Program-made: the position numbers and the translations under genes
Notes under the pieces: model-generated
What the model saw: the letters and a program-made list of their open reading frames with translations, nothing else
Database searches by the model: none
Told to the model about the DNA's origin: nothing
In this document: positions 1 through 64,000 of the stretch, piece after piece
How the letters are laid out: each line of letters begins with the position of its first letter
Numbering within the stretch: position 1 is the stretch's first letter
DNA from: Candidatus Binataceae bacterium
GTDB taxonomy: Bacteria > Desulfobacterota > Binatia > Binatales > Binataceae
Reading direction: 5' to 3'
Length of the DNA: 64,000 bases
NCBI GenBank assembly: GCA_015478645.1
Contig: JADMIL010000004.1
Coordinates: 1 to 64,000, forward strand

Positions 1-54
1 CGGCCGACCCCCTGCTCCCAAGGCAGGTGCGCTACCAGGCTGCGCCACGCCCCG
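1..54 (-). tRNA. tRNA-Pro(TGG), 3' part cut off by window start
   Basis: Read on the minus strand, the sequence begins CGGGGCGTGGCGCAGCCTGG, the usual acceptor, D-stem and D-loop of a bacterial proline tRNA. An anticodon stem CCTGC/GCAGG follows, enclosing the loop CTTGGGA with anticodon TGG. The T arm and acceptor 3' strand lie beyond position 1, so the gene is incomplete only because of the window edge. Confidence 0.9.
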
Positions 55-385
55 AACCCCTATGGAGTACCATATGGGCGCCCCGCTCTCAACTCGCCTT
101 TGGCGCCAGATAAATTCCCGGCCCGCGAGGCTCCCGCCGCAAGATGAGCTAAACTTCTCTTGACATTCCCAATGCGCAATAAAAGTTAAAACGATAGTTA
201 TAAACTACAAAAACTATTATTCAGCTATACGTTCAATAAAAAACAAGAATATTCATTTTCAGACATTAATTTCATAGATATAACTGGAAATTTGGTGTAT
301 TTACCTGATTAAGACAATTAAATCATTGATTACGCCTTAATCACGATGCATATAGTGTCAAACTGGTTAGTCGCCCAGAAGTCAG
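55..385. promoter_or_regulatory. AT-rich intergenic region upstream of the sigma-54 activator
   Basis: This 330-base stretch holds no convincing gene. From about 165 to 350 it is markedly AT-rich against a very GC-rich background, with runs such as aaaactattattcagctat. A TTGACA hexamer at 160-165 on the plus strand could be a -35 box, but the matching -10 (AAGTTA) is weak. It probably carries the promoter of the next gene. The compositional break next to a tRNA could also mark the edge of acquired DNA. Confidence 0.4.
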
Positions 386-1456
386 ATGTATTCTGAACCA
401 GACCTTGAGCTGGCCGCGATGCTCACCAAATCGGATTATCGCGCAGGAATGGTCATTTCGTCGGCGCGGCTCGCCAGGCTATACGAGCTGATTCAGCGCG
501 TCGCGCCGCATAACGTTACGGTTCTGATTCAGGGAGAGTCGGGATCGGGCAAGGAATTGATCGCCGGCGCGCTGCATCAGTTGGGACCCCATCCAGATGG
601 TCCTTTGGTCACCCTGAACTGTGCGACGCTGGTCGGTCAACTGGCGGGGGCGCAACTCTTCGGGCATGTGAAAGGAGCCTTTACCGACGCGCGCGAAAGT
701 TCGCCGGGCTATTTTCGCGCGGCGCAGGGCGGCACGCTGTTTCTTGATGAGGTTGGTGAACTGCCGCTTGAACTGCAACCCAAAATTCTTCGGGCGGTGG
801 AAAATCACGAGATTCAACCGGTCGGCTCGCATCTGTCCAGTCGCGTCGATGTGCGGCTGGTGAGCGCCACCAATCGCGATCTGCGCGCGATGGTCGCCGC
901 GGGAAAGTTCCGCAGGGATCTTTATCATCGCTTGAACATGATAGCGGTGACCACCGCGCCGCTGCGCGAATGCCGGGAGTCGATTGGCCCGCTGGCGGCT
1001 CATTTTATCAATCGTTATTGCGCTGAGAACGGACGGACCGTCACCCACCTGTCGTACCGGGCATATCGGGCGCTCGTCGCTCACGATTGGCCCGGCAACG
1101 TGCGCGAATTGATCAATGCGGTGTGCACGGCCGTGCTGCTGACGGACGACTCCAGAATCGACCTCGAGCACCTGCCGGCGCTGCTGGCCATGAACGACTA
1201 CCCGCGCGATGATACGGCTGAAGCGCCACGGCCGCCCGGCCGGGCGACGACGATCCTCGAAGCGCCACAGGAGGCCGGCGAGGCGCCGTTGAAGACGATC
1301 GAGCTCGATGCGATCACCCGGTCGGCCCTGCTCAAGTCGCTCCTGCAAACGCGGGGGAATCGTCAACAGGCGGCGAAAATTCTCGGTATCTCGCGGCAGA
1401 AGCTCTACCGGATGCTGGCCCGCTATGACCTGTTCGAAGTCGGCCGACCGGCCTGA
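386..1456 (+). CDS. sigma-54-dependent activator, PspF-like (no sensory domain)
   Basis: The 356-aa protein is an AAA+ bacterial enhancer-binding protein. Residues ~50-57 carry the Walker A motif GESGSGKE. The sigma-54 contact loop reads GAFTDA instead of canonical GAFTGA, and Walker B is GGTLFLDEVGEL. Conserved sensor/arginine-finger text (LVSATNRDL, FRRDLYHRLN, WPGNVREL) follows. The C-terminus (RQQAAKILGISRQKLYRML) is a Fis-type helix-turn-helix. Only ~30 residues precede the ATPase domain, so there is no receiver, GAF or PAS domain. As in PspF, activity would have to be set by a partner protein or by expression level. No target promoter with a clean -24/-12 element was found nearby. Confidence 0.9.
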   Translation: MYSEPDLELAAMLTKSDYRAGMVISSARLARLYELIQRVAPHNVTVLIQGESGSGKELIAGALHQLGPHPDGPLVTLNCATLVGQLAGAQLFGHVKGAFTDARESSPGYFRAAQGGTLFLDEVGELPLELQPKILRAVENHEIQPVGSHLSSRVDVRLVSATNRDLRAMVAAGKFRRDLYHRLNMIAVTTAPLRECRESIGPLAAHFINRYCAENGRTVTHLSYRAYRALVAHDWPGNVRELINAVCTAVLLTDDSRIDLEHLPALLAMNDYPRDDTAEAPRPPGRATTILEAPQEAGEAPLKTIELDAITRSALLKSLLQTRGNRQQAAKILGISRQKLYRMLARYDLFEVGRPA

Positions 1457-1823
1457 TTCCCCGGTTCTGACCGATTATCGCAGCGCTACGGTCCGGCAGA
1501 GCACCGACAATGCAATCGCGATGAGCCTGCGCAAGGAATAGCGGCGTGCCAAAGAATCCGGCAGGCCGCTAAGAGGACATCGTCAAAAAGCGAAATCCGA
1601 AGGTTCGCGGAGTCGCAAGTTGGCGAAATGCAAAAACGGTTTAGAATCAGGGTGATAAGATAATTTCGAGAATGAAACTGGCGAGTCCAGTCGCAAATTG
1701 AGAAAAAATAATTTCCGACTCTCTAGGAATTATCTGGGCTTTTTTCACGGCATAGAGATTGCTGTAGTAACGGGTGGCGCTGCTATCTCCCCCCGAGAGC
1801 ATCAGCGCTTTGTCCCCAAGCAA
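1457..1823. other. intergenic region without a convincing gene
   Basis: About 370 bases after the sigma-54 activator. The short ORFs here are shadows or lack coding character. It contains an A/T-rich tract (gagaaaaaataatttccg) and a TTTTTT run at about 1740, but no matched strong stem precedes that run. Confidence 0.4.
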
Positions 1824-1889
1824 GGCCGGGCTGCCGCGACCGTAGGTCCCCCCAACGTACGGTAATAAGGGTAGCCCGGCCGTTTTTTA
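1824..1889 (+). terminator. strong composite hairpin followed by a T-run (terminator or end of a small RNA)
   Basis: GGCCGGGCT (1824-1832) pairs with AGCCCGGCC (1873-1881) and is followed directly by GTTTTTT. A second stem sits inside, ACCGTA (1839-1844) with TACGGT (1858-1863). The T-run orientation makes it a plus-strand terminator. No recognised gene ends just upstream (the activator stops 370 bases earlier), and it precedes the acyltransferase start by ~140 bases. It may end an unannotated small RNA or act as a leader attenuator. Confidence 0.55.
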
Positions 1890-2028
1890 TCCAGAATTTC
1901 CATACGCCGATATTCCGCGCGACGCGCGACTAGCGCTGCGCCGTCGATCGGTCCCGCGAGCCCGAGATCCGGCGAGCGCAACTCTGCGCACGTTTTACGC
2001 TCGCCAGCGTCGCCAATAAGATGGCGCG

Positions 2029-3141
2029 GTGGCTGGCAATGCAAGGTTGAATCGCGGTGGCGATCGGCTACCGTCGCTGGACGGTTTGCGCGGCCTGTCG
2101 ATCGGACTGGTACTGCTCGGCCATGCGCTGGCGACGATGCCGGCCTGGCCGCGCTGGCTCTATCCGATCGAGACGGTGGCCGCCAACGCAGAACTCGGGG
2201 TGTCGTTCTTTTTTGTCATCAGCGGCTACCTGATCACCCACCTGCTGATGAGCGAGCGGGCGCGCACCGGGCGGATCTCGCTATACAATTTTTATGTCCG
2301 CCGGGTGACGCGGATCATTCCGGCTTACTATCTTTACCTCGGATTCGTCGGGCTGCTTGCGGCGGGCGGCTACGTGCAAGTCCGCGGCAAGGATTTCTCC
2401 GCGGCGGCGATTTTCCTGTGGAATTACCTGCCGTGGACCGCGGGCTGGTGGCTCGGGCAAAGCTGGTCGCTGTGTATCGAGGAGCAGTTCTACCTGTTGT
2501 GGCCGGCGACGCTGATGATGCTCGGGCCGCGGCGCGCGCTTAAGCTGGCGCTTGCGATTATCGCGCTCGAGCCTTTCATCCGGGTCGCGAACTATTGGCT
2601 GTGGCCGGCGGCGCGCGGGCGAATCCCGGTGATGCTGCATACGCGCGCCGATGTCCTGATGTTCGGTTGCGTGCTGGCGCTGGCGCATGAGGATCGCCGC
2701 GCCGGGGCGATGCTCGAGCGGATCGGCCGGCCGTGGATCGCAGGGCTCGCGGCGGTCTTCATCTTCACGATCGATCCATTCCTGGGCGCGCGCTGGCGCG
2801 GGGCGTGGGCGCTGCCGTTCGGGATGAGCCTGGAGGGCGCCGGGATTGCGGCGATCGTGTGGTGGCTGATGCACAATCCCACGACCCGGGCGGGGCGCCT
2901 GTTCAACCAGCCGGCGCTGATGTGGATTGGTGGAATTTCGTACAGCCTGTATCTATGGCAGCAGATGTTTCTGACCCCGCTCAACCGGACGCTGAGCGGG
3001 CGATTTCCGCTCAACCTCGGATGCGCGATCGGAGTGGCGGCGGCGTCGTATTATCTGCTCGAACGGCCGATCATGCGCCGGCGCGGGCGGCTGATGCGGC
3101 CCGTGGCGGTGGCGAATCCTGCCGCCTCCGATGCGCTTTAG
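2029..3141 (+). CDS. acyltransferase-3 family membrane protein (OafA/YrhL type)
   Basis: The 370-aa integral membrane protein begins with the family hallmark LDGLRGLSIGLVLLGH (residues ~14-30), whose terminal His is the conserved catalytic-region histidine. RRVTRIIPAYYLYL and WSLCIEEQFYLLWP, both typical of the family, follow. Around ten hydrophobic segments run to the end. These enzymes move acetyl or other acyl groups from the cytoplasm onto extracytoplasmic polysaccharide, lipid or peptidoglycan acceptors; the acceptor cannot be read here. The start is GTG at 2029, the only plausible in-frame start before the conserved motif. It converges with the cyclase gene across the palindromic repeat. 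Confidence 0.9.
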   Translation: MAGNARLNRGGDRLPSLDGLRGLSIGLVLLGHALATMPAWPRWLYPIETVAANAELGVSFFFVISGYLITHLLMSERARTGRISLYNFYVRRVTRIIPAYYLYLGFVGLLAAGGYVQVRGKDFSAAAIFLWNYLPWTAGWWLGQSWSLCIEEQFYLLWPATLMMLGPRRALKLALAIIALEPFIRVANYWLWPAARGRIPVMLHTRADVLMFGCVLALAHEDRRAGAMLERIGRPWIAGLAAVFIFTIDPFLGARWRGAWALPFGMSLEGAGIAAIVWWLMHNPTTRAGRLFNQPALMWIGGISYSLYLWQQMFLTPLNRTLSGRFPLNLGCAIGVAAASYYLLERPIMRRRGRLMRPVAVANPAASDAL

Positions 3142-3145
3142 CCAG

Positions 3146-3260
3146 CTAGGAACCTCTGCACAAGTTAGGTTGTCATTCTGAGCGCAGCGAAGAATCCCGG
3201 ATCCGGGACCCATGCGCTGCGCTCAGGGTGACACCAGAGCCTGGTGCAGAGGTTCCCTAG
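3146..3260. repeat. dispersed palindromic repeat, copy A
   Basis: A 115-base imperfect palindrome. The outer arms are CTAGGAACCTCTGCAC and GTGCAGAGGTTCCCTAG, the middle arms GTCATTCTGAGCGCAGCG and CGCTGCGCTCAGGGTGAC, and the centre is CCCGGATCCGGG (3196-3207). A near-identical copy lies at 63192-63308. Here it fills the gap between two convergent genes, could act as a bidirectional terminator, and its right edge supplies the TAG stop of the cyclase gene. ORFs across it in both copies give the peptide GSGILRxAQND, a shadow translation. Confidence 0.9.
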
Positions 3261-6200
3261 GCGGCCAGATCGCCGAGCAGGCGGCGGGCCTCGGCCAAGT
3301 CGGGGGTGGTGAAGCCTTCGGTGAATTCACCGTAGATGCCGGCGAGCATCGTATGGGCGGCGGCGCGATCGCCCGCGGCGCCGGTCAGGCGGGCCAGGCC
3401 GATGGTGGCGCGCAGTGCGAACAGGCGATTGCCGGTCTGGCGGGCGGCGGCTAGCGTCGCGCGCAAGATGGCCTCGAGCGCGGCGGCCGGCGCGTCCGAG
3501 ATGCGCAGGATTTCGGCGTGGGTGCAGCCGACGATCGGCCCTTCCATGAGCAGTTCGCCGACGGCGGCGGCGGCATCCTCGATAGTCCCCACGGCCTCAT
3601 CGAAGCGGCCGGCCTGGGCGTACGCCCAGGCCAGCAGCGACAGATACCAGGCGTGCGGCAGGCGCTGCCCTTTCGCCATCCAGCCGGCGATGCCGCGGCG
3701 GACGCGCTCGACACCCTCGTCGGGATTGCCAGTGGCCGCAATCGCCCATCCGATATAGACGTCGAGCGCCGAGGCGAGTTGCTCGATACCATGGGCATGG
3801 CCGAGTTCGGAGGCCTTGTGCGCGACCGCGAGGGTGGCGGCGGGATCGCCGGAAAGCTGATACATCTCGGCGACGTTGATCGAGCAAAAGGCGATATTGG
3901 AGGGCTTGGCCAATACCTCGGCGGCGGCGAGCGCGCGCACCGCAGTCAGGCGCGCCTCGTCGGCGCGGCCGGCGAGCACCAGGGCGACCGCCAGGTAACT
4001 GGTAGCCAGCGGGCCCGCGTCGAACTGGCGCGCGGCGGAATCACGTCCGCGTGAGCGCTCGACGGCGGTGCGCAGATGGACGACGGCCGCGTCGAGGTTG
4101 CCGCGATGGAGATGGGTGGCGCCCAGCGCATAGTGCGACCAGCAGAGCGACGGCGCGGAGCCCTCGCGCTCGGCGATCGCCAGGCGCTGCTCGGCCAGCG
4201 TGGCGGCCGCGGCCAATTCGCCGCGCGCGAGATAAGTCTGCCACAGTCCGAGCAGAGCGGAGGCCTGATTCTTGTCGAGCCGCACGCTCAATTCGCGGGC
4301 GCGGCGGAATACCCGTTCGACCTCGAGCGAGGCCAAGCCCTGGGTCGCCGAATAGATCGAGCCGAGCGCAATCAGCAGGGGCATCTCGTGTCGATCGCGG
4401 GTGGTGGATTCGTCGGTGGCTAAGAGCACGTCGAGCGCGCGCGTGTAGTGGCTCGAGGCTTCCGCGAGGGCGCCGCGCATGGCCGAGCGGTCGCCGGCCT
4501 GCCGCCAGGCGATAAAAGCCTCGGCGGCGGCGCCGGCCTCGGTCAAATGATAAGCCAGCAGCTCGGGCTCGGTTTCGACCAGGCGCGAAAATCTGGTTTG
4601 CAAGGCCTGGGCGACGGCGGCGTGCAATTCGCGGCGGCGCGACTTGAGCAACGAGCCGTAGGCTGCGTCACGGACCATCACGTGCTTGAAGAGATAGGTC
4701 ACGCGGGGCGCCTCGCCGCGCGCGCCGATCAGGTCGGCTTCGACGATCTGGTCCAGGCCGGCCTGCAGATCGGCGTCGGGCCGATCGGCAATCTCGCGCA
4801 GCAGGGCCCAGGAGAATTCGCGGCCAATCACCGCGGCAAGCTGGGCGACCTGCTTGGCCGGGCCGAGGTTGTCGATGCGCGCCATCAGCGAGTCGGCCAG
4901 CGTCGCCGGGATGCGCCGGCCGGAATCTTCGCCGCCGCCGGCCTCGACCACCACGCGGGCCAGCTCCTCGACGAACAGCGGGACGCCGTCGGTGCGCTCG
5001 ACCACGAGATCGAGCGTGCGGTCGGTCAGCGCCGCGCGCGCGACGGCCAACTGGGCCATCTCGCGCGTGTGGCGTCCGCTCAGCCGGGCGAGCATCAGAT
5101 GGGCGTGATGGGAGCGCGTCGGCCACGGCGCGGTGAACTCCGGACGCGCGGTATAGATCAGCATGACCGGCAGGCCGGCGCACTGCTCGACCAGCGCCAG
5201 ATGCAGTTCGAGGGTCGATGGGTCGGCCCAGTGCACGTCCTCGAGCACCATCACGAGCGGCTGCAGGCGGGCCAGCGCGAAGAGCCATTGGACGAGCGCG
5301 GCGATCAGGCGGCGGCGCTTCTGCTCGGGCGGCGAGACCACCGGGGGATAGTGCGCGGGGACGGCCAGGTTGAGCATCTCGGCGACCAGCGGGATGGTCT
5401 CTTCGAGCTTGAGGCCGGCCGCGAGCAGGCCCTTTTCGAGCGCGGCCATCCGCTCGCCGGCGGTTTCGTTGCCGCTCCAGATAAACGATTCGGCGAGCAG
5501 ATCAACGATCGGAGCGAACGGCGTGTTGAGGTTGAAGGGCGAGCAGAAGTGCTCGAGCCAGCTATGCGGCCGGGTCGCGAGGGTCTCACGGAACTGGCGA
5601 ATCAGGCGCGACTTGCCGATGCCCGGCTCGCCGCGCACGACGACCACCTGGCCCGCGCCGGCGGCGACCGGAGCGAACCATTCGGTGAGCGTGCGCAGGT
5701 CCGGTTCGCGGCCGACGAACGGGGTCAGGATCTGCGCCGCATGCAGCCGGCTGCGCACGCCGGTGGCGCGCAGCACGCGATAGATTTCGAGCGGGTGCGC
5801 CAGGCCCTTGAAGTGCTGGACGCCGAGCGATTCGACCGCGAACAATCCGCCGACCAGATGCAGCGTCGCCGCGGTGATCGCGAGGCCGCCGATCGGCGCT
5901 GCCGCCTGAGTGCGCGCGGCGATATTGGGCGTCTCGCCGAGCGCCGTCGGCGCGCGGCGGGCGCCGCCGCCGAGATGGCCGACCATCACGGTGCCGGTAT
6001 CGATTCCAGCGCGGACCGCCAGGTGCTTGCGCGCCGGCAGGTCGCGATTGAGTGCCGCGATCGCCTCGATTAAATCAAGCCCGGCGCGCACCGCCCGTTC
6101 GGCGTCGTCGCCGTGGGCGCGCGGCCAGCCAAAGTAGGCGACGATGCCGTCGCCCTGATACTGCGCGACGTAGCCATCGAAGCGCGCCACCACGCGGCCG

Positions 6201-6541
6201 ACGGCGGCGTGATAGGCCTGCACGATCTCGTGATATTCCTCGGGGTCGAGCCGGGTAGTCAGTTCGGTCGAGCCGGCCAGATCGGCGAACAGAACGGTAA
6301 GCTGGCGGCGCTCGCCACCCGGTTGCGGCACCTCCGTGGATGCGACTCTCGCGAGGGTGGCGGACCATGGTGGCTCGGCGGGGGTGCGCCGCGCGCCGCA
6401 ATTGCCGCAGAATTTTTCGTCGGCCGCGACCGGCGCGCCGCACGCCGGACAGACCGGTTCAAGCTGCAACCCGCATTCGACGCAGAAACGCTTGCCCGCA
6501 GGATTGCTTTTGCTACATGACGGACAGGCGGTCGCAGCCAC
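3257..6541 (-). CDS. zinc-ribbon / class III nucleotidyl cyclase / AAA ATPase / TPR signalling protein
   Basis: The 1094-aa protein has four parts. Residues 1-55 hold two zinc ribbons (CPSCSKSNPAGKRFCVECG and CPACGAPVAADEKFCGNCG). Residues ~80-260 form a class III adenylate/guanylate cyclase homology domain with both metal-binding aspartates in context (LFADLAGST and YQGDGIVAYFG). Residues ~270-560 form an AAA_16-type NTPase with Walker A RGEPGIGKSRL and Walker B VLEDVHWAD. The rest is helical TPR-like. This architecture recurs in soil bacteria, and its signals are mostly unknown. The stop codon TAG is formed by the end of the dispersed repeat, so a few terminal residues may differ from the ancestral protein. 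Confidence 0.88.
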   Translation of the reverse strand: MAATACPSCSKSNPAGKRFCVECGLQLEPVCPACGAPVAADEKFCGNCGARRTPAEPPWSATLARVASTEVPQPGGERRQLTVLFADLAGSTELTTRLDPEEYHEIVQAYHAAVGRVVARFDGYVAQYQGDGIVAYFGWPRAHGDDAERAVRAGLDLIEAIAALNRDLPARKHLAVRAGIDTGTVMVGHLGGGARRAPTALGETPNIAARTQAAAPIGGLAITAATLHLVGGLFAVESLGVQHFKGLAHPLEIYRVLRATGVRSRLHAAQILTPFVGREPDLRTLTEWFAPVAAGAGQVVVVRGEPGIGKSRLIRQFRETLATRPHSWLEHFCSPFNLNTPFAPIVDLLAESFIWSGNETAGERMAALEKGLLAAGLKLEETIPLVAEMLNLAVPAHYPPVVSPPEQKRRRLIAALVQWLFALARLQPLVMVLEDVHWADPSTLELHLALVEQCAGLPVMLIYTARPEFTAPWPTRSHHAHLMLARLSGRHTREMAQLAVARAALTDRTLDLVVERTDGVPLFVEELARVVVEAGGGEDSGRRIPATLADSLMARIDNLGPAKQVAQLAAVIGREFSWALLREIADRPDADLQAGLDQIVEADLIGARGEAPRVTYLFKHVMVRDAAYGSLLKSRRRELHAAVAQALQTRFSRLVETEPELLAYHLTEAGAAAEAFIAWRQAGDRSAMRGALAEASSHYTRALDVLLATDESTTRDRHEMPLLIALGSIYSATQGLASLEVERVFRRARELSVRLDKNQASALLGLWQTYLARGELAAAATLAEQRLAIAEREGSAPSLCWSHYALGATHLHRGNLDAAVVHLRTAVERSRGRDSAARQFDAGPLATSYLAVALVLAGRADEARLTAVRALAAAEVLAKPSNIAFCSINVAEMYQLSGDPAATLAVAHKASELGHAHGIEQLASALDVYIGWAIAATGNPDEGVERVRRGIAGWMAKGQRLPHAWYLSLLAWAYAQAGRFDEAVGTIEDAAAAVGELLMEGPIVGCTHAEILRISDAPAAALEAILRATLAAARQTGNRLFALRATIGLARLTGAAGDRAAAHTMLAGIYGEFTEGFTTPDLAEARRLLGDLAA

Positions 6542-6747
6542 TGCGATGCTCTCTTGCCCGGCGATGACGGTGGCGCGGCCAGCCTGCGCGGGGCGCTAGC
6601 GGAACAATAGCCGGCAGACTAGCATGCGGCTCACGCGGCCATCCAGAGAAGTTAAATCGCCGTCAGGCCGACCATCAGAGCGGAGGCGCAGATGAAGCGT
6701 CGCGACGAATCAGCGAAGCCGGGCCAGGGCGTGGACCGGGCGTTGCG

Positions 6748-7728
6748 ATGAAGGCGATGGTCCTCGGAGCGACCGGCCATATCGGCAGCGCGGTCGTGCG
6801 CGAGCTGGTGGCGCGCGGCCATAGGGTGACCGCGACCGGCCGGCGGGCGACGCCGCCGGTCAACCTTGACGGGCTCGCGCTGACGTACGCGGCGGGCGAT
6901 CTCGACACGCCGGGCCAGATCGACGAATGGACCGCCGGCCACGACACGGTAATCGACGCGGCCGCGCCCTATCCGTCGCTGATCGCGGAGCGCAAGCGCG
7001 GCGCGCCCAACCCCGTCGAGTATGCGGCGCGGCGCACACGCCTTGTGATCGACGCGGTGCGGCGTGCCGGGGCGCGCCTGGCGTACGTGAGTTCGTTCGT
7101 CACAATCCCCGATCGGCGCGGCGGACTCGAGCAATGGCAAGGCGATCTGATCCGCCGAATGCATCCGTACTTCGCGGTCAAGCAGCTAATCGAGGATGCG
7201 GTGCTCGAGGCGGCCGGCGCCGGCCTGGCGGCGGTGATCGTCAATCCGACGCTATGCATCGGGCCGTGGGACATGAAGCCGCGCGAGCTATGCTTCGTGC
7301 CACGCCTGCTCGGCGGCGAAGCGCCCGCCTCAATGGGCCATGTCCTCAACGTGATCGACGTGCGCGACGTGGCGGCGGCGATCGTCGCAGCGCTCGCGGC
7401 CGGGCGCTTTGGCGAGCCGATCGCGCTGACCGGCCACAACCTCTCGAACGAATTGCTCTACGGATGGATCTGCGAGCTGGGCGGCGTGCGCGCGCCGCGC
7501 CTGGTCGCGCCGGCCACGCTCGGCGTGATCGCGGCCTGGTGGGGGGAGGTCGCGGCGACCGCCGCCGGGATTCGTCCGCCACTGCCGGCGCTGGCCGCGA
7601 TGCTCACGATGCTGCACGATTCGTTCGATCTGAGCGCGGCGCAGCGCGACCTCGGGGTGACGCCGCGCCCGCTCTCGGCGACGCTCGCCGACACGATCGC
7701 ATGGTACCGGCGCATCGGCTACTGCTGA
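6748..7728 (+). CDS. NAD(P)-dependent epimerase/reductase-like atypical SDR
   Basis: The 326-aa protein starts with MKAMVLGATGHIGSAVVREL, the glycine-rich dinucleotide-binding loop of an extended/atypical short-chain dehydrogenase. A YFAVKQLIEDAVLEA segment matches the YxxxK catalytic region in position (~residue 140), and a substrate-side insertion around VINPTLCIGPWDMKP follows. Relatives act on nucleotide sugars, dihydroflavonol-type ketones or sterol-like substrates; the substrate cannot be told here. It converges with the decarboxylase-like gene 78 bases downstream and may serve the same pathway, but it is on the opposite strand. Confidence 0.8.
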   Translation: MKAMVLGATGHIGSAVVRELVARGHRVTATGRRATPPVNLDGLALTYAAGDLDTPGQIDEWTAGHDTVIDAAAPYPSLIAERKRGAPNPVEYAARRTRLVIDAVRRAGARLAYVSSFVTIPDRRGGLEQWQGDLIRRMHPYFAVKQLIEDAVLEAAGAGLAAVIVNPTLCIGPWDMKPRELCFVPRLLGGEAPASMGHVLNVIDVRDVAAAIVAALAAGRFGEPIALTGHNLSNELLYGWICELGGVRAPRLVAPATLGVIAAWWGEVAATAAGIRPPLPALAAMLTMLHDSFDLSAAQRDLGVTPRPLSATLADTIAWYRRIGYC

Positions 7729-7806
7729 GCGCACGCCGCCTGCCGGCCTGCGCCACGTGCGCGTCGCGGCCGGATGATCGCGGCGCGGGGCTCGCGCGGG
7801 CGCGGG

Positions 7807-10014
7807 CTATGCGCGCTGCCAGTCCATCGCACCGGCGCGCCAGCAGAGATTGTCGCCGCGATCCTGCGTGATTGCACCAGAGACCCAGAAGGGCTTGACC
7901 GGCTCGATCAGATGGTGCGGCCGGCCGTCCGGCCCGGCGATCGGCGGAGCGGCGATCAGGCCTAGCGTTTTGACCAGATTCATCGTGTCGAAGTCGAACA
8001 GGCTGACGCGCAAGGTCTGGCCGATCCATCCCGATTTGGGCGGCGCGCTGAAGCGGCGCTTGAGCGAGACCAGCGCCTGGTAGCAGGCGCGATCGGCGCG
8101 CGTGGCGTCGCGGAATTGCTTGAGCGCGACGCTCTCGTACTGGCGCGCGGTGGCGATCTGGCCGAGGCCGAGTTGCTTGAGCCAGGGGGCGAGCGATTGC
8201 GTGGACGCCCTGGCCGCGCCGGCGCCGGCGGCGAGACCGAGCACGGTCCAGCGGCGGGTCTGCTCGTTTTCGTCGAGGGTCGGGCAGATCGAGGTGCGGA
8301 TGAAGAAAAGATTGTGCAGGTCATGCCTGGGATGCGGCGTCAGATCGCCCATCAGGGCGGCGGGCGGCGCGACGAACGACGAGGCTAAGCTGAAGCGGCC
8401 ATAGACTTCGCGATCCGAAATCGCGTTCCATTCGCTGCCGACGAAGCCGAGCAGCGGCAGGATCACGGGCCGCGCCGGCGCCGAGCGCGCGCGCAGCTCC
8501 GTGCAGTCGGCCGCGATCGCGAAGATTACTTCGCTGTCGGCCCAGCGCGCCGCGGGATCGGAGGCCGCCGCGAGATTCTTGAACTGGTCGGCGACCATCA
8601 GCACGTAGGGCGATGTAGGCGTAAAACGATACATTGAGTTATCCAGATGATCCCGGCAGAGCTTCGCCAGCACGGCCTCGCGCGCCCGAAGCGGCATCAC
8701 GCGCATAATGAAATCGGGATACTGGCTGGGGCCGGCGAGCTCCTCGAGCGCACCGCTGCCGACGGTCACGTAATCGTCGCGCCGCGGCGCCGCCGGGCCC
8801 GGCGCGATAGTGGTCGACCATTGCGTGGTCTTGGCGCGCCAGGCGATAGTCTCGGCGTTGCCGTAGGTCAGGTCGAGATCCCACCAGAACGGACAGACGG
8901 GCTTGAGGGTCACCACCGAATGATCGCCGTCGGCCGCGGCGTCCGCGAGTTCGAGGCCGAGTGTGTCGGCCACCGGCTGATTGGGCAATCCGTGCAGGCG
9001 AATCGAGACGCCGCCGCTCAAGTCGGCGGAGAGCGGATTGAAGAGCAGGCCGCCGCCGAGCACGTGGTCGACGCCGATTTCGGACTTGACCAGCGACTGA
9101 TAGCAGGCCGAGTCCGGATCGTGCGCGTCGCGGAACTGCTTGAGCACGATGTTATTGCGCATGAAGGGCGACGGCGTGAAGGCCTGGTTGCCGGCCGGCG
9201 CGCCGGGGCCGTAATTGGTCCATAGCTCGGGCAGCCACTTACTGAGATAGCCGGTGCCGCGCTGGATCATGGCGTCGTAGGGATCGTTGGGCCGCGGCGG
9301 CTTTGCGAGGTAGTTCCACGGGCGCGCGCCGGCAAGCGTATCGACCCACGCGGAGGCGGCGGTGAGCGAGCTTTGCATCGCGCGCGGAAGCCACGCGCAC
9401 CAGTCTTCGACGCGCGACGGCCACGGCATGAAGGCCGCGGGCGACTGGCGGATTTCGAGGAACGGGCGGAACGGCTCGGAGGCGCCGGGACTGCGCGCCG
9501 AATGGGTGGCGAGATTGAAGGCGACGCGGCCGTGCGGGTCGGGCGGATTGACCAGCGGAAAGAGCCGCGGCACGCGCACCGGAACCTTGGGCCAGCCGTA
9601 CATCTCGCGCCCGATCCAGATCGAGATCGGATGGTCGAGATAGATGAACGGATAGGTCATGGCCCAGTCGACGAAGACCAGATGGTCGCCCTCGCGCCGA
9701 TACCATTCGAGCGGGATGCTGAAGATCGCCTCGTGCTGCACGAGCCATCCGATCTTGTCGATTTCGAGGCGGTCGTAATTGACGGTCTGCAGCAGCACGA
9801 ACGGCGCGGCGGGCTTGAAGTAGACCGGCGGGCGGGCAGCGCCTTCGGCGGCGAAATTAAGGTAGTCGTCGCAGACCTGCTGGAGGCGCGCGAGGCTGGC
9901 GCGCAGCGGATAAAAGCGCATCCCGACAGCCGGAAACTGCATCTTGATGACCGGCGGCCAGTCGAGCAGCGCGGCGACCGCAACGTTGTAGTCGGGCAAG
10001 CGTGGGTCGGCCAT
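7807..10014 (-). CDS. tandem acetoacetate-decarboxylase-like protein
   Basis: The 735-aa protein is built of two related halves. The first (residues ~25-400) shows the acetoacetate decarboxylase signature IGREMYGWPKVPV, whose Lys corresponds to the Schiff-base-forming lysine of the family. The second half (~430-735) repeats the landmarks: MPLRAREAVLAKL matches MRFYPLRASLARL, TPTSPYVLMVADQ matches KPAAPFVLLQTVN, and CYQALVSLKRRF matches CYQSLVKSEIGV. The equivalent active-site stretch is SDREVYGRFSLASSF, with no lysine. I infer an active and a degenerate domain in one chain. Family members decarboxylate or dehydrate beta-keto acids; the substrate is unknown. It is the distal gene of the minus-strand isoprenoid-type cluster. 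Confidence 0.75.
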   Translation of the reverse strand: MADPRLPDYNVAVAALLDWPPVIKMQFPAVGMRFYPLRASLARLQQVCDDYLNFAAEGAARPPVYFKPAAPFVLLQTVNYDRLEIDKIGWLVQHEAIFSIPLEWYRREGDHLVFVDWAMTYPFIYLDHPISIWIGREMYGWPKVPVRVPRLFPLVNPPDPHGRVAFNLATHSARSPGASEPFRPFLEIRQSPAAFMPWPSRVEDWCAWLPRAMQSSLTAASAWVDTLAGARPWNYLAKPPRPNDPYDAMIQRGTGYLSKWLPELWTNYGPGAPAGNQAFTPSPFMRNNIVLKQFRDAHDPDSACYQSLVKSEIGVDHVLGGGLLFNPLSADLSGGVSIRLHGLPNQPVADTLGLELADAAADGDHSVVTLKPVCPFWWDLDLTYGNAETIAWRAKTTQWSTTIAPGPAAPRRDDYVTVGSGALEELAGPSQYPDFIMRVMPLRAREAVLAKLCRDHLDNSMYRFTPTSPYVLMVADQFKNLAAASDPAARWADSEVIFAIAADCTELRARSAPARPVILPLLGFVGSEWNAISDREVYGRFSLASSFVAPPAALMGDLTPHPRHDLHNLFFIRTSICPTLDENEQTRRWTVLGLAAGAGAARASTQSLAPWLKQLGLGQIATARQYESVALKQFRDATRADRACYQALVSLKRRFSAPPKSGWIGQTLRVSLFDFDTMNLVKTLGLIAAPPIAGPDGRPHHLIEPVKPFWVSGAITQDRGDNLCWRAGAMDWQRA

Positions 10015-10086
10015 CTTCAGGATCCCCCGGTCCAGGTTACAATGTTCAGCTAAATCCTACTTTGCGTAGACTCAGGCGGGCGGCGT

Positions 10087-11205
10087 TCAGGTCCGCTCGA
10101 CCACCCAGGTCACCAGCTCGCGGATAAAGCGCTTGTCGCGCGAATCGGGCAGCGGCCCGAAGGCGCGGCCGAACTCGTGCAGCGCGGCGCCGGCCAGGCC
10201 ATGCGCATAGCGGCGCGCATAGCCGATGCAGCCGTGGCGATCGATCTGCGCGCGCATCCAGGCCACGTCGCCGGGGCCGCGCGCCTCGCGCGGGGCGCGC
10301 AGAATCGCGGTCAGCCGTTCGCGATCGGCGGGCGGCGCCTGGCCGAGCAGGCGAATCAGCATGAGCGTGCGCTTGCCCTCCCAGAGGTCGCCGTCGCGCT
10401 CCTTGCCGTAGCGTTCGTCGGCGACCAGGTTGAGCAGATCGTCCTGAATCTGGAAGGTCGCGCCGAGCAGAAAGCCGAAGCGCACGAAGGCGGCGTGGGC
10501 GATTGGCGCGCGGCTGGCGATGAGCGCGCCGGCGCGCAGCGGAAAGATAGTCGCGAGCCAGCAGGTCTTCTTGAGCACCATCTCGAGATAGTTGGCGGGG
10601 CCGAGCGCGGTGACGTTGGCGTCGCGCCAGCCGAGTTCGAGCGCCTGCCCTTCGGCGCATTCCACGGCCATCCGGCCGGCCTCCTCGAGAATCCGCAGGG
10701 CGGTGCGATCGCCGAGGCGATCGCGATTATCGACCAGCGGCCGCAGGCTCATCAGGGCGAGCGCGTCACCGGCGTTGAGCGCGAGCGCGACGCCGTGGAT
10801 CGCGTGGAGCGTGGGCCGGCCGCGGCGCGCCTCGCTACCGTCTTCGATATCGTCGTGGACCAGCAGGGCGTTGTGCAGCATCTCGATCGCGGCGGCGGTG
10901 CCGACGGCGTCGGCCGCCGAGGCGCCCAACGCACGGGCGGCGGCGATGCAGAGGCTCGGCCGCATCATCTTGCCGCCGCGCGCGGGATAGTCGGCGGCAA
11001 GATCGTAGAGGTAGCGGCGCGGTTCGCCGGCGGCCAGATAGCGGTCGAGCGCCGCGCGGGTCATCGCGCCGTATTCGCGCAACATCGCGGGCACCAGCGG
11101 CGAGGTGACCTGGGGCGCGGTGATCTGCGGCGCGGGCGCCGTGGCGGGAGCCGGGACAGCCGCGACCGGCGAACCCGGGGCCACGGCCCGGACGCTACTG
11201 GCCAA
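10087..11205 (-). CDS. polyprenyl synthetase (trans-isoprenyl diphosphate synthase)
   Basis: The 372-aa protein carries both aspartate-rich motifs of chain-elongating isoprenyl diphosphate synthases. The first is HDDIEDGSEARRG (DDxxD, residues ~118-122). The second is QDDLLNLVADERYGK (DDLLN). GGKMMRPSL, the IPP-binding GGKxxRP region, precedes them. It would condense isopentenyl diphosphate with an allylic diphosphate to give a C15-C25 or longer product; bulky residues that would set chain length cannot be judged confidently. The N-terminal ~35 residues are Ala/Pro-rich and probably disordered. The start overlaps the end of the upstream gene by 11 bases, implying translational coupling. Confidence 0.88.
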   Translation of the reverse strand: MASSVRAVAPGSPVAAVPAPATAPAPQITAPQVTSPLVPAMLREYGAMTRAALDRYLAAGEPRRYLYDLAADYPARGGKMMRPSLCIAAARALGASAADAVGTAAAIEMLHNALLVHDDIEDGSEARRGRPTLHAIHGVALALNAGDALALMSLRPLVDNRDRLGDRTALRILEEAGRMAVECAEGQALELGWRDANVTALGPANYLEMVLKKTCWLATIFPLRAGALIASRAPIAHAAFVRFGFLLGATFQIQDDLLNLVADERYGKERDGDLWEGKRTLMLIRLLGQAPPADRERLTAILRAPREARGPGDVAWMRAQIDRHGCIGYARRYAHGLAGAALHEFGRAFGPLPDSRDKRFIRELVTWVVERT

Positions 11206-11992
11206 GGCGCACGCTCACGGTGCCGCGCGGCTCGCCGCTTAAGCGGTCGACCACGAGGCCGGTGTAGAGGCCCGGCGGATGAGTATCGGAGATGCGCACG
11301 CGCAGAATGGTCCGGCCGTCGGTCGCGCCGACCACCAGGGCGACCTCGGCCAGCGGCGGCTGGTCCGGCGCGAGCGCGCGCAGCGGCGCAATGGTCAGGG
11401 CGGCGGCAATTGCCGGCGCGGGCAGATCGAGCGTGACCTCAGCCGGGCGGCGCGAGGTGACTTCGATCGCGATCGCGGCGGCACAGCGATCGGATCTGCC
11501 AGGCGCCTGGGACGTCGCCCGGCCGAGCGCACCAGCGAAGTCGCCGGCTGCGCCCGCGGCGGCGACGGCGGCGATAAAATCGGTCCATAGCGGAACGATG
11601 CTCGAGTAGAAGCGCACGCCCTGGGCGATCAGATCCTCGAGGCCGGCCGTGGCGATCGGCGCTGCGCCGGCCGGCGCTTTCGCGGCCGCGCCGTCCGACG
11701 CCGGTCCCGGGGCCGGACCGCCGTCCCGATCCTCGGCCGCGCGCTGGCCGGCGCGCAGATGTTCGTCGATCACGTGGTAGGCGGTCGCGATGTCGCCGGC
11801 GACAGTGTCGTCCGCGACGTGATCGGGGTCGGCGCCATTGGCCGACGCATCATGCGGATGGCCTGGCGCGGAGGGCGTCGCGGGGCCGGCCGAGGCTGCG
11901 GCCGAGCCCGACGGACGCATCATCTTGGACCAGTTGCGAATGGGTCCGTCGCGATCAGGATCGGCGCGGCGATAACGTTGGCCGTCGCTCAT
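11195..11992 (-). CDS. unknown protein coupled to polyprenyl synthetase
   Basis: The 265-aa protein has no family I recognise. The first ~125 residues are low-complexity, rich in Ala, Pro, Gly and Asp. A helical stretch (LIAQGVRFYSSIVPLWTDFI) follows. The last ~80 residues look like a beta-sandwich (VTLDLPAPA, VALVVGATDGRTILRVRISD, HPPGLYTGLVVDRLSGEPRG). The tail resembles small Ig-like or copper-oxidase-like beta domains only in general character. Its end overlaps the polyprenyl synthetase start, so it is almost certainly co-transcribed with it. Confidence 0.7.
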   Translation of the reverse strand: MSDGQRYRRADPDRDGPIRNWSKMMRPSGSAAASAGPATPSAPGHPHDASANGADPDHVADDTVAGDIATAYHVIDEHLRAGQRAAEDRDGGPAPGPASDGAAAKAPAGAAPIATAGLEDLIAQGVRFYSSIVPLWTDFIAAVAAAGAAGDFAGALGRATSQAPGRSDRCAAAIAIEVTSRRPAEVTLDLPAPAIAAALTIAPLRALAPDQPPLAEVALVVGATDGRTILRVRISDTHPPGLYTGLVVDRLSGEPRGTVSVRLGQ

Positions 11993-12175
11993 CAGTTGTC
12001 TCCCCCCGGAGGTGGCTCCCGCGCATTGCGCGCATGCGGCAGACGGTCCTGTCAGGTTCTTCTGACGATCGCCGGGAACGCTAACTTGCGGCGACCGCCT
12101 GCCGCAGCTTAATCCAACGCCTGTTGGCCGGCGAACGTGCGACCAATCCGCGCGGCAGATGCATCTTCATAGCGC

Positions 12176-14437
12176 TTAAGGATGGTCGTAGCCAATTATA
12201 TCCGAGAGCGCCGGCCGCGACGAGATCGCATGCGCCGCGAGCCGCCCGGAGATTATCGCGGCCTCGACGCAGCCGACGTTGAGGCCGCATGCGGTCCAGT
12301 CGCCGGCGACGGTCAGGTTGTCGTAGGTATTATCCAGCGGCGAAATCCGAAAGCGCGTGCTGCCGGGGCGCGATTGCACGTAGCGATCGGAGGGATTGAC
12401 GTTGGCGCTCCAGAACTGCGTGGCGAAGCGTGCCGCGCCGGCGGTGGGCGAGGCGGCGCGCGCGGCGCCGGTGGCCCTCGCGGAGGCTTGCGGATCGACC
12501 AGCAAATCCCAGCGAAAGCCGCCGCCCGGGCGTATCGCGCGCGGCCAGAGCTGGCCGATATCGCGATCGAGAAAGCGGATCGCGCTATCCCGCACGGCGG
12601 CGCGCCGGCGAACGGGATAGTCCGCGTCGGCGCTGCCCGGCGCGGGGCCCTCGGCGTCGGGCAGCGCGCTACAGAAATAGGCAATCGCGCGCGGCCGGCG
12701 CGGCCAGCTCTCCTCGGGAATCAGATGGCGCATGTCGGCCCAGGTATCGAACGGATGGACGAAGCCGGAGAGGCAGGTCTGCGCCCCGCCCCATCCGAGC
12801 GCCGCCATATCCTCGGCCAGCCAGATTTGAAAGGCCTGGGTGGCGACGGTCTTCACATGGCGCACGAGGTCGCGCCAGCGATCGTCGCGATCGATCAGCT
12901 CGCGGCATACGTGGGGAATCGCGCCGAGGCCGACGCCGAGCACGACCACGTCGAAATCCCGGCCGACCCTGAGCGTGCGGGTGACGGCCTTGCGGCGGTC
13001 CCAATGGGACTCGAAGTCGCGGCCCTCGCGCGCCATCGCGGCGCCGCCGGCCAGTTGGCTGAAGTCGGGGCGCGACGGCCAGCAGGGCAGACCGCGGACG
13101 TCGACCAGCGGATCGTATTCGGCACCGTCCTTGAGGTTGGCCTGCACGTCGAACTCGAGCGCGGCGACGTAGGGACGTTCGCCGGGGGCGAGCGCGGCGG
13201 AATCCGCGAGGCGCAGGTTTTCGAGCCGATGGAAAAACTTGAAGGTGACGCCGCGGCGCTTGAGCACCTCGTAAAATGGCGCGAAGACCACGTCGCCCAT
13301 GGCAGCCTGCATACGCCAGAAAAACGCCCCGCGATAGGTGAAGAACATGCGCAGCGAGCCGCGAATCGCGAGGCCGGCGGCCTGGCACGGGCGCGTCACG
13401 TCGCCGTCTTCGTAGGCGAAGGCGAGGTCGTAGATGCCGCGAATCAGGGCCGAATCGAGCGCGCGATCGGAGGCTCCATTGAGGCGCAGCCAGTCGCGCA
13501 ATTCGTAGTCGTCGATCGCGTCGAAGCCGCGCGGATCGGTGGCCAGGCCAAAGCGCACGATCCCGGTCATCACGGCGAGATTGACGTCGATGATCTCCCA
13601 CAGGCGGCGCAATTCGTCGTCGCCGGCGATGAGCGGTTCGATCTGGCGGCGGACGCCCGCGGCAAGCGCCTCGATCAGTCCGAGCACGAGGCTCGCGGGA
13701 TAGAGCGGCACGGCGCGCACCGCCAGCTCGAGCATCGCGGCGGCTTCGGCCAGGGCGGCGATCGTCGCCAGCACGCCGTACTTGATCAGGCGGGCGATCG
13801 CGGCGGCCAATTGATCGGTCGCGCCGGATGGTGGCGCGCCGGCAGTGCCAAGCCGCGATCGATCGAGCGGGCGCGACTCGCCACCGGTTTCCGCCGCGCC
13901 GCCGGTATACGCCCCGCCCGCGGCGGCGGGACGATCGGGCTTGCGCAACTGGATACTGCCGAGCGTAATCCGGATCATCGTCGCCATGCGCATCATATAG
14001 GCGGTGACGCTGAAGGGATTGCCGCGCTCGAGCGGATCGCCGGGCTGCCCCTGGGCGGGCGGAAAGATCGCCTGCCAGGGCGACCATGCGCCGGTCGCGT
14101 TCTGCTCCATCACGCCGACCATCGGCGCGGGGGTGAACGCGTCGCGCCAGTCGGCAAAGCGCGAGGTGCGCGGATCGCGCTTGAGATCGGCGTAGCATTC
14201 GCGCAGAAGCTCGAAGGCGTTTTCATAAAAGCCCATCCAGATGTGCAGGCCGTGCTCCTCGATCCGATCAGCGAGTCCGCGCCCCGACGCGCCCTTGCCG
14301 CCGAGCCGCCATCCGACCTGGTAGACGGTCACGTGATAGGCGCCGCGATGCTCCGGGCGGGACAACTCGAAGGCGGCGGCGATCGAAGCGCATCCGCCGC
14401 CGATTACGGCTACTTCGATCGGCTGGTGAATAGTCAC
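12176..14437 (-). CDS. large FAD-dependent oxidoreductase (phytoene-desaturase/amine-oxidase-like)
   Basis: The 753-aa protein opens with a dinucleotide-binding fold VAVIGGGCASIAAAFELS. This is followed by YQVGWRLGGKGASGRG and ADRIEEHGLHIWMGFYENAF, the pattern seen in carotenoid-desaturase and hydroxysqualene-dehydroxylase-type flavoproteins. Near the C-terminus, DNLTVAGDWTACGLNVGCVEAAIISGR is the FAD-closing motif of the amine-oxidase/phytoene-desaturase superfamily. The central ~300 residues are longer than in ordinary desaturases. Next to a polyprenyl synthetase, oxidation or desaturation of an isoprenoid is the best guess, but the substrate is unproven. It is the first intact gene of the likely operon, since the upstream amidase is frameshifted. 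Confidence 0.82.
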   Translation of the reverse strand: MTIHQPIEVAVIGGGCASIAAAFELSRPEHRGAYHVTVYQVGWRLGGKGASGRGLADRIEEHGLHIWMGFYENAFELLRECYADLKRDPRTSRFADWRDAFTPAPMVGVMEQNATGAWSPWQAIFPPAQGQPGDPLERGNPFSVTAYMMRMATMIRITLGSIQLRKPDRPAAAGGAYTGGAAETGGESRPLDRSRLGTAGAPPSGATDQLAAAIARLIKYGVLATIAALAEAAAMLELAVRAVPLYPASLVLGLIEALAAGVRRQIEPLIAGDDELRRLWEIIDVNLAVMTGIVRFGLATDPRGFDAIDDYELRDWLRLNGASDRALDSALIRGIYDLAFAYEDGDVTRPCQAAGLAIRGSLRMFFTYRGAFFWRMQAAMGDVVFAPFYEVLKRRGVTFKFFHRLENLRLADSAALAPGERPYVAALEFDVQANLKDGAEYDPLVDVRGLPCWPSRPDFSQLAGGAAMAREGRDFESHWDRRKAVTRTLRVGRDFDVVVLGVGLGAIPHVCRELIDRDDRWRDLVRHVKTVATQAFQIWLAEDMAALGWGGAQTCLSGFVHPFDTWADMRHLIPEESWPRRPRAIAYFCSALPDAEGPAPGSADADYPVRRRAAVRDSAIRFLDRDIGQLWPRAIRPGGGFRWDLLVDPQASARATGAARAASPTAGAARFATQFWSANVNPSDRYVQSRPGSTRFRISPLDNTYDNLTVAGDWTACGLNVGCVEAAIISGRLAAHAISSRPALSDIIGYDHP

Positions 14438-14503
14438 AGGACCAGATCAATATACAATTACGCCGATCGGTGCGAGCCCGCCGCCGAGCGGCATGCGATA
14501 TAG

Positions 14504-16023
14504 CTACGACAACGCGGCAGCGTAGCTGGCGCCGAGCGTGCAGAGCCATTCGTCATGCAGCGGCGGCGCGATCAGCGAGATGCCGAAGGGCAGCCCGTTT
14601 CGCGCCGGGCGGCCGGAATCGCAATCGCGCAGAGGTCGAGCAGATTGGTGAAGTTGGTATAGAGGCCGAGCCTGCGGTTGGTTTCGAGCGGATCGGAGAG
14701 CACCTGCTTGACGGTATAGATCGGCGCCGCGGTCGGCAGCGCCATTACGTCGATGCGGTTCCATTCGCGCTGGGTGCGGCGGGCGAGCGTGCGCAAGCGA
14801 TAGTAGGCCTCGAAGACGTCGGCGGCCGAATAGTCAGTCGCGCGCTCGATCGCGAGGCGGGTCACCGGATGAATATCCTGTCCGTCGAGGCCGGCGCCGA
14901 GCAGCGCGACGATTGCCGCGTGGCGCTCGGCCAGCCAGGGTCCGTCGTAGAGTAATTCGCCGGCTTCGCGAAAGGCTGAATAGTCAATCTCGACGATGCG
15001 CGCGCCGAGCCCGCGCAAGCGGTCGAGAGCCCGTTCGTAAAGCTCCTCGGCCTCGCGATCGCCGAAGAATTCGGCTTGCGGCGCGGCCAGCACGCCGACC
15101 CTGAGTTCGACGGCGCCGGGCCGGCGCTGGACGCGCGAGCGGCGCGAGAACGGATCGCATTCGTCGTAGGCCGCAGCGACATTCATCAGGACGTGGGCGT
15201 CGCGCGCGGTCACGGCAAAGAGCGCTACGCAATCGAGCGTGCGGCACGCCGGCAGCATCCCGCGCGCGCTGATCAGTCCGCGGGTCGGCTTGAGCCCGAC
15301 CAGGTTATTGAAGGCGGCCGGTACACGGCCGGAGCCGGCGGTGTCGGTGCCGAGTGCGAAGCCGACGTGGCCGGCCGCGACCGCGACGGCCGAGCCGGAA
15401 CTCGATCCGCCGGCAATGTAGTTGCCGTCGATGGCGTTGCGGCAGATGCCGAGATTCGATCGCGTGCCGGTGAGCCCGGTGGCGAACTGATCGAGATTGG
15501 TCTTGCCGATTGGGAGAGCGCCCGCCGCGCGCATCCGCGCCACCACCGGCGCGTCCTCGTCGGCCGCGCCTATCCGCCCGCGGCATCCGGCGGTGGTCGG
15601 CAATCCGCGCATGTCGATATTGTCCTTGATTGCGAAGGGCACGCCGTAGAGCGGAATCGAGGCGGCGTCGATCCGCCGATGGTCGAGCTCCAGGCGGCGC
15701 GCATCTTCGAGCACTTCGTCTTGCGGGCGGAGCGAGATCCAGATGGGATTGCTGGCGTCGGCAGCGATCCGCCGGTAAGTCAGCCGCACCACCTCGGTAG
15801 GTTTCGCGGCGCCCGATCGATATAGCTCAGAGAGCGAAACCAGGTCGAGGCGAAAGTCGGCTTGGGCGCGATCCGTCACTCCGTTAGATATTCCCGCGCG
15901 CGTACTGGTTATGCCAATGCGATTCGTCCGAATAGCCATTGGCCGGCGGCGTCGCATGCTCCTGCGGCACGCAATCATCATCCGGATTAGCATTCGCGAA
16001 TAGACACTCGGCTCGATAAGCAA
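14504..16023 (-). pseudogene. allophanate-hydrolase-type amidase, frameshifted near the 3' end
   Basis: The amidase-signature Ser-cisSer-Lys enzyme is clear: VPFAIKDNIDMRGLPTTAGC carries the Lys, and NYIAGGSSSGSAVAVAAG the serines. DTAGSGRVPAAFNNLVGLKP and MLPACRTLDCVALFA are characteristic of AtzF/DUR1,2-type allophanate hydrolases. The main frame ends early at 14572 (IPAARRETGCPSASR), while the expected continuation NGLPFGISLIAPPLHDEW is encoded in the neighbouring frame (14504-14764). One extra base near 14595-14605 would join them, so this is either a recent mutation or an assembly error. The C-terminal allophanate domain of full AtzF is missing. The start is uncertain: GTG at 15879 or ATG at 15939 are possible alternatives to 16023. 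Confidence 0.8.
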
Positions 16024-16339
16024 CTACCATACCTTGAGCGATGGCAATCGATTGCCACGGTTCCGGTGAAAGTGGCGGCGTGGCTCACGGCACAATGCCC
16101 TTCGCGTGTGCAAATGCCTTCGCGGCGCACATCGCGAAAGCTGCGATCGCCACGCGGCCACGATCGGGCGCGCTCGCGCGGGATGCCGCCGCGGCAGGCA
16201 TCAACGTAGCGCTGGCGCGCGACCCCCGACTGCGATTAATCTTCGTCCATTGGAGTCACGCAGCCGGATGCGCGATCAGCGGCCGGCGCGGCCGCGGCAA
16301 TCCGCCAGCGCGCGCCGCGTCCGGACACGCGGAAGATTC
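16024..16339. other. intergenic region, nothing recognised
   Basis: About 315 bases between the divergent amidase and VOC genes. The ORFs drawn here (16041..16562 and 16106..16351) overlap the VOC gene in other frames and have no recognisable content. Promoters for both flanking genes are expected here but no convincing boxes were seen. Confidence 0.4.
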
Positions 16340-16350
16340 AGGAGGATGTA

Positions 16351-17142
16351 ATGTCGATTCGCCTTCGCCAGATCTGTCTCGTCGCCGAAAAGCTCGCCCC
16401 CGTAATCGCGGACTTCAAAGCGGTGCTGGGCCTCGAGGTCTGTTTCAAGGATCCCGAGGTCGCGGTCTTCGGACTGGAGAATTCGCTGATGCCGGTGGGC
16501 GACAATTTTATCGAAGTCGTCGCGCCGACCAAAGACAACACCGCCGCCGGACGCTATCTTAAGCGGCGCAAGGGCGACGGCGGCTACATGGTGATCTGCC
16601 AGTGCGACAGCCATGCGACGCAGCTCGCGCGCAAGGCCCGCGCCGCCACGCTCAGCGTGCGGCTGGTGCTCGACCATGAGACGCCGGCGTTCCATGCGAT
16701 GCAGTTGCATCCGGCGGACACCGGCGGCGCGTTCTTCGAGATCGATTGGGACGCCAAGGGCGAGCCGACGGGGACGTGGTCGCCGGCCGGCGGCGCCAAA
16801 TGGACCGCGGCGCGCCGCCTCGAGGTCGTCACCGCCTATCGCGCGGTCGAATTGCAGGCGGCAGATCCGCGCGCGCTGGCCGAGCGCTGGAGCACCATTG
16901 CGGAGATTGCGCTGCGCAAGGACGCCCAGGGGCGCCTCGCGATGCCGCTGGAGAACGCCGAGGTACGCTTCGTCGGGCTGAGCGACGATCGCGGCGAGGG
17001 CCTCGCCGGGATCGATATCGCGGTGGCCGATCGCGACCGGCTGGTCGCCGCCGCGACGGCCCGCGGATGCCGCGTGGGGCGCAATGAGCACGGACAGGTC
17101 GATCAGGTTGAGCTTTGCGGCACGCGCTTTTACCTGGTCTAG
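16351..17142 (+). CDS. VOC-superfamily (glyoxalase-like) protein
   Basis: The 263-aa protein begins SIRLRQICLVAEKLAPVIADFKAVLGLEVCFKDPEVAVFGLENSL, the usual first beta-alpha-beta unit of a vicinal-oxygen-chelate protein. A second, weaker unit begins near residue 140 (RRLEVVTAYRAVELQAADPRALAERWS), giving a two-module protein. Metal-ligand positions are not obvious; the typical first His is replaced (QICLVA), so a dioxygenase or lyase activity cannot be asserted. A strong ribosome-binding site (AGGAGG, 16339-16344) sits seven bases before the ATG and fixes the start. It is separated by ~170 bases from the amidohydrolase gene. Confidence 0.78.
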   Translation: MSIRLRQICLVAEKLAPVIADFKAVLGLEVCFKDPEVAVFGLENSLMPVGDNFIEVVAPTKDNTAAGRYLKRRKGDGGYMVICQCDSHATQLARKARAATLSVRLVLDHETPAFHAMQLHPADTGGAFFEIDWDAKGEPTGTWSPAGGAKWTAARRLEVVTAYRAVELQAADPRALAERWSTIAEIALRKDAQGRLAMPLENAEVRFVGLSDDRGEGLAGIDIAVADRDRLVAAATARGCRVGRNEHGQVDQVELCGTRFYLV

Positions 17143-17201
17143 CGGCCCAATTTGCGCGCTCGGTGCCGACCGCCATGATTATCCGTGCCGGTGGGTCGAA
17201 T

Positions 17202-17235
17202 TAGCTTGTCTTTCGCGGCGGCGATGCTATATCTG
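17202..17235 (+). promoter_or_regulatory. possible sigma-70-type promoter for the amidohydrolase
   Basis: A TTGTCT hexamer is followed after about 16 bases by TATATC, ~75 bases upstream of the amidohydrolase ATG. Both boxes match the housekeeping consensus in four of six positions. The assignment rests only on sequence and position. Confidence 0.3.
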
Positions 17236-17311
17236 ATGCAGAATATGCACATCAATCCGGGTCCGGCCGGACGGTCGGCCCACGTCTCTACCATCGAGGA
17301 GGGAACTCGCA

Positions 17312-19048
17312 ATGGCTGATTACGATCTCCACATCAAGGGCGGCACGATCGTCGATGGGACGCGCGTCCCGCGCTATCATGGCGACGTCTGGATCAAAGA
17401 CGGCAAAGTCGTGCAACTCGGCGGGCGCGCGCCGGGCTTCGCCAAAAAGACCATCGACGCCGATGGTCATATCGTCGCGCCCGGCTTCGTCGATCTGCAC
17501 ACCCATTACGATGCGCAGATTCGCTGGGACCCCTACTGCACGATCTCGGGATGGCACGGTGTGACCTCGCTGGTGCTCGGCAATTGCGGTTTCGGCTTCG
17601 CGCCCTGCAAGCCGGATTTCCGCGATCGCTCGATGCTCACGATGACCCGCACCGAGGCGATTCCCTATGCTTCGATGAAAGCTGGCATGAACTGGGATTG
17701 GGAGACCATTCCGCAGTATCTCGATTCGCTCGATCGCACGCCCAAGGGCGTCAACTGCATCCAGTACATGCCGACCGCTTCGCTGATGACCTACGTGATG
17801 GGTCTGGACGCGGCCAAAACCCGCGTGGCCACGGACAAAGAGCGCGCCGAGATGGCGCGTCTGCTGGACGAAGGAATGGACGCCGGCCTGTGCGGCTTTT
17901 CGATTCAGCGGCTTGGCCCGAACTCGGTGCAGGCCGACTATGACGGCTCACCGATGGTCACCGACACGATGTGCGACGAGGACATCTTCAACCTCGCGCG
18001 CGTCCTGCGCAAGCGTGACGAAGGCTTCATGGAAATTACCCAGGGCACCGGCGATGCGCGCCGCGATCTCACCTTCGTCGAAGCGCTGGCTGACGAAGCG
18101 AAGCGCCCGATCCTGTGGCAGGCGATCATCCCGACCCGCAACAATCCCGAGATTCATCGCCGCAGCATGCGCTTTGTCGAGCGCAATCGCGAAAAGGGCC
18201 GTCAGATCTTCGGCCAGGGCGGAACGGTGCGCAGCGGTTTTGCTTTCTCGCTCGAGAACTGGAACCTCTACGACACGCTCCCCGAATGGCGCCTCCTGAC
18301 CACCGGCACGAAGGAAGAGAAGCTCGCCAAGATGCGCGATCCCGAGCTGCGCCGCGCGGTCATCCACGCCAACGACAATTGTGACGCCAACTTCAAGGCG
18401 ATCCAGGCCGGCGTCGGTGGGCATCCCAAGCACCTCATCGTGCAGTGGGTCGAGAACCACGACGCCCTCGAAAAGTACGTCGGCAAGTCCCTGGGCCAAA
18501 TCGGGATGGAGCTGAGCAAGCATCCGATCGAAGTGATGCTCGACTTCGCCGTCGCGACCGATCTCAAGGCCGAGTTCCTGGGACCCAACCGCGGCATGAA
18601 CGCCGACTACATGGCCGAGATCATCAACAACTCACAGTTCACCTTCCCCGGCGTTTCGGACGGTGGCGCGCATACCAAGTTCTTCACCGGCGGCGCCTTT
18701 ACCACCGACTTCCTGCGCTGGCTGGTGCGCGACGAACAGAAGATCACGCTCGAAGAGGCGCACTATCGCCTCTCGGCGCTGCCCGCGCATGCCGCCGGGT
18801 TCCGCGATCGCGGCGTGCTGCGCGAGGGTGCCGCGGCCGACATCGTGGTTTACGACTTGAAGGGTCTCGATGTCGAGCCCGACTGGGTTGGCGAGATCGT
18901 CCACGACCTGCCGGGCGGCGAATGGCGCCGCGTGCAGCGTGCGCACGGCTACCGTTCGATCATCGTTAATGGTGTCGAGACCTTCGCCGACGGCAACTGC
19001 ACTGGCGCGACGCCGGGCAAGCTGCTGCGCAACGGCCGCGCCGCCTGA
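17312..19048 (+). CDS. N-acyl-D-amino-acid deacylase-family amidohydrolase
   Basis: The 578-aa protein shows the amidohydrolase fold with an N-terminal beta-sandwich start (YDLHIKGGTIVDGTRVPRY), the metal-binding VDLHTHYDAQIRWDP and the D-aminoacylase-like stretch GVTSLVLGNCGFGFAP. PGVSDGGAHTKFFT near residue 450 supplies the conserved Asp, and the sandwich closes with GVLREGAAADIVVYDL. Members cleave N-acylated D-amino acids, dihydropyrimidine-like or other amide substrates with one or two zinc ions; several soil lineages carry many paralogues with unknown substrates. GAGGAGGG lies just before the ATG. A strong terminator follows directly, so it appears to be a single-gene unit. Confidence 0.88.
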   Translation: MADYDLHIKGGTIVDGTRVPRYHGDVWIKDGKVVQLGGRAPGFAKKTIDADGHIVAPGFVDLHTHYDAQIRWDPYCTISGWHGVTSLVLGNCGFGFAPCKPDFRDRSMLTMTRTEAIPYASMKAGMNWDWETIPQYLDSLDRTPKGVNCIQYMPTASLMTYVMGLDAAKTRVATDKERAEMARLLDEGMDAGLCGFSIQRLGPNSVQADYDGSPMVTDTMCDEDIFNLARVLRKRDEGFMEITQGTGDARRDLTFVEALADEAKRPILWQAIIPTRNNPEIHRRSMRFVERNREKGRQIFGQGGTVRSGFAFSLENWNLYDTLPEWRLLTTGTKEEKLAKMRDPELRRAVIHANDNCDANFKAIQAGVGGHPKHLIVQWVENHDALEKYVGKSLGQIGMELSKHPIEVMLDFAVATDLKAEFLGPNRGMNADYMAEIINNSQFTFPGVSDGGAHTKFFTGGAFTTDFLRWLVRDEQKITLEEAHYRLSALPAHAAGFRDRGVLREGAAADIVVYDLKGLDVEPDWVGEIVHDLPGGEWRRVQRAHGYRSIIVNGVETFADGNCTGATPGKLLRNGRAA

Positions 19049-19068
19049 TCGCTGATTATCGATACGCC

Positions 19069-19110
19069 AAGGGCGGGAGCATCGCTGGATGCCCCGCCCT
19101 TTTTATTTTC
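19069..19110 (+). terminator. rho-independent terminator of the amidohydrolase gene
   Basis: AAGGGCGGG and CCCGCCCTT form a perfect stem extended inward by GCATC/GATGC with a four-base loop and one bulged A, followed by TTTTATTTT. It lies 20 bases after the stop codon. Confidence 0.9.
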
Positions 19111-19530
19111 GTATCCGCCACTTCGCCGCGATGCACCGGCGCGCGCCTCCCGCACGGCGTTGCGTGACGTGAATGCTCATCACGGCAATCGCAGCCCACC
19201 TTTTCCCGAGTCGCGCAATCGTCGCTGACAGAGCGCGACGTGTCTCCACCGGCTGCTCTGTGCGCCCGGCGCGCTTAAAATTCGTCATCATGGCGAGGGC
19301 GGCTTGAGCATAAGAATAATTTCCGATAGCTGATCAATCGACGGCGAAATTGGGGCGGTTGTGGCGCGATCAGGAAACGGAGACTGGGTCGGAAAACTGC
19401 GGATCGATTTTTCAGATCGTCCATCAGTCTGAGTAGATTCCAACTTCCAAAAGTAGTGTTCCCGGCGTGCGGATGACGGCGGCCGATCATCCGCGTATGC
19501 GCCCAGGCTAGCGGCCGATTTTTTCGCGGA
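19111..19530. other. intergenic region, nothing recognised
   Basis: About 420 bases between the terminator and the outer-membrane protein gene. The minus-strand ORFs here (19103..19291 and 19275..19643) are Arg-rich, lack recognisable domains or ribosome-binding sites, and one runs into the next gene antisense, so I treat them as shadows. The outer-membrane gene's promoter should lie here. Confidence 0.4.
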
Positions 19531-19538
19531 GGTTTTTT

Positions 19539-20258
19539 ATGAAGAGGTATAATTCCCGGATGGTTGCCGCGGTCTTTGGAGTCGCGGTCCTTGGGGCGAT
19601 CCCGATGGAGGCTCGCGCCGCAGGCTTTTACACGGGTGTCCAAGGCGGCGCATCCTTGATGTACGACACAAGCACGCGCGCAACCGCGCCGAGTCAGAGT
19701 GCCGGCACCACGCCCGGAAGCATTACCCTACCGATACCCGTTCAAGACAGTCAGGCGTTATCTACCCACGCTGACACTGGATGGCTGGCTGGCGCCTCGG
19801 CCGGCTATGAGTGGCCGATCGGCCTCGCCCTGGAAGGCGAATTCACCTTTCGCCAGAACCATCTCGACCATATGAGCGCCAATGGGTATAGCTTGTTTGC
19901 CGGCGGTGACGAGCACAGTTACGCGATGATGTTAAATGGCTATTATCGATGGCACAACCGCACGCGCTTCACACCATATATTGGCGCCGGCGTGGGCGAG
20001 GCGGTAATCGTGCTGAATAATCTCCACCCGCCATTCGGCGGCGGCGACTTCAGCGGGACCGACGCCAGCTTCGCCTATCAGGGGATCGGCGGCGTCTCAT
20101 ACTCGCTCACAGAGCATATAAGTCTGGCCGCGGAATACCGCTACTTTGCGGCGCTGGAACCGAGCTTTACCGGTAACGCCGGAGGCGAGAAAAATATAAA
20201 GCTCAGTCCCGGCTACAGTTCCAACAATGCCCTGCTCAGGCTGAACTACAACTTCTAG
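19539..20258 (+). CDS. outer-membrane beta-barrel protein
   Basis: The 239-aa protein has a Sec signal peptide (MKRYNSRMVAAVFGVAVLGAIPMEARAAGF, cleavage after ARA). The mature chain GFYTGVQGGASLMYD alternates hydrophobic and polar residues with Gly/Tyr-rich turns, as in small eight-stranded OmpA/porin-like barrels. It ends NNALLRLNYNF; the C-terminal Phe is the BAM recognition residue. Landmarks such as RFTPYIGAGVGEAV and HISLAAEYRYF are typical of the OMP_b-brl family. A GGAGG ribosome-binding site precedes the ATG. Function beyond the outer-membrane location cannot be read. Confidence 0.85.
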   Translation: MKRYNSRMVAAVFGVAVLGAIPMEARAAGFYTGVQGGASLMYDTSTRATAPSQSAGTTPGSITLPIPVQDSQALSTHADTGWLAGASAGYEWPIGLALEGEFTFRQNHLDHMSANGYSLFAGGDEHSYAMMLNGYYRWHNRTRFTPYIGAGVGEAVIVLNNLHPPFGGGDFSGTDASFAYQGIGGVSYSLTEHISLAAEYRYFAALEPSFTGNAGGEKNIKLSPGYSSNNALLRLNYNF

Positions 20259-20263
20259 TCAAT

Positions 20264-20304
20264 GGCTTCGGCGGGGCGCGCTTGAACACAAGCCCCGCCG
20301 AAGC
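20264..20304. terminator. hairpin between convergent genes, likely bidirectional terminator
   Basis: GCTTCGGCGGGG and CCCCGCCGAAGC form a perfect 12-bp stem around a 15-base loop, six bases after the outer-membrane gene stop. No strong T-run follows on the plus strand. It sits between convergent genes. Confidence 0.6.
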
Positions 20305-20412
20305 TGAGGCCATTACTCATTCGCAACATATTGATCCGCTTAACCTGCGCAATCTCCGGTGCAAGCGGGTGCCGCGTATTGCATACATGCGCCGTTCGTC
20401 ACGCGTGCCCGG

Positions 20413-20808
20413 TCAGGTCCAGATCTGGTTGATCAGCGCCGTATCCAGGTAGGCGGTGGCTTCGCGGACTTTGCCGCCCTCGATACGCATCACCCAGCAG
20501 TAGGTCTGGTAGTAGATCGTGCCGTTTTTGGCCGACGATCGCCCGTCCCATTGAAGGACGATCAGATCGCCTTCGGCGATTACCGCGCGGATCGACGGGA
20601 CGATCGGCGCGGCGAGCTTGGCGGTCAGGGGCTGGGCCGCGCCGGCGAGGAAATCCCGCTTGCTGGTATAGGTCCGCGAAACCGGCGTGCTGCCGATCAC
20701 GGTCCAGCGCACGTCGTCGGCCAGCAGGTTGAAAAAGGCGGCGCCGTCGCCGCGCGCCCACGCCGCAAAGGCGTCCTGGATCAGTTTTTTGTTTTCCGCG
20801 GTGCTCAT
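20413..20808 (-). CDS. SnoaL/NTF2-like family protein
   Basis: The ORF track extends this frame to 21177, but the recognisable protein starts at the ATG at 20808 (MSTAENKKLIQDAFAAWARGDG) and has 131 residues, the standard size. FNLLADDVRWTVIGSTPVSRTYTSKRDFL and GDLIVLQWDGRSSAKNG are typical of the ketosteroid-isomerase-like cone fold. The upstream extension is antisense or out of frame to the hydratase gene. Such proteins are small cyclases, isomerases or binding proteins, and the substrate is unknown. It lies 55 bases after the enoyl-CoA hydratase on the same strand and is probably co-transcribed. Confidence 0.82.
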   Translation of the reverse strand: MSTAENKKLIQDAFAAWARGDGAAFFNLLADDVRWTVIGSTPVSRTYTSKRDFLAGAAQPLTAKLAAPIVPSIRAVIAEGDLIVLQWDGRSSAKNGTIYYQTYCWVMRIEGGKVREATAYLDTALINQIWT

Positions 20809-20863
20809 CGTCGGCTTCTCCTGGCTCGCAGATAGTGGAACTCTTGATTTTAGTACTAAAAGG

Positions 20864-21679
20864 TTACTTTTTGGTGGTGAGCTTGCGAATCGCCTGCTCG
20901 ACACCGGGCAGCCGCCGCACTTTCGTATCCTCGCCCTTGTCCCATTTGTTATAGGCCGGCATCCGCGCCAGGAAGTGATGCGAATGAGCGTTGCGCACGG
21001 CGGTGCGGAAGCCCATCGCGTCCTGCGCCTGGTTGACCGCGAACTTGACCATGCGCAACTGGTACTCGTCGCTCTCGGCAATTTTCGCCGCCAGCGCCAT
21101 CGTCGCGCTTTCGAGGTCGGCGCGCGGCACAACGGTATTGACCAGGCCCAGGCGCTCGGCCTCGCGCGCGTCGACAAAGCGGCTTTGGAAGAGGATCTCC
21201 TTGGCCTTGCGCACGCCCACGTCCCACGGGGCGGAGAAATACTGGGTGAGCGAGGGCAGGAACATCGCGTCGTCGGCCGCCACGATCAGATCCATCGCGG
21301 AGGCGAACATGTAGCCGCCGAAGATGCAGTAGCCCTGGACCTGTGCGATAGTCGCCTTGGGCAGGTCGCGCCAGCGCAGCGTGTTGTCGAGGAAGACCTC
21401 CCACGATTTCCAGTGGCGATCCTTGAGGCCGCGCACGTTGATGTAGCTGGCCGAGTCGGCGCGCTCATCGGGCGTGCCGAGATCGTGGCCGGACGAGAAA
21501 TGATCGCCCGCCCCCGCCAGGATAATCACGTGAACGCCGGGATCTTCGGCTGCCGCGGCGAACGCGCGGTCGAGCTCCTTGAGCAGTATGGTCGATTGCG
21601 CGTTGCGGTATTTGGGCCGGTTGAGCGTGATCTTCGCCACCCGGTCGATCTTTTCGTAGAGCACCGTGCTGTATGCCAT
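20864..21679 (-). CDS. enoyl-CoA hydratase/isomerase family (crotonase)
   Basis: The crotonase fold is clear: KITLNRPKYRNAQSTILLKEL at the N-terminus, the first oxyanion-hole segment GAGDHFSSGHDLG, and KATIAQVQGYCIFGGYMFASAMDLIVAADDAMF holding the second. The usual catalytic Glu pair of hydratases is not plainly present, so dehydration/hydration is not assured and isomerase or other chemistry is possible. I prefer the ATG at 21679 (MAYSTVLYEKIDRV, 271 aa) over 21718 because GGAG lies ~9 bases before it and family members start there. A fatty-acid-type CoA pathway role is inferred. Confidence 0.85.
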   Translation of the reverse strand: MAYSTVLYEKIDRVAKITLNRPKYRNAQSTILLKELDRAFAAAAEDPGVHVIILAGAGDHFSSGHDLGTPDERADSASYINVRGLKDRHWKSWEVFLDNTLRWRDLPKATIAQVQGYCIFGGYMFASAMDLIVAADDAMFLPSLTQYFSAPWDVGVRKAKEILFQSRFVDAREAERLGLVNTVVPRADLESATMALAAKIAESDEYQLRMVKFAVNQAQDAMGFRTAVRNAHSHHFLARMPAYNKWDKGEDTKVRRLPGVEQAIRKLTTKK

Positions 21680-21926
21680 CGTGGTCGTCTCCGCCCGCGC
21701 CGCCGCGACCCCGGTCATCGCTCGACCCCGGTCGGGGCGCGGCGGCGGCTAGCTCCGTTGATTAAGTTGCGGCAGTCGCGCGTGCCGCAGGCGGTTAGGC
21801 TCTCGGCCTACCGGCCAGGGCGATTCTCGCCCCATCGGGGCGGCGCCGACAAGCGCAATCGACCGTTGATCGATCGGCGTGCGAAGCGCCGTCAAATCAA
21901 AAAGGATATCGATTGTCGATTATAGT

Positions 21927-21995
21927 GGGACGGGGTCGTCCCCCTCTTTCGCAACCCGCATAAACCACAGCGGGTTGCGCATGCGACCCCGTCCC
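21927..21995. repeat. nested perfect inverted repeat
   Basis: Outer arms GGGACGGGGTCG (21927-21938) and CGACCCCGTCCC (21984-21995) are perfect over 12 bp. Inner arms GCAACCCGC (21951-21959) and GCGGGTTGC (21970-21978) are perfect over 9 bp. No gene overlaps it convincingly. It lies between the hydratase promoter region and the left end of the prophage. It could be a structured RNA, a recombination site or a remnant miniature element. Confidence 0.75.
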
Positions 21996-22500
21996 GGAGC
22001 GAGGACTGAACGGCGCGGCGGGTTGAAATGGCAAGGAATCGCCAGCGTCCGAAGTTACTTCACAAGTAGAGTCTAAGCTCAATCACGCTACCCCATGCCA
22101 TGTTTAGTGTCAACTAACAGTCTGTGTCTTGCTAACCGATAGTTAGCATCATCGGGACAATTCATTCTTCGCCCAAACTGCACGACGCGGCAGTGAATCG
22201 TGCGTGCCGGGCCGCAAGCCGCCGCAGAGCTTCGTGGCGGCATTCCGGGGCGCCATGAAGAGCAACGCGCGTAAGGCGGCGCGCCACCCGATCCGGACTC
22301 TTCCGATCGGCACGAGCGTCACGATGCGCCGTCGAATGCGCGCTGGTTCGCCACGGTGCGTGGCGTCGCGGCCGCATCGCGAGAGGTGCACGAGCGCGGG
22401 GCGAGATTGGTTCGCGGGCGGCGGATTGGCCCGCGCCCGTAACACAGCATTTTGTAGGATTGAGCGACAAACCGTTAAATCATGGGCGCGGCGTGATCGA
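21996..22500. other. intergenic region at the left prophage border
   Basis: About 500 bases with no convincing gene; the ORFs drawn here are low-complexity and conflicting. It contains a small palindrome TGCTAAC-cgata-GTTAGCA at 22130-22148. The prophage left end should fall in this interval or just after it, but no direct repeat matching the right side was found by eye. Confidence 0.4.
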
Positions 22501-23163
22501 TCAGAGGCGGCCGCCAGCCCAGAGCACGCGCCCGAGAAGATTGATCTGGTCGGGCGCGATGGTGACGACTTCGTAGGCGGGATTGTCGCCGCGCATCAGC
22601 AGGTTACCGTCGGGCCGGCGCTGGATGCGTTTGATCGCGAGATCGCCGGCCGAGCGCAGGACGTAGATTCCGTCGTGATGGAAGCGGGGATCGCGCAGGT
22701 CGACCAGCACGAGATCGCGTTCGTCGATAGTCGGCGACATGAAATCGCCGACCGCCTCGATCAGCGCAAGATTGCGCGCCTCCCCGAGTGTGCGCGCGAG
22801 CCATTCGGGCTTGAAGCCGAGGTGGTCGACAATCTGATCGCTCTGCAGCGCGATGCGTCCGCCGTCACTTTTAAGCGTGTGACGCGGCATCGCGAGGAAC
22901 TCGGGCGCGGCGGCGGTCTGCGCTTGCGGATGGGTGTCGGCGGGGACTCCGCGGCCGGTCGCGAGCCATTCGACCGACACGCCGGAGGCCTTGGCGAGAT
23001 TAACCAGGCTCATCATGCCGGGCTGGCCGCGGCCGGAGACCCACTTGTAGATCGCATTATCGGACACTCCGACGGCGCGTGCGAGGTCAGCGACTGACCC
23101 AAATTGTTGCATGATCAGGCGAAGGCGACGCTGGAACGCCTCATCTACTACGATAGTTGACAC
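22501..23163 (-). CDS. CI/LexA-type phage repressor (HTH + S24 peptidase)
   Basis: The N-terminal half carries a helix-turn-helix (GSVADLARAVGVSDNAIYKWVSGRG). The C-terminal half is an S24 self-cleaving domain with the nucleophile Ser in VGDFMSPTIDERD and the general-base Lys in GDLAIKRIQRR, so RecA-stimulated autocleavage and SOS induction are likely. The track starts at 23253, but GTG at 23163 has AGGAG at the right spacing and gives a 220-aa protein of usual length. It is the only leftward gene of the prophage and faces the early genes across an AT-rich control region. Confidence 0.88.
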   Translation of the reverse strand: MSTIVVDEAFQRRLRLIMQQFGSVADLARAVGVSDNAIYKWVSGRGQPGMMSLVNLAKASGVSVEWLATGRGVPADTHPQAQTAAAPEFLAMPRHTLKSDGGRIALQSDQIVDHLGFKPEWLARTLGEARNLALIEAVGDFMSPTIDERDLVLVDLRDPRFHHDGIYVLRSAGDLAIKRIQRRPDGNLLMRGDNPAYEVVTIAPDQINLLGRVLWAGGRL

Positions 23164-23534
23164 TATTCTCCTACTGTGGGATATATATTGACATATTTTA
23201 GGCTGTTTACACAATTTAGTCCTCATATCATGCATTTTATCCGACCAAGACACATGTTTTCATTGCAAACAATGTCTGATTTAGACACGACGCGGCAATA
23301 CGGCGCGACTCCATTGCCGATGGTCTTCTCGCGGCAAGCCCGATCTCAACCGTCGTACAAAATTATCGGCCAATCCAGTGTAGCCGTCAAAGCGGATGAG
23401 CGCGATGCGGGCAATGCGGGAAATCGCGATGAAGGGGTCGCTGTGAGTAGGGAGGCTCGATGACGGACGGGGCGCGAGAGACGGCGGATCGCGCGGGAGT
23501 CGAAAACATTTGAGAGCGTGAGCAGGGGGCACTC
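23164..23534. promoter_or_regulatory. divergent phage control region between repressor and early genes
   Basis: The first 130 bases are strikingly AT-rich. A TTGACA at 23189 with a weak -10 reads rightward. Candidate operator half-sites are TGTCT-GATTT-AGACA (23273-23287), another AGACA at 23248-23252, and the imperfect inverted pair ACATGTTT/AAACAATGT around 23252-23275. These fit binding by the divergent repressor but are unproven. The 95-aa ORF at 23176 spans this region and lacks recognisable content. Confidence 0.55.
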
Positions 23535-23912
23535 ATGATTTCACCAACGAATCGCGGAATCTCGATCAGGCAGGTCCAGGAGACGGTTGCCCGGACCTAT
23601 CACGTGAGCGCGGCCGAACTGGTCTCGCCTAGCCGGCATCAACGGATCACCTGCGCGCGGCACGTCGCGATGTACCTGAGCCGTGAACTGGCCGGGGCGC
23701 GCGGCGCGGTGCGCGGAGCGGAGCGGCGGCGGCCGTCGTTCCCGCGGATCGGGATGGCCTTCGCGCGGGACCATTCCAGCGTGATTCATGCCTGGCGGGT
23801 GATTGAACGGCGGCGGCTCAGCGATCGCGGCTTTGCGCGGCTGCTTGAGCGGCTGGCCGGCGAAGTCAGCCGGCGGGCGGGCGCGGCGGTCAACCCTCCG
23901 GAGGCGGCATAA
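23535..23912 (+). CDS. stand-alone DnaA domain IV-like DNA-binding protein
   Basis: The 125-aa protein matches the C-terminal DNA-binding domain of the replication initiator DnaA. ISIRQVQETVARTYHVSAAELVSPSRHQRI is the usual entry helix and basic loop, ARHVAMYLSREL the next helix, and FARDHSSVIHAWRVIE the DnaA-box signature helix (DHSTVxHA in DnaA). The AAA+ ATPase and domains I-II are absent. It should bind DnaA-box-like sites without ATP-driven assembly, acting as a transcription factor or as a competitor of host DnaA. It is the first gene of the rightward unit and overlaps the next by one base. Confidence 0.82.
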   Translation: MISPTNRGISIRQVQETVARTYHVSAAELVSPSRHQRITCARHVAMYLSRELAGARGAVRGAERRRPSFPRIGMAFARDHSSVIHAWRVIERRRLSDRGFARLLERLAGEVSRRAGAAVNPPEAA

Positions 23913-24583
23913 TGGACCGTCCGAATCGTCTTACAACCGGAGTTTTCGACGCACCGCCAATATGTGGACCGGGGTACGATCCGGCGCGCAAGTTTCGTGC
24001 GCGCGCGACCGTCGATCCGGATGCACCGGGTGCGGTGAGCATCGCGATGGGCGTCGCGGGCTATAGCAATCTGGCGATAAATTCGTCTAGCCGGTCGTTG
24101 CGGCGCGGGCAATCGGCAACAGCTACCGCGGAGCCGGGCGCGAGTGCGCCGTCCGCCGCGCACGCGTCGGGCGCATCGGTCGCGGCCGATGCGACGGGCG
24201 AGCGGACGGGCGAACGCTTCACGGCCGAGTTCGAGGCCGGGGCGCGCGGCGCTTTGCTGGAAGAGCTAATCGCGGTGATGGGCACGCCGGCGGCGGCGCG
24301 GCTGGTGGCGGCGTTTGGCGGCACGCGGCTTTACGTGCCGCAGACGCCGGACGCCGGCGACGCGTTGAGCGGCGCGGTTGGCCATGAGGCGGCGATAGCA
24401 CTGGCGCAAATCTATGGCGGCGACCGGCTGGAGGTGCCGAATCCGACGCCGCGGCGGGTGCGCATCGCGCAGATGCGGGCCGACGGAATAAGCGTCGACG
24501 CGATCGCGCGGTCGCTCGGCTGTACGCGGCGGCGGGTCTTCCAGGTGCTGGCGGAGGCACGCGCGAACAATCGCGTGCCGTGA
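23912..24583 (+). CDS. Mor/C-family transcription activator of phage late genes
   Basis: Residues ~110-223 match the Mu Mor activator: LLEELIAVMGTPAAARLVAAFGGTRLYVPQ, then IALAQIYGGDRLEVPNP (dimer and beta-strand region), ending in the helix-turn-helix GISVDAIARSLGCTRRRVFQVL. In Mu this family switches on middle and late transcription by recruiting RNA polymerase. The first ~105 residues are an Ala/Ser-rich, probably disordered extension not found in the ~129-aa Mu protein. It should drive the lysis, head and tail units to the right. Confidence 0.85.
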   Translation: MDRPNRLTTGVFDAPPICGPGYDPARKFRARATVDPDAPGAVSIAMGVAGYSNLAINSSSRSLRRGQSATATAEPGASAPSAAHASGASVAADATGERTGERFTAEFEAGARGALLEELIAVMGTPAAARLVAAFGGTRLYVPQTPDAGDALSGAVGHEAAIALAQIYGGDRLEVPNPTPRRVRIAQMRADGISVDAIARSLGCTRRRVFQVLAEARANNRVP

Positions 24584-24930
24584 GCCGAACGCGCCGGCGG
24601 ATCGATTCGCCGGCGTGAATCGATTACCCGTCTAATACTCACACGCCCTCGCCCACCCTATCTACAAACTTCCGCACGGATATTTCACCGCGCGAGCGAA
24701 TCCGGATCGAGCCAGCCAAAGCAAATCGGGCGGGCGAACGGCGCGATGGCTCACGCGCGCGGGCGATCGCCGGCGAAGTTGCGGCGAAGATCGCAACGCG
24801 GCGAGCCTATCGGCATAATCCGCAGGATCAACTCCGAGTTAATTTCTGCTAACACCCGGCTACTGACTAATACAAGTTTATCACTGCGTGAAAGATTTCA
24901 CCCTTATGCCGAATTTGCACCGGGCGTAAC
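24584..24930. promoter_or_regulatory. intergenic region before the lysis module
   Basis: About 350 bases without a convincing gene; the 65-aa ORF at 24746 crosses an evident non-coding, AT-richer stretch. It is the expected place for a Mor-activated promoter. The motif at 24888-24906 is listed separately. Confidence 0.4.
24888..24906 (+). promoter_or_regulatory. GTGAAA-nn-TTTCACCCTTA element, copy 1
   Basis: The 19-base sequence GTGAAAGATTTCACCCTTA has a 6-bp inverted repeat, GTGAAA/TTTCAC. Copy 2 at 31748-31766 differs only in the two central bases. Both sit shortly before a phage translation start (endolysin here, head protease there), which suggests a shared operator or promoter element. 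Confidence 0.5.
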
Positions 24931-25473
24931 TTGCCTGCTGTGACGATTGCAAACTCAGATTCATCGCAGCAATACCCGCCCGCGTTCACACGCGCGCTGG
25001 AACAGTTGCTGCGCGACGAAGGCGGCTTTGTGCGCAATCCGGAAGATCCGGGCGGCGCGACGCGCTTCGGGATCTCGCAGCGTCAATATCCTGATGTGGA
25101 TATTGAGCATCTGACGCGCGCGCAAGCGGCGGTGATTTACTATCGCGACTGGTGGCAGCGTTATCGGTATTCGGACTTGCCGGGAGTGGCGGGCGCGAAA
25201 CTTTTCAATCTCGCGGTGAATATCGGGCCGGAGCATGCCACGCGCTGCCTGCAGCGGGCGCTGCGCGCGTGCGGCAGCCCGGTGACCGAAGACGGCGAGA
25301 TCGGCACGGCGACGCGGGCGGCGGCGGCGGCGGCCAACCAGGTCGCGCTCCTGGCGGCGTTGCGGGCCGAGGCGGCGGGCTACTACCGGACGCTGGCGGC
25401 ACTGGAACGCGGCGCGCGCGCCGATGGGGATCGCGAATTTTTGGCGGGCTGGCTCAATCGCGCTTATGAGTGA
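24931..25473 (+). CDS. phage endolysin, GH108 N-acetylmuramidase family
   Basis: The ~180-aa protein shows the GH108 pattern: FTRALEQLLRDEGGFVRNPEDPGGATRFGIS, where the Glu of EGG is the catalytic residue, then RAQAAVIYYRDWWQRYRY. NLAVNIGPEHATRCLQRAL and DGEIGTATRAA match the putative peptidoglycan-binding domain that follows in this family. It would hydrolyse peptidoglycan glycan strands at lysis. No signal peptide is visible, so release needs a holin. The start is TTG 24931 or, as likely, GTG 24940; neither has a strong ribosome-binding site. Confidence 0.88.
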   Translation: MPAVTIANSDSSQQYPPAFTRALEQLLRDEGGFVRNPEDPGGATRFGISQRQYPDVDIEHLTRAQAAVIYYRDWWQRYRYSDLPGVAGAKLFNLAVNIGPEHATRCLQRALRACGSPVTEDGEIGTATRAAAAAANQVALLAALRAEAAGYYRTLAALERGARADGDREFLAGWLNRAYE

Positions 25474-25586
25474 AATGGGCAGCGCAGGCAGCGCAGAAGC
25501 GAAATGATAACGGACGCGCGAAGTTTGACGGTCGCGCGCGCGAATAGTGCGGCGGCGGCGCCGACGACGAATCGGAGGGCATCAAG

Positions 25587-25964
25587 ATGATCGACGCGAA
25601 TGCGGCTGGATACGCAGTAGTGGGAATCGGCGGGCTGGTTGCCGGAGCATTGTGGGGACGCACGCTGGCCAACGACGTGCGCAGTCTCGTACAAGCGATC
25701 GAGTCGCGAGTCACGGCGCTCGAGGGCATGGTGAGCGCGGCGAAAACCGCCCCGGCGGCGGCGAATGCCAGCGCCAATGCGGCGAACGCGCACGCCTCGG
25801 CGATCGAGAAGCACGCGGCGGCGGTCGAGAAGCTGGCAGGAGCGATCGAAAAGCATGCGGCGGCGGTTGACGATCACGGCGCGGCGACGGTCGCGGCGGC
25901 GGTCGAGAGCCACGCCGCGCTGACCGCGGCGCATCCGGTCGCAGCGGCGGCAGCGCGGAGCTAA
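25587..25964 (+). CDS. membrane-anchored coiled-coil protein of the lysis module (holin candidate)
   Basis: The 125-aa protein has one N-terminal transmembrane segment (GYAVVGIGGLVAGALWG) followed by a long Ala-rich helix. That helix contains a near-exact heptad-type duplication, AIEKHAAAVEKLAGAIEKHAAAV. No family is recognised. Position right after the endolysin and before the spanins suggests a lysis role such as a holin or holin regulator; the single membrane span is compatible with a pinholin-like protein but proves nothing. GGAGGGCATCAAG precedes the ATG. Confidence 0.55.
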   Translation: MIDANAAGYAVVGIGGLVAGALWGRTLANDVRSLVQAIESRVTALEGMVSAAKTAPAAANASANAANAHASAIEKHAAAVEKLAGAIEKHAAAVDDHGAATVAAAVESHAALTAAHPVAAAAARS

Positions 25965-25969
25965 GGACG

Positions 25970-26371
25970 ATGCCGGCGCTCGCGATCCTCAGCTACTGGA
26001 AGCCAATCGTGATCGTGGCATTGATTGCCGCGGGGCTGATCTATCGCGGCGTATTAGTACATCAGCGCGACGCGGCGCGCGCGCAAATCGTGGAGCTGAC
26101 GCAGCAGACCGGGGCGCTCGAGGCGGACAACAGTGCGATGCGCGCGGCGGCGGTGCAGCAGAACGCGGCGATTGCGGCCTTGCAAAGCCAGATGGCGGCA
26201 GCGAACGCGGCGGCCAAGAGCCGGACGGCCGAGTTCGCGGCGCGCGGCGCGCAGGCGATGCAAGGCGAACTGGCGCATGCGACTCAGCTTGATCACGCCG
26301 CGGTGCCGGCTGGATGCGCCGCCGCAATTCGATGGGGCAACGCGCAGGGACCGGAGTTGGGCCGATGGTAA
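25970..26371 (+). CDS. inner-membrane spanin (Rz-like)
   Basis: The 133-aa protein has an N-terminal membrane anchor (WKPIVIVALIAAGLIYRGVL) and then a periplasmic coiled coil (ARAQIVELTQQTGALEADNS onward). This is the Rz/i-spanin layout. It starts six bases after the preceding gene, and its last seven bases overlap the lipoprotein gene, the usual Rz/Rz1 arrangement. With its partner it would fuse inner and outer membranes at the final step of lysis. Confidence 0.75.
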   Translation: MPALAILSYWKPIVIVALIAAGLIYRGVLVHQRDAARAQIVELTQQTGALEADNSAMRAAAVQQNAAIAALQSQMAAANAAAKSRTAEFAARGAQAMQGELAHATQLDHAAVPAGCAAAIRWGNAQGPELGRW

Positions 26372-26781
26372 GGCGCCTCCTCCCGCCGATCCTGGGCCTG
26401 CTGGCGGCCTGCGCGTCTGCCCCGCCCTCTGTGCCGCCGGCGGAGCCGGTAGCGGTGCAAATGCCGATCTACGCACCGGTCTACTGCGAACCGCCGGCGC
26501 TGACCCATCCGGCGCTGCCGATCGCGGCGCTGACGGCGCGATCGGCGGCGGCCGACACGATGCGCGCGTATGCGGCGACGGTGGAAATCCTAAAAGGGGC
26601 AGTCGACGATCGCGACGCAGTGATTGCGGGCTGCGCATCACCAGCGGGAAACGCGTTACAAGCGCCGGCGCCCACGCCGACGGCGCCGGCGGAGACATCG
26701 CATCCGGGGGCTCCGAGGCAATTGACTACTCGCGTAATCAACGCAGCGCGGGCGATGGCCGGCTTCACGTTCGGCGAATGA
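26365..26781 (+). CDS. outer-membrane lipoprotein spanin (Rz1-like)
   Basis: The track starts at 26314, but the ATG at 26365 gives a classic lipoprotein start MVRRLLPPILGLLAACASAP with lipobox LAAC. The mature protein is Pro-rich (PPSVPPAEPVAVQMP), as in Rz1 proteins. It overlaps the i-spanin by 7 bases in another frame. At 138 residues it is longer than most Rz1 proteins, and its C-terminal half (TMRAYAATVEILKGAVDDRD) looks helical. Confidence 0.72.
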   Translation: MVRRLLPPILGLLAACASAPPSVPPAEPVAVQMPIYAPVYCEPPALTHPALPIAALTARSAAADTMRAYAATVEILKGAVDDRDAVIAGCASPAGNALQAPAPTPTAPAETSHPGAPRQLTTRVINAARAMAGFTFGE

Positions 26782-26818
26782 CCATTCGTCAAACAGGCGC
26801 GACGCAGGATGCCGCAAC

Positions 26819-27109
26819 ATGAAGTGGCTACAGGACAGCCTGACCGGCAAGGACAATCTGACCTACGACGCAGCGCGCCTGATCGCCGTGATCGGAGCGG
26901 CCGCGTACATCGTCTTCTGGTCGGCGGCGGTGTTCAACCTTGGCCATTTCAGCGCGTCAGACGCGGCGGCCTACGGCGCGGGCCTGGCGACGGTGCTGCT
27001 GTCGATGTCGGCGGCGGTCAAACTCAAGGCCACGATGGAACCGGAACCCGAGCGCGGGAATGATCGAGGAATGGGCGAGCGCGATCGTCAGATGCAACCG
27101 GGCAAATAA
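26819..27109 (+). CDS. small two-span membrane protein, holin candidate
   Basis: The 96-aa protein has two hydrophobic segments, ARLIAVIGAAAYIVFWSAAV and AAYGAGLATVLLSMSAAVKL, joined by a short loop, and a charged C-terminal tail (EPEPERGNDRGMGERDRQ). This matches class II holins in size and topology, and it lies in the lysis cassette. No specific family is recognised. Either this gene or the 25587 gene is the likely holin. Confidence 0.65.
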   Translation: MKWLQDSLTGKDNLTYDAARLIAVIGAAAYIVFWSAAVFNLGHFSASDAAAYGAGLATVLLSMSAAVKLKATMEPEPERGNDRGMGERDRQMQPGK

Positions 27110-27118
27110 GGACGTAGC

Positions 27119-27235
27119 GTGGCGCATAAGCTGGTCATCAACGGCGCCATTGAATTGACACAGTATCTACTGACTATTCAACACTACACCATGGAATGGG
27201 CGGCACAACAATACATGCGGGACAACTGTGAATAG
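27119..27235 (+). CDS. small ORF, 38 aa, unknown
   Basis: A GTG-started ORF with AAGGA six bases upstream encodes 38 residues (AHKLVINGAIELTQYLLTIQ...). It begins ten bases after the holin candidate stops and is too short for the ORF track. Amphipathic helix character only; no family recognised. Spacing and ribosome-binding site are the support. Confidence 0.4.
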   Translation: MAHKLVINGAIELTQYLLTIQHYTMEWAAQQYMRDNCE

Positions 27236-27361
27236 CCGAGCAACATTCGAGCGTCGAACTACGACAATGATGCCGCCGTGCGCGGCGCGAGCATCGAAAC
27301 GCGGACGTCCGGGGGCTGTGCGGGAAGGCACAGAAGCTGCGCAGGAGCGCAATATAGACCG

Positions 27362-27718
27362 ATGAGTGCGGAAGCGATCGCGACCTTCGCCATGTCGTTC
27401 GTCACGCTGGTGGGACTCAACCTGGGCGCAATCCGCTGGCTGCTGACGCGCTACGAGGCCGAACTGAGTATGCGACTGGACGCGATGAAGCACGAGGGAA
27501 CCGAGTTTTCGCATGAACTGGAGCGCGAACTGCTGCAACTAAAGGCGCAACTGCCGGTGGATTACGTACGCCGGGAGGATTGGATCCGCTTCAGCAATAC
27601 GCTGGAAGCAAAGCTCGACGCGATGCGTGCGGAGGTGCGGGCGGAAATCGCGGAATTGCGGGAGCGACTGTACCATCGCGGCGGCCGGGGCCTCCCGGCA
27701 GAAGAGACGGCGCTATGA
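27362..27718 (+). CDS. DUF2730-like phage protein (Mu gp25 position)
   Basis: I choose the ATG at 27362 (MSAEAIATFAMSFVTLVGLN, 118 aa) over the track start at 27278, because the upstream part is Arg/Cys-rich shadow. One N-terminal membrane segment is followed by a coiled coil (YEAELSMRLDAMKHEG) and LPVDYVRREDWIRFSNTLEAK, the phrase typical of DUF2730 proteins encoded just before the Mu terminase genes. Role unknown. The next gene starts within its stop codon (ATGA). Confidence 0.7.
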   Translation: MSAEAIATFAMSFVTLVGLNLGAIRWLLTRYEAELSMRLDAMKHEGTEFSHELERELLQLKAQLPVDYVRREDWIRFSNTLEAKLDAMRAEVRAEIAELRERLYHRGGRGLPAEETAL

Positions 27719-28032
27719 GCGGCGGCGGAATTGACCTGGAACAGAAACAGCGCGAAGAGGCGCGGTGGCGAATCCTGCGGGTGTTGGACGCCGGACGGCC
27801 GATCGCGGTGTCGGAAAATATAGTGTGGCGCGTGCTGCAGGATGTGCGGTTGCCGTTGTCAATCACCGGAGCGCGGCGGGAACTGGACTATTTGCGCAAT
27901 CTCGGCCTGCTGGAAATTGAAAACGAGGACACCGAAACCTGGTGCGCGAAGCTGACGGCGCGCGGGGTCGACGTGGTCGAGTACACGATCGACGCACCGC
28001 CCGGCGTGGCGCGTCCGCGAAAGTACTGGTGA
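27715..28032 (+). CDS. winged-helix phage protein (Mu gp26-like position)
   Basis: The 105-aa protein (the track starts upstream at 27580 in a shadow) starts at the ATG overlapping the previous stop. RWRILRVLDAGRPIAVSENIVWRVLQ, SITGARRELDYLRNLGLLEIE and a beta-wing (TWCAKLTARGVDVVEYT) form a winged helix, as in the small DNA-binding protein encoded before the small terminase in Mu-like phages. It probably assists packaging-site recognition or regulation; this is inferred from position. Confidence 0.7.
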   Translation: MSGGGIDLEQKQREEARWRILRVLDAGRPIAVSENIVWRVLQDVRLPLSITGARRELDYLRNLGLLEIENEDTETWCAKLTARGVDVVEYTIDAPPGVARPRKYW

Positions 28033-28054
28033 GGACGCGCGCGCGCAATCCGCG

Positions 28055-28612
28055 ATGCCAGTAAGAATGAAACTCCTTACGCTCGATCCGAAGCTGCGCG
28101 CGGAACTCGATCGACGCCTGGTCGAGGGGCATTTCAGCGACTACAGCGGACTCGCCAAGTGGTTGGGCGAGAAGGGGTTCAAAATAGCGGCCAAGACAGT
28201 ACACCGATACGGCAGCCTGATGGAACGGCGGCTGGAACAGGTGCGGACCGCCACGGCACAGGCGCGCGCGGTGGTGGACGAGGCGGGCGGCGACGACGAT
28301 CGAATCACAGCGGCGACGCTGAAACTGGTGCAGCAGCGACTGTTCGCGGTGCTGGTCGAGCTCGACGACGCGGACCTCAAGCCGAGCAATCTCGCAGCAA
28401 TTGCGAACAGCGTCGCGCAAATGACGCGAGCGGCGGTGATGCAGGAGCGCTGGACCGAGGAATCGCGCGCGCGGCTGAGCGAGCGCGTCGGCAAGGCGGA
28501 GCGCAAGGTGATCGCACAGGTGCGCACAGCGGTAGAGGCGGCCGGCGGGAAGGGCCTCTCGGACGACGCGCAGAAGCAGATTCGCGCGGCGCTGCTCGAG
28601 ATCACCCGCTAG
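28055..28612 (+). CDS. DUF3486 protein, small terminase subunit (Mu gp27-like)
   Basis: The 185-aa protein starts LLTLDPKLRAELDRRLVEGHFSDYSGLAKWLGEKGFKIAAKTVHRYG, the DUF3486 N-terminal helix-turn-helix. A long helical segment (LVQQRLFAVLVELDDADLKPSNLAAIANSVAQMTRAAV) follows. In Mu the equivalent gp27 recognises the packaging site and hands DNA to the large subunit. It is followed by a strong GGAGG and the large terminase gene. Confidence 0.8.
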   Translation: MPVRMKLLTLDPKLRAELDRRLVEGHFSDYSGLAKWLGEKGFKIAAKTVHRYGSLMERRLEQVRTATAQARAVVDEAGGDDDRITAATLKLVQQRLFAVLVELDDADLKPSNLAAIANSVAQMTRAAVMQERWTEESRARLSERVGKAERKVIAQVRTAVEAAGGKGLSDDAQKQIRAALLEITR

Positions 28613-28637
28613 CACGGCATGAAAGGAGGATCTCGTA

Positions 28638-30230
28638 ATGGCTAGTCGGGCGAAAGCTACAGTGAGTAATGCGCAACAAGACACCAAGGAGGCGAAGGGT
28701 CCGGAAATACTACTGCCCTACCAGGTGCGCTGGATCGCGGATGAGGCGCCGGTGAAGATCGCGGAAAAATCGCGGCGGGTGGGCCTGACGTGGGCCGAGG
28801 CGGCCGATAGCGCGCTGCGCGCGGCGGCGCGCAAGGGTATGGACACCTGGTACCTCGGCTACAACAAGGACATGGCGCTGGAATTCGTCGAAACGGCGGC
28901 GGCGTGGGCGCGGCAATTCGACAAGGCCGCGCGCGCAATCGAGGAGATCGCCGTGGACGACGAGCGGCGAGATATACTAGCGTACCGCATCAGGTTCAGC
29001 TCGGGGCACAAGATCGTGGCGTTGTCGTCGCGGCCGTCGAACCTGCGTGGCAAACAGGGCCGCGCGGTAATCGATGAAGCGGCCTTTCACGACGATCTCC
29101 CCGCGCTGCTCAAAGCCTCACTCGCGTTTACGATGTGGGGTGGCGCGGTGAGGATTATATCAACGCATAATGGAGGCGAAAACGCATTCAACGAACTAGT
29201 CAACGACACGCGCGCGGGACGCCGGCCGTTCTCACTACATCGCGTAACGATCGATGACGCGATCGCCGACGGACTATACCATCGCATATGCCAGAAGACC
29301 GCAGCCCGGTGGTCGAGCGCCGGAGAACGCGAATGGCGTGCGCAATTATTCGAGCAATACGGCGAGAACGGGACCGAAGAACTACTATGTATACCGCGCG
29401 CGGACGGAGGAGCGTTCCTGTCGTCAAGCCTGATCGAAGGACGAATGCGCGATGGAGCGCCGGTGATCCGCTGGGAGCAACCGGAGAGCTTCGCCAGCCG
29501 ACCGGAGGCCGAGCGCGTGAAAGCGGCCCAGGATTTTTGCGACGAGGCGATCGCTCCCGCGCTGGCGACACTGGATCGCAACGCGGCCAGCTGCTTTGGT
29601 GAGGATTTCGGCAGGTCAGGCGACCTCACTGTAATCTGGCCGCTGCAATTAACGCGGGAAACGGTGCGGCGCACACCCTTCGTGGTCGAGCTGCGCAACA
29701 TACCATTTCGCCAGCAGGAGCAAATACTCTTTTTCATAGTCGATCGGTTGCCGCGAATGATCGCGGGTGCGATGGACGCTCGCGGCAATGGGCAGTACCT
29801 AGCCGAGACCGCGATGCAGCGTTACGGCGCGCGGATCCGGCAGGTGATGCTGACGGCGGAATGGTATCGGGAGAATATGCCACGCTACAAGGCGGCGTTC
29901 GAGGACGCGCAGATTGAACTGCCGCGCGACGCGGATATTTTGGCCGACCATCGCGCATTAGTAATGGAACGAGGCATCGCGCACGTTCCGGAACGGCGTA
30001 CCGCCGGGACCACGGGCGGCCAGCGCCATGGCGATACGGCGATAGCGGCGGCGATGGCGTATTTTGCAAGCACAGTCGAAGTTCAGCGCATCGAATACAC
30101 AGCGGCGTCCCGGCGACGATTCGGTCAAGCGGCGGAGATGCCCTACTCGATGCATAGCACGGCAGAGGAAGACGCTCCGCGTCCGGCCCGGGCGGGGGCG
30201 AGATTCAGCATGGCCGGCGGCGCATGGTGA
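28638..30230 (+). CDS. large terminase subunit (Mu gp28-like)
   Basis: The 530-aa protein has the packaging ATPase and nuclease. EKSRRVGLTWAEAADS is the deviant Walker A (R-x-x-G-x-[ST]-W) seen in Mu-type large terminases, and KQGRAVIDEAAFHDD is Walker B with the catalytic Glu. In the C-terminal nuclease, GEDFGRSGDLTVIWPLQ holds the first metal-binding acidic cluster and MDARGNGQYLAETAMQRYG the usual following helix. It would pump DNA into proheads and cut it. GGAGG precedes the ATG. ATA and CTA codons are frequent here, unlike host genes. Confidence 0.9.
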   Translation: MASRAKATVSNAQQDTKEAKGPEILLPYQVRWIADEAPVKIAEKSRRVGLTWAEAADSALRAAARKGMDTWYLGYNKDMALEFVETAAAWARQFDKAARAIEEIAVDDERRDILAYRIRFSSGHKIVALSSRPSNLRGKQGRAVIDEAAFHDDLPALLKASLAFTMWGGAVRIISTHNGGENAFNELVNDTRAGRRPFSLHRVTIDDAIADGLYHRICQKTAARWSSAGEREWRAQLFEQYGENGTEELLCIPRADGGAFLSSSLIEGRMRDGAPVIRWEQPESFASRPEAERVKAAQDFCDEAIAPALATLDRNAASCFGEDFGRSGDLTVIWPLQLTRETVRRTPFVVELRNIPFRQQEQILFFIVDRLPRMIAGAMDARGNGQYLAETAMQRYGARIRQVMLTAEWYRENMPRYKAAFEDAQIELPRDADILADHRALVMERGIAHVPERRTAGTTGGQRHGDTAIAAAMAYFASTVEVQRIEYTAASRRRFGQAAEMPYSMHSTAEEDAPRPARAGARFSMAGGAW

Positions 30231-30289
30231 TTGAAGCGTAATCGACCATCGCGAACGCGACCGAGCGAGTAAGTATCGCGGAGACCCGC

Positions 30290-31672
30290 ATGACCATATA
30301 CGACGCATACGGCCGAACGGTGGATACATCGCTGTTGCATACGGAGCAGGCGGCTCCGACGATGATGGGTATCCGCAATATCTACTCGATAATGCATCCA
30401 TCGGCGGGATTGACGCCGGAAAAGCTCACCGCAGTGCTGCGCCAGGCAGAATTCGGCGATCCATTTCTTTATCTCGAACTCGCCGAGGAAATGGAGGAGA
30501 AAGACCTGCATTACCTGGCGGTGATGGAGACGCGCAAGCAAGCAGTCGCGCAGCTCCCGATGAACATACAAGCGGCATCAGGCGAGCGCGAAGATATCCG
30601 GATCGCGGCTATGGTCAGCGAAGCACTGTTCGACGGACCGCTAGATCTGGGTGGTGCGCTATTCGATGTACTGGATGCGATCGGCAAAGGATTTTCGGCT
30701 ACTGAGATTGTATGGGACACGTCGGGACACGAATGGGTACCGGCACGGCTTATCTGGCGAGATCCGCGCTGGTTTATGTTCGACTGGGTGAGCGGCGAGC
30801 AGGTATTGGTGCGCACACTCAGCGACGAAGGCCAGACGATTCCGTTCGCAGCAGAAGACGGACAAGCGCATATGCAACCGCGACTGGCAAGCGGACGAGC
30901 CGCCGGTAGCGCCGGGCCGTGGAACGGCCTGCAACCGATGACGGCTCCCCTCGCGCCATTCAAGTTTATAGTCCATTTCGCTAAAGCCAAATCCGGCCTG
31001 CCAATCCGTGGCGGCCTCGCGCGCGCGGCCGGCTGGTCGTACCTATTCAAAAACTATATATTGAAGGACTGGGTAACGTTCGCGGAAGTATTCGGGCAGC
31101 CGCTACGACTGGGCAAGTATGGCGCGGGCGCAACTGACGCCGACCGGCAGGCGTTACTCAGTGCGGTAGCCAATATCGGCACCGATGCGGCGGCGATCAT
31201 TCCGGATTCGATGCTAATAGAGTTCACGGAGGCACGCCAGAACGGAAGCGCCGAGCTCTATCAGCGCTTTTGCGAATACCTGGATGCGCAGGTGAGCAAG
31301 GCGGTGCTCGGGCAGACGCTAACGACCGATATGCCGCGCGGCGGAGGATCGCGAGCAGCGGCACAAGTCCATGACGCGGTGCGGCGCGATATCCTGGGCG
31401 CCGACGCGCGACGTCTTGCCGAGACGATCAGACGCGACCTGGTCAAGCCGATCGTGGATTTGAACACGGGTCCGCAGCGGCGCTATCCGAACGTGCAGAT
31501 TGCGTTGCCGAACGATCGGGACGACAAGGCGTTCGCGGACATTATCGCGGAACTGGCGGACCGCGGATTGCGCGTCGGACAGAGGACGATACTTGATCGC
31601 CTTGGTCTGCCGGAAGCGAGCATGAACGAGGCCGTGCTCACGCCGGCCGAAGTCAACGGAAGGCGGGGGTGA
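30290..31672 (+). CDS. portal protein, DUF935 (Mu gp29-like)
   Basis: The 460-aa protein matches DUF935 portals. LAEEMEEKDLHYLAVMETRKQAVAQLPMNI is the N-terminal core, and GKGFSATEIVWDTSGHEWVPARLIWRDPRWF is the wing. LIEFTEARQNGSAELYQRFCEYLDAQVSKAVLGQTLTTD is the conserved stem/clip region. It forms the dodecameric ring for DNA entry and tail joining. The next gene follows with a GTGA overlap if the upstream start is used, leaving no room for the Mu F minor head protein that normally follows the portal. Confidence 0.9.
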   Translation: MTIYDAYGRTVDTSLLHTEQAAPTMMGIRNIYSIMHPSAGLTPEKLTAVLRQAEFGDPFLYLELAEEMEEKDLHYLAVMETRKQAVAQLPMNIQAASGEREDIRIAAMVSEALFDGPLDLGGALFDVLDAIGKGFSATEIVWDTSGHEWVPARLIWRDPRWFMFDWVSGEQVLVRTLSDEGQTIPFAAEDGQAHMQPRLASGRAAGSAGPWNGLQPMTAPLAPFKFIVHFAKAKSGLPIRGGLARAAGWSYLFKNYILKDWVTFAEVFGQPLRLGKYGAGATDADRQALLSAVANIGTDAAAIIPDSMLIEFTEARQNGSAELYQRFCEYLDAQVSKAVLGQTLTTDMPRGGGSRAAAQVHDAVRRDILGADARRLAETIRRDLVKPIVDLNTGPQRRYPNVQIALPNDRDDKAFADIIAELADRGLRVGQRTILDRLGLPEASMNEAVLTPAEVNGRRG

Positions 31673-31747
31673 GGCTTAAGCGAGTGAGTATCTTTTGGCG
31701 AAACCTCTCTATTCCCTCCTTATATCTACAGCACCGACTGACTATAG

Positions 31748-31766
31748 GTGAAACCTTTCACCCTTA
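31748..31766 (+). promoter_or_regulatory. GTGAAA-nn-TTTCACCCTTA element, copy 2
   Basis: GTGAAACCTTTCACCCTTA lies 17 bases before the ATG I choose for the head protease and matches the element before the endolysin at 24888 in 17 of 19 bases. If it is regulatory, the protease ORF start at 31669 is wrong or the site lies inside the gene. Confidence 0.5.
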
Positions 31767-31782
31767 CGGAGATGGTGAACCG

Positions 31783-32916
31783 ATGTCACACTGCGGCACG
31801 ATGAACGGCACAATCGCAATGCATACAAACAACGCAACGGGTCACGAATGCGGCGTGATTGGAACGATATTGGGCGGCGAGAAGCCCGCGCCTGACTGGA
31901 TCGAGCTGATTCCGGCGGGCGAGTTTGAAGGTCGGGACGGCAGGGGACCGTATCGCCTCGACGATCCCGCGGCGGTTATCGCGGCGACGGCCGAGTTGAA
32001 GATGGAGGCGGGGCTGCCAATCGATTACGACCACGCGACAGACTTCGCCGCACCCGAGGGCCGTCCGGCACCAGCGGCTGGCTGGATTCGAGAATTCGCG
32101 GCGCGCCGGGGCGCTTTATGGGGACGCGTGGAATGGACGCGGCCGGGCGCCGAGGCGGTCGCCACGCATCAGTATCGATATATCTCGCCGGTGTTCGAGT
32201 ACGCGAAGGATGGGAACGTGATTCGTGTGCTGCGCGCGGCACTCACTAACAATCCGAATTTATACCTGACTGCGATCGCAGCACGAGTCGCCCGCGAACA
32301 ACGGGAGATGGCAGGCAAACAATCGGAAGACGCGGACGCGAACGCGATACTGACTCAGAATCTCAGTACGGCATTGTGCACACTACTTGGTCTCGACGAG
32401 GATGCAAGCAGTGAGGAGATCGTAGAGAAGATCGAACGGCTATTGGCCGAGACGCCGAAGGATACTGCGGCGTCGCAGGTGAAGCGTAGCGGGACGCAAG
32501 CAGCTGACCTGGCGCATTACGTGCCGATGGCGGAATTCGAGCGCGCGCTGTCGGAGTTGAACAACTTACGCGCGAAACACGCACGAGAGCGCGCAGAGCA
32601 TCGCGTGGAGAGCGCAATGAAGGCCGGAAAGATAGCGCCGGCGCAACGCGAATGGGCAATCGCATACTGTCAGTCGGACGCGGAGGCATTCGATCATTTC
32701 GTCAAGCGGCAGCCCGCGCTGATTGCAGGTCTTTCGGGTCCCGGGAGCGGCGAAAGGCGGAGCGATGAAAGCGAGGCGAACCGGATGCCGCATGCGAGGG
32801 TCGTATTAACACGCACCGAGGCGGCGGTTTGCGTGAGGCTCGGAATAAGGGTGGAGGAGTACGCGGCAAGCCGACGAACTCACGGCGAGCAATACCTCGA
32901 GGAGCGTGGAGGCTGA
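31783..32916 (+). CDS. prohead protease/scaffold (Mu gpI/Z-like)
   Basis: From about residue 20 the protein matches the Mu head protease: TILGGEKPAPDWIELIPAGEFEGRDGRGPYRLDDP, then MEAGLPIDYDHATDFAAPEGRPAPAAGWI with the conserved Asp/His region and TRPGAEAVATHQYRYISPVFEY. The C-terminal half is a helical scaffold, ending with LTRTEAAVCVRLGIRVEEYAA. As in Mu, protease and scaffold are in one chain. The track starts at a GTG at 31669, but those 38 extra residues have no family match and contain the repeated regulatory-like element, so I take the ATG at 31783 (377 aa). Confidence 0.85.
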   Translation: MSHCGTMNGTIAMHTNNATGHECGVIGTILGGEKPAPDWIELIPAGEFEGRDGRGPYRLDDPAAVIAATAELKMEAGLPIDYDHATDFAAPEGRPAPAAGWIREFAARRGALWGRVEWTRPGAEAVATHQYRYISPVFEYAKDGNVIRVLRAALTNNPNLYLTAIAARVAREQREMAGKQSEDADANAILTQNLSTALCTLLGLDEDASSEEIVEKIERLLAETPKDTAASQVKRSGTQAADLAHYVPMAEFERALSELNNLRAKHARERAEHRVESAMKAGKIAPAQREWAIAYCQSDAEAFDHFVKRQPALIAGLSGPGSGERRSDESEANRMPHARVVLTRTEAAVCVRLGIRVEEYAASRRTHGEQYLEERGG

Positions 32917-33004
32917 TATGAGGCGGTGTCGAATAGCTATTTCAACCGGTGCGCGCAGCTGAAAGCGGCGCACGCGAGCGCAGCGGACAGAATACGGTGA
33001 CAAG

Positions 33005-33703
33005 ATGGCGGCATTAACGAATTCCCGAAACACGCCGGAGTTGGCGGACGGCGGTCGCATGCAGGTGTATCCGGTTGAGGCGAACACGACTGTCTATCTA
33101 GGCAGTATCGTAGCGCTGAACGCGAACGGTAACGCGGTGCCGGCGTCGAGCGACGCTGGCCTCAAGGTGATAGGCCGGGCAGAGATGATGCACGGCGGGG
33201 CACCGGGCCAGGACGCGATGAATAATCCAGGAGCGGCAGGTGCGATATCGGTCGTATGCCGACGGGGAGTGTTCCTGTACGCGGTGAACGACGCAACGAT
33301 CGGTGCGGCCCAGGTGGGACAGCCATCGTTCGCGGTGGACGACAACTCGGTTTCGCTCAGCGACGGCGGGGGCGCGACGGCGGTGATCGCACAATCGACG
33401 GCGTTTCCAGCGTCGGGTTCACCGCAGATTGTGAATGTGAACCACGAGAACATCTCGAAGGTGCGAGTGCATAGCACGTCGGGCGGCGGCACGGTTTACA
33501 CGGAGGGGATTGACTATGTGGCCGACTACCAGGCGGGACTGGTAATGCTGGTGAGTGGCGGCGCGATTGCCGCGGCGGCGACGGTATTCGTTGATTTCAG
33601 CTGGGGCACGCCGACGCGCAGCGTGGCCGGGCGCATTGTCAACCTCGATCCGAGCGGACAGGTGTGGATCGACTTCTGGCATCAGACGGCACCGGCGGTA
33701 TAG
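33005..33703 (+). CDS. head decoration-like protein with an inserted beta module
   Basis: The 232-aa protein has a small capsid-decoration-like core (VEANTTVYLGSIVALNANGNAVPAS, PSFAVDDNSVSLSDG, SVAGRIVNLDPSGQVWIDF) of the kind found between protease and major capsid genes. Residues ~131-200 are an insertion (KVRVHSTSGGGTVYTEGIDYVADY...GGAIAAAATVFVDFSW) that interrupts this core. Its counterparts are in the gp37-like and sheath proteins of this phage. It probably trims the capsid surface; the inserted module may project outward. Confidence 0.75.
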   Translation: MAALTNSRNTPELADGGRMQVYPVEANTTVYLGSIVALNANGNAVPASSDAGLKVIGRAEMMHGGAPGQDAMNNPGAAGAISVVCRRGVFLYAVNDATIGAAQVGQPSFAVDDNSVSLSDGGGATAVIAQSTAFPASGSPQIVNVNHENISKVRVHSTSGGGTVYTEGIDYVADYQAGLVMLVSGGAIAAAATVFVDFSWGTPTRSVAGRIVNLDPSGQVWIDFWHQTAPAV

Positions 33704-33823
33704 GCGGAGTCGAACGAGTCATCCGGCCAGTGCGCAGCGAAGACAGCGCCGCGCCGGCTTCTCAAGGCAAATCAACCTTCACCGGGCGACCGCGCACAGC
33801 GGCGGGCCATTAAAGCAGGCATC

Positions 33824-34780
33824 ATGGAAATCACCGCAGCAAACCTGACGGCACTTTTCACCGGCTTCGACGTAATCTTCCAACGCGGCTTCGAGAAACC
33901 TCCGTCGTACTACGAAAAACTCTCGACGGTCGTGCGCTCGACGTCACGACAGACGACTTATCCGTGGCTAGGGCGGACGACAAAATTTCGCGAGTGGCTG
34001 GGCGAACGGGTAATCCAGGCGCTGGAAGCGCACAGCTACACGATTGTGAACAAGGATTTCGAAGACACGGTGAGTATCAGCCGCAACGATATTGAGGATG
34101 ACACCTACGGCGTATACGAGCCGGTCATCGAGCAACTCGGCTGGGACACAAAGGTGCATCCGGACTCGCTGCTATTCACGATGATCAAGAACGCCGTGAC
34201 GACGCCGGGCAGCGTGCTTGCGTTCGACGGGCAGCCGTTCTTTTCGGCCACGCATCCGGTGGGGCCGCTGGGAGCGGCCAACGATGTTCGCGATTCCCTG
34301 GCTTCGAACATCAATTCGAGCGGCAGCGGGCCGTACTGGTATTTGATCGATGCGTCGCGCGCCGTGCGGCCTTTCATTTTTCAACTCAGGCGCGAATACG
34401 CAATCACCCGCATGAATACCCTGACCGACGAAGCGGTGTTCACGCGGCGCGAATTCCGCTTCGGCGTGGACGGGCGCGCAAACACAGGAGTGGGCTTGTG
34501 GCAACTCGCGTATGCGAGCAATACGGACCTGAGCGTACCGACAAATTACGGGGCCGCGCGGGCGGCGATGCGATCGATTAAGACTGACGCGGGATTACCC
34601 TTTGGCGCCCTGACCAGTCCGCGCGATGTATACCTGGTCGTTCCGCCCGCGCTGGAAGAAGTCGCAGCGCAATTGCTGCATTCGGATTTCATGGCGGGCG
34701 CGGGAGCGAGCGCGAGCGTGCCGACCGGGAATATCTGGAAAAATACCGCGACACTGGTCGTGAGCGAATACCTGTCGTAA
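33824..34780 (+). CDS. major capsid protein (Mu gpT-like)
   Basis: The 318-aa protein is a Mu-type major head subunit. It starts MEITAANLTALFTGFDVIFQRGFEK, continues TYPWLGRTTKFREWLGERVIQALE and DFEDTVSISRNDIEDDTYGVYEP, and has LAFDGQPFFSATHPVG in the centre, all typical of the gpT/DUF2184-like group. It would form the icosahedral shell after scaffold-directed assembly and protease maturation. Its distance from the decoration gene and the strong conservation make this one of the safest calls in the prophage. Confidence 0.9.
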   Translation: MEITAANLTALFTGFDVIFQRGFEKPPSYYEKLSTVVRSTSRQTTYPWLGRTTKFREWLGERVIQALEAHSYTIVNKDFEDTVSISRNDIEDDTYGVYEPVIEQLGWDTKVHPDSLLFTMIKNAVTTPGSVLAFDGQPFFSATHPVGPLGAANDVRDSLASNINSSGSGPYWYLIDASRAVRPFIFQLRREYAITRMNTLTDEAVFTRREFRFGVDGRANTGVGLWQLAYASNTDLSVPTNYGAARAAMRSIKTDAGLPFGALTSPRDVYLVVPPALEEVAAQLLHSDFMAGAGASASVPTGNIWKNTATLVVSEYLS

Positions 34781-34897
34781 AAGAAGGACGCGCGTTCGCT
34801 CCCGCGTGCGGCACCTATCAGCCGCATCTCCGCGCTCGCTGCGCGCAAGCCGACCCAACAGGGCGGAACCAACAAGTCACAAGCGGCACCGAAGACG

Positions 34898-35356
34898 ATG
34901 GCATACGCATTACCAAGCGACATGGCGGCGCGATACCCAAATCGGGATCTTGTTCAACTGACTAATGAGGATCCCACACAGACAACGGTCAACGCCACGG
35001 TGCTGCAGCAGGCGCTCGATGATGCGTCGGCAGAGCTCGACGGGTATCTCGAAAGCCGCTTCTCACTGCCACTGAACGACCCGCCGGTGGTGCTGAACCG
35101 GCTGGCCTGCGATATCGCGATGTACCGGCTACAGGCGCTGCGTCCGCTGCACGACCTGGCGGACGCGCGCAAGCGATACGAAGACGCGGTCGAGCTGCTG
35201 GTGCGGGTGACGCGCGGCGAAGTGACACTGGGCCTCGCCGCGGACAATCTGGAACCGCCGTTGGCGCAGAGCGCGGTGGTGACACAAGCGGGAGGCGATC
35301 CGAGCGGCGTGCTACCGGCGCGGGTTTTCGATCGGGGTACGCTGAAGAGCTTCTGA
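34898..35356 (+). CDS. gp36-like head-tail connector protein (DUF1320)
   Basis: The 152-aa protein begins MAYALPSDMAARYPNRDLVQLTNEDPTQTTVNATVLQQALDDASAELDGYLESRFSLPL, the DUF1320 pattern. ALRPLHDLADARKRYEDAVELLVRVTRGEVTLGL follows. In Mu this gene lies between major capsid and gp37 and is thought to form part of the neck. Charge pattern and size agree with the family. Confidence 0.85.
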   Translation: MAYALPSDMAARYPNRDLVQLTNEDPTQTTVNATVLQQALDDASAELDGYLESRFSLPLNDPPVVLNRLACDIAMYRLQALRPLHDLADARKRYEDAVELLVRVTRGEVTLGLAADNLEPPLAQSAVVTQAGGDPSGVLPARVFDRGTLKSF

Positions 35357-35402
35357 CTATTATAGACGTGCCAGCATCCTGGTCGGGTAAAGGAGAATAG
35401 TA

Positions 35403-35675
35403 ATGCGTGTGACTTTCATCTGCGTGCGAGCCGAACGGCGCAACGAATGGCATCCTGGTTATCTGGCGCATTCCGCGCGGCTGGTGCCGGTAGTCGATGG
35501 AGCACCGCCAGCGCGCGAATACTTTGTCGAGCCGCCAGTGGGCGTGATCGAACTGAGCGGCCTCGCGGCCGAACATTTCACGGTTGGGCGGACGTACGTG
35601 GTGCACTTCGACGAAGTAGGGCTTGACGAAAGCCGCGCTTCCCGCCGCAATGGTCCGCCGGCCGGGCGCGAGTAG
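35403..35675 (+). CDS. unknown small phage protein
   Basis: The 90-aa protein (MRVTFICVRAERRNEWHPGYLAHSARLVPVV) has no family that I recognise. It is rich in beta-prone segments (EYFVEPPVGVIELSG, GRTYVVHFDEVGLDE). It is preceded by AAGGAG at good spacing, and the next gene starts ten bases after it. Its place between gp36 and gp37 suggests a neck or head-completion role. Confidence 0.65.
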   Translation: MRVTFICVRAERRNEWHPGYLAHSARLVPVVDGAPPAREYFVEPPVGVIELSGLAAEHFTVGRTYVVHFDEVGLDESRASRRNGPPAGRE

Positions 35676-35684
35676 GAGGTATCG

Positions 35685-36524
35685 ATGGGCGCCGTAATCC
35701 TGGACAGTCCGTGGGCAGGGCAGAGCTACTCGCCGCCGACACCACTGGATATACGGACGATCGAGTCCGCGATCGTCGCCCAGTTGATCGCGCAGATCAA
35801 TGGCATCGAAGTCGCGCATTTTCCGGACAAGCCGGAGTCATACCGAATGATGCATCGCGTCGGAGCGGCGCTTGTCCGCTACGACGGGGCGGAATACGGC
35901 CGGCTGATCGATACTGCGGCGGTGGTGCAGGAGCGCACTTTGAGATTCGAGATCACGCTGATGATGCGCGACCTGGGCTGGAACTATGGCGGCGCGCCGG
36001 ACGGTCCGAGTCCGGGAGCTTACGCTATGATCGAGAACGTGCGCGCAGCGCTGACCGGGTACCGCGTTCCGGGATGCGCCAAGTGTTATCCGGTGCGCGA
36101 ACGCTTCGTCGAACGGGATAAGCAAGGCGGCGCGTGGATATACGCGATCGTCTTCGCACTAAAGACGGCGGCGGTTGAAGCGTCGAGCACGGATAATTAT
36201 CCGACCCTGGTGCTGGCGACTACTCAGGAACAGGGGGGCGTGACGAGCGTGAGCGTTAACGCGGCGGTCTATACGTTCAACTCGTCGGGAGCGATCCAAC
36301 TGCCCAACGGGAATGTAACGGCCGTTGCATTGAGCAATATCACAAGCGGCGCACCATACGCGTTGGGAACCGACTACACAGTCGACTCCGTCAACGGGGT
36401 ACTCGACCAAGTTGCTAGCGGAACGCTTCCGCCGGGCGCAACGATCAACGTCGCATACAGCTACGCCGAGATCGTCACAGCAAGCGCCGGTGGCAGGAGT
36501 GCTCCGTTGGCACCGCGAAACTGA
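35685..36524 (+). CDS. gp37-like tail-terminator/neck protein (DUF1834) with extra C-terminal module
   Basis: Residues 1-165 match DUF1834 (Mu gp37): IESAIVAQLIAQINGIEVAHFP, RVGAALVRYDGAEYG, LRFEITLMMRDLGW, AYAMIENVRAALTGY. Residues ~170-279 are an addition not present in Mu (YTFNSSGAIQLPNGNVTAVAL, YALGTDYTVDSVNGVLDQVASG, TINVAYSYAEIV). This is the same module inserted in the decoration protein and sheath. The N-terminal part would act at the head-tail joining end of the tail. Confidence 0.8.
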   Translation: MGAVILDSPWAGQSYSPPTPLDIRTIESAIVAQLIAQINGIEVAHFPDKPESYRMMHRVGAALVRYDGAEYGRLIDTAAVVQERTLRFEITLMMRDLGWNYGGAPDGPSPGAYAMIENVRAALTGYRVPGCAKCYPVRERFVERDKQGGAWIYAIVFALKTAAVEASSTDNYPTLVLATTQEQGGVTSVSVNAAVYTFNSSGAIQLPNGNVTAVALSNITSGAPYALGTDYTVDSVNGVLDQVASGTLPPGATINVAYSYAEIVTASAGGRSAPLAPRN

Positions 36525-36738
36525 TTACTCGGACGAAGGTGTGACGCAGTATCGTCGACGCTGACTGCACTCAGCGCACCGCACAATAGACAGAAGCTTG
36601 GCGGGAAGACGCTCATAACCGCACAGTTTAACACTCGAGTAAATGAGTAAAGTCACCGCTAGCACCGGCGTCAACATCTATATGCATCGTCACGCGCAAC
36701 AGACCACCGTTCCGCGGTGCGAATCAGAGGTAAACTAA

Positions 36739-38484
36739 ATGCCCGCATCGTTTTTGCATGGTGTCGAAGTAATCGAGGTCACGAGCGGTCCGGCACCGAT
36801 AACCGTGGTCAAGTCGTCAGTCGTCGGTCTGATAGGCAGCGCGCCCCTGTGGTCTTCGAACGCCCCACCGTCGGTGAACTCGCCAACGCTGGTGAGTTCC
36901 GCGCAGCAGGGAGCAGTCTATGGTCCGGCGGTGCAGGGCTACACGATTCCATATGCGCTCAACGCTATCCTTGCACAGGGAGCCGGCCAGGTGATCGTGG
37001 TCAACGTATTTGACCCGACGAGCCACTTCAGCGATATCGTCGCGTCACAAACGTTCAGCGCGGCCGGCGCGATCAATTTGGGCCACATGGGCATCTCCAA
37101 TCTTTCGGTGTTGCCGACTAACACGACCGCGGTGAGCGCGGAATCACATACCTTTGGCGGAACGCCGGCAACGATCGAGCTTGCGCACGGAAATGTGCAA
37201 GCTTCGTCGATGGTAGTGACGAGTAATCCGGCGGGAACGACATACGTCCAGGGTACTGACTATTTGGCTGACGCGCGTACGGGACTTATTACCCGGCTTT
37301 CGAGCGGAGCGCTAACGGCAACACAAGCCGTCCTCGTCGGCTACAGTTACTATTCCGGAACGCCGTATAGTGCCAGCACCGCGTACGCCGCCGACCTGGT
37401 CAACGGTGTAGTAACGTTGGTGGCGGGAGGAGCGATCGCGGCCGGAGCAACGGTAATCGCGTCATTCAGCTACGCGGACCCGAGCAAGGTTCAAGACTCG
37501 GACATTATCGGCACGGTCGGCTCCGGTGGCTATACGGGTTTGCAGGCGCTGCTGACGACGTACGGCACAATGGGCTTTTTCGCGAAACTGTTGATCGCGC
37601 CAGGATACTCACAGAACGGGGACGTCGCGACGGCAATGCTGGCGACGGCGGCCAGTATACGGGCGATGGCACTGCTCGACGCTCCGCCGGGAACCGCGGC
37701 GGCGGCGGTGATCGCAAATCGGGGCGTCGCGGGCAATGCGTTCGACACGAGTTCGACCCGGGCGATCCTGTGTTATCCGCAGGAGACGTTTTACGATATT
37801 GGATTGGTGCCCACCGGAGTGACCTTGAACGGAACGACGCCGGTTCGGCTGGCCGCAAATCAAAACTCGATAGCACCCTATTCTCAGTGGGTAGCGGGGG
37901 CGATGGCCGCAAAGGACCTGTCCAAGGGCTATTGGTGGTCGCCATCGAACACCATGGTGAATGGGATTCTTGGTCCGGATGTTACGCTCTATGCATCGAT
38001 CCTCGATGCGTCATCGGATGTGAACAATCTCAATGCGGCGGGAATTGTGACAGCCTTCAACGCTTTCGGCACCGGCCTCAGAGTGTGGGGCAACCGGACG
38101 GCCGGTTTTCCGGACGTGACGACACCCGATAACTTTATCAGCGTGCGCCGGACCATGGATGTAATTGAGGAATCGGTGGAGCTGTCGATGCTGCAGTTTA
38201 TCGACCAGCCTATTAGCAATGCACTGATTACCGCGATCCTGGCAAGCGCAAACGCGTTTATACGAACGCTTATTCAACGCGGCGCACTGGTCGCGGGATC
38301 GGCCAGCTACAATCCAGCGGAGAATCCGGCCAACCAGATTACAGCAGGCCAGTTGGTATTCGATATTGATGTGATGCCGCCGCCGCCGGCAGAGCGACTG
38401 ACCTTCAACGTCTATATCGACTCGACTTTGCTCAGCCAGCTAGGAACAGCGAGTGCGTTGACCAGTACGACGCTCAACGCATAA
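36739..38484 (+). CDS. contractile tail sheath protein (P2 FI / Mu gpL type)
   Basis: The 581-aa protein begins FLHGVEVIEVTSGPAPITVVKSSVVGLIGSAP, the standard sheath N-terminus. The core returns at KLLIAPGYSQNGDVATAMLATAASIRAMALLDAP and ends with NFISVRRTMDVIEESVELSMLQFIDQP and a C-terminal hand-shake region (AERLTFNVYIDSTLLSQLG). Residues ~133-250 are an insertion made of two copies of the GxDY-type beta module (YVQGTDYLADARTGLITRL and YSASTAYAADLVNGVVTLV), presumably on the outer surface. Sheath contraction drives the tail tube through the host envelope. Confidence 0.92.
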   Translation: MPASFLHGVEVIEVTSGPAPITVVKSSVVGLIGSAPLWSSNAPPSVNSPTLVSSAQQGAVYGPAVQGYTIPYALNAILAQGAGQVIVVNVFDPTSHFSDIVASQTFSAAGAINLGHMGISNLSVLPTNTTAVSAESHTFGGTPATIELAHGNVQASSMVVTSNPAGTTYVQGTDYLADARTGLITRLSSGALTATQAVLVGYSYYSGTPYSASTAYAADLVNGVVTLVAGGAIAAGATVIASFSYADPSKVQDSDIIGTVGSGGYTGLQALLTTYGTMGFFAKLLIAPGYSQNGDVATAMLATAASIRAMALLDAPPGTAAAAVIANRGVAGNAFDTSSTRAILCYPQETFYDIGLVPTGVTLNGTTPVRLAANQNSIAPYSQWVAGAMAAKDLSKGYWWSPSNTMVNGILGPDVTLYASILDASSDVNNLNAAGIVTAFNAFGTGLRVWGNRTAGFPDVTTPDNFISVRRTMDVIEESVELSMLQFIDQPISNALITAILASANAFIRTLIQRGALVAGSASYNPAENPANQITAGQLVFDIDVMPPPPAERLTFNVYIDSTLLSQLGTASALTSTTLNA

Positions 38485-38550
38485 TCGAACAGAGACTAAC
38501 GGCGGACGCAGAACCAGCCGTGTCCGCATGAAAGCGGCAAGGATGATGCG

Positions 38551-39069
38551 ATGGACATTTCGGTAAATCGTATAACGAATGCGAATATTTATATGGACGG
38601 CGCGGGTTTGCTTGGAAGGGCTGAAGAAGTCGAGGTGGCACAGCCGCGCCATCGCATGGTCGACCATAAGGGCCTGGGGATGGCAGGGACGGCCGAATTC
38701 TGGGCGGGGGTCGACAAGCTCGAAGCCAAGATCAAGTGGGCATCGCTGTATCCGGAAGCGTTAACGGCGGCGGCCAGTCCCTTTACGTCGCATTCGTTCC
38801 AGGTTCGCGGCAGCCTCGAGCAATACACCAGCCAGGGAAGGAGCGCCGAGCTGCCAGTGGTCTATTTGATGACGGCGGTATTCAAGGATGCGGGCGCCTT
38901 TCGCTTCCGGCAGCACGAGAACGTGGATTCCACGTCCAGCCTTACGGTCTACCATTCGGAGCTCTACGTAGCGGGAACGCAAATCCATTTGTACGATGTA
39001 CTCGCCAATATATACGTGGTGAACGGTGTCGATCAGCTAGCCGTATTTCGTGCGAACCTCGGCGGATGA
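38551..39069 (+). CDS. tail tube protein (P2 FII type)
   Basis: The 172-aa protein matches phage major tail tube proteins: NRITNANIYMDGAGLLGRAEEVEVAQPRHRMVDHKGLGMAGTAEFWAGVDKLEAKIKWASLYPE. SFQVRGSLEQYTSQGRSAELPVVYLMTA and DEFYLYDV-like text (TQIHLYDVLANIYVVNGVD) follow. It polymerises into the inner tube within the sheath. Position directly after the sheath is standard. Confidence 0.9.
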   Translation: MDISVNRITNANIYMDGAGLLGRAEEVEVAQPRHRMVDHKGLGMAGTAEFWAGVDKLEAKIKWASLYPEALTAAASPFTSHSFQVRGSLEQYTSQGRSAELPVVYLMTAVFKDAGAFRFRQHENVDSTSSLTVYHSELYVAGTQIHLYDVLANIYVVNGVDQLAVFRANLGG

Positions 39070-39292
39070 TTATTTTGCGCTCAACTTTAAGCAGAATTAA
39101 CTAGCGAGTAAGGCATTCGGAATTATAGTTATAGCCGCGGGGCGCGAGAGCAGATGATGCGGCGGCGGAAACACGTGTTTTCAGTTCATCCGGTGCGACG
39201 GTTCGAAGCGATAGGCATTTCCGCCGCCGCGCGCATTTCGGCCCCGACGCCGGCGGGGCGCCGCAAGCAAAAAAGAAGAGGAGTTGCATTCG

Positions 39293-39622
39293 ATGGCCGA
39301 TGAAGTGAAGGCGATTATGCTTCCATCTGGGAGAGCTGCGACAATACGCAAGGGAAAAGGGCGCGACCTGATGCGCGCGCATCGCGCAGTCGCAGGAAAT
39401 CAGGAGCCTATGGCCGTCTCGTTCGCACTAGTGGCCGAATTGGCCCAAGTGGAAGGAAGACCGATCGTTTACGAGGACGTGTTGGCGATGGACCTGGAGG
39501 ACGTGCTTGTGCTCGAAGCTGAAGTAATGGGGGCGGCTGAGGGCGAACCAAATTTTACCGTGAGGCCGGAGGACCGCACCGAAGAATCGAACTACCTGGA
39601 GCGGCCGCGGTCGTCAGATTAA
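39293..39622 (+). CDS. tail assembly chaperone, short form (P2 gpE / Mu gp41-like)
   Basis: The 109-aa protein (start at ATG 39293 after AGAAGAGGAG, not 39284) begins MADEVKAIMLPSGRAATIRKGKGRDLMRAHRAV and resembles the tail assembly chaperones encoded between tube and tape measure. VSFALVAELAQVEGRPIVYEDVLAMDLEDVLVL is characteristic. The zero-frame product ends at 39622. A slippery heptamer at 39550 lets a fraction of ribosomes enter the -1 frame to make the extended form. Confidence 0.82.
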   Translation: MADEVKAIMLPSGRAATIRKGKGRDLMRAHRAVAGNQEPMAVSFALVAELAQVEGRPIVYEDVLAMDLEDVLVLEAEVMGAAEGEPNFTVRPEDRTEESNYLERPRSSD

Positions 39623-39738
39623 TCGGATTTGGTTTCGCACTGACGGAGCTGGATTCCATGACGCTGGAGGAACTCGAGTACTGGGCGCGAACCACCGCCG
39701 AATACTTACTGGCTAACGAACACGGGCACCAAGGATGA
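39293..39738 (+). CDS. tail assembly chaperone, long form by programmed -1 frameshift (P2 E+E'-like)
   Basis: After slippage at A_AAT_TTT the -1 frame stays open without a stop from 39550 to TGA at 39736-39738. It encodes YREAGGPHR...VVRLIGFGFALTELDSMTLEELEYWARTTAEYLL, which matches the E'/gpT-type second half of tail chaperones (VVRLIGFGFxLxELxxMTLxELxYW). The fusion would be about 148 aa. In P2, lambda and Mu-like phages the ratio of short to long forms is critical for tail assembly. The downstream frame has no convincing start of its own. Confidence 0.78.
39550..39556 (+). promoter_or_regulatory. slippery heptamer A_AAT_TTT for -1 frameshifting
   Basis: AAATTTT lies in phase with the zero frame (codons CCA AAT TTT, Asn90-Phe91 of the 39284 ORF), exactly the X_XXY_YYZ form. 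Re-pairing on AAA and TTT is fully permitted at the first two positions of each codon. It sits 66 bases before the zero-frame stop. Confidence 0.75.
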
Positions 39739-39778
39739 TGAGCGGACGACGATCATGAATGCGCGAGGAAGCGAGGGT

Positions 39779-40075
39779 ATGAGTAAGCGGTTATACGCAG
39801 GCAACTTGCATTTTGACTTAACCGACACGGCGCTCCAGCAGGTATTTGGGCACGTCGGCGGAGTTGAGAAGGCAGAGGTAATTAAGGACCGGGCGACCGG
39901 CCTGTCGCGCGGTTTCGGCTTCGTCGAAATGATGACGATCGAAGATGGCGAAGCGGCGATCGCGGAACTGGATGGTGCCGACGTAATGGGGCGGGTATTA
40001 CGGGTGGCGCCGGCCAAGCCGCACGAGCCCCCGCGGCGTGGGCGATCAGCCGCGTACGAAACAGGAATAGAATGA
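39779..40075 (+). CDS. RNA-recognition-motif (RRM) protein within the tail operon
   Basis: The ~98-aa protein is a single RRM. RNP2 is RLYAGNLHF and RNP1 is RGFGFVEM, with the expected beta-alpha-beta-beta-alpha-beta spacing (ALQQVFGHVGGVEKAEVIKDRATG between them, then EAAIAELDGADVMGRVLRVAPA). The aromatic residues that stack on RNA are present (Tyr in RNP2, two Phe in RNP1). Bacterial RRM proteins of this size are cold-shock-like host RNA-binding proteins; I know of no standard phage tail RRM protein. I take ATG 39779, since 39755 adds eight residues outside the fold. The tape-measure gene starts inside its stop codon (ATGA), so it is translationally coupled in the tail operon. Confidence 0.85.
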   Translation: MSKRLYAGNLHFDLTDTALQQVFGHVGGVEKAEVIKDRATGLSRGFGFVEMMTIEDGEAAIAELDGADVMGRVLRVAPAKPHEPPRRGRSAAYETGIE

Positions 40076-41346
40076 AGTCGCGGGCCGACATGGTGCATGC
40101 GTCACGCTTTGCAGATCACGTCGTCGTGCGGTCGGCGACGATAGCGGGGCGTATCGGCGGACTAGCGGAGTCCACTCGCAAATTGTCGCTTGAATCGACC
40201 GAGACCGCACACGGGATCCTCGCGGCTGCGCGCAGGAGCCGCAGGGTGCCAATCGGCCGGTCGAGTAATCCCTCGAGCAGCGATAGTTTGATCAGCCGCG
40301 TCGAGGACATCCCGACTTGGCGCCAGGCGCCAGCGCGCATTCGCGATCTTGAATCGAATGTAAATAGCCTTATCAGTGCCGCGGGACTAGCCACAGTCAC
40401 CGAACGAGTCGGTTCCGTGATAGGCGATATCGTGACTCATACGACCCGAGCGTCGCTGGCGATGCCGTCATGGTTATCGATTAATAAGATGGAAAGAGCG
40501 TCTCGCAGGTCATTGAATGCCCAGTCGACCGAACCTCAACAACGCAATCGATTAAACAATACTTTCGTCGACACCCGCAGCAGCTCCGCCGCAATCCATA
40601 CTAACTACCTCGGCTTGAGCGCACCTGACGTTATGTCGCCCGCAGGACCCGCACGGGATCAGCCCGCGGTGTATCCGTCGTCGTCAGGGTTCGATCCGAA
40701 GCGTCCAAATGGATATAACGCTCCCCGCTGGGGCGAGATGGGCTTTATACCTCTGACGGCAGCGAATACCCAAGGAGTTGCGCGCCACCGCAGTTTTTCG
40801 ACGCATCGGAATCGGCTTACTACCCTAGAAGCAGACGCCCGCAATAGAGGCCTTGTGCGCGCCGCGCAACGCTCTGCAAGCGACGCTTTCGACACTACCT
40901 ACACGAGATCAAAGACGTCACCCGCAGCGAATGTCGAGAACGCTGCGCGTCACGCTGCGCGACTTGGCTCGGCTGTTTACGCAAAAGGCGGTGCGCCGCA
41001 CGGAAATGGAGTCTCTTCAGACCGCGAATGGAGAAGCAATCGGCTGCGAAGGAACCGCGTTGAGGCTTGGGACCTCGATAATCGGTTTGCACGAGATTAC
41101 CGAAGGCCGAACGAATATTCGAGCGGCGGCGCGAATGACTATCTGAAGGGAAGAGAACGCAGCGCGTCGGGATACCGTGGCGAGAGCGTTCCGCTAATCG
41201 TGAACTACTCGCCCACGGTGACGCTGTTTGACGCCCCGCCTGGGGAGATGGAGCGACGGTTGGTTGAAGCAATCGGCCGCCATGGCAGCGACCTGGTGCG
41301 CGTGCTGAACCGAGAGATGGAAAAGCGGCGACGCGCGGGATTCTAG
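40072..41346 (+). CDS. tape-measure protein candidate
   Basis: The 424-aa protein sits exactly where the tape measure is expected, after the frameshifted chaperone and before gpU. It is mostly helical and polar with a middle rich in Ser/Thr/Arg/Asn. The last ~50 residues (VPLIVNYSPTVTLFDAPPGEMERRLVEAIGRHGSDLVRVLNREMEKRRRAGF) resemble the C-terminal end of many tape-measure proteins. No peptidase or clear transmembrane segment is visible. At about 0.15 nm per residue it would specify an unusually short contractile tail. The sequence itself gives only moderate support. Confidence 0.55.
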   Translation: MKSRADMVHASRFADHVVVRSATIAGRIGGLAESTRKLSLESTETAHGILAAARRSRRVPIGRSSNPSSSDSLISRVEDIPTWRQAPARIRDLESNVNSLISAAGLATVTERVGSVIGDIVTHTTRASLAMPSWLSINKMERASRRSLNAQSTEPQQRNRLNNTFVDTRSSSAAIHTNYLGLSAPDVMSPAGPARDQPAVYPSSSGFDPKRPNGYNAPRWGEMGFIPLTAANTQGVARHRSFSTHRNRLTTLEADARNRGLVRAAQRSASDAFDTTYTRSKTSPAANVENAARHAARLGSAVYAKGGAPHGNGVSSDREWRSNRLRRNRVEAWDLDNRFARDYRRPNEYSSGGANDYLKGRERSASGYRGESVPLIVNYSPTVTLFDAPPGEMERRLVEAIGRHGSDLVRVLNREMEKRRRAGF

Positions 41347-41415
41347 CGGGCGGACCTCGTAACACGGCCACCGGCCAAGTTAAGGCATACTTCGAGGCCA
41401 TAACTAAAGGATTGA

Positions 41416-42069
41416 ATGATGTTCGCGGTACTCGGCGAAATAGTCTTTGAAGTTCTAAGCTCACCCGAAAAGCTGGAATACACGCGCGACTGGGATTACG
41501 CGGAACTTCGTGTGATCGAGGATCGTCCGCGGCTTCAGTGGATAGCGGATAACCTGGCGTTGATCACGATCGATTTGCGCTTTCACGCCAGCTTTACCGT
41601 GCCCGAACTACAACTGGCCGCACTGATTGCGGCGGGTGACGATCACATTGCACGCCCGCTGGTGTTCGGAAACGGAATTCATCGCGGTTACTTTGTCGTG
41701 ACTTCACTTCGAACGATTGCGACGCAGATGACGGCGGCCGGCGACCTTGCGGGAATTACCGTGCGGACGACGCTTAAGGAATGGGCACTGAGTATTGAAA
41801 TAGATCCGGGGGCGCCGCCCATCGCTCTGTTCCCCCTGCTTGGCGTGGTAGCGGCTCCGGCGGGAACTTCGACCGCATTGGTGTCATACCCCGGAGCAGG
41901 TGGAGTCGCTGAGACGCTCAGCGCATTGATCCCGGTTTACGCATCACCGGCAATTCCCGCTCCAGGAGTCTCACCGATCCTCGACAACCCGGCCGCGACC
42001 GGCGCGGGATCGCCGCATCTGGTAGCCAATGATGTACCGCCGGGCACAATAGTGCGGGCGCCAAGATGA
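41416..42069 (+). CDS. tail protein U (P2 gpU family)
   Basis: The N-terminal ~135 residues match P2 gpU: MFAVLGEIVFEVLSSPEKLEYTRDWDYAELRVIEDRPRLQWIADNLALITIDLRFHASF, then GDDHIARPLVFGNGIHRGYFVVTSLRTI. gpU caps the growing tail and fixes its length. The ~80-residue C-terminal extension (PPIALFPLLGVVAAPAGTSTALVSYPG onward) is Pro/Ala-rich and beyond the usual family length. Confidence 0.85.
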   Translation: MMFAVLGEIVFEVLSSPEKLEYTRDWDYAELRVIEDRPRLQWIADNLALITIDLRFHASFTVPELQLAALIAAGDDHIARPLVFGNGIHRGYFVVTSLRTIATQMTAAGDLAGITVRTTLKEWALSIEIDPGAPPIALFPLLGVVAAPAGTSTALVSYPGAGGVAETLSALIPVYASPAIPAPGVSPILDNPAATGAGSPHLVANDVPPGTIVRAPR

Positions 42070-42139
42070 ATCGCCTCGCTCGGTTAGCAGGTTTTCCGAC
42101 TGACAGTCATACTCTGCAAGTACTGAAGAAGACAACTCA

Positions 42140-42367
42140 ATGGTCCAAGCACAATTCCTGACACACGTAACAATCCGGGGCGAGCGCTGGGATTCGCTTG
42201 CCTGGAAATACTACGGCGACGCCACCCTGTTTTCACCGATCGTGATGGCTAATCCGCAAATCGCGGTCGAACCGGTCTTCGAGGCAGGCCTGGTGATTGG
42301 TGTTCCGATATTACAGGTGAGCCAGGCGACCACCAGCGACCTGCCTCCGTGGAAACGAACTTCATGA
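42140..42367 (+). CDS. tail protein X (P2 gpX, LysM-like)
   Basis: The 75-aa protein matches gpX: HVTIRGERWDSLAWKYYGDATLFSPIVMANPQI, the LysM-like core, then FEAGLVIGVPILQV. It is a baseplate or tail-completion protein thought to contact peptidoglycan or the tail tip. The next gene begins within its stop codon. Confidence 0.88.
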   Translation: MVQAQFLTHVTIRGERWDSLAWKYYGDATLFSPIVMANPQIAVEPVFEAGLVIGVPILQVSQATTSDLPPWKRTS

Positions 42368-42663
42368 TGAAGCGGCTGCGGAACTTGTGCGTGCGGTTTT
42401 TTCCAACGCGGCCGTTATGCGCGAAATGCGTGTCCGGACGCATGTCGCATCCGGTGTATTGTAAGGGCGAAGCGTGTGCTCATCGTCGGCAGAGAACCGT
42501 GTATTCATTACACGAGCATTTATACCTTCAATGCAGTAGATGTGGATACGTAGTCTGGTACCCGTGCGCTGATCATCGAGACATTGATCGGCATAAACGC
42601 AAGCGGTGTGCCGCTTCGCCGCTACTGCTAATAATCCGGCAGCGCTGTAAGGATGCCCACTAG
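42364..42663 (+). CDS. Cys-rich, putative zinc-binding protein in the tail operon
   Basis: The 99-aa basic protein starts at the ATG overlapping the gpX stop (ATGA) and ends exactly where gpD begins (TAG then ATG). It has CAKCVSG, a Cys pair in YCKGEACAHRR, and CSRCGYVVWYPCADHRDIDRHKRKRC, a zinc-ribbon-like pattern. No family is recognised, and P2 and Mu have nothing between X and D. Tight coupling on both sides argues that it is real and made with the tail proteins. Confidence 0.72.
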   Translation: MMKRLRNLCVRFFPTRPLCAKCVSGRMSHPVYCKGEACAHRRQRTVYSLHEHLYLQCSRCGYVVWYPCADHRDIDRHKRKRCAASPLLLIIRQRCKDAH

Positions 42664-43683
42664 ATGAGCGGCGCGAGTTTTTTTGCGGTGCGATCTCCGA
42701 GTTGGGTATTAACCTACCTTGGGGTCAACATCACGGCCGACATTTCTTCGATGGTCCTGTCGATCATCTATACGGACGCGCTGCAGGGCGAATCCGGACG
42801 CCTAGAAATTGAGATCGAGGATCATGACAAGCGCTGGCAGGGCCCCTGGTACCCGACTGAGGGAGATGCTGTCAATTTACTAATCGGCTATGCGGGCGAA
42901 CCTATGCTGCCTTGCGGAGACTTTCAGGTCGATGAACTCGGGCTGGGCGGGATATCATCGGGGCCGCCGGACGTGTTCCACTTGCGCTGTCTGGCCGCGT
43001 ATATTACGCCGGCGATGCGCACACTCAATAGCGCGGGATATGAAAATCAGACACTGCTTCAGATCGCGGGAACGATTGCAGGAAAATATGGATACAGCGT
43101 TGTCGGCGCGCCGGATGCGCTAAACCTATCGTTTGCACGGGTTACGCAGCGACAAGAGACCGACGTGGCGTTTCTCAATCGGCTTGCGCAAACGCACAAT
43201 TACAATTTTACAATACGTGGTAGTCAACTCGTCTTCTATTCGCGCGCGACTCTCGAGGCCGCGGCACCGGTTGCGACAATCACGCGCAGCGACATAGTCA
43301 CTTTCAACTTCACGAACAAGACGCATCGAGTTTACATGGGGGCGCAAGTCTCATACCAGGATCCAGCGACCAAGCAGTTGCTGACACAGCGATCAGTCGC
43401 CGCACCGACGACGCCCACCGGCGATACTCTAAAGCTTGCACGGCGTTGCGAAAACCAGCAGCAGGCACTCCTTAAAGCGCAAAGCGCGCTGCATCGCGCC
43501 AACATGAAGCGCGCGACGGCTCAGCTCACAACAATTGGTGCGACGATTTACGTGGCAGGCAACAACGTCAATGTCGCGGGTTTTGGCGTCAATGACGGCG
43601 TCTACTTGATCGAAACGGCGCGTCATCGATTGACGCGGGCGACAGGCTATACGACGGAACTAGAAGCGCGGCGCGTCGATTGA
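42664..43683 (+). CDS. tail protein D (P2 late-control protein D family, baseplate hub)
   Basis: The 339-aa protein matches gpD/gp27-type hub proteins: WVLTYLGVNITADISSMVLSIIYTDALQGESGRLEIEIEDHDKRWQGPWYPTEGDAVNLLIGYAGEPMLPCGDFQVDEL. RQETDVAFLNRLAQTHNYNFTIRGSQLVFYS is in the middle. It forms the ring that joins tail tube and spike protein V. Confidence 0.9.
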   Translation: MSGASFFAVRSPSWVLTYLGVNITADISSMVLSIIYTDALQGESGRLEIEIEDHDKRWQGPWYPTEGDAVNLLIGYAGEPMLPCGDFQVDELGLGGISSGPPDVFHLRCLAAYITPAMRTLNSAGYENQTLLQIAGTIAGKYGYSVVGAPDALNLSFARVTQRQETDVAFLNRLAQTHNYNFTIRGSQLVFYSRATLEAAAPVATITRSDIVTFNFTNKTHRVYMGAQVSYQDPATKQLLTQRSVAAPTTPTGDTLKLARRCENQQQALLKAQSALHRANMKRATAQLTTIGATIYVAGNNVNVAGFGVNDGVYLIETARHRLTRATGYTTELEARRVD

Positions 43684-43846
43684 TGGATCGGGGCGGCCAT
43701 GGCAGTGGGGTAATATCATGATCACGCCCAGGCAGCAGGCATGGACCGTCGCGGATGATCCGTCTGCACGGTTAAGCGCACACATCGGTACGGCACCTTT
43801 GCACACAACGATCTCCGCAACCCGACGCGGCTGACGAGAGGCCCCT

Positions 43847-44374
43847 GTGTTTCGAGTTGGCATAGTAAAGAGTCTGGATGCGACGAATGCCCGGGTGCGG
43901 GTGGTGTTTCCCGATCGCGATCAGATGCAGAGCTGGTGGCTCCCGGTAGTTTTTGCGAAGACGCAAAACGATAAAGAGTACTGGCTGCCGGATGTGGGCG
44001 AGCAAGTGGTCTGTGTAATGGATGAATACGACGAAGACGGCGCTGTGCTCGGAGCGATTTATTCGAGTGTGGATCGGCCGCCGGTGGCAAGCGCCGACAA
44101 GTTGCACTGGTCGGCAAAAGACGGGGCGGTATTCGAATACGATCGGGCGGCTCACGCGTTCGCAGTGAGTATTCCCACAGGCGGAACGATAACAATAAGC
44201 GCGAACGGCGCGAATATCGCGATCGACGGCTCGGGCGACGTGTTAATCGCGGCCGCCGGAGAGATCACTCTCGCCGGCGGGGGGCCCGCTGTTGCACGCG
44301 TCGGAGATATAACGACTTGTCCCGCGGGTTCGGGACAGATAGTCAGTGGCAGCGCAAAGGTAAATGCCGGATGA
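43847..44374 (+). CDS. baseplate spike protein V (P2 gpV / Mu gp45-like)
   Basis: The 175-aa protein starts with GTG at 43847 after GAGAGG. The OB-fold (FRVGIVKSLDATNARVRVVFPDRDQMQSWWLPVVFAKTQNDKEYWLPDVGEQVVCVMDE) is followed by a beta-helix of repeats (GGTITISANGANIAIDGSGDVLIAAAGEITLAGGG), the membrane-piercing spike. The iron-binding HxH tip motif of P2 gpV is not evident. Confidence 0.88.
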   Translation: MFRVGIVKSLDATNARVRVVFPDRDQMQSWWLPVVFAKTQNDKEYWLPDVGEQVVCVMDEYDEDGAVLGAIYSSVDRPPVASADKLHWSAKDGAVFEYDRAAHAFAVSIPTGGTITISANGANIAIDGSGDVLIAAAGEITLAGGGPAVARVGDITTCPAGSGQIVSGSAKVNAG

Positions 44375-44479
44375 ACCCTCGACCGCTTTTTTCGCAGGGT
44401 TGGCGAACTTGCCAAAACGCAAGAGATGATCGTCGCGATGATCACGGTGTCAACGATGTGTAAGGCGGGTAAATAGGCG

Positions 44480-44923
44480 ATGAGTGTCGGCGCAATCACC
44501 CTGGCGGACATCACGTCTGCCGACTGGTCGTTGGCCCTTGATCAATCCGGAATGCCGGGTACAGGGCTGGGCAACGTGGTCCAAGGTGTGGCGGACGTTA
44601 ACCAATGTATCCGAATCATTCTGACGACTCCGCGCGGCAGCGACCCGCTGCGGCCGACGTTTGGAGCGGACATCTGGCAATACGTAGACTATCCAGTCAA
44701 CTCGGCGATACCCGCGATTGTACGCGAGGTAACCCAGGCGATAGCACTCTGGGAACCGCGGGTCACACTGCTGTCGGTTAGAGCAACGCCAGCGCAGGAT
44801 GATACCGCGCAGTCGGGTGCGCATCTGGATATTGCGATCACCTGGCAGCTCAAATTGAGCACCAAGAACGGAAAAATAATGACCACGCCAAACAGTACGA
44901 CGGTGACTATACCGACCGCTTGA
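44480..44923 (+). CDS. baseplate wedge protein W (gp25-like)
   Basis: The 147-aa protein matches the gp25/gpW lysozyme-like fold of baseplate wedges: NVVQGVADVNQCIRIILTTPRGSDPLRPTFGADIWQYVDYPVNSAIPAIVREVTQAIALWEPRV. It starts the wedge module W-J-I, which is in standard order. Confidence 0.9.
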   Translation: MSVGAITLADITSADWSLALDQSGMPGTGLGNVVQGVADVNQCIRIILTTPRGSDPLRPTFGADIWQYVDYPVNSAIPAIVREVTQAIALWEPRVTLLSVRATPAQDDTAQSGAHLDIAITWQLKLSTKNGKIMTTPNSTTVTIPTA

Positions 44924-44986
44924 ACGGCCTGGAGTCAGGCTGAGTTCATCGGGAGACGCGCCGATGACGGAATGGAGTGAAAGCTG

Positions 44987-46156
44987 ATGGCTGGTGGTAT
45001 TCCGCTGCTGCCGCCGCCGGTGTTCGTCGACGACGCCGACGGCCTGGACCCCAACCTGATCCTCGCCGACATGGTGTCGGCCTTTCAGACCGCCGCAGGC
45101 CGTACATTACAGCCTGCACAGGTCGAGCGATTGCTGATCAATCTGTATGCGTATCGTGAATCGCTGATACGCAACGCAATTCAATACGCGGGGCAGCAGA
45201 ATCTGCTGGCCTATGCCGCATTCCCGATGCTCGACTACCTCGGCCAGCTACTGAGTATTATCCGGCTGGGCGCACAGGGAGCCACGACGACGCTCCAGTT
45301 TACATTGGCCAACCCGCTCAGTATCGCCTATGTGATTGCGGCCGGCACACAGGTCGGGACCATTGACGGTCAATTTGTTTTCGCCACAATCGAGAGCCTT
45401 ACGATCCCGGCCGGCTCAATCTCAGGTTCCGTGCAGGCCACCAGCACCACGCCGGGGACGGGCGGTAATGGCTATCTGGCCGGGCAGGTGAACGTCCAGA
45501 TTAGCCCGAGTGTATTGATCTCCGCGGTGACCAACTCCGACACCAGCGCGGGCGGCGCGTCGCCTGAAACCGATGAGCACTTGCGTGCCCGGATCCAGGC
45601 GGCGCCCAATCAGTTCAGCACGGCGGGTCCGGAAGGCGCCTACCGTTTTTTTACGCTTAGCGCCGACCCGTCGATTATTGACGCGCAGGTCGTGACGCCG
45701 GCGCCGGGACAGGTGGTGGTTTACGTACTGACCGGTCCGATCACGATCCAGCCGGCGCCGTCGCCGAATCCGGCGGCGATCGCGAGTTCCGGGCTGCTGG
45801 CGAAAGTGGCCATTGCACTCAGCGGCGACAGCGTGCGGCCATTGACTGACACGGTGAGTGTAATGGCGGTGACCGAGACTGACTATCAAATCTCCGGCAC
45901 GATCACCATCTACTCCGACGCCGATCCGGCGGCCACGATGGCGGCGGCGAACGCCGCTGCCCAAAGCTATGCGATCGCGTTGGCCTCGCGTATCCAGCGC
46001 GACATCGTGCCCAGCCAGATTATCGAGGCGCTGTCAGTTACAGGCGTTTATGAGGTGGTGCTGACTTCGCCAAGCTACACTCAACTGCAACCCGGGCAAT
46101 GGGCTAATTGCATCGCGGTGACGCTCAGCCAGGCAACCAGCTCGCAATTGAGTTGA
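44987..46156 (+). CDS. baseplate wedge protein J
   Basis: The 389-aa protein shows the baseplate_J pattern: VERLLINLYAYRESLIRNAIQYAGQQNLLAYAAFPMLDYLGQLLSIIRLGAQGATTTLQF, then GGNGYLAGQVNVQI and SAGGASPETDEHLRARIQAAPNQFSTAGPEGAYRFFTLSAD. It is the principal wedge component that holds the sheath base before contraction. Confidence 0.92.
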   Translation: MAGGIPLLPPPVFVDDADGLDPNLILADMVSAFQTAAGRTLQPAQVERLLINLYAYRESLIRNAIQYAGQQNLLAYAAFPMLDYLGQLLSIIRLGAQGATTTLQFTLANPLSIAYVIAAGTQVGTIDGQFVFATIESLTIPAGSISGSVQATSTTPGTGGNGYLAGQVNVQISPSVLISAVTNSDTSAGGASPETDEHLRARIQAAPNQFSTAGPEGAYRFFTLSADPSIIDAQVVTPAPGQVVVYVLTGPITIQPAPSPNPAAIASSGLLAKVAIALSGDSVRPLTDTVSVMAVTETDYQISGTITIYSDADPAATMAAANAAAQSYAIALASRIQRDIVPSQIIEALSVTGVYEVVLTSPSYTQLQPGQWANCIAVTLSQATSSQLS

Positions 46157-46175
46157 TGAGAATAGGGCTTAGCGG

Positions 46176-46292
46176 GTGGCAAATAATACCTCGTTATTCG
46201 ATTACCTAACAGGCATTATCGCCGTGGCTGACAAGGCGCACGACGAAGTGTTTCAACCCGACAACACGGTCGAGCAGAAATGGCGCAACTGA
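46176..46292 (+). CDS. small ORF overlapping gpI start, 38 aa
   Basis: A GTG-started frame (ANNTSLFDYLTGIIAVADKAHDE...) bridges the gap between J and I and overlaps the gpI start by 13 bases. It has no recognised family and no strong ribosome-binding site. It may be the real N-terminus of nothing and is listed with low confidence because it fills an otherwise empty gap. Confidence 0.25.
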   Translation: MANNTSLFDYLTGIIAVADKAHDEVFQPDNTVEQKWRN

Positions 46293-47116
46293 CTATCCAA
46301 CCTTCGATCAACGATATGCGCAGCAACACGCTGCTCGATCTTATTGAGCGGATGGATGCGCTCGACCTGACGCCAATTCTAGTCTATCGGCTGAACTCCA
46401 CTCCGGATAGCGCATTGCTGCTGCTGGCGTGGCAGTTCGACATGCTTGGACCGCAATGGCAATTGGGCGCGCAGTTGACGGAGTCGGTCGACGCGCTAAC
46501 CGCGATCGATCCGCTGATTGACATCGACACACTTAATTCGATCAATAGCATCCTCGGTCCGTCGGATTACGATTCGCTGCGAGCGCTGCTCAAGGTGGCG
46601 ATTCCGTTGCATCGTACGCGCGGTACGCCGTATGCGATCAAGACGGCGCTGGCGTCGCTCGGTTGGGGAAGCGTTACGCTGGAGGAGGGTCAGTCGTCGT
46701 GGGGCGGTACGCAGTATCCGAGCGACCAGGGGTGGGCGGTGTTCCGCGCGCTGATCAATCTCGCCAGCGGGCAGAGCGTTGACAGCGGCGCCGCGACGCG
46801 GGCGATCGCCACAATCAATTTTTTCAAACCGGTACGCGCGTGGCTGGACTCGATATGGTTTATCGGGGCGCCGATCGCTGACGGCGCGCCGGCGCCAGCC
46901 GATTTTGTTCTGTCAATTTTTATGCAGGGCGATCCGGTGCCGGAACCGGGAGATATCATCAACGCGCCGGGCTGGCCACTTGCGGATCTGAAGACTATCG
47001 CACCCCTTTACAACGATCACTTTACGCATGTCGGAATTACTTACGGCGCTAATCAGCCAGCGGTTGCGGACTCTGGTGTAATCGTGAACGGCGCCGCGAT
47101 CGCCGCGCGCGCGTAA
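46280..47116 (+). CDS. tail protein I (P2 gpI family)
   Basis: The 278-aa protein has the gpI pattern DLTPILVYRLNSTPDSALLLLAWQFDMLGPQWQLGAQLTESVDALTAID and IPLHRTRGTPYAIKTALASLGWGSVTLEEGQ. The family member ends the baseplate wedge and anchors tail fibres. The C-terminal ~90 residues (DFVLSIFMQGDPVPEPGDIINAPGW onward) are longer than P2 gpI. Confidence 0.88.
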   Translation: MAQLTIQPSINDMRSNTLLDLIERMDALDLTPILVYRLNSTPDSALLLLAWQFDMLGPQWQLGAQLTESVDALTAIDPLIDIDTLNSINSILGPSDYDSLRALLKVAIPLHRTRGTPYAIKTALASLGWGSVTLEEGQSSWGGTQYPSDQGWAVFRALINLASGQSVDSGAATRAIATINFFKPVRAWLDSIWFIGAPIADGAPAPADFVLSIFMQGDPVPEPGDIINAPGWPLADLKTIAPLYNDHFTHVGITYGANQPAVADSGVIVNGAAIAARA

Positions 47117-47153
47117 CGACGGAGCGAACCGTCAAAGCCAACGAGAGGGACCA

Positions 47154-47798
47154 ATGCGACCATCAGGGATTGTGACGCTATACAAGGGCGGGCGCCTCGT
47201 CTGGACGGGGCACAACCTTTATGTGAACGCGGGGCTGCCGCCGCTGGCTAATCTGATCGCGGGCGTGACCACGGGACAGTACGTTGCCGCGATGGGCTTC
47301 GGTTCCGGTGCGACCGCGCCGGCGGCGACCGATACAGGTCTGACCGCCTCGCCGACGTACTATAATGCGATCGGATCGCACAGCTTTCCTTCGTCGGGAA
47401 GTGTGCAATTCAATTACTCACTGCTGGCGACCGATTACGGCGCAGCGGGCCTGACAATTCAGGAACTCGGGCTCTTTGCCAATGCCAGCGCGCTGGCGTT
47501 GCCCGCGGCTATCGGGACGGCCAATCCCGCGTGGAACGCTGCGACTGCGTACGTCGTCGGCAACCTGGTGACCGATAGCAACGGCAATCTCCAGCGCTGC
47601 ACGACCCTTGGGACCAGCGGCGGCAGCGCCCCGACGTGGTCAAGTATCGTCGGCGGGAGCACCTCGGATGGCTCCGCGGCATGGACACTGGTGGCGCTGC
47701 ATACCGCGCCGGGACCGATTCTGGCGCACGTCGCGGTGCCGGCCTTCGCATATACCGGAACGGGAAACTATTCAGGGACATGGACGCTTACTTTCTAA
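47154..47798 (+). CDS. tail fibre-related protein with carbohydrate-binding-like module
   Basis: The 214-aa protein follows gpI. The N-terminal part (GIVTLYKGGRLVWTGHNLYVNAGLPPLANLIAGVTTGQYVAAMGFGSGATAP) is a beta domain common in phage tail proteins. Residues ~125-180 (NPAWNAATAYVVGNLVTDSNGNLQRCTTLGTSGGSAPTWSS) resemble the small CBM5/12-like modules inserted in phage structural proteins. The likely role is attachment of the fibre or binding of surface glycan. Confidence 0.65.
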   Translation: MRPSGIVTLYKGGRLVWTGHNLYVNAGLPPLANLIAGVTTGQYVAAMGFGSGATAPAATDTGLTASPTYYNAIGSHSFPSSGSVQFNYSLLATDYGAAGLTIQELGLFANASALALPAAIGTANPAWNAATAYVVGNLVTDSNGNLQRCTTLGTSGGSAPTWSSIVGGSTSDGSAAWTLVALHTAPGPILAHVAVPAFAYTGTGNYSGTWTLTF

Positions 47799-47905
47799 TA
47801 GCCGCGGCTTCGTAATAAGCGCGCGGCTGCGCCGAATCGCGCGCGCATCCTATACCCGCTTGGCCTGGGACGTAGCGCGCAGATGATTAAAAGGATAATC
47901 AGCTA

Positions 47906-48478
47906 ATGGCGACATTGATCGATAGTCCCGAATTCAGCGCAAACGAGATTTACCAGATCCAACAGACCGATCCGGTCGAAGGGGCGGCCACTGGAGCGAG
48001 CTTCAATGGCGCCGGAGTCAGCAACCAGCCGCATCAGCAACTCGCCAACCGCACCGCGCTGCTCAAACAGCGGCAGGATACGAATATCGCGAATATCGGT
48101 GTGCTGCAGGACTTCATGGCTGGGTTCATCGGTTCATTACAGACTAACGGCTACCTGCAGATACCGATTGTGGACGTCCTGCGAGGGCCGATTACAGCGA
48201 TAATTCAGTGGGGCTATTACGCATTGCCGCAGGTAGCCATTGCGTTAGACACCGAGTACTCAGTGACCTGGCCGCTGCGGTTTCCAAACACAATCCTGAT
48301 CCCGCCGCTGGCGACAAATGTGTATTTCCAGACCAGCGGCCGAAATACCGCGGCGTCGGTGGTGACTTATAGCGAGCGCGGCGCGACCTTCGTGCTGGAC
48401 GTACCCAACAGCAGTTACGGATCGTTCGCAGGCAACGAGAAATCCAATGGATTTTCGTGGCTTGCGATCGGTTTCTAA
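47906..48478 (+). CDS. tail fibre protein with gp53-like C-terminal end
   Basis: The 190-aa protein begins IDSPEFSANEIYQIQQTDPVEGAATGASFNGAGVSNQPHQQLANRTALLKQRQD, a typical fibre attachment region. It ends TWPLRFPNTILIPPLATNVYF...SNGFSWLAIGF, as in Mu/P2-type tail-fibre tip domains whose last residues are W-x-A-x-G. It probably forms the receptor-binding tip. Confidence 0.75.
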   Translation: MATLIDSPEFSANEIYQIQQTDPVEGAATGASFNGAGVSNQPHQQLANRTALLKQRQDTNIANIGVLQDFMAGFIGSLQTNGYLQIPIVDVLRGPITAIIQWGYYALPQVAIALDTEYSVTWPLRFPNTILIPPLATNVYFQTSGRNTAASVVTYSERGATFVLDVPNSSYGSFAGNEKSNGFSWLAIGF

Positions 48479-48566
48479 GCGCGCTTAGCGGGTCGAATGG
48501 TGCAGATGCTCCACGGCGGCGAGGGACATCCAGCTGATCGCCCGCCGAGCAGGACATGTAAAAATA

Positions 48567-51500
48567 ATGATGAGATTTCCATCGATGATACGAACTATAC
48601 GAAGCGCGGGGGCGGGGCGGAAGCGGCTTGCGACCCTGATTTTTGCGGGCTTGATTACGGCCGCCGCAGTCGCAATCGCGCAGGCGCAGTACCGGCCGAT
48701 TCCGAACTACATTGGAATCGGCGCCGGGCAGGAATTCCGCAACGACATCAATAATCATCTTTCCGGCGTTACACCGATAGCGCCGCGGATAGTGAGTATT
48801 CCGTTCGCGCAATTGCCAGCGGAGCAGGACGGCCAGGAGTATTGGGTGCCCAATGCCACGCAGGCTAATCCTTGCACCGCCGGCGGATCAGGGGCGCTCG
48901 CGGTCGGGATACGGGGCCAGTGGAATTGCCTGTCCGGCGCGTCGGGCACGGCGCTCGGCGGCTTTCCGCTGACGGCGAACGTCAGTGCGGCGAGCCATAG
49001 TATCCAGAACTTGGCGGTGAATACGGCGACCGGTGATGCGCTCTCGCAGGGACAGTCGCACCTCAATGAGCTGGCACCGGCGCAGAACGTCTACAGCATG
49101 GGCAACAACAGGCTGCAATGGGTGCGCGGGGGCGCGCAGGCTCTCGACGCATTGAGCTATGGACAATCGGGCGCGCAACTCAACGGGCTGGATCTCAATA
49201 ACAATCAGTTGGCTAATCTTTCGGCGGCGTCGGCCAGCGGACAGGCCTTGGCTTACGCGCAGAATGGCGCGCAATTGACGACGAATCAGGCGGCGGGGGC
49301 GCTGGTCTCGTCGAGCCAGAACAACGCGAACGCCACGTCGGTGGCGATCAATGCACCGGCGGGGATCGTCGCCGGGAATGCGCTGGTGGCCAATATCTTC
49401 TGGGTCTCGCCGACTGGCACGTTCACGCCGCCGGCCGGATGGACGCAGATTCGCGCGGATGCGACCAGTGTGAGCTATGGCTTGACGGCTGGGGTGTTCT
49501 GCAAGGTCGCGACGGGCAGCGAGCCAGCGAATTACACGTTCGGCTTTTCGGTCGCGCAGAACGTGGTCGGATCGATCAGCCAGATCAGCGGGATCACTTG
49601 TGCGACTGACGGAAGTTCCGTGAGTGCGGGCGGCGCGAATAGTATTACCGCGCCGGCGTTCGCCACGACGCATAGCAGCGACTACGTGGTTGCGCAGGGG
49701 TCGTCGTACAACCCGGCTTCTTTTACCGCTTCGATCGGCGGTCGGCTGATTTCCGACGGGAACGCCAACGGCGATCTGTTGGTCACCGGACGTATCAATC
49801 CGGGCGTAAACGTCCCGGCGGTTGTCTATTCGGGGACGTTGGCGAACGTCTCGCTGGCCTCGCAAGTCGCCTTTGTCACTGCGACGACGATTCAATCGCT
49901 CCCGGTGCTGAGCGGGCAGATCGGCGCGTCGATTCAATCGCTGACCGCAAGCAATAGCCAGGTGCTCAACGTGCAGGCGGCGCCGTACAATGCGCAGGCC
50001 GACGGCAACACCGACGACGGTCCAGCGATTCAGCAGGCGATTTACGACGCCGAAAGAGCGGTGCCGCCAACGTTTCCTAATCCGAATCTCTATCCGGGAG
50101 GCTTCGGGGCCGTCTATCTGCCACGTTCGGCGACGGGCAAATGCTACGACATCGGCAAGCCGATCCGGGTGGCGTCGGGGGCGATCGAGATCAAGGGCGA
50201 CGACGGCACGTGTATCCAGAAGCTGTATGCCGGGCCGACGATTATCAACGAAGGCTGGGGCATCGACTTTCTCCAGTACGGTCCGGCGCTGGTCGGGACG
50301 GGGCAATCGCTGAGCACGGTTGGCTATTTAAGCAGTAATACTAAAAACGGTTTCATCGATCTTGCGCAGTTGCTCGACACGACGCAGATCAATCTTGCGA
50401 CTCGCTTTGCCAGCGGCTTCGATATTGAGTTCTGGATGGAGCAGACGACTACGTTGGGGGGCAACGTTTTTCGCTCGAATCCGAATAATCCTGGCGGCGG
50501 CAACGGGATGGTTTCGATCACCGCGTCCGGCGGCGCCGGAAATCCGGTCGCGGCCAGCGTGAACACCACAGGCGGATTAGTCAGTCTGGCCGCGTGTCCT
50601 TCGCAGACCCAAAACACCGCCTACGACATGGCGCTCGATTGGGACGGCACGACCTACCGGCTGTTTCAGGGCGGCGTGCTGTGCTCGAGTGTGGCGTCGG
50701 CGAATGCGCCGGTGCTTGGGCCATTTGAATCGATGCAGCTACCGGCGCTCGGCGGTTTTGACTATTGGATGGCGGGGGGCAATATAAGTAGCCCGTTTCA
50801 GGGCTATCTCGACTCGATGAGATTTGAATCGGTCTCGGAGCATGTCGCGAACTACACGCCGCCGACCGCGCGCTTTGCGGCCGACGGCAACACGGTGCTG
50901 CTGCTCAACTGGGATGCGTCGCTCGATGGAACGCAACTCGGCTATACGCAGAACGCGGCGCCGGTCTATTTGCCGGTGTTGGGCGGCGGGCAAAATACGA
51001 TCGGCACGTCGATGCATCTGCATAATCTGGAGCTTTGCGCCGACGATGGCCAAATGGCGCATCGCGGTGACGGCCTGTTCTCGCAGTGGGCGGTCGGTTC
51101 GGAAATCGACCACGTCAGTTGCTCGAATGCGGTCTATGCGGGGCTGAACTTCTACAACAATGACTTCGGCACGATTGAGCATAACAACACGGTGCTGAGC
51201 GGGATGCTCGGAATCCTCCACGGCGTCGCGTGGAATGGCGCGCGCGCCTACGACGATGCGATGGATTCTCAGTCAATTGCGTGTGAGGAGACGGTTGGCG
51301 ACGGCGGTGGCGGCTTCCACGATAGTCATCAGCTATGCACGAATCGCGGCACGCTGCGCTATTGCAAGATGTACATGGGGGAGGCGTTCACCGGGCAGGT
51401 GGACTTTGAGAATTGCGATCAGGAGGCGGGCGATAGCAACTTCGTCGCGTCGGACCTGCTGCAAAACCCCCTGATTTCGCTGCAGTTCAATTCGCCCGAT

Positions 51501-52316
51501 TTTGTCGGCGTCAGCGGCCATCCGTTTATCGAGCAGGACGGCGGCGGGATGGGACCGACGCTGGTCGCGCCGCAATTCCAGGGTGGTGGGACGGCGATCA
51601 TCAATTACGGGCAGACGCCGAGCGCTCCGGCGGTACTGATCAATCCGACACTGCCGGCCGGCGTGCCACTGTCGAACAACCTTTCCTTCGTCGAAGTGAT
51701 TGGATCGAACTCGATTCTGAGCGCGCTGCAACTCCAATCGGTGCCGACCTTCAGCGCCGGACTGAACCATATCGCGGTCAATGCGATCGCCAATCCGGCG
51801 CCGGCGTCGATCGCCGTGGTCGGCGCGACCGGCAGCACCGGCTACGGACCGTATTTCGTGGTCTGTCACGATATCAATGGCGGGGCGACGCTCCCGTCGA
51901 ACTCGTCGAACACAGTGGCTAATGGGCCTGCGACGCTGAGCGGCAGTGACTATATCCGAGTGACCTGGACGGGCCTGACCGGTTGCGCCTCGTGGGATGT
52001 TCTCAAGGGCAGCCTCACGACTTCAATCGCGACCGCGCTGCCGGCCGGCACGACCTCGTACAACGATATCGGCGGATCGACCAGCGCGTACACGCCGCCC
52101 GTCCGCAACACTACTGGCGATATCAGTTATGGCTCTGTGCTGACCAGCGCCGGGATGACCTATGCGAATCTGCCTTCTCCGACGGTCAACGGTGGGCGTT
52201 TCTATTGCAGCGATTGCGATCCGCCGGCGAATCCACCGGCCGCCTGTACGCATACCGGGACCAAGACCGGCGCGTTCGCCGATGGCGTCAACGGCGTCTG
52301 GCTATGCGCACCGTGA
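48567..52316 (+). CDS. large tail spike/fibre with pectate-lyase-type and LamG-like domains and a Sec signal peptide
   Basis: The 1249-aa protein begins with a clear signal peptide: basic n-region (RTIRSAGAGRKR), hydrophobic core LATLIFAGLITAAAVAIA and an AxA-type site AQAQ. Residues ~145-260 are fibre-like repeats (MGNNRLQWVRGGAQALDALSYGQSGAQLNGLDLNNNQL). Around 475-490, NAQADGNTDDGPAIQQAIYDAE starts a pectate-lyase superfamily beta-helix. Residues ~610-760 look like a concanavalin/LamG insertion (FASGFDIEFWMEQTT), after which the helix resumes. A fibronectin-like C-terminal region follows. Phage spikes normally lack export signals. It could instead be an exported host-surface protein carried by the phage. 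Confidence 0.75.
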   Translation: MMRFPSMIRTIRSAGAGRKRLATLIFAGLITAAAVAIAQAQYRPIPNYIGIGAGQEFRNDINNHLSGVTPIAPRIVSIPFAQLPAEQDGQEYWVPNATQANPCTAGGSGALAVGIRGQWNCLSGASGTALGGFPLTANVSAASHSIQNLAVNTATGDALSQGQSHLNELAPAQNVYSMGNNRLQWVRGGAQALDALSYGQSGAQLNGLDLNNNQLANLSAASASGQALAYAQNGAQLTTNQAAGALVSSSQNNANATSVAINAPAGIVAGNALVANIFWVSPTGTFTPPAGWTQIRADATSVSYGLTAGVFCKVATGSEPANYTFGFSVAQNVVGSISQISGITCATDGSSVSAGGANSITAPAFATTHSSDYVVAQGSSYNPASFTASIGGRLISDGNANGDLLVTGRINPGVNVPAVVYSGTLANVSLASQVAFVTATTIQSLPVLSGQIGASIQSLTASNSQVLNVQAAPYNAQADGNTDDGPAIQQAIYDAERAVPPTFPNPNLYPGGFGAVYLPRSATGKCYDIGKPIRVASGAIEIKGDDGTCIQKLYAGPTIINEGWGIDFLQYGPALVGTGQSLSTVGYLSSNTKNGFIDLAQLLDTTQINLATRFASGFDIEFWMEQTTTLGGNVFRSNPNNPGGGNGMVSITASGGAGNPVAASVNTTGGLVSLAACPSQTQNTAYDMALDWDGTTYRLFQGGVLCSSVASANAPVLGPFESMQLPALGGFDYWMAGGNISSPFQGYLDSMRFESVSEHVANYTPPTARFAADGNTVLLLNWDASLDGTQLGYTQNAAPVYLPVLGGGQNTIGTSMHLHNLELCADDGQMAHRGDGLFSQWAVGSEIDHVSCSNAVYAGLNFYNNDFGTIEHNNTVLSGMLGILHGVAWNGARAYDDAMDSQSIACEETVGDGGGGFHDSHQLCTNRGTLRYCKMYMGEAFTGQVDFENCDQEAGDSNFVASDLLQNPLISLQFNSPDFVGVSGHPFIEQDGGGMGPTLVAPQFQGGGTAIINYGQTPSAPAVLINPTLPAGVPLSNNLSFVEVIGSNSILSALQLQSVPTFSAGLNHIAVNAIANPAPASIAVVGATGSTGYGPYFVVCHDINGGATLPSNSSNTVANGPATLSGSDYIRVTWTGLTGCASWDVLKGSLTTSIATALPAGTTSYNDIGGSTSAYTPPVRNTTGDISYGSVLTSAGMTYANLPSPTVNGGRFYCSDCDPPANPPAACTHTGTKTGAFADGVNGVWLCAP

Positions 52317-52389
52317 GGGTGTGGGGTGCGCGGGCATGGGACGCGGGCAAGTCTGCGCAGCAGCGATTAATAAAAAAGAGGACAGGCAA

Positions 52390-52412
52390 GTGGAACCTCT
52401 GAGAGGTTCCAC
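52390..52412. repeat. near-perfect palindrome between convergent genes
   Basis: GTGGAACCTCT-G-AGAGGTTCCAC has 11-bp arms and a one-base centre. It shares GGAACCTCT with the outer arms of the dispersed repeat and lies between the spike and the convergent glycosyltransferase, at the right side of the prophage. It may be a terminator or a collapsed remnant of that repeat. Confidence 0.6.
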
Positions 52413-52490
52413 ACCTCCCGCAATAATCAGATGCGGGTCTGCTGCGGCCCTCGTTAGAGACGATTGAATCGGGCGCAGCGGGCACGGGGT

Positions 52491-53873
52491 TCAGGCGAAT
52501 TTCAGTTTAAGGACAGGCGAGACGCGGAGGGCCGCACCCGACCATCCGATGCCCGCGAAGATCGCCAGTAGCGGAATCGCGGGCATCCGGTAGCGGGCGT
52601 AGGCTTCCGCTCCCGCAGCCAGCGCGATCATCGCGAGCGCGAGGCCCAGGGGAATAAGCACGACGGCGACCTCGCGGGCGGACTTGCGGCGCACGGCGAC
52701 CAGCGCAAAGGCCACGCCAATCCAGGTAAGGGCGGTCAGCGCCAGTTGGAATATCACCAGCACAGTGAGTAATGGCGAATGCAATAGTTGATGGATTCTC
52801 GTACTCAATTGCCCGGTCGCGGCTAAATATACCGTCGCGCCGGCGTGAGTGCCGAGTAGTTCATTGAGACTGCCGCGGTCGGGCACCACGGCCAGCCACA
52901 GGAACGATCGCAGAGTCATCTCGATGGCGCCGCCCGGATCGTGGAGGAGAATTTGCTCGGCGTCGGCCGTCATACGCGAATCGAGCGCGGCCGGAGTGTC
53001 GGGATAATCGCGCGCGTCGGGCAGTCCAAGGCGGCGTGCGAGATCATCCATCACGGCGGAAAAGTCCTTGTGGCCGCGGTACCAGATGACGCCGCCGGCC
53101 TTGAAGTAGTAAAGATCGATGGCGACGTCGTTGCTGACCGTCCAGACGCCAGTGCGCGCGGCATTGCGGGCGGCCCATCCGGCGCAAGTCAGTGCCGGCA
53201 GGGCGAAAGCCAGCAATGCCACCGCGGCCATCTGGCGCCGGCTGATCGCCGGCAGCATCAGAACCGGTAGCGGCGCGAGAATCGGCAGCAGCAGGCCCAC
53301 CGGCCGCACTATGATCGCAAGCGCGAGCAACGCGGCGGCCGCGAAGATAGCGGCGAGCGCGCGCGCGTCAGATCTGCGGCGCGCGATTACCCACAACTGG
53401 GTAATGACGGCTACTGCAATAAGCGCCTGAAATAGTACATCGGAGAGAATTCGCGAGCCCTCCACGATCGATGAGAGGTCCAGCGCCACGATCGCTTCGG
53501 CGATTGCAGCGGCGCGAAGATCCCACCATACGGCGACGAAGTAGCCGACGGTGAGGCAGAGCGCCGCGCCGATCAGCGCCTGCACGGCGACCATCATGCG
53601 CAGCGACGGTAATACGGCCAGCAACAGCGGATAGCCGGGCGTGCGTAAGATCTCGGCGCCGGCGCAATGCCCGTCGACCAGCCGTGCGAAGCCGCATCCC
53701 GCGCGCAGGCCCTGCGCCAGCTCGACGTAGCGAGGCGAGTCGGCGTTAGCCATCGCCCACGCCGATCCGGGCCGCATCAGCGGAGCGAGGCGCAGCGCCA
53801 GTGCGAGCAGCGCCAGCGCCAAAAGAATCCAGACGCATCGCGCGCGGCGATCGATCGCGCGGTCCGCGGACAT
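52491..53873 (-). CDS. GT39/ArnT-like membrane glycosyltransferase, copy 1
   Basis: The 460-aa multi-span protein resembles the ArnT/PMT (GT39-like, GT-C fold) glycosyltransferases that use polyprenyl-phosphate sugars. After the first span, NADSPRYVELAQGLRAGCGFARLVDGHC holds the conserved acidic residue of the first periplasmic loop, and EILRTPGYPLLLAVLP follows. About ten hydrophobic segments and a soluble loop (YYFKAGGVIWYRGHKDFSAVMDDL) complete it. I prefer ATG 53873 to the track start 53945. It is the downstream member of a tandem pair. Acceptor could be lipid A, O-antigen or protein. Confidence 0.78.
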   Translation of the reverse strand: MSADRAIDRRARCVWILLALALLALALRLAPLMRPGSAWAMANADSPRYVELAQGLRAGCGFARLVDGHCAGAEILRTPGYPLLLAVLPSLRMMVAVQALIGAALCLTVGYFVAVWWDLRAAAIAEAIVALDLSSIVEGSRILSDVLFQALIAVAVITQLWVIARRRSDARALAAIFAAAALLALAIIVRPVGLLLPILAPLPVLMLPAISRRQMAAVALLAFALPALTCAGWAARNAARTGVWTVSNDVAIDLYYFKAGGVIWYRGHKDFSAVMDDLARRLGLPDARDYPDTPAALDSRMTADAEQILLHDPGGAIEMTLRSFLWLAVVPDRGSLNELLGTHAGATVYLAATGQLSTRIHQLLHSPLLTVLVIFQLALTALTWIGVAFALVAVRRKSAREVAVVLIPLGLALAMIALAAGAEAYARYRMPAIPLLAIFAGIGWSGAALRVSPVLKLKFA

Positions 53874-53902
53874 CGAGGAACCTTGCGGGGGACCACCGGG
53901 CG

Positions 53903-55284
53903 TCAATCGATCGTCTCGCGAGTCATGCGTACGGCGTTCGACCATCCAACCCCCGCCAGCCTCGCGAGGAACGGGATCGCGGGAGTCCGCATACGCCCGG
54001 TGGCTTCCGGGCCAGCGGCCAAAACCATCATCAGCATTGCAACTACCAGCGGAATGAGTAGGAGAAATGCCGGGGTGGCTTGCTCTTTTAGGAGTGCCAG
54101 GACTGCGCGCACGACACCGACCCAGACAAAGATCATCATCAGAACATCGAGTATGATTAGCTCGGTCAGCGCGCGCGAATGGAATAGATCATGTAGCCGG
54201 CGTGTAATTCCAATGGCGGCCGGATACGTCACCGAGGTGCCGCCGTACAGCCCAAGAAATACGTTCAGATCGCTGCGGTCGGGAACAATGGTGAGCCAGA
54301 GAAACGATCGAATCGTCATCCGCACGGTGGCGATCGGGTCGGCGGTGAGTATGTGGATACTGCGGCGAATCGTTTCGTGGTAGAGCTCGGGCGAGTAGTA
54401 CTCTGAAGGTTTTGGGAGGCCCGGTGCGTGAGCGAGAGAATTTATCGCGTCGGCCAGGGTACCACCTTCATGCACCCAAATGACGCCGCCAGCGCGGTAG
54501 TAATAAAGGTTGATGGCTCCGATTGTACTGAGCGTCCAAATGCCGGTGCTACGGCCGTTGCGAATTACCCAGGACCCCGCGATCAGCGCCGGCAGGAGGA
54601 AGGCGGCGGCACCAAGAGCTAGCTTGCGTTTGAGTTCGGCTTCGCGGACGAACACGACCGGAACCGGCGCGAGCAGCGGCAGCAGAAAACCGATGGGCCG
54701 CACGAGCGCCGCCACACCCAGAATTAGCGCCGCGCCGAGGATGCACAGCGTGGCCGCGCGATTAAGGCGAGGCAACAACGCCGCCGAAAGGCCTAGCAGC
54801 GCAGCCGCAGTCAATAAATTTGGAATAGGCATTCGGTCATCAGGCTGCCGCTGGCGACGATTGACGGAAGGTCGCAGGCCAGGAGCAGTGCGGCGATGGC
54901 GCCGGCCGCGATGCCCCAGCGACGGTAGACAAAAGTTCCCAGGAGCGAGCAGATCGCCGCGGACAGGCAGGCTTGCAACGCGATCGCGAATCGCGGCGAC
55001 GGCATCAGGCGCAGGAAAACCGGATATCCAGGGGTGCGCAAGGTCTCCGGCGGGGCGCATTTTGAGTCCACCAGGCGGGCGAATCCGCAGCCATGGCGTA
55101 ACCCGTCGGCCAACTCTGTGTACTGGACCGAATCGTACGATGAAAATGCCCAGCTGATACCCGGGCGCGCCAAGGTCAGGAGGCGCAGGCCCAGGGCAAG
55201 CAAGGTAATCGCATACAGTAGCGCGCGGGCTTTAACGGATGGGCGCAGTGACGCGGTAGTCACAAGGCCTCCGGTCGCACGCAA
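53903..55284 (-). pseudogene. GT39/ArnT-like membrane glycosyltransferase, copy 2, frameshifted
   Basis: The paralogue of copy 1 is split into two frames. 54811-55284 gives the N-terminal part (SSYDSVQYTELADGLRHGCGFARLVDSKCAPPETLRTPGYP), ending TECLFQIY-stop. The frame of 53903-55060 continues LLTAAALLGLSAALLPRLNRAA to the end. The break falls in a short A-run (CAAATTT) near 54828; one extra A would restore CTA TTC CAA AAT TTA. Either a homopolymer sequencing error or a recent inactivation is possible. Shared phrases (GCGFARLVD, LRTPGYP, RAGGVIW) prove duplication. Confidence 0.78.
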
Positions 55285-55318
55285 TGCGGCGAAGCATGAC
55301 GATCGATGACGCGGCGGG

Positions 55319-57700
55319 TCACGGCTTGACCGGCGGCACCGGAGCAGCTGGCGGCGCGGCGGGTGCGCCGCCTTCAGAGACCGCCGTGGCGGCGGCGACT
55401 CCGGCAGCGACTCCGGCGGCGCCGGCGGCGGCCTGCGCGATCGGCGTGAGTCCGGTGTGGGGATCGGCAGCGCCCGTGGCGCCAGCTGCGGCGGGGGTGG
55501 CCGACGCGTGATCTGCGCCGTCGGCGGCGTCCGCGCCGCGGCTTTTGTCGGGAGCGGCGGCCGACGCGCCTTCCCCGGCAGTGCGCTCGGCCACGGCCTG
55601 CAGCGCGGGCGTGCCTTGCATCGCCAGGCGCAGACCGGGCTCGCGATCGATAGCGTCGACCAGGCGGCGCGCGATTTCGTCGGCGCTCTGCACGGCGCTC
55701 TGCAGGGGCACCGGATAGCGCACGATGATCTCGAGCCCGGCCACGCCCAGGCGCAGGCGGCTCTGCGGACGGGGAGTCTCGAAGCGGACGTTGAGGGTGG
55801 ATTCGGTGTTGCGGTAATCGCGCTGGACGGCGTCGCGATAGCGCGCGAAGACCGCGCCGACCACCTCCTCGAGGCGTTTCTCCGCCAGCCGGTAGTCGCA
55901 GTCGGGAGCCAGCGTGAGGCGCAGTTCGTTCCAGGAGTAATTCGAGCCCGGAATCTGTTTGAAGAAATTGCCGTTGAACTGGAACACCGTCGAGTTGGGA
56001 AAGACCACCACGCGGCCGGTCGGCTGGCGTCCGTCGGCGTCCTCCGAAAGCTCCATCAGGGTGAGCTTCAAGAGCCCGGTCTCGAGCACGTCACCGGTGA
56101 TGCCGGAAAGCTGTACGCGCTCGCCCACGCGCACGCCAAAGCGGCCGCTCAAATAGAAATAGCCGGCAAACGACAGGATGACGTTCTGCAGCGTAATCGC
56201 GATGCCGGCCGCCGCAAAGCCCATCACGGTGCCGAGCGTGCCCAGCTCATTGGCAAAGTCGAAAACCAGTATGAGTGCGATAATCACGGCGACCGCCAGG
56301 CGCCGCACCTGCATCAATTGATGGCGGCGCGACAGGTCGACGACGTAGCGAAAGGTGAGCGCGCGCCAGATGAAGGCCCCGGCAAAAACAATCGCGAGCA
56401 GCGCACCGAGTCCAAGCAGACGCATCATCAGCGTGCGCAATTCTTCGTGAACCTGGGAACTGAGCGCCGTCCGCCAGCGCGCGAGATTGGCGTTGTAGAG
56501 ATTGAGCAGGACGATCGTCTTGGCCAGCGGCAGAATCGCGCTCGAGACCAGCTTGTGCCGCGCGTTCAGGGCCTGGAAGAGCTGCTGGCTCTGGCGCAGG
56601 GTGGCGATATCGCTCGAAGCGGTGGCGGCGGCCGCGCGCACGCCTTGTTGATCGATATCGTGCAGGGTCGCGAGCAGCGGTGCGCGCTGGGTTTCGGTCG
56701 CGGCGAGGAGCTGGCGGGTGAGCGCCATGGCATCGGCGATCGTCTGATCTTTGCGCTGGAGGCGCAAAATCGCGTCGAGGCTGCCGAAGAAGCCGTCGGA
56801 CGGCGCGCGGGCCGCGGCGGGCGCAGACGCCGGAACGCTAAGCGCGGGCGCCGGCGCGCCGGCCACCAGCGTGGTCGGCGCCGCCTGGCCCTGCGTAACG
56901 GCGACCGGCCGCACCGAGCGCTCGAGTTCGTCGATTTGTCCGCTGAGGCCGGTCTCGACGCCGGTTGCGGCCAACCCGGCGCCGCCCTCGAATTCGATCA
57001 GCGCGTTGAGCAAATCGACGTGCGACTGCGCCAGATCGAGTTCGCCCTGGGTGGCGACGATTTCGCGCGTGAGGCGATCGCGATCGTGCTTGGCGGCTTT
57101 CTGCAACCGCGCACGCAAATCCTTGAGATGGGCCTGGCTGGCGTCGATCGCGGCCTGCGCCTGAGCGCGGCGCGCGACCAATTGGTTATAGTCCGTGCCA
57201 TCGACGCCGGCCCGCGGGCCAGGGGCGGCCGCCGCCCCGATACTGGCGGCTGGATTCCGCGCTCCGCCGTCAGCCCTGATCAGGTCGGCCGCGGCGCGCG
57301 CATACTCGAAAGCCATCGTCAGCACTTCGCCGGCCATCTGGCGATCGTCGGCGACGAACAGGATCTCCACCGGGTCGTGCGCCGTCTGCACCTCGATCGC
57401 CAGATGACGACTCCAGCCGATGACCGCGCTCAGATAGGTGATGACGCCGGCGCGCGCGGCCGCCGCGGGATCGAGGGCCGCCGCCGGGGCAATCGCCGTG
57501 GCGCCGGCCGACGGTGCGACGGACGGCGCGGGTGATCGCGCCGCACTCGCCTCGGCGGCCATTGACGCGGGCGATGCGGCGGGCGAGGCGATCACCGTCG
57601 GCGTCGCCGCGGCCGCACCGCCAAGCGGCACGCCGAGGATCGCCGCGATGAGCGCGCTCGCAAGCGCGATCGCGGTGCGGATATGACGTGGATGAAACAT
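55319..57700 (-). CDS. MscS-family mechanosensitive channel with large periplasmic N-terminus
   Basis: The 793-aa protein has a signal-like hydrophobic N-terminus (TAIALASALIAAILGVPLGGAAAA). A long Ala-rich coiled-coil periplasmic region follows (RRAQAQAAIDASQAHLKDLRARLQKAAKHDRDRLTREI). Spans cluster at ~430-530, and the MscS pore helix is GFAAAGIAITLQNVILSFAGYFYLSGRF, followed by the beta domain VGERVQLSGITGDVLETGLLKLTLMEL. The last ~100 residues are Ala/Pro-rich and disordered. It would open under membrane tension and release solutes in osmotic downshock. The family layout is closest to MscK/YbdG-like large channels. Confidence 0.88.
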   Translation of the reverse strand: MFHPRHIRTAIALASALIAAILGVPLGGAAAATPTVIASPAASPASMAAEASAARSPAPSVAPSAGATAIAPAAALDPAAAARAGVITYLSAVIGWSRHLAIEVQTAHDPVEILFVADDRQMAGEVLTMAFEYARAAADLIRADGGARNPAASIGAAAAPGPRAGVDGTDYNQLVARRAQAQAAIDASQAHLKDLRARLQKAAKHDRDRLTREIVATQGELDLAQSHVDLLNALIEFEGGAGLAATGVETGLSGQIDELERSVRPVAVTQGQAAPTTLVAGAPAPALSVPASAPAAARAPSDGFFGSLDAILRLQRKDQTIADAMALTRQLLAATETQRAPLLATLHDIDQQGVRAAAATASSDIATLRQSQQLFQALNARHKLVSSAILPLAKTIVLLNLYNANLARWRTALSSQVHEELRTLMMRLLGLGALLAIVFAGAFIWRALTFRYVVDLSRRHQLMQVRRLAVAVIIALILVFDFANELGTLGTVMGFAAAGIAITLQNVILSFAGYFYLSGRFGVRVGERVQLSGITGDVLETGLLKLTLMELSEDADGRQPTGRVVVFPNSTVFQFNGNFFKQIPGSNYSWNELRLTLAPDCDYRLAEKRLEEVVGAVFARYRDAVQRDYRNTESTLNVRFETPRPQSRLRLGVAGLEIIVRYPVPLQSAVQSADEIARRLVDAIDREPGLRLAMQGTPALQAVAERTAGEGASAAAPDKSRGADAADGADHASATPAAAGATGAADPHTGLTPIAQAAAGAAGVAAGVAAATAVSEGGAPAAPPAAPVPPVKP

Positions 57701-57856
57701 CGCGAACGCCGATTAGATTATCATTTGCCACCTGGCGCATCGATTGTTGCGCGACCTGCGCGGTTTGCGCGGATCGCCTAGCAACACCCCTCAGCGTCGC
57801 GTCGCGCGCCATGACCGATCGCATGAGAGCAGCGCCCGAAGAAATTTTTCGCGCCG

Positions 57857-57896
57857 CAAAAAGAAAGAGGCAGGCAGTGGGGAGCCTGCCTGCCTC
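57857..57896 (-). terminator. rho-independent terminator (minus strand)
   Basis: On the minus strand, GAGGCAGGCAG pairs with CTGCCTGCCTC (11 bp) and is followed by TTTCTTTTT. It lies 60 bases after the small exported-protein gene and before the MscS gene, ending the former transcript. Confidence 0.85.
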
Positions 57897-57956
57897 CGGG
57901 GAAGGGAACGAAATGCGAGCGCTTGCGGGGTTCGCGCGCCTCGCCAGCGCGAAGAC

Positions 57957-58307
57957 TCAGCGTGAAACGCGCAGCGGCGCAATCAAGTTGGGAGTTTCGG
58001 GCAGCGTGGCCTCACCCTTTTCGGCATGGGCGACGGCTTCATCGTAATGGCCGAAGTCGTACATGCGCTCGGCCGCAAAATACTCGTGCTCGGCCTTGGG
58101 GCTGTAGAAGGCGTGCCTTTCCGCCGCCTGCAAATGCAGATGCAGTTCGAACAATTGCCACAGGACCTGATCCTGGGTCGGCACGACCTCGGCGGTAACC
58201 TCCTGCATCTGCCCGGCCGGAGGATCAAACGACCAGGCGGGTACGACCGCGGCGCCGGCGATCGCGATCGCCGCGACGATCGAAGCTGAGGTGCGAACAA
58301 CTCTCAT
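57957..58307 (-). CDS. small exported protein of unknown function
   Basis: The ATG at 58307 (116 aa) gives a proper signal peptide MRVVRTSASIVAAIAIAGAAVVPAWSFDPP; the track start at 58388 adds an unrelated stretch. The mature part (VLWQLFELHLHLQAAERHAFYSPKAEHEYFAAERMYDFGHYDEAVAHAEKGEATLPE) is helical and TPR-like, with one YDFGHYDEAVAHAEKG unit. No family is recognised. It is a monocistronic gene with its own terminator. Confidence 0.65.
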   Translation of the reverse strand: MRVVRTSASIVAAIAIAGAAVVPAWSFDPPAGQMQEVTAEVVPTQDQVLWQLFELHLHLQAAERHAFYSPKAEHEYFAAERMYDFGHYDEAVAHAEKGEATLPETPNLIAPLRVSR

Positions 58308-58661
58308 TGCGATGCTAATTCCTGCGCAAATTAAATTCGAGCTGGCGTCGGCTCGGAAAGAATCCGTACGCCGCTCGATTTGGATCAATGGTAGAGCGAA
58401 GAGCGTGCCATCGCCGGCGCGAAGTCCCGGGACGCGTTAGTCTACCCCTGTCGGCTGCCTGGCGATCGGCGAAACAACCGTGATTGCGGGCTTATTTGAT
58501 CATTTGACGATCGATCGGACGATCTCGCGCGCGGCCGACCGAGGACTCAGTGCGAGCCGTGCGGGGTCGCGTTATGCGACGAAACTGACTATCGCCTCGC
58601 ACGATGCGAATCACCGACGATACGAACCGTCAGCGGCGATGAATGATTCGCGGCGATGCCC
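58308..58661. other. intergenic region, nothing recognised
   Basis: About 350 bases between the start of the exported-protein gene and the glnA terminator. The 91-aa ORF on the plus strand has no recognisable content and no ribosome-binding site. Confidence 0.4.
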
Positions 58662-58700
58662 AAAAAGCGCGGGCGGCGGGAAACCTCCCGCCGCCTGCGC
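58662..58700 (-). terminator. terminator of glnA (minus strand)
   Basis: On the minus strand GCGCAGGCGGCGGG pairs with CCCGCCGCCCGCGC (13 of 14 bp) and is followed by TTTTTG. It lies 43 bases beyond the glnA stop codon. Confidence 0.85.
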
Positions 58701-58742
58701 GACTCAGTTCGACAATCCGCAATCGGCCGCAATCGGCCGCGA

Positions 58743-60182
58743 TCAGCCGTCGTAGTAGAGCGCGAACTCGTACGGATGCGGCCGCAGGCGAATCGCACTG
58801 ACCTCTTTCGCCATCTTGTATTCGATCCAGGTCTCGATCAGCTCCTCGCTGAAGACATCGCCCTTGAGCAGGAACTCATGATCCTTCTTCAGATTGGAGA
58901 GCGACTCCTCGAGCGACGCGGGCATACTCGGCACTTCGGCCAGTTCGGCGGGCGAGAGCGCGTAGATGTCCTTGTCGAGCGGTTTGCCCGGATCGAGCCG
59001 GCGCTGGATACCGTCGAGTCCCGCCATCAGCATCGCGGAGAACGCGAGATACGGGTTGCAGGTCGGATCGGGGAAGCGGACCTCGATCCGTTTGGCCTTG
59101 GGCGACGGCGAGTACATCGGGATGCGCACCGAGGCGGATCGATTGCGCGCCGAGTAGGCAAGATTGATCGGCGCCTCGAAGCCCGGGACCAGCCGGCGAT
59201 AGGAGTTCGTGCCGGGATTGGTGAAGGCGGCGATCGACGGCGCGTGATGCAGGATGCCCGCGATGTAGTGCATCGCGATCTCCGACATGCCGGCGTAGCC
59301 GTTGCCGGCGAACAGCGGCGTGTCGCCCTTCCAGATGCTCTGATGGGTATGCATGCCGGTGCCGTTATCGCCGAAGATCGGCTTGGGCATGAAGGTCGCG
59401 GTCTTGCCATGGCGCACGGCGACGTTCTTGACGATGTATTTGTACCACATCAGCCAGTCGGCCATCTTGGTCAGCGGCTGGAAGCGCATGTCGATTTCCG
59501 CCTGGCCGGCGGTCGCGACCTCGTGATGCTGCTTCTCGATGCGGATGCCGATCTTCTGCATCTCCATCACCATTTCGGTGCGGATATCCTGCAAGGTGTC
59601 GACCGGCGGAACGGGAAAGTAGCCCTGCTTGTTCTTGATCGTGTAGCCGGGATTGTGGCCGCCGGCCAGGGTCTTTTCCTTGCCGCTGTTCCAGTTGCCC
59701 TCGTCGGAATCGATGAAGTGATAGCTCGAGTTCTGCGTGGTGTCGAAGCGCACGCTGTCGAAAATGAAGAACTCCGGCTCGGGTCCGATGTACGAAGTAT
59801 CGCCGATGCCGGTCGATTTCAGATAGGCCTCGGCCTTGGCCGAAATGTTGCGCGGGTCGCGCGGGTACTTCTCGCGCGTGATGGCGTCTTCGACATTGCC
59901 CAGCAGGGTTAACGTCGGCTCCTTGTAGAAGGGATCGAGCACGGCGCTGTCGGGGTCGGGGATGATCAGCATGTCGCTGTTGTTGATCTCCGACCAGCCG
60001 CGAATCGACGAACCATCAAACCCGAGACCGGCTTCAAAGGCCTCCTCGTCCTTGAACTCGGAAATCGGGGCAGTAAAATGCTGCCACGTGCCGAGCAGGT
60101 CGATAAATTTTATATCGACCATCGCTACGCCCTTGTCCTTGATCATCTGTAAAACTTGTTTCGGAGTCATCTGACGCGCCAT
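58743..60182 (-). CDS. glnA: glutamine synthetase type I
   Basis: The 479-aa protein is a full-length GSI. It shows the beta-grasp start [30 protein letters not shown] with the metal-binding Glu pair, [16 protein letters not shown], the ATP-binding [32 protein letters not shown] and [25 protein letters not shown] Tyr occurs in [15 protein letters not shown], where the adenylylated Tyr of GSI-beta enzymes lies (usually NLYDLPP), so GlnE control is possible. The reaction is ATP + glutamate + ammonia to glutamine. It is transcribed alone; no glnB or ntrBC neighbour is present. Confidence 0.96.
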
Positions 60183-60791
60183 CCTCCTGGCCGCTTGCGG
60201 GCGACCGGCCCTTCAGTTCACGTGAGTTTAATTGATACCCTTGGCACTTCCATCCGCCCGGCACGATCTCGCCCGCCCCGGCACCGCAGGGGGGGGGACC
60301 GCGCTTAGCGCGCCGGATCCCGGCAGGGCGGACGAGCGTGGCGGCGATCACGGAGTCGTTTTTCTCGAAATTCACCGTATCGCCACGCCTGCCAAATTGG
60401 CATCTGCCTCACCTGTGGGCAATCCACTATACGCTCCCGCCTTCGATCGAATGCTTTCGGCAATGCAAACGGCCCGATGGCCGCGGCATTACCGCCATTT
60501 GCAATGTCGGTAAGACCAAGTTGCCACTATCCACACGTCTGACGGAGCAAGATAAATGCCGTCGAGTGGCGCAGCGCCGCGCAGCACATTATCATATCCG
60601 CCGTTCGGGCGATCGCATACCGGGGAGTTTTCCGCCGGTTATCACGCCTGTGGCCTCAGCCAGCGTCGACCGGCTTCGAGAGATTGCGCTGCGGGGCGCC
60701 ACCGCGCGATTATCAGCCCGTCGAGGGTCGCAGTCGAATCAGCCTGGTGGCGCGTAACCGATCGCCGATCCGGGCAGGGAGTGAGAGCGAG
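60183..60791. other. divergent intergenic region upstream of glnA and the acyl-CoA dehydrogenase gene
   Basis: About 600 bases between the divergent glnA and acyl-CoA dehydrogenase genes. A TTGGCAC at 60240 recalls a sigma-54 -24 box but has no GC at the -12 position and points away from glnA. A nine-base G-run occurs at about 60290. The ORFs drawn here are shadows. Confidence 0.4.
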
Positions 60792-61955
60792 ATGGATTTC
60801 GAACTGAGCGAATCGCAGAATGAAATTATCGCCGGCGTGCGCGCGATGTGTCAGCGTTTCCCCGACGAATACTGGCGCGGCAAGGATCTGCGCGGCGAAT
60901 TTCCCCACGAGTTCTACAAGGCGGTGGCGGAGGCCGGCTTCCTCGGGATCGCGATACCCGAGGAATACGGCGGCAGCGGTCTTGGCATCACCGAGGCCGC
61001 GCTGGTCATGCAGCAGATCGCCTACGCCGGCGCGATGAACGCGGCGAGTGCGGTCCATCTGGGAATTTTCGGCCTCACCCCGCTCATCCGCCACGGCAGC
61101 GAGGAGCTCAAGCGGCGCTATCTGCCGCGCGTGATCAGCGGCGAGATGCATCTGTCGTTTGCGGTCACCGAACCCGACGCCGGCAACGACATCACGCATA
61201 TCAAAACCTTTGCCCGGCGCGACGGCGACAACTACGTGATCAACGGCCGCAAGATTTTCATCACCAAGGCCAAGGAAGCGCATCGGATGTTGCTGCTGAC
61301 GCGCACCACGCCGATCGAAGACGTCAAGCGCAAGACCGACGGCATGACGCTGTTCTTCGTCGAACTCGATCGCGACGCGGTCGAGGTCCGCGAGCTGCGC
61401 AAGCTCGGCCGCCACGGCGTCGACACCAACATGCTCTTCATCGACAACCTGCGGGTCTCGGCCAGCGAGGTCGTCGGCGAGGTCGGCCGCGGCTTCCATA
61501 CGCTGCTCGACGGACTCAATCCCGAGCGCATCCTGATTGCCGCCGAGGGTATCGGGATGGGCCGCGCGGCGATCGACAAGGCCGTGCGCTACGCCAAGGA
61601 GCGGGTGGTCTTCGGCCGGCCGATCGGCCAGAACCAGGCGATCGCGCATCCGCTTGCCGACGCCTATTCCAAGCTCGAAGTGGCCGAACTGATGATGCTC
61701 AAGGCGGGCTGGCTGTTCGACCATCACAAGCCCTGCGGCGCCGAATCCAATATCGCCAAGCTGCGCTCCGCCGACGCCTCGTTCGAGGCCTGCGATCGCG
61801 CCGTGCAGACGCTTGGCGGCTACGGCTACATGCAGGAGTACGACGTCGAACGCTACTTCCGCGAATGCCGCCTGCTCAAGATCGCGCCGGTCTCGCAGGA
61901 GATGGTGCTCAACTCGATCAGCGAACACGTGCTGATGCTGCCGCGGTCGTATTGA
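60792..61955 (+). CDS. acyl-CoA dehydrogenase family protein
   Basis: The track starts upstream at 60684; the family start is ATG 60792 (MDFELSESQNEIIAGVRAMCQRFPD, 387 aa). GFLGIAIPEEYGGSGLGITEAALVMQQIAYAG and LSFAVTEPDAGNDITHIKTFARRDGDNYVINGRKIFITKA are the FAD/substrate signatures, as is GFHTLLDGLNPERILIAAEGIGMGRAAIDKAVRYAKERVVFGRPI. QTLGGYGYMQEYDVERYFRECRLLKIAP is the C-terminal signature. The position of the usual catalytic Glu of medium-chain enzymes (YEGTSQ) reads APVSQE. It oxidises an acyl-CoA with electrons passing to ETF; chain specificity unknown. Confidence 0.92.
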   Translation: MDFELSESQNEIIAGVRAMCQRFPDEYWRGKDLRGEFPHEFYKAVAEAGFLGIAIPEEYGGSGLGITEAALVMQQIAYAGAMNAASAVHLGIFGLTPLIRHGSEELKRRYLPRVISGEMHLSFAVTEPDAGNDITHIKTFARRDGDNYVINGRKIFITKAKEAHRMLLLTRTTPIEDVKRKTDGMTLFFVELDRDAVEVRELRKLGRHGVDTNMLFIDNLRVSASEVVGEVGRGFHTLLDGLNPERILIAAEGIGMGRAAIDKAVRYAKERVVFGRPIGQNQAIAHPLADAYSKLEVAELMMLKAGWLFDHHKPCGAESNIAKLRSADASFEACDRAVQTLGGYGYMQEYDVERYFRECRLLKIAPVSQEMVLNSISEHVLMLPRSY

Positions 61956-62013
61956 TTCGGCGGCGTCGATGGCGAATCGCGAGTAACCGGCGGTGCCCGC
62001 CCGGCCGTGACCG

Positions 62014-62367
62014 ATGAAACGTGGCGGATGGATCATGCTGGCCGGCGCGCTGGCCTTCGGCGGCTTCGTCTTTTACTCCCTGGCCACGGTCGAGCCGGTG
62101 CGCGTGGTGCGCAGCCAGCTCGACCGTGCCGGCGATCGCGTCTGCGTGGCGGGCGCGGTGCGCAATACCGCCAATTCGGCCCGCGCGATCGACCTCGAAG
62201 TGCACTATTTCGACCGTCAGGGGCGCCCGTTGGGGCAGGATACGGTGGTAATCGCCGACCTGGCGCCCGGCGCAGTGCGCGACTTCAAGACTCCCGCGCA
62301 CATCATCACGGGCGTAGCCGACTTCTCGATCTACATGAATAAGGGGCGCAATCCCTACGGTAATTGA
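62014..62367 (+). CDS. membrane-anchored FxLYD-like domain protein
   Basis: The 117-aa protein has one N-terminal anchor (GGWIMLAGALAFGGFVFYSLA) and then a small beta-sandwich: VCVAGAVRNTANSARAIDLEVHYFDRQGRPLGQDTVVIADLAPGAVRDFKTPA. This is the FxLYD/DUF3426-like pattern (VxGxVxNxS...xVxxxxxDxxGxxxxxxxxxxxxLxPGxxxxF). Function in the envelope is unknown. It follows the acyl-CoA dehydrogenase by ~58 bases. Confidence 0.75.
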   Translation: MKRGGWIMLAGALAFGGFVFYSLATVEPVRVVRSQLDRAGDRVCVAGAVRNTANSARAIDLEVHYFDRQGRPLGQDTVVIADLAPGAVRDFKTPAHIITGVADFSIYMNKGRNPYGN

Positions 62368-62766
62368 GCCCCGGCGGACGCGGCGGGGAAGCCCCCGGGC
62401 GGCCGGGGTAACCATCGGCTGGCCCATTCGTGTTCGATCTGCGATTGGCCCGCGGCGACCCCGTGGATATGCTTGCCCAACGCTCTTCGGTAAGGCTTAA
62501 TAGTTCCGACGTTGAGAGACATCCAGACACGGATTATTACTTTTAGGCAATTCCACAGGGTGCAGGATCGGTTAATCTGGCCATATGGATGCTGACCCGG
62601 GTTTGGGATAGATAAATGCTGGCGAGTGGTGTGATTGCGCGGCCTAAAAGTAGTTGCGCAAATGCATTGAGCGTCACACTCAGACCAATTCCGGGGCCGC
62701 TTTGATGGCACCCTGTAGATCACAATCCGCGGGCACCGGGGCTCGCCTAGCTTGATCGGACGGTCG
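62368..62766. other. intergenic region, nothing recognised
   Basis: About 400 bases before the XRE regulator gene. The minus-strand ORFs are shadows with peptides from the dispersed repeat. The AT-richer tract near 62510-62600 may hold the regulator's promoter; no clear boxes. Confidence 0.4.
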
Positions 62767-63195
62767 ATGGCAAAACGCAAAGAGCGACAATTTGGTCCGG
62801 TAATTCGGGAACGGCGGCGGCAACTCGATCTCACCCAGCAAGAGGTCGCCCACCGCATCAAGACGTCGACGCCTTATGTCGGCCATCTCGAATCGGGCAA
62901 AAGACACCCCTCGGACAAGGTTCTGAGCAAGCTTGCCGAGGTGCTCGGCCTGGATCGCCGCGATCTGTTTTTTCTCGCCAATCCGCGCGCGGTCGAGCTG
63001 CTGCGCACGCCCACCGAGGGCGGCAAGGAGTCCGCCTGGACGGCCTTTCGCAAGGACGAGCGCATCCGCCGTGTCCATAATATCGCGGCTGACGAGATGG
63101 AGCTGCTGGGGCGCGTCGCCGCGATGGGCGAAATTGGCTCGGCGCGCGATTTGATTTACCTGCTGACGACCGTGCGCCACGTACTCGGCCGCTAG
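62767..63195 (+). CDS. XRE-family transcription regulator
   Basis: The 142-aa protein (ATG 62767; the track uses a TTG five codons earlier) begins with a Cro/CI-type helix-turn-helix: FGPVIRERRRQLDLTQQEVAHRIKTSTPYVGHLESGKRHPSDKVLSKLAEVLGLD. The ~65-residue tail (FRKDERIRRVHNIAADEMELLGRVAAMGE...LIYLLTTVRHVLGR) is helical, without a recognised sensor. Its stop TAG belongs to the left edge of the dispersed repeat. Confidence 0.85.
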   Translation: MAKRKERQFGPVIRERRRQLDLTQQEVAHRIKTSTPYVGHLESGKRHPSDKVLSKLAEVLGLDRRDLFFLANPRAVELLRTPTEGGKESAWTAFRKDERIRRVHNIAADEMELLGRVAAMGEIGSARDLIYLLTTVRHVLGR

Positions 63196-63308
63196 GGAAC
63201 CTTCTGCGCAAGTTAGGTCGTCATTCTGAGCGTAGCGAAGAATCCCGGATCCGGGACCCATGCGCTTCGCTCAGGGTGACAGCAGAGCCTTGTGCAGAGG
63301 TTCCCTAG
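63192..63308. repeat. dispersed palindromic repeat, copy B
   Basis: 117 bases nearly identical to copy A at 3146-3260: outer arms CTAGGGAACCTTCTGCGCA and TGTGCAGAGGTTCCCTAG, conserved core GTCATTCTGAGCGTAGCG and centre CCCGGATCCGGG. Differences are scattered single bases and two extra bases in the left arm. Its first four bases, CTAG, overlap the end of the XRE gene and supply its stop codon. Confidence 0.9.
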
Positions 63309-63393
63309 GCCGCTCGCGCCACGCCGGCGGACCGGCCGCACCGCGCGCGAGGTCATGCGTCGCGCCGCCCAATCGGCTACGCTGGACGGCCGG

Positions 63394-64000
63394 ATGAGAG
63401 TGCGCATTCTCCATGCGAGCGCCCCGCAATGGTCGGCCGCCGCCGGGCATCTCGACGAGCTGATCGCCGGGTCCGGCTTCCAGACCGTCAAGCGCACGGC
63501 GCGCACCGTCGCCGGCTTCATCGAGGTTGCCGGCGCCCGCGCCTTCGTCAAGCGCGTGGCCGAAGATTCCTGGATCAAGGGCTGGATGAGTAATTTTGCC
63601 GGCGCCCGTGCGCGGCGCGTCCTGCGTGGCGCGGCGATGCTCGAGGCCGTCGGCTTCGCCCATCCGCGACCGCTGGCCGCGGTCGAGTTCGTGCGCCTGG
63701 GGGCGGTTCGCGCCAGCGCGGTTATCAGCGAGGAACTGGCCGGCGCCGAGATCCTGAGCAAGGTCGCCTTCGCCGGCGGACGAGTCCGTTTCCGCCATCG
63801 CGTGGCGGTCTCGCGTGCCGTCGCCGACGCGGTTCGCCGTCTGCACGACGCGGGCATCTACACCCGCGATCTGCAAGAGACCAATCTGTTGCTCGCGCGC
63901 GCGGCCGGTGCCGAAGCAGGCTCGGGCGCCGCCCAATCCGCCAGCGATGCGGCCACGCGATGGACGATCAATTTTGTCGACCTCGAGGACTTTCGCCGCG
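63394..64000 (+). CDS. Kdo/LPS-core-kinase-like protein, truncated by window end
   Basis: The open frame from ATG 63394 to the window edge (202 codons, so absent from the ORF track) encodes a small kinase-like protein. FVKR near residue 52 is the ATP-binding Lys, VISEELAGAEIL the hinge, LHDAGIYTRDLQETNLLL the catalytic loop (an RD kinase pattern as in LHxxGxxHRDL) and INFVDLEDFRR the metal-binding Asp. This is the layout of KdkA/WaaP-type LPS heptose or Kdo kinases. The catalytic loop has TRD where HRD is usual. The C-terminus is outside the window. Confidence 0.75.
   Translation, partial: MRVRILHASAPQWSAAAGHLDELIAGSGFQTVKRTARTVAGFIEVAGARAFVKRVAEDSWIKGWMSNFAGARARRVLRGAAMLEAVGFAHPRPLAAVEFVRLGAVRASAVISEELAGAEILSKVAFAGGRVRFRHRVAVSRAVADAVRRLHDAGIYTRDLQETNLLLARAAGAEAGSGAAQSASDAATRWTINFVDLEDFRR

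Follow-up and report, generated by a model that had tools for sequence, protein, structure and literature searches.

A beta module of ~65–75 residues is common to the decoration protein, the gp37-family protein and the tail sheath protein of one prophage, and in the sheath one complete module lies inside another. Profile comparisons identify the module as a homolog of the mid-protein Ig-like domain (domain 2) of chi-like tail-tube proteins. The explanation that we favor, with about even confidence, is that an Ig-like latch domain is carried by the sheath, gp37 and decoration proteins and would serve as a peripheral brace between subunits. As the module is related to the chi-like subunit latch, bracing of the particle is a more probable role than sugar binding.

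The prophage was found in a stretch of 64,000 nucleotides (hereafter, the window), which belongs to a 3.06 Mb draft genome of a Candidatus Binataceae bacterium, an uncultured soil organism. Pfam matches and gene order indicate a Mu-like contractile prophage: it has genes for the Mu-type portal, protease, gpT capsid, gp36, gp37, sheath, tube FII, hub, baseplate J and P2 I-like proteins, and those from portal to tube are arranged in order as in Mu-like contractile phages. The three module-carrying genes fall within 5 kb. The sheath recurs in related bacterial genomes, namely MAGs of Candidatus Binataceae/Binatus and 'Deltaproteobacteria'.

A search of the whole host genome with the module profile matches five stretches, all of which are inside the prophage locus: 36273–36482 (E = 4e-28), 33416–33619 (E = 2e-23) and 37159–37359 (E = 4e-23), and, more weakly, 37354–37488 (E = 5e-13) and 37051–37131 (E = 0.01). 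The copies also find one another in single-sequence phmmer searches. Pairwise comparison of orthologue profiles made for each position gives probabilities of 96.9–99.9% (E = 2e-10 to 7e-32) and scores of 52–150, whereas 60 column-shuffles for each of five pairs give probabilities of at most 33% and scores of at most 23; the likeness of the modules is therefore far beyond chance. The initial annotation had proposed a single module that interrupts or extends a known core in each of the three virion proteins, and had suggested profile–profile alignment as a check. Profile searches and alignments bear out this homology, and the positions given for the copies hold at residues ~127–206 of the decoration protein, ~195–266 of the gp37 protein and ~97–250 of the sheath. 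The pattern with which the module had been described (Y..G.DY..D...G.......G.I..GA.V.V.FSY) matches no copy when taken literally; a relaxed form matches three of the four copies, and nothing when all ORFs of the window are shuffled 200 times.

The decoration/cement-type virion protein (232 aa; 33005..33703, + strand; PHROG 1731, E = 1e-26 over residues 1–128) is encoded between the protease and major capsid genes, and its predicted model has weak fold matches to the XM1 and Pam3 capsid chains. The module copy (residues ~127–206; 33383..33622, + strand; module profile E = 1.8e-23) is an internal insertion located before the last ~25 core residues. In an alignment of 39 orthologues, filled and empty sites are both seen, and the last ~25 core residues are conserved in proteins with and without the insert. 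Strands of this copy are predicted at residues 126–133, 142–144, 151–156, 171–174, 179–182 and 193–199.

The gp37-family protein (279 aa; 35685..36524, + strand; PF09646, E = 9e-34) is a probable tail terminator; its match to the tail terminator family PF23840 (E = 8e-4) falls short of the family cut-off. Its module copy is a C-terminal extension (residues ~195–266; 36267..36482, + strand; module profile E = 3.7e-28). The gp37 proteins of the cultured relatives Komp_PAO1_1, Bise, PhiKM and RR1-B have 154–184 aa and end without this module.

The tail sheath protein (581 aa; 36739..38484, + strand) matches PF04984 (E = 5e-16), PF17482 (E = 2e-11), PHROG 23 (E = 7e-91) and the pyocin sheath 3j9q (E = 1e-30). 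When related viral loci were searched iteratively, its module parts came out in the order N-half, full module and C-half. The outer N-half (strands 1–3, residues 97–126; 37027..37116, + strand) has the INLGHMG motif and aligns with the N-half of single-module sheaths. It is followed by the complete inner module (residues 129–206; 37123..37356, + strand; module profile E = 3.6e-23) and by the outer C-half (strands 4–6, residues 207–250; 37357..37488, + strand), which matches positions 25–69 only of the profile model (E = 5e-13). In relatives, sheaths of ~514 residues contain a single module that lines up with the outer halves of the ~581-residue sheath, and the inner copy stands out in the alignment as a clean block missing from these single-module sheaths. 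Compared with single-module sheaths, the joined outer halves reach 99.87% with a score of 150, and the inner copy 99.35% with a score of 102. The two sheath modules had been described as a tandem pair. The order N-N-C-C and the alignment of single-module sheaths with the outer halves rule out tandem duplication; sequence order, the architecture of relatives and predicted strands all indicate one module inside the other. In more distant sheaths the module site is empty: those of Rhizobium phage RR1-B and of loci in Bartonella, Celerinatantimonas and other bacteria are without the module, and so is the pyocin sheath.

In the sheath model, strands are predicted at residues 97–105, 111–113 and 119–125 for the outer N-half, from 129–138 to 197–205 for the inner module, and at 216–219, 224–227 and 238–246 for the outer C-half. 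These alignments and models place the inner copy in the strand 3–4 loop of the outer module. Model confidence is near 90 for residues 121–210 and below 50 for most of the core; with the insert alone being confident, the model backs the nested parse, and placement in the tail is not readable from it. The predicted strand order is repeated in the outer halves, the inner copy and the decoration copy, and the structure prediction that had been suggested as a further check gives the same 3+3-strand order in the sheath and decoration models, the two that were made. Two related prophage sheaths (L106, 1026–3206; L117, 6471–8666) have the module and three further N-terminal repeats (~residues 50–215), the likeness of which to CBM5/12 is faint and not significant (E = 0.68); a similar repeat occurs in the window ORF 47154–47798.

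All 26 module representatives match PHROG 807, the chi-like 'major tail protein with Ig-like domain'. The module profile matches the chi-like tubes RHph_X2_30, pCB2051-A, AchV4 and Bhz60 (E = 3e-13 to 4e-10) at the position aligning with domain 2 of YSD1/Chi, and comparison of the single-module-sheath profile with ten chi-like tubes gives 93%. The Chi and YSD1 sequences themselves have no significant match to the module profile; the link is made through relatives in the same alignment, and relatives of the matched tubes can be aligned with YSD1_22 (6XGR) over most of their length. In a PDB profile search with the module, 6xgr was not listed, and fold searches list it weakly for both the decoration and sheath models (E = 0.013 and 0.049); fold-search values are weak overall, the best match for the insert being a phi812 baseplate protein (1.5e-4). 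Domain 2 of YSD1 is inserted in the tube core, comprises two three-stranded sheets with an extended strand 3–4 loop, and locks adjacent subunits in a latch-like manner (PMC7385642). The strand order in the decoration and sheath models agrees with this layout, with 3+3 predicted strands and a long strand 3–4 loop. The module resembles chi-like domain 2 (YSD1_22, PDB 6XGR; Chi gp22; PHROG 807) in profile, equivalent position, predicted strands and insertion into a core. In contrast, the chi-like tube is non-contractile and has one copy, whereas the prophage has copies on the sheath, gp37 and decoration proteins of a contractile phage, one of them nested.

Ig-like add-ons on phage proteins, including sheaths, are already known (PMC9022992; PMC9230969). 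The promiscuous Ig-like domains of phage structural proteins (Fraser et al., 2006, cited in PMC9022992) are likewise add-ons common to unrelated virion proteins and phages, but those described belong to the Big, I-set and FN3 types. The module itself falls in no Pfam family, and none of its 26 members matches Big_1, Big_2, I-set or FN3 at E-values up to 1. Type 2 and 3 multi-domain tail sheaths (Evseev et al., 2022; PMC9230969) similarly combine a conserved core with Ig-like extra domains located away from the tube, but the accessible sections contain neither a nested homologous module nor the same module on a terminator and a decoration protein. The Mu-like phages PhiKM, Komp_PAO1_1 and Bise, and Vibrio phage X29, have the module at the same sheath site; unlike the prophage, they have one copy only in the sheath, and the first three have none on gp37. 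Unrelated phages also have modules of this type: Phrappuccino and Finch in the sheath, RcGingersnap, AXY1 and Cr-LKS3 in the tail tube, and virus Rctr41k in a capsid-protease protein. Within the scope of the searches, the presence of the same chi-type module on the head, neck and tail of one phage lineage, together with its self-insertion, is new. Outside phages, SprA of gliding bacteria has a weak match (E = 0.037), and in another family of the same class, one genome encodes a 748-residue protein with the module (L122, 4010–6253; E = 1e-8), which is non-phage-looking, has no Pfam match and is possibly an outer-membrane protein.

In a tree of the modules, each position (decoration, gp37 and the sheath positions) forms one clade, and module pairs from the same genome are no more alike than pairs from different genomes. 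Concerted evolution within genomes is ruled out by this clustering and by the lack of excess within-genome likeness. When outside modules are included, the decoration and inner copies fall among tail-tube-type modules and the gp37 and outer copies among sheath-type modules, a 96/90 split on only 71 columns. A single origin of all copies in the lineage is neither rejected nor supported (AU p = 0.27), and AU tests reject none of the alternatives, allowing derivation of the inner copy from the decoration or from the sheath.

Nesting changes once on a sheath-core tree built without the insert columns, indicating a single origin. Among phages with known states, 23 have a nested sheath and the decoration module, none has a nested sheath without it, 7 have a single-module sheath with it and 25 have a single-module sheath without it. 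This distribution, which has one independent pair only and some weak forks, suggests that the decoration module preceded nesting. The likely order is sheath and gp37 copies first, decoration copy next, and the nested sheath copy, with its single origin, last. Almost all intact loci examined have the gp37 and sheath copies, and the nested form persists across a clade of 32, while decoration copies are missing from a large clade that retains the others. In 14 nested-type phages, identity is lower in modules than in cores: 0.64–0.68 versus 0.79–0.82 in the sheath, 0.69 versus 0.81 in the decoration protein and 0.48 versus 0.66 in gp37. Such faster divergence is expected for peripheral parts, and it also fits adhesion or a dispensable appendage.

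In the proposed series of events, the module would have entered an ancestral Mu-like sheath where the N-terminal segment meets the subtilisin-like domain; gp37 would have gained a C-terminal copy and the decoration protein an internal one. Last, and once only, the sheath module would have doubled in size when a further module entered its strand 3–4 loop. The modules would most likely be positioned on the outer surface and pack against neighboring subunits, and the sheath rings, neck ring and capsid lattice would be braced while the essential cores are untouched. The neck/sheath contacts offered as one possibility in the initial annotation come close to this latch. The fuller version, in which one latch domain braces the whole virion at the head lattice, neck ring and sheath, and self-insertion into the strand 3–4 loop enlarges the contractile-tail exterior with the core unchanged, is put forward tentatively, at about half the confidence given to the latch itself. 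Against a latch, a fixed connection might hinder sheath contraction, and the decoration copies are outside six-fold rings. No virion structure with the module on a sheath, terminator or decoration protein was found.

The modules could instead be surface adhesins, raising adsorption through weak, many-copy contacts of the head, neck and tail with the host envelope or extracellular polysaccharide. Display in many copies and the faster divergence of modules than cores in all three proteins are consistent with this, one report suggests that extra Ig-like sheath domains assist adhesion (PMC9230969), and the sheaths with three faintly CBM5/12-like repeats look as if the exterior accepts add-ons. However, no carbohydrate-binding family is matched by any of the 26 members at E-values up to 1, the near-invariant residues D36, G44, G52 and L10 look structural, and, of the homologs whose role has been described, the nearest latches subunits together. 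The polysaccharide binding raised in the initial annotation is thus unsupported, and an adhesive role seems rather doubtful, with perhaps one chance in four. Contacts among the modules themselves, joining head, neck and tail by mutual binding of the decoration, terminator and sheath copies, would suit the shared strand order in head and tail models of one virion and the probable location of the gp37 protein at the sheath top; but cultured relatives manage without gp37 modules and the large clade without decoration copies keeps the others, making this the least likely of the alternatives.

Two further explanations concern the origin of the copies. The module could have spread as a mobile domain, selfish or neutral, that exposed insertion sites tolerate and that is functionless in most places. 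This could account for the very wide and patchy spread over unrelated proteins and phages, for gain and loss in the decoration protein, and for insertion into its own kind; it is considered unlikely, as every position has been kept through long divergence. Recent duplication of one module into three genes within the genome, which is compatible with any function, might be suspected from the three carriers inside 5 kb and from the inner sheath copy, whose grouping with decoration or with sheath copies is in neither case rejected. Duplication within the genome had been proposed at the outset, but it is not borne out by the clades per position, by same-genome pairs that are not closer, or by the presence of the module in many unrelated phages; the separate placement of decoration/inner and gp37/outer copies among outside modules, limited to 71 columns, also speaks against it, and its probability is similarly low.

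The homology ties the sheath, terminator and decoration add-ons to a domain whose role is solved for another phage type, which allows brace and adhesin to be tested against each other for Ig-like phage domains using matched protein pairs; filled and empty sites are clean in natural relatives. The ordered series from empty site to one module and to a module inside a module illustrates how contractile sheaths gain extra domains.

The tail operon has several other features. An RNA-recognition-motif protein (39755–40075, + strand; PF00076, E = 2.4e-18), which is unusual for a phage tail operon, is encoded between the tail-assembly chaperone and the probable tape-measure gene; its target is possibly the chaperone/tape-measure mRNA. 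There are 59 matching ORFs in related loci, including that of the window, and the inspected ones are downstream of the sheath. With 424 aa, the presumed tape-measure protein (40072–41346, + strand) is short; it matches no Pfam family and is strongly divergent among relatives. The ORF at 42349–42663 (+ strand) in the tail region encodes 104 residues, is cysteine-rich with zinc-finger-like spacing, and has a match in one related locus only (L069).
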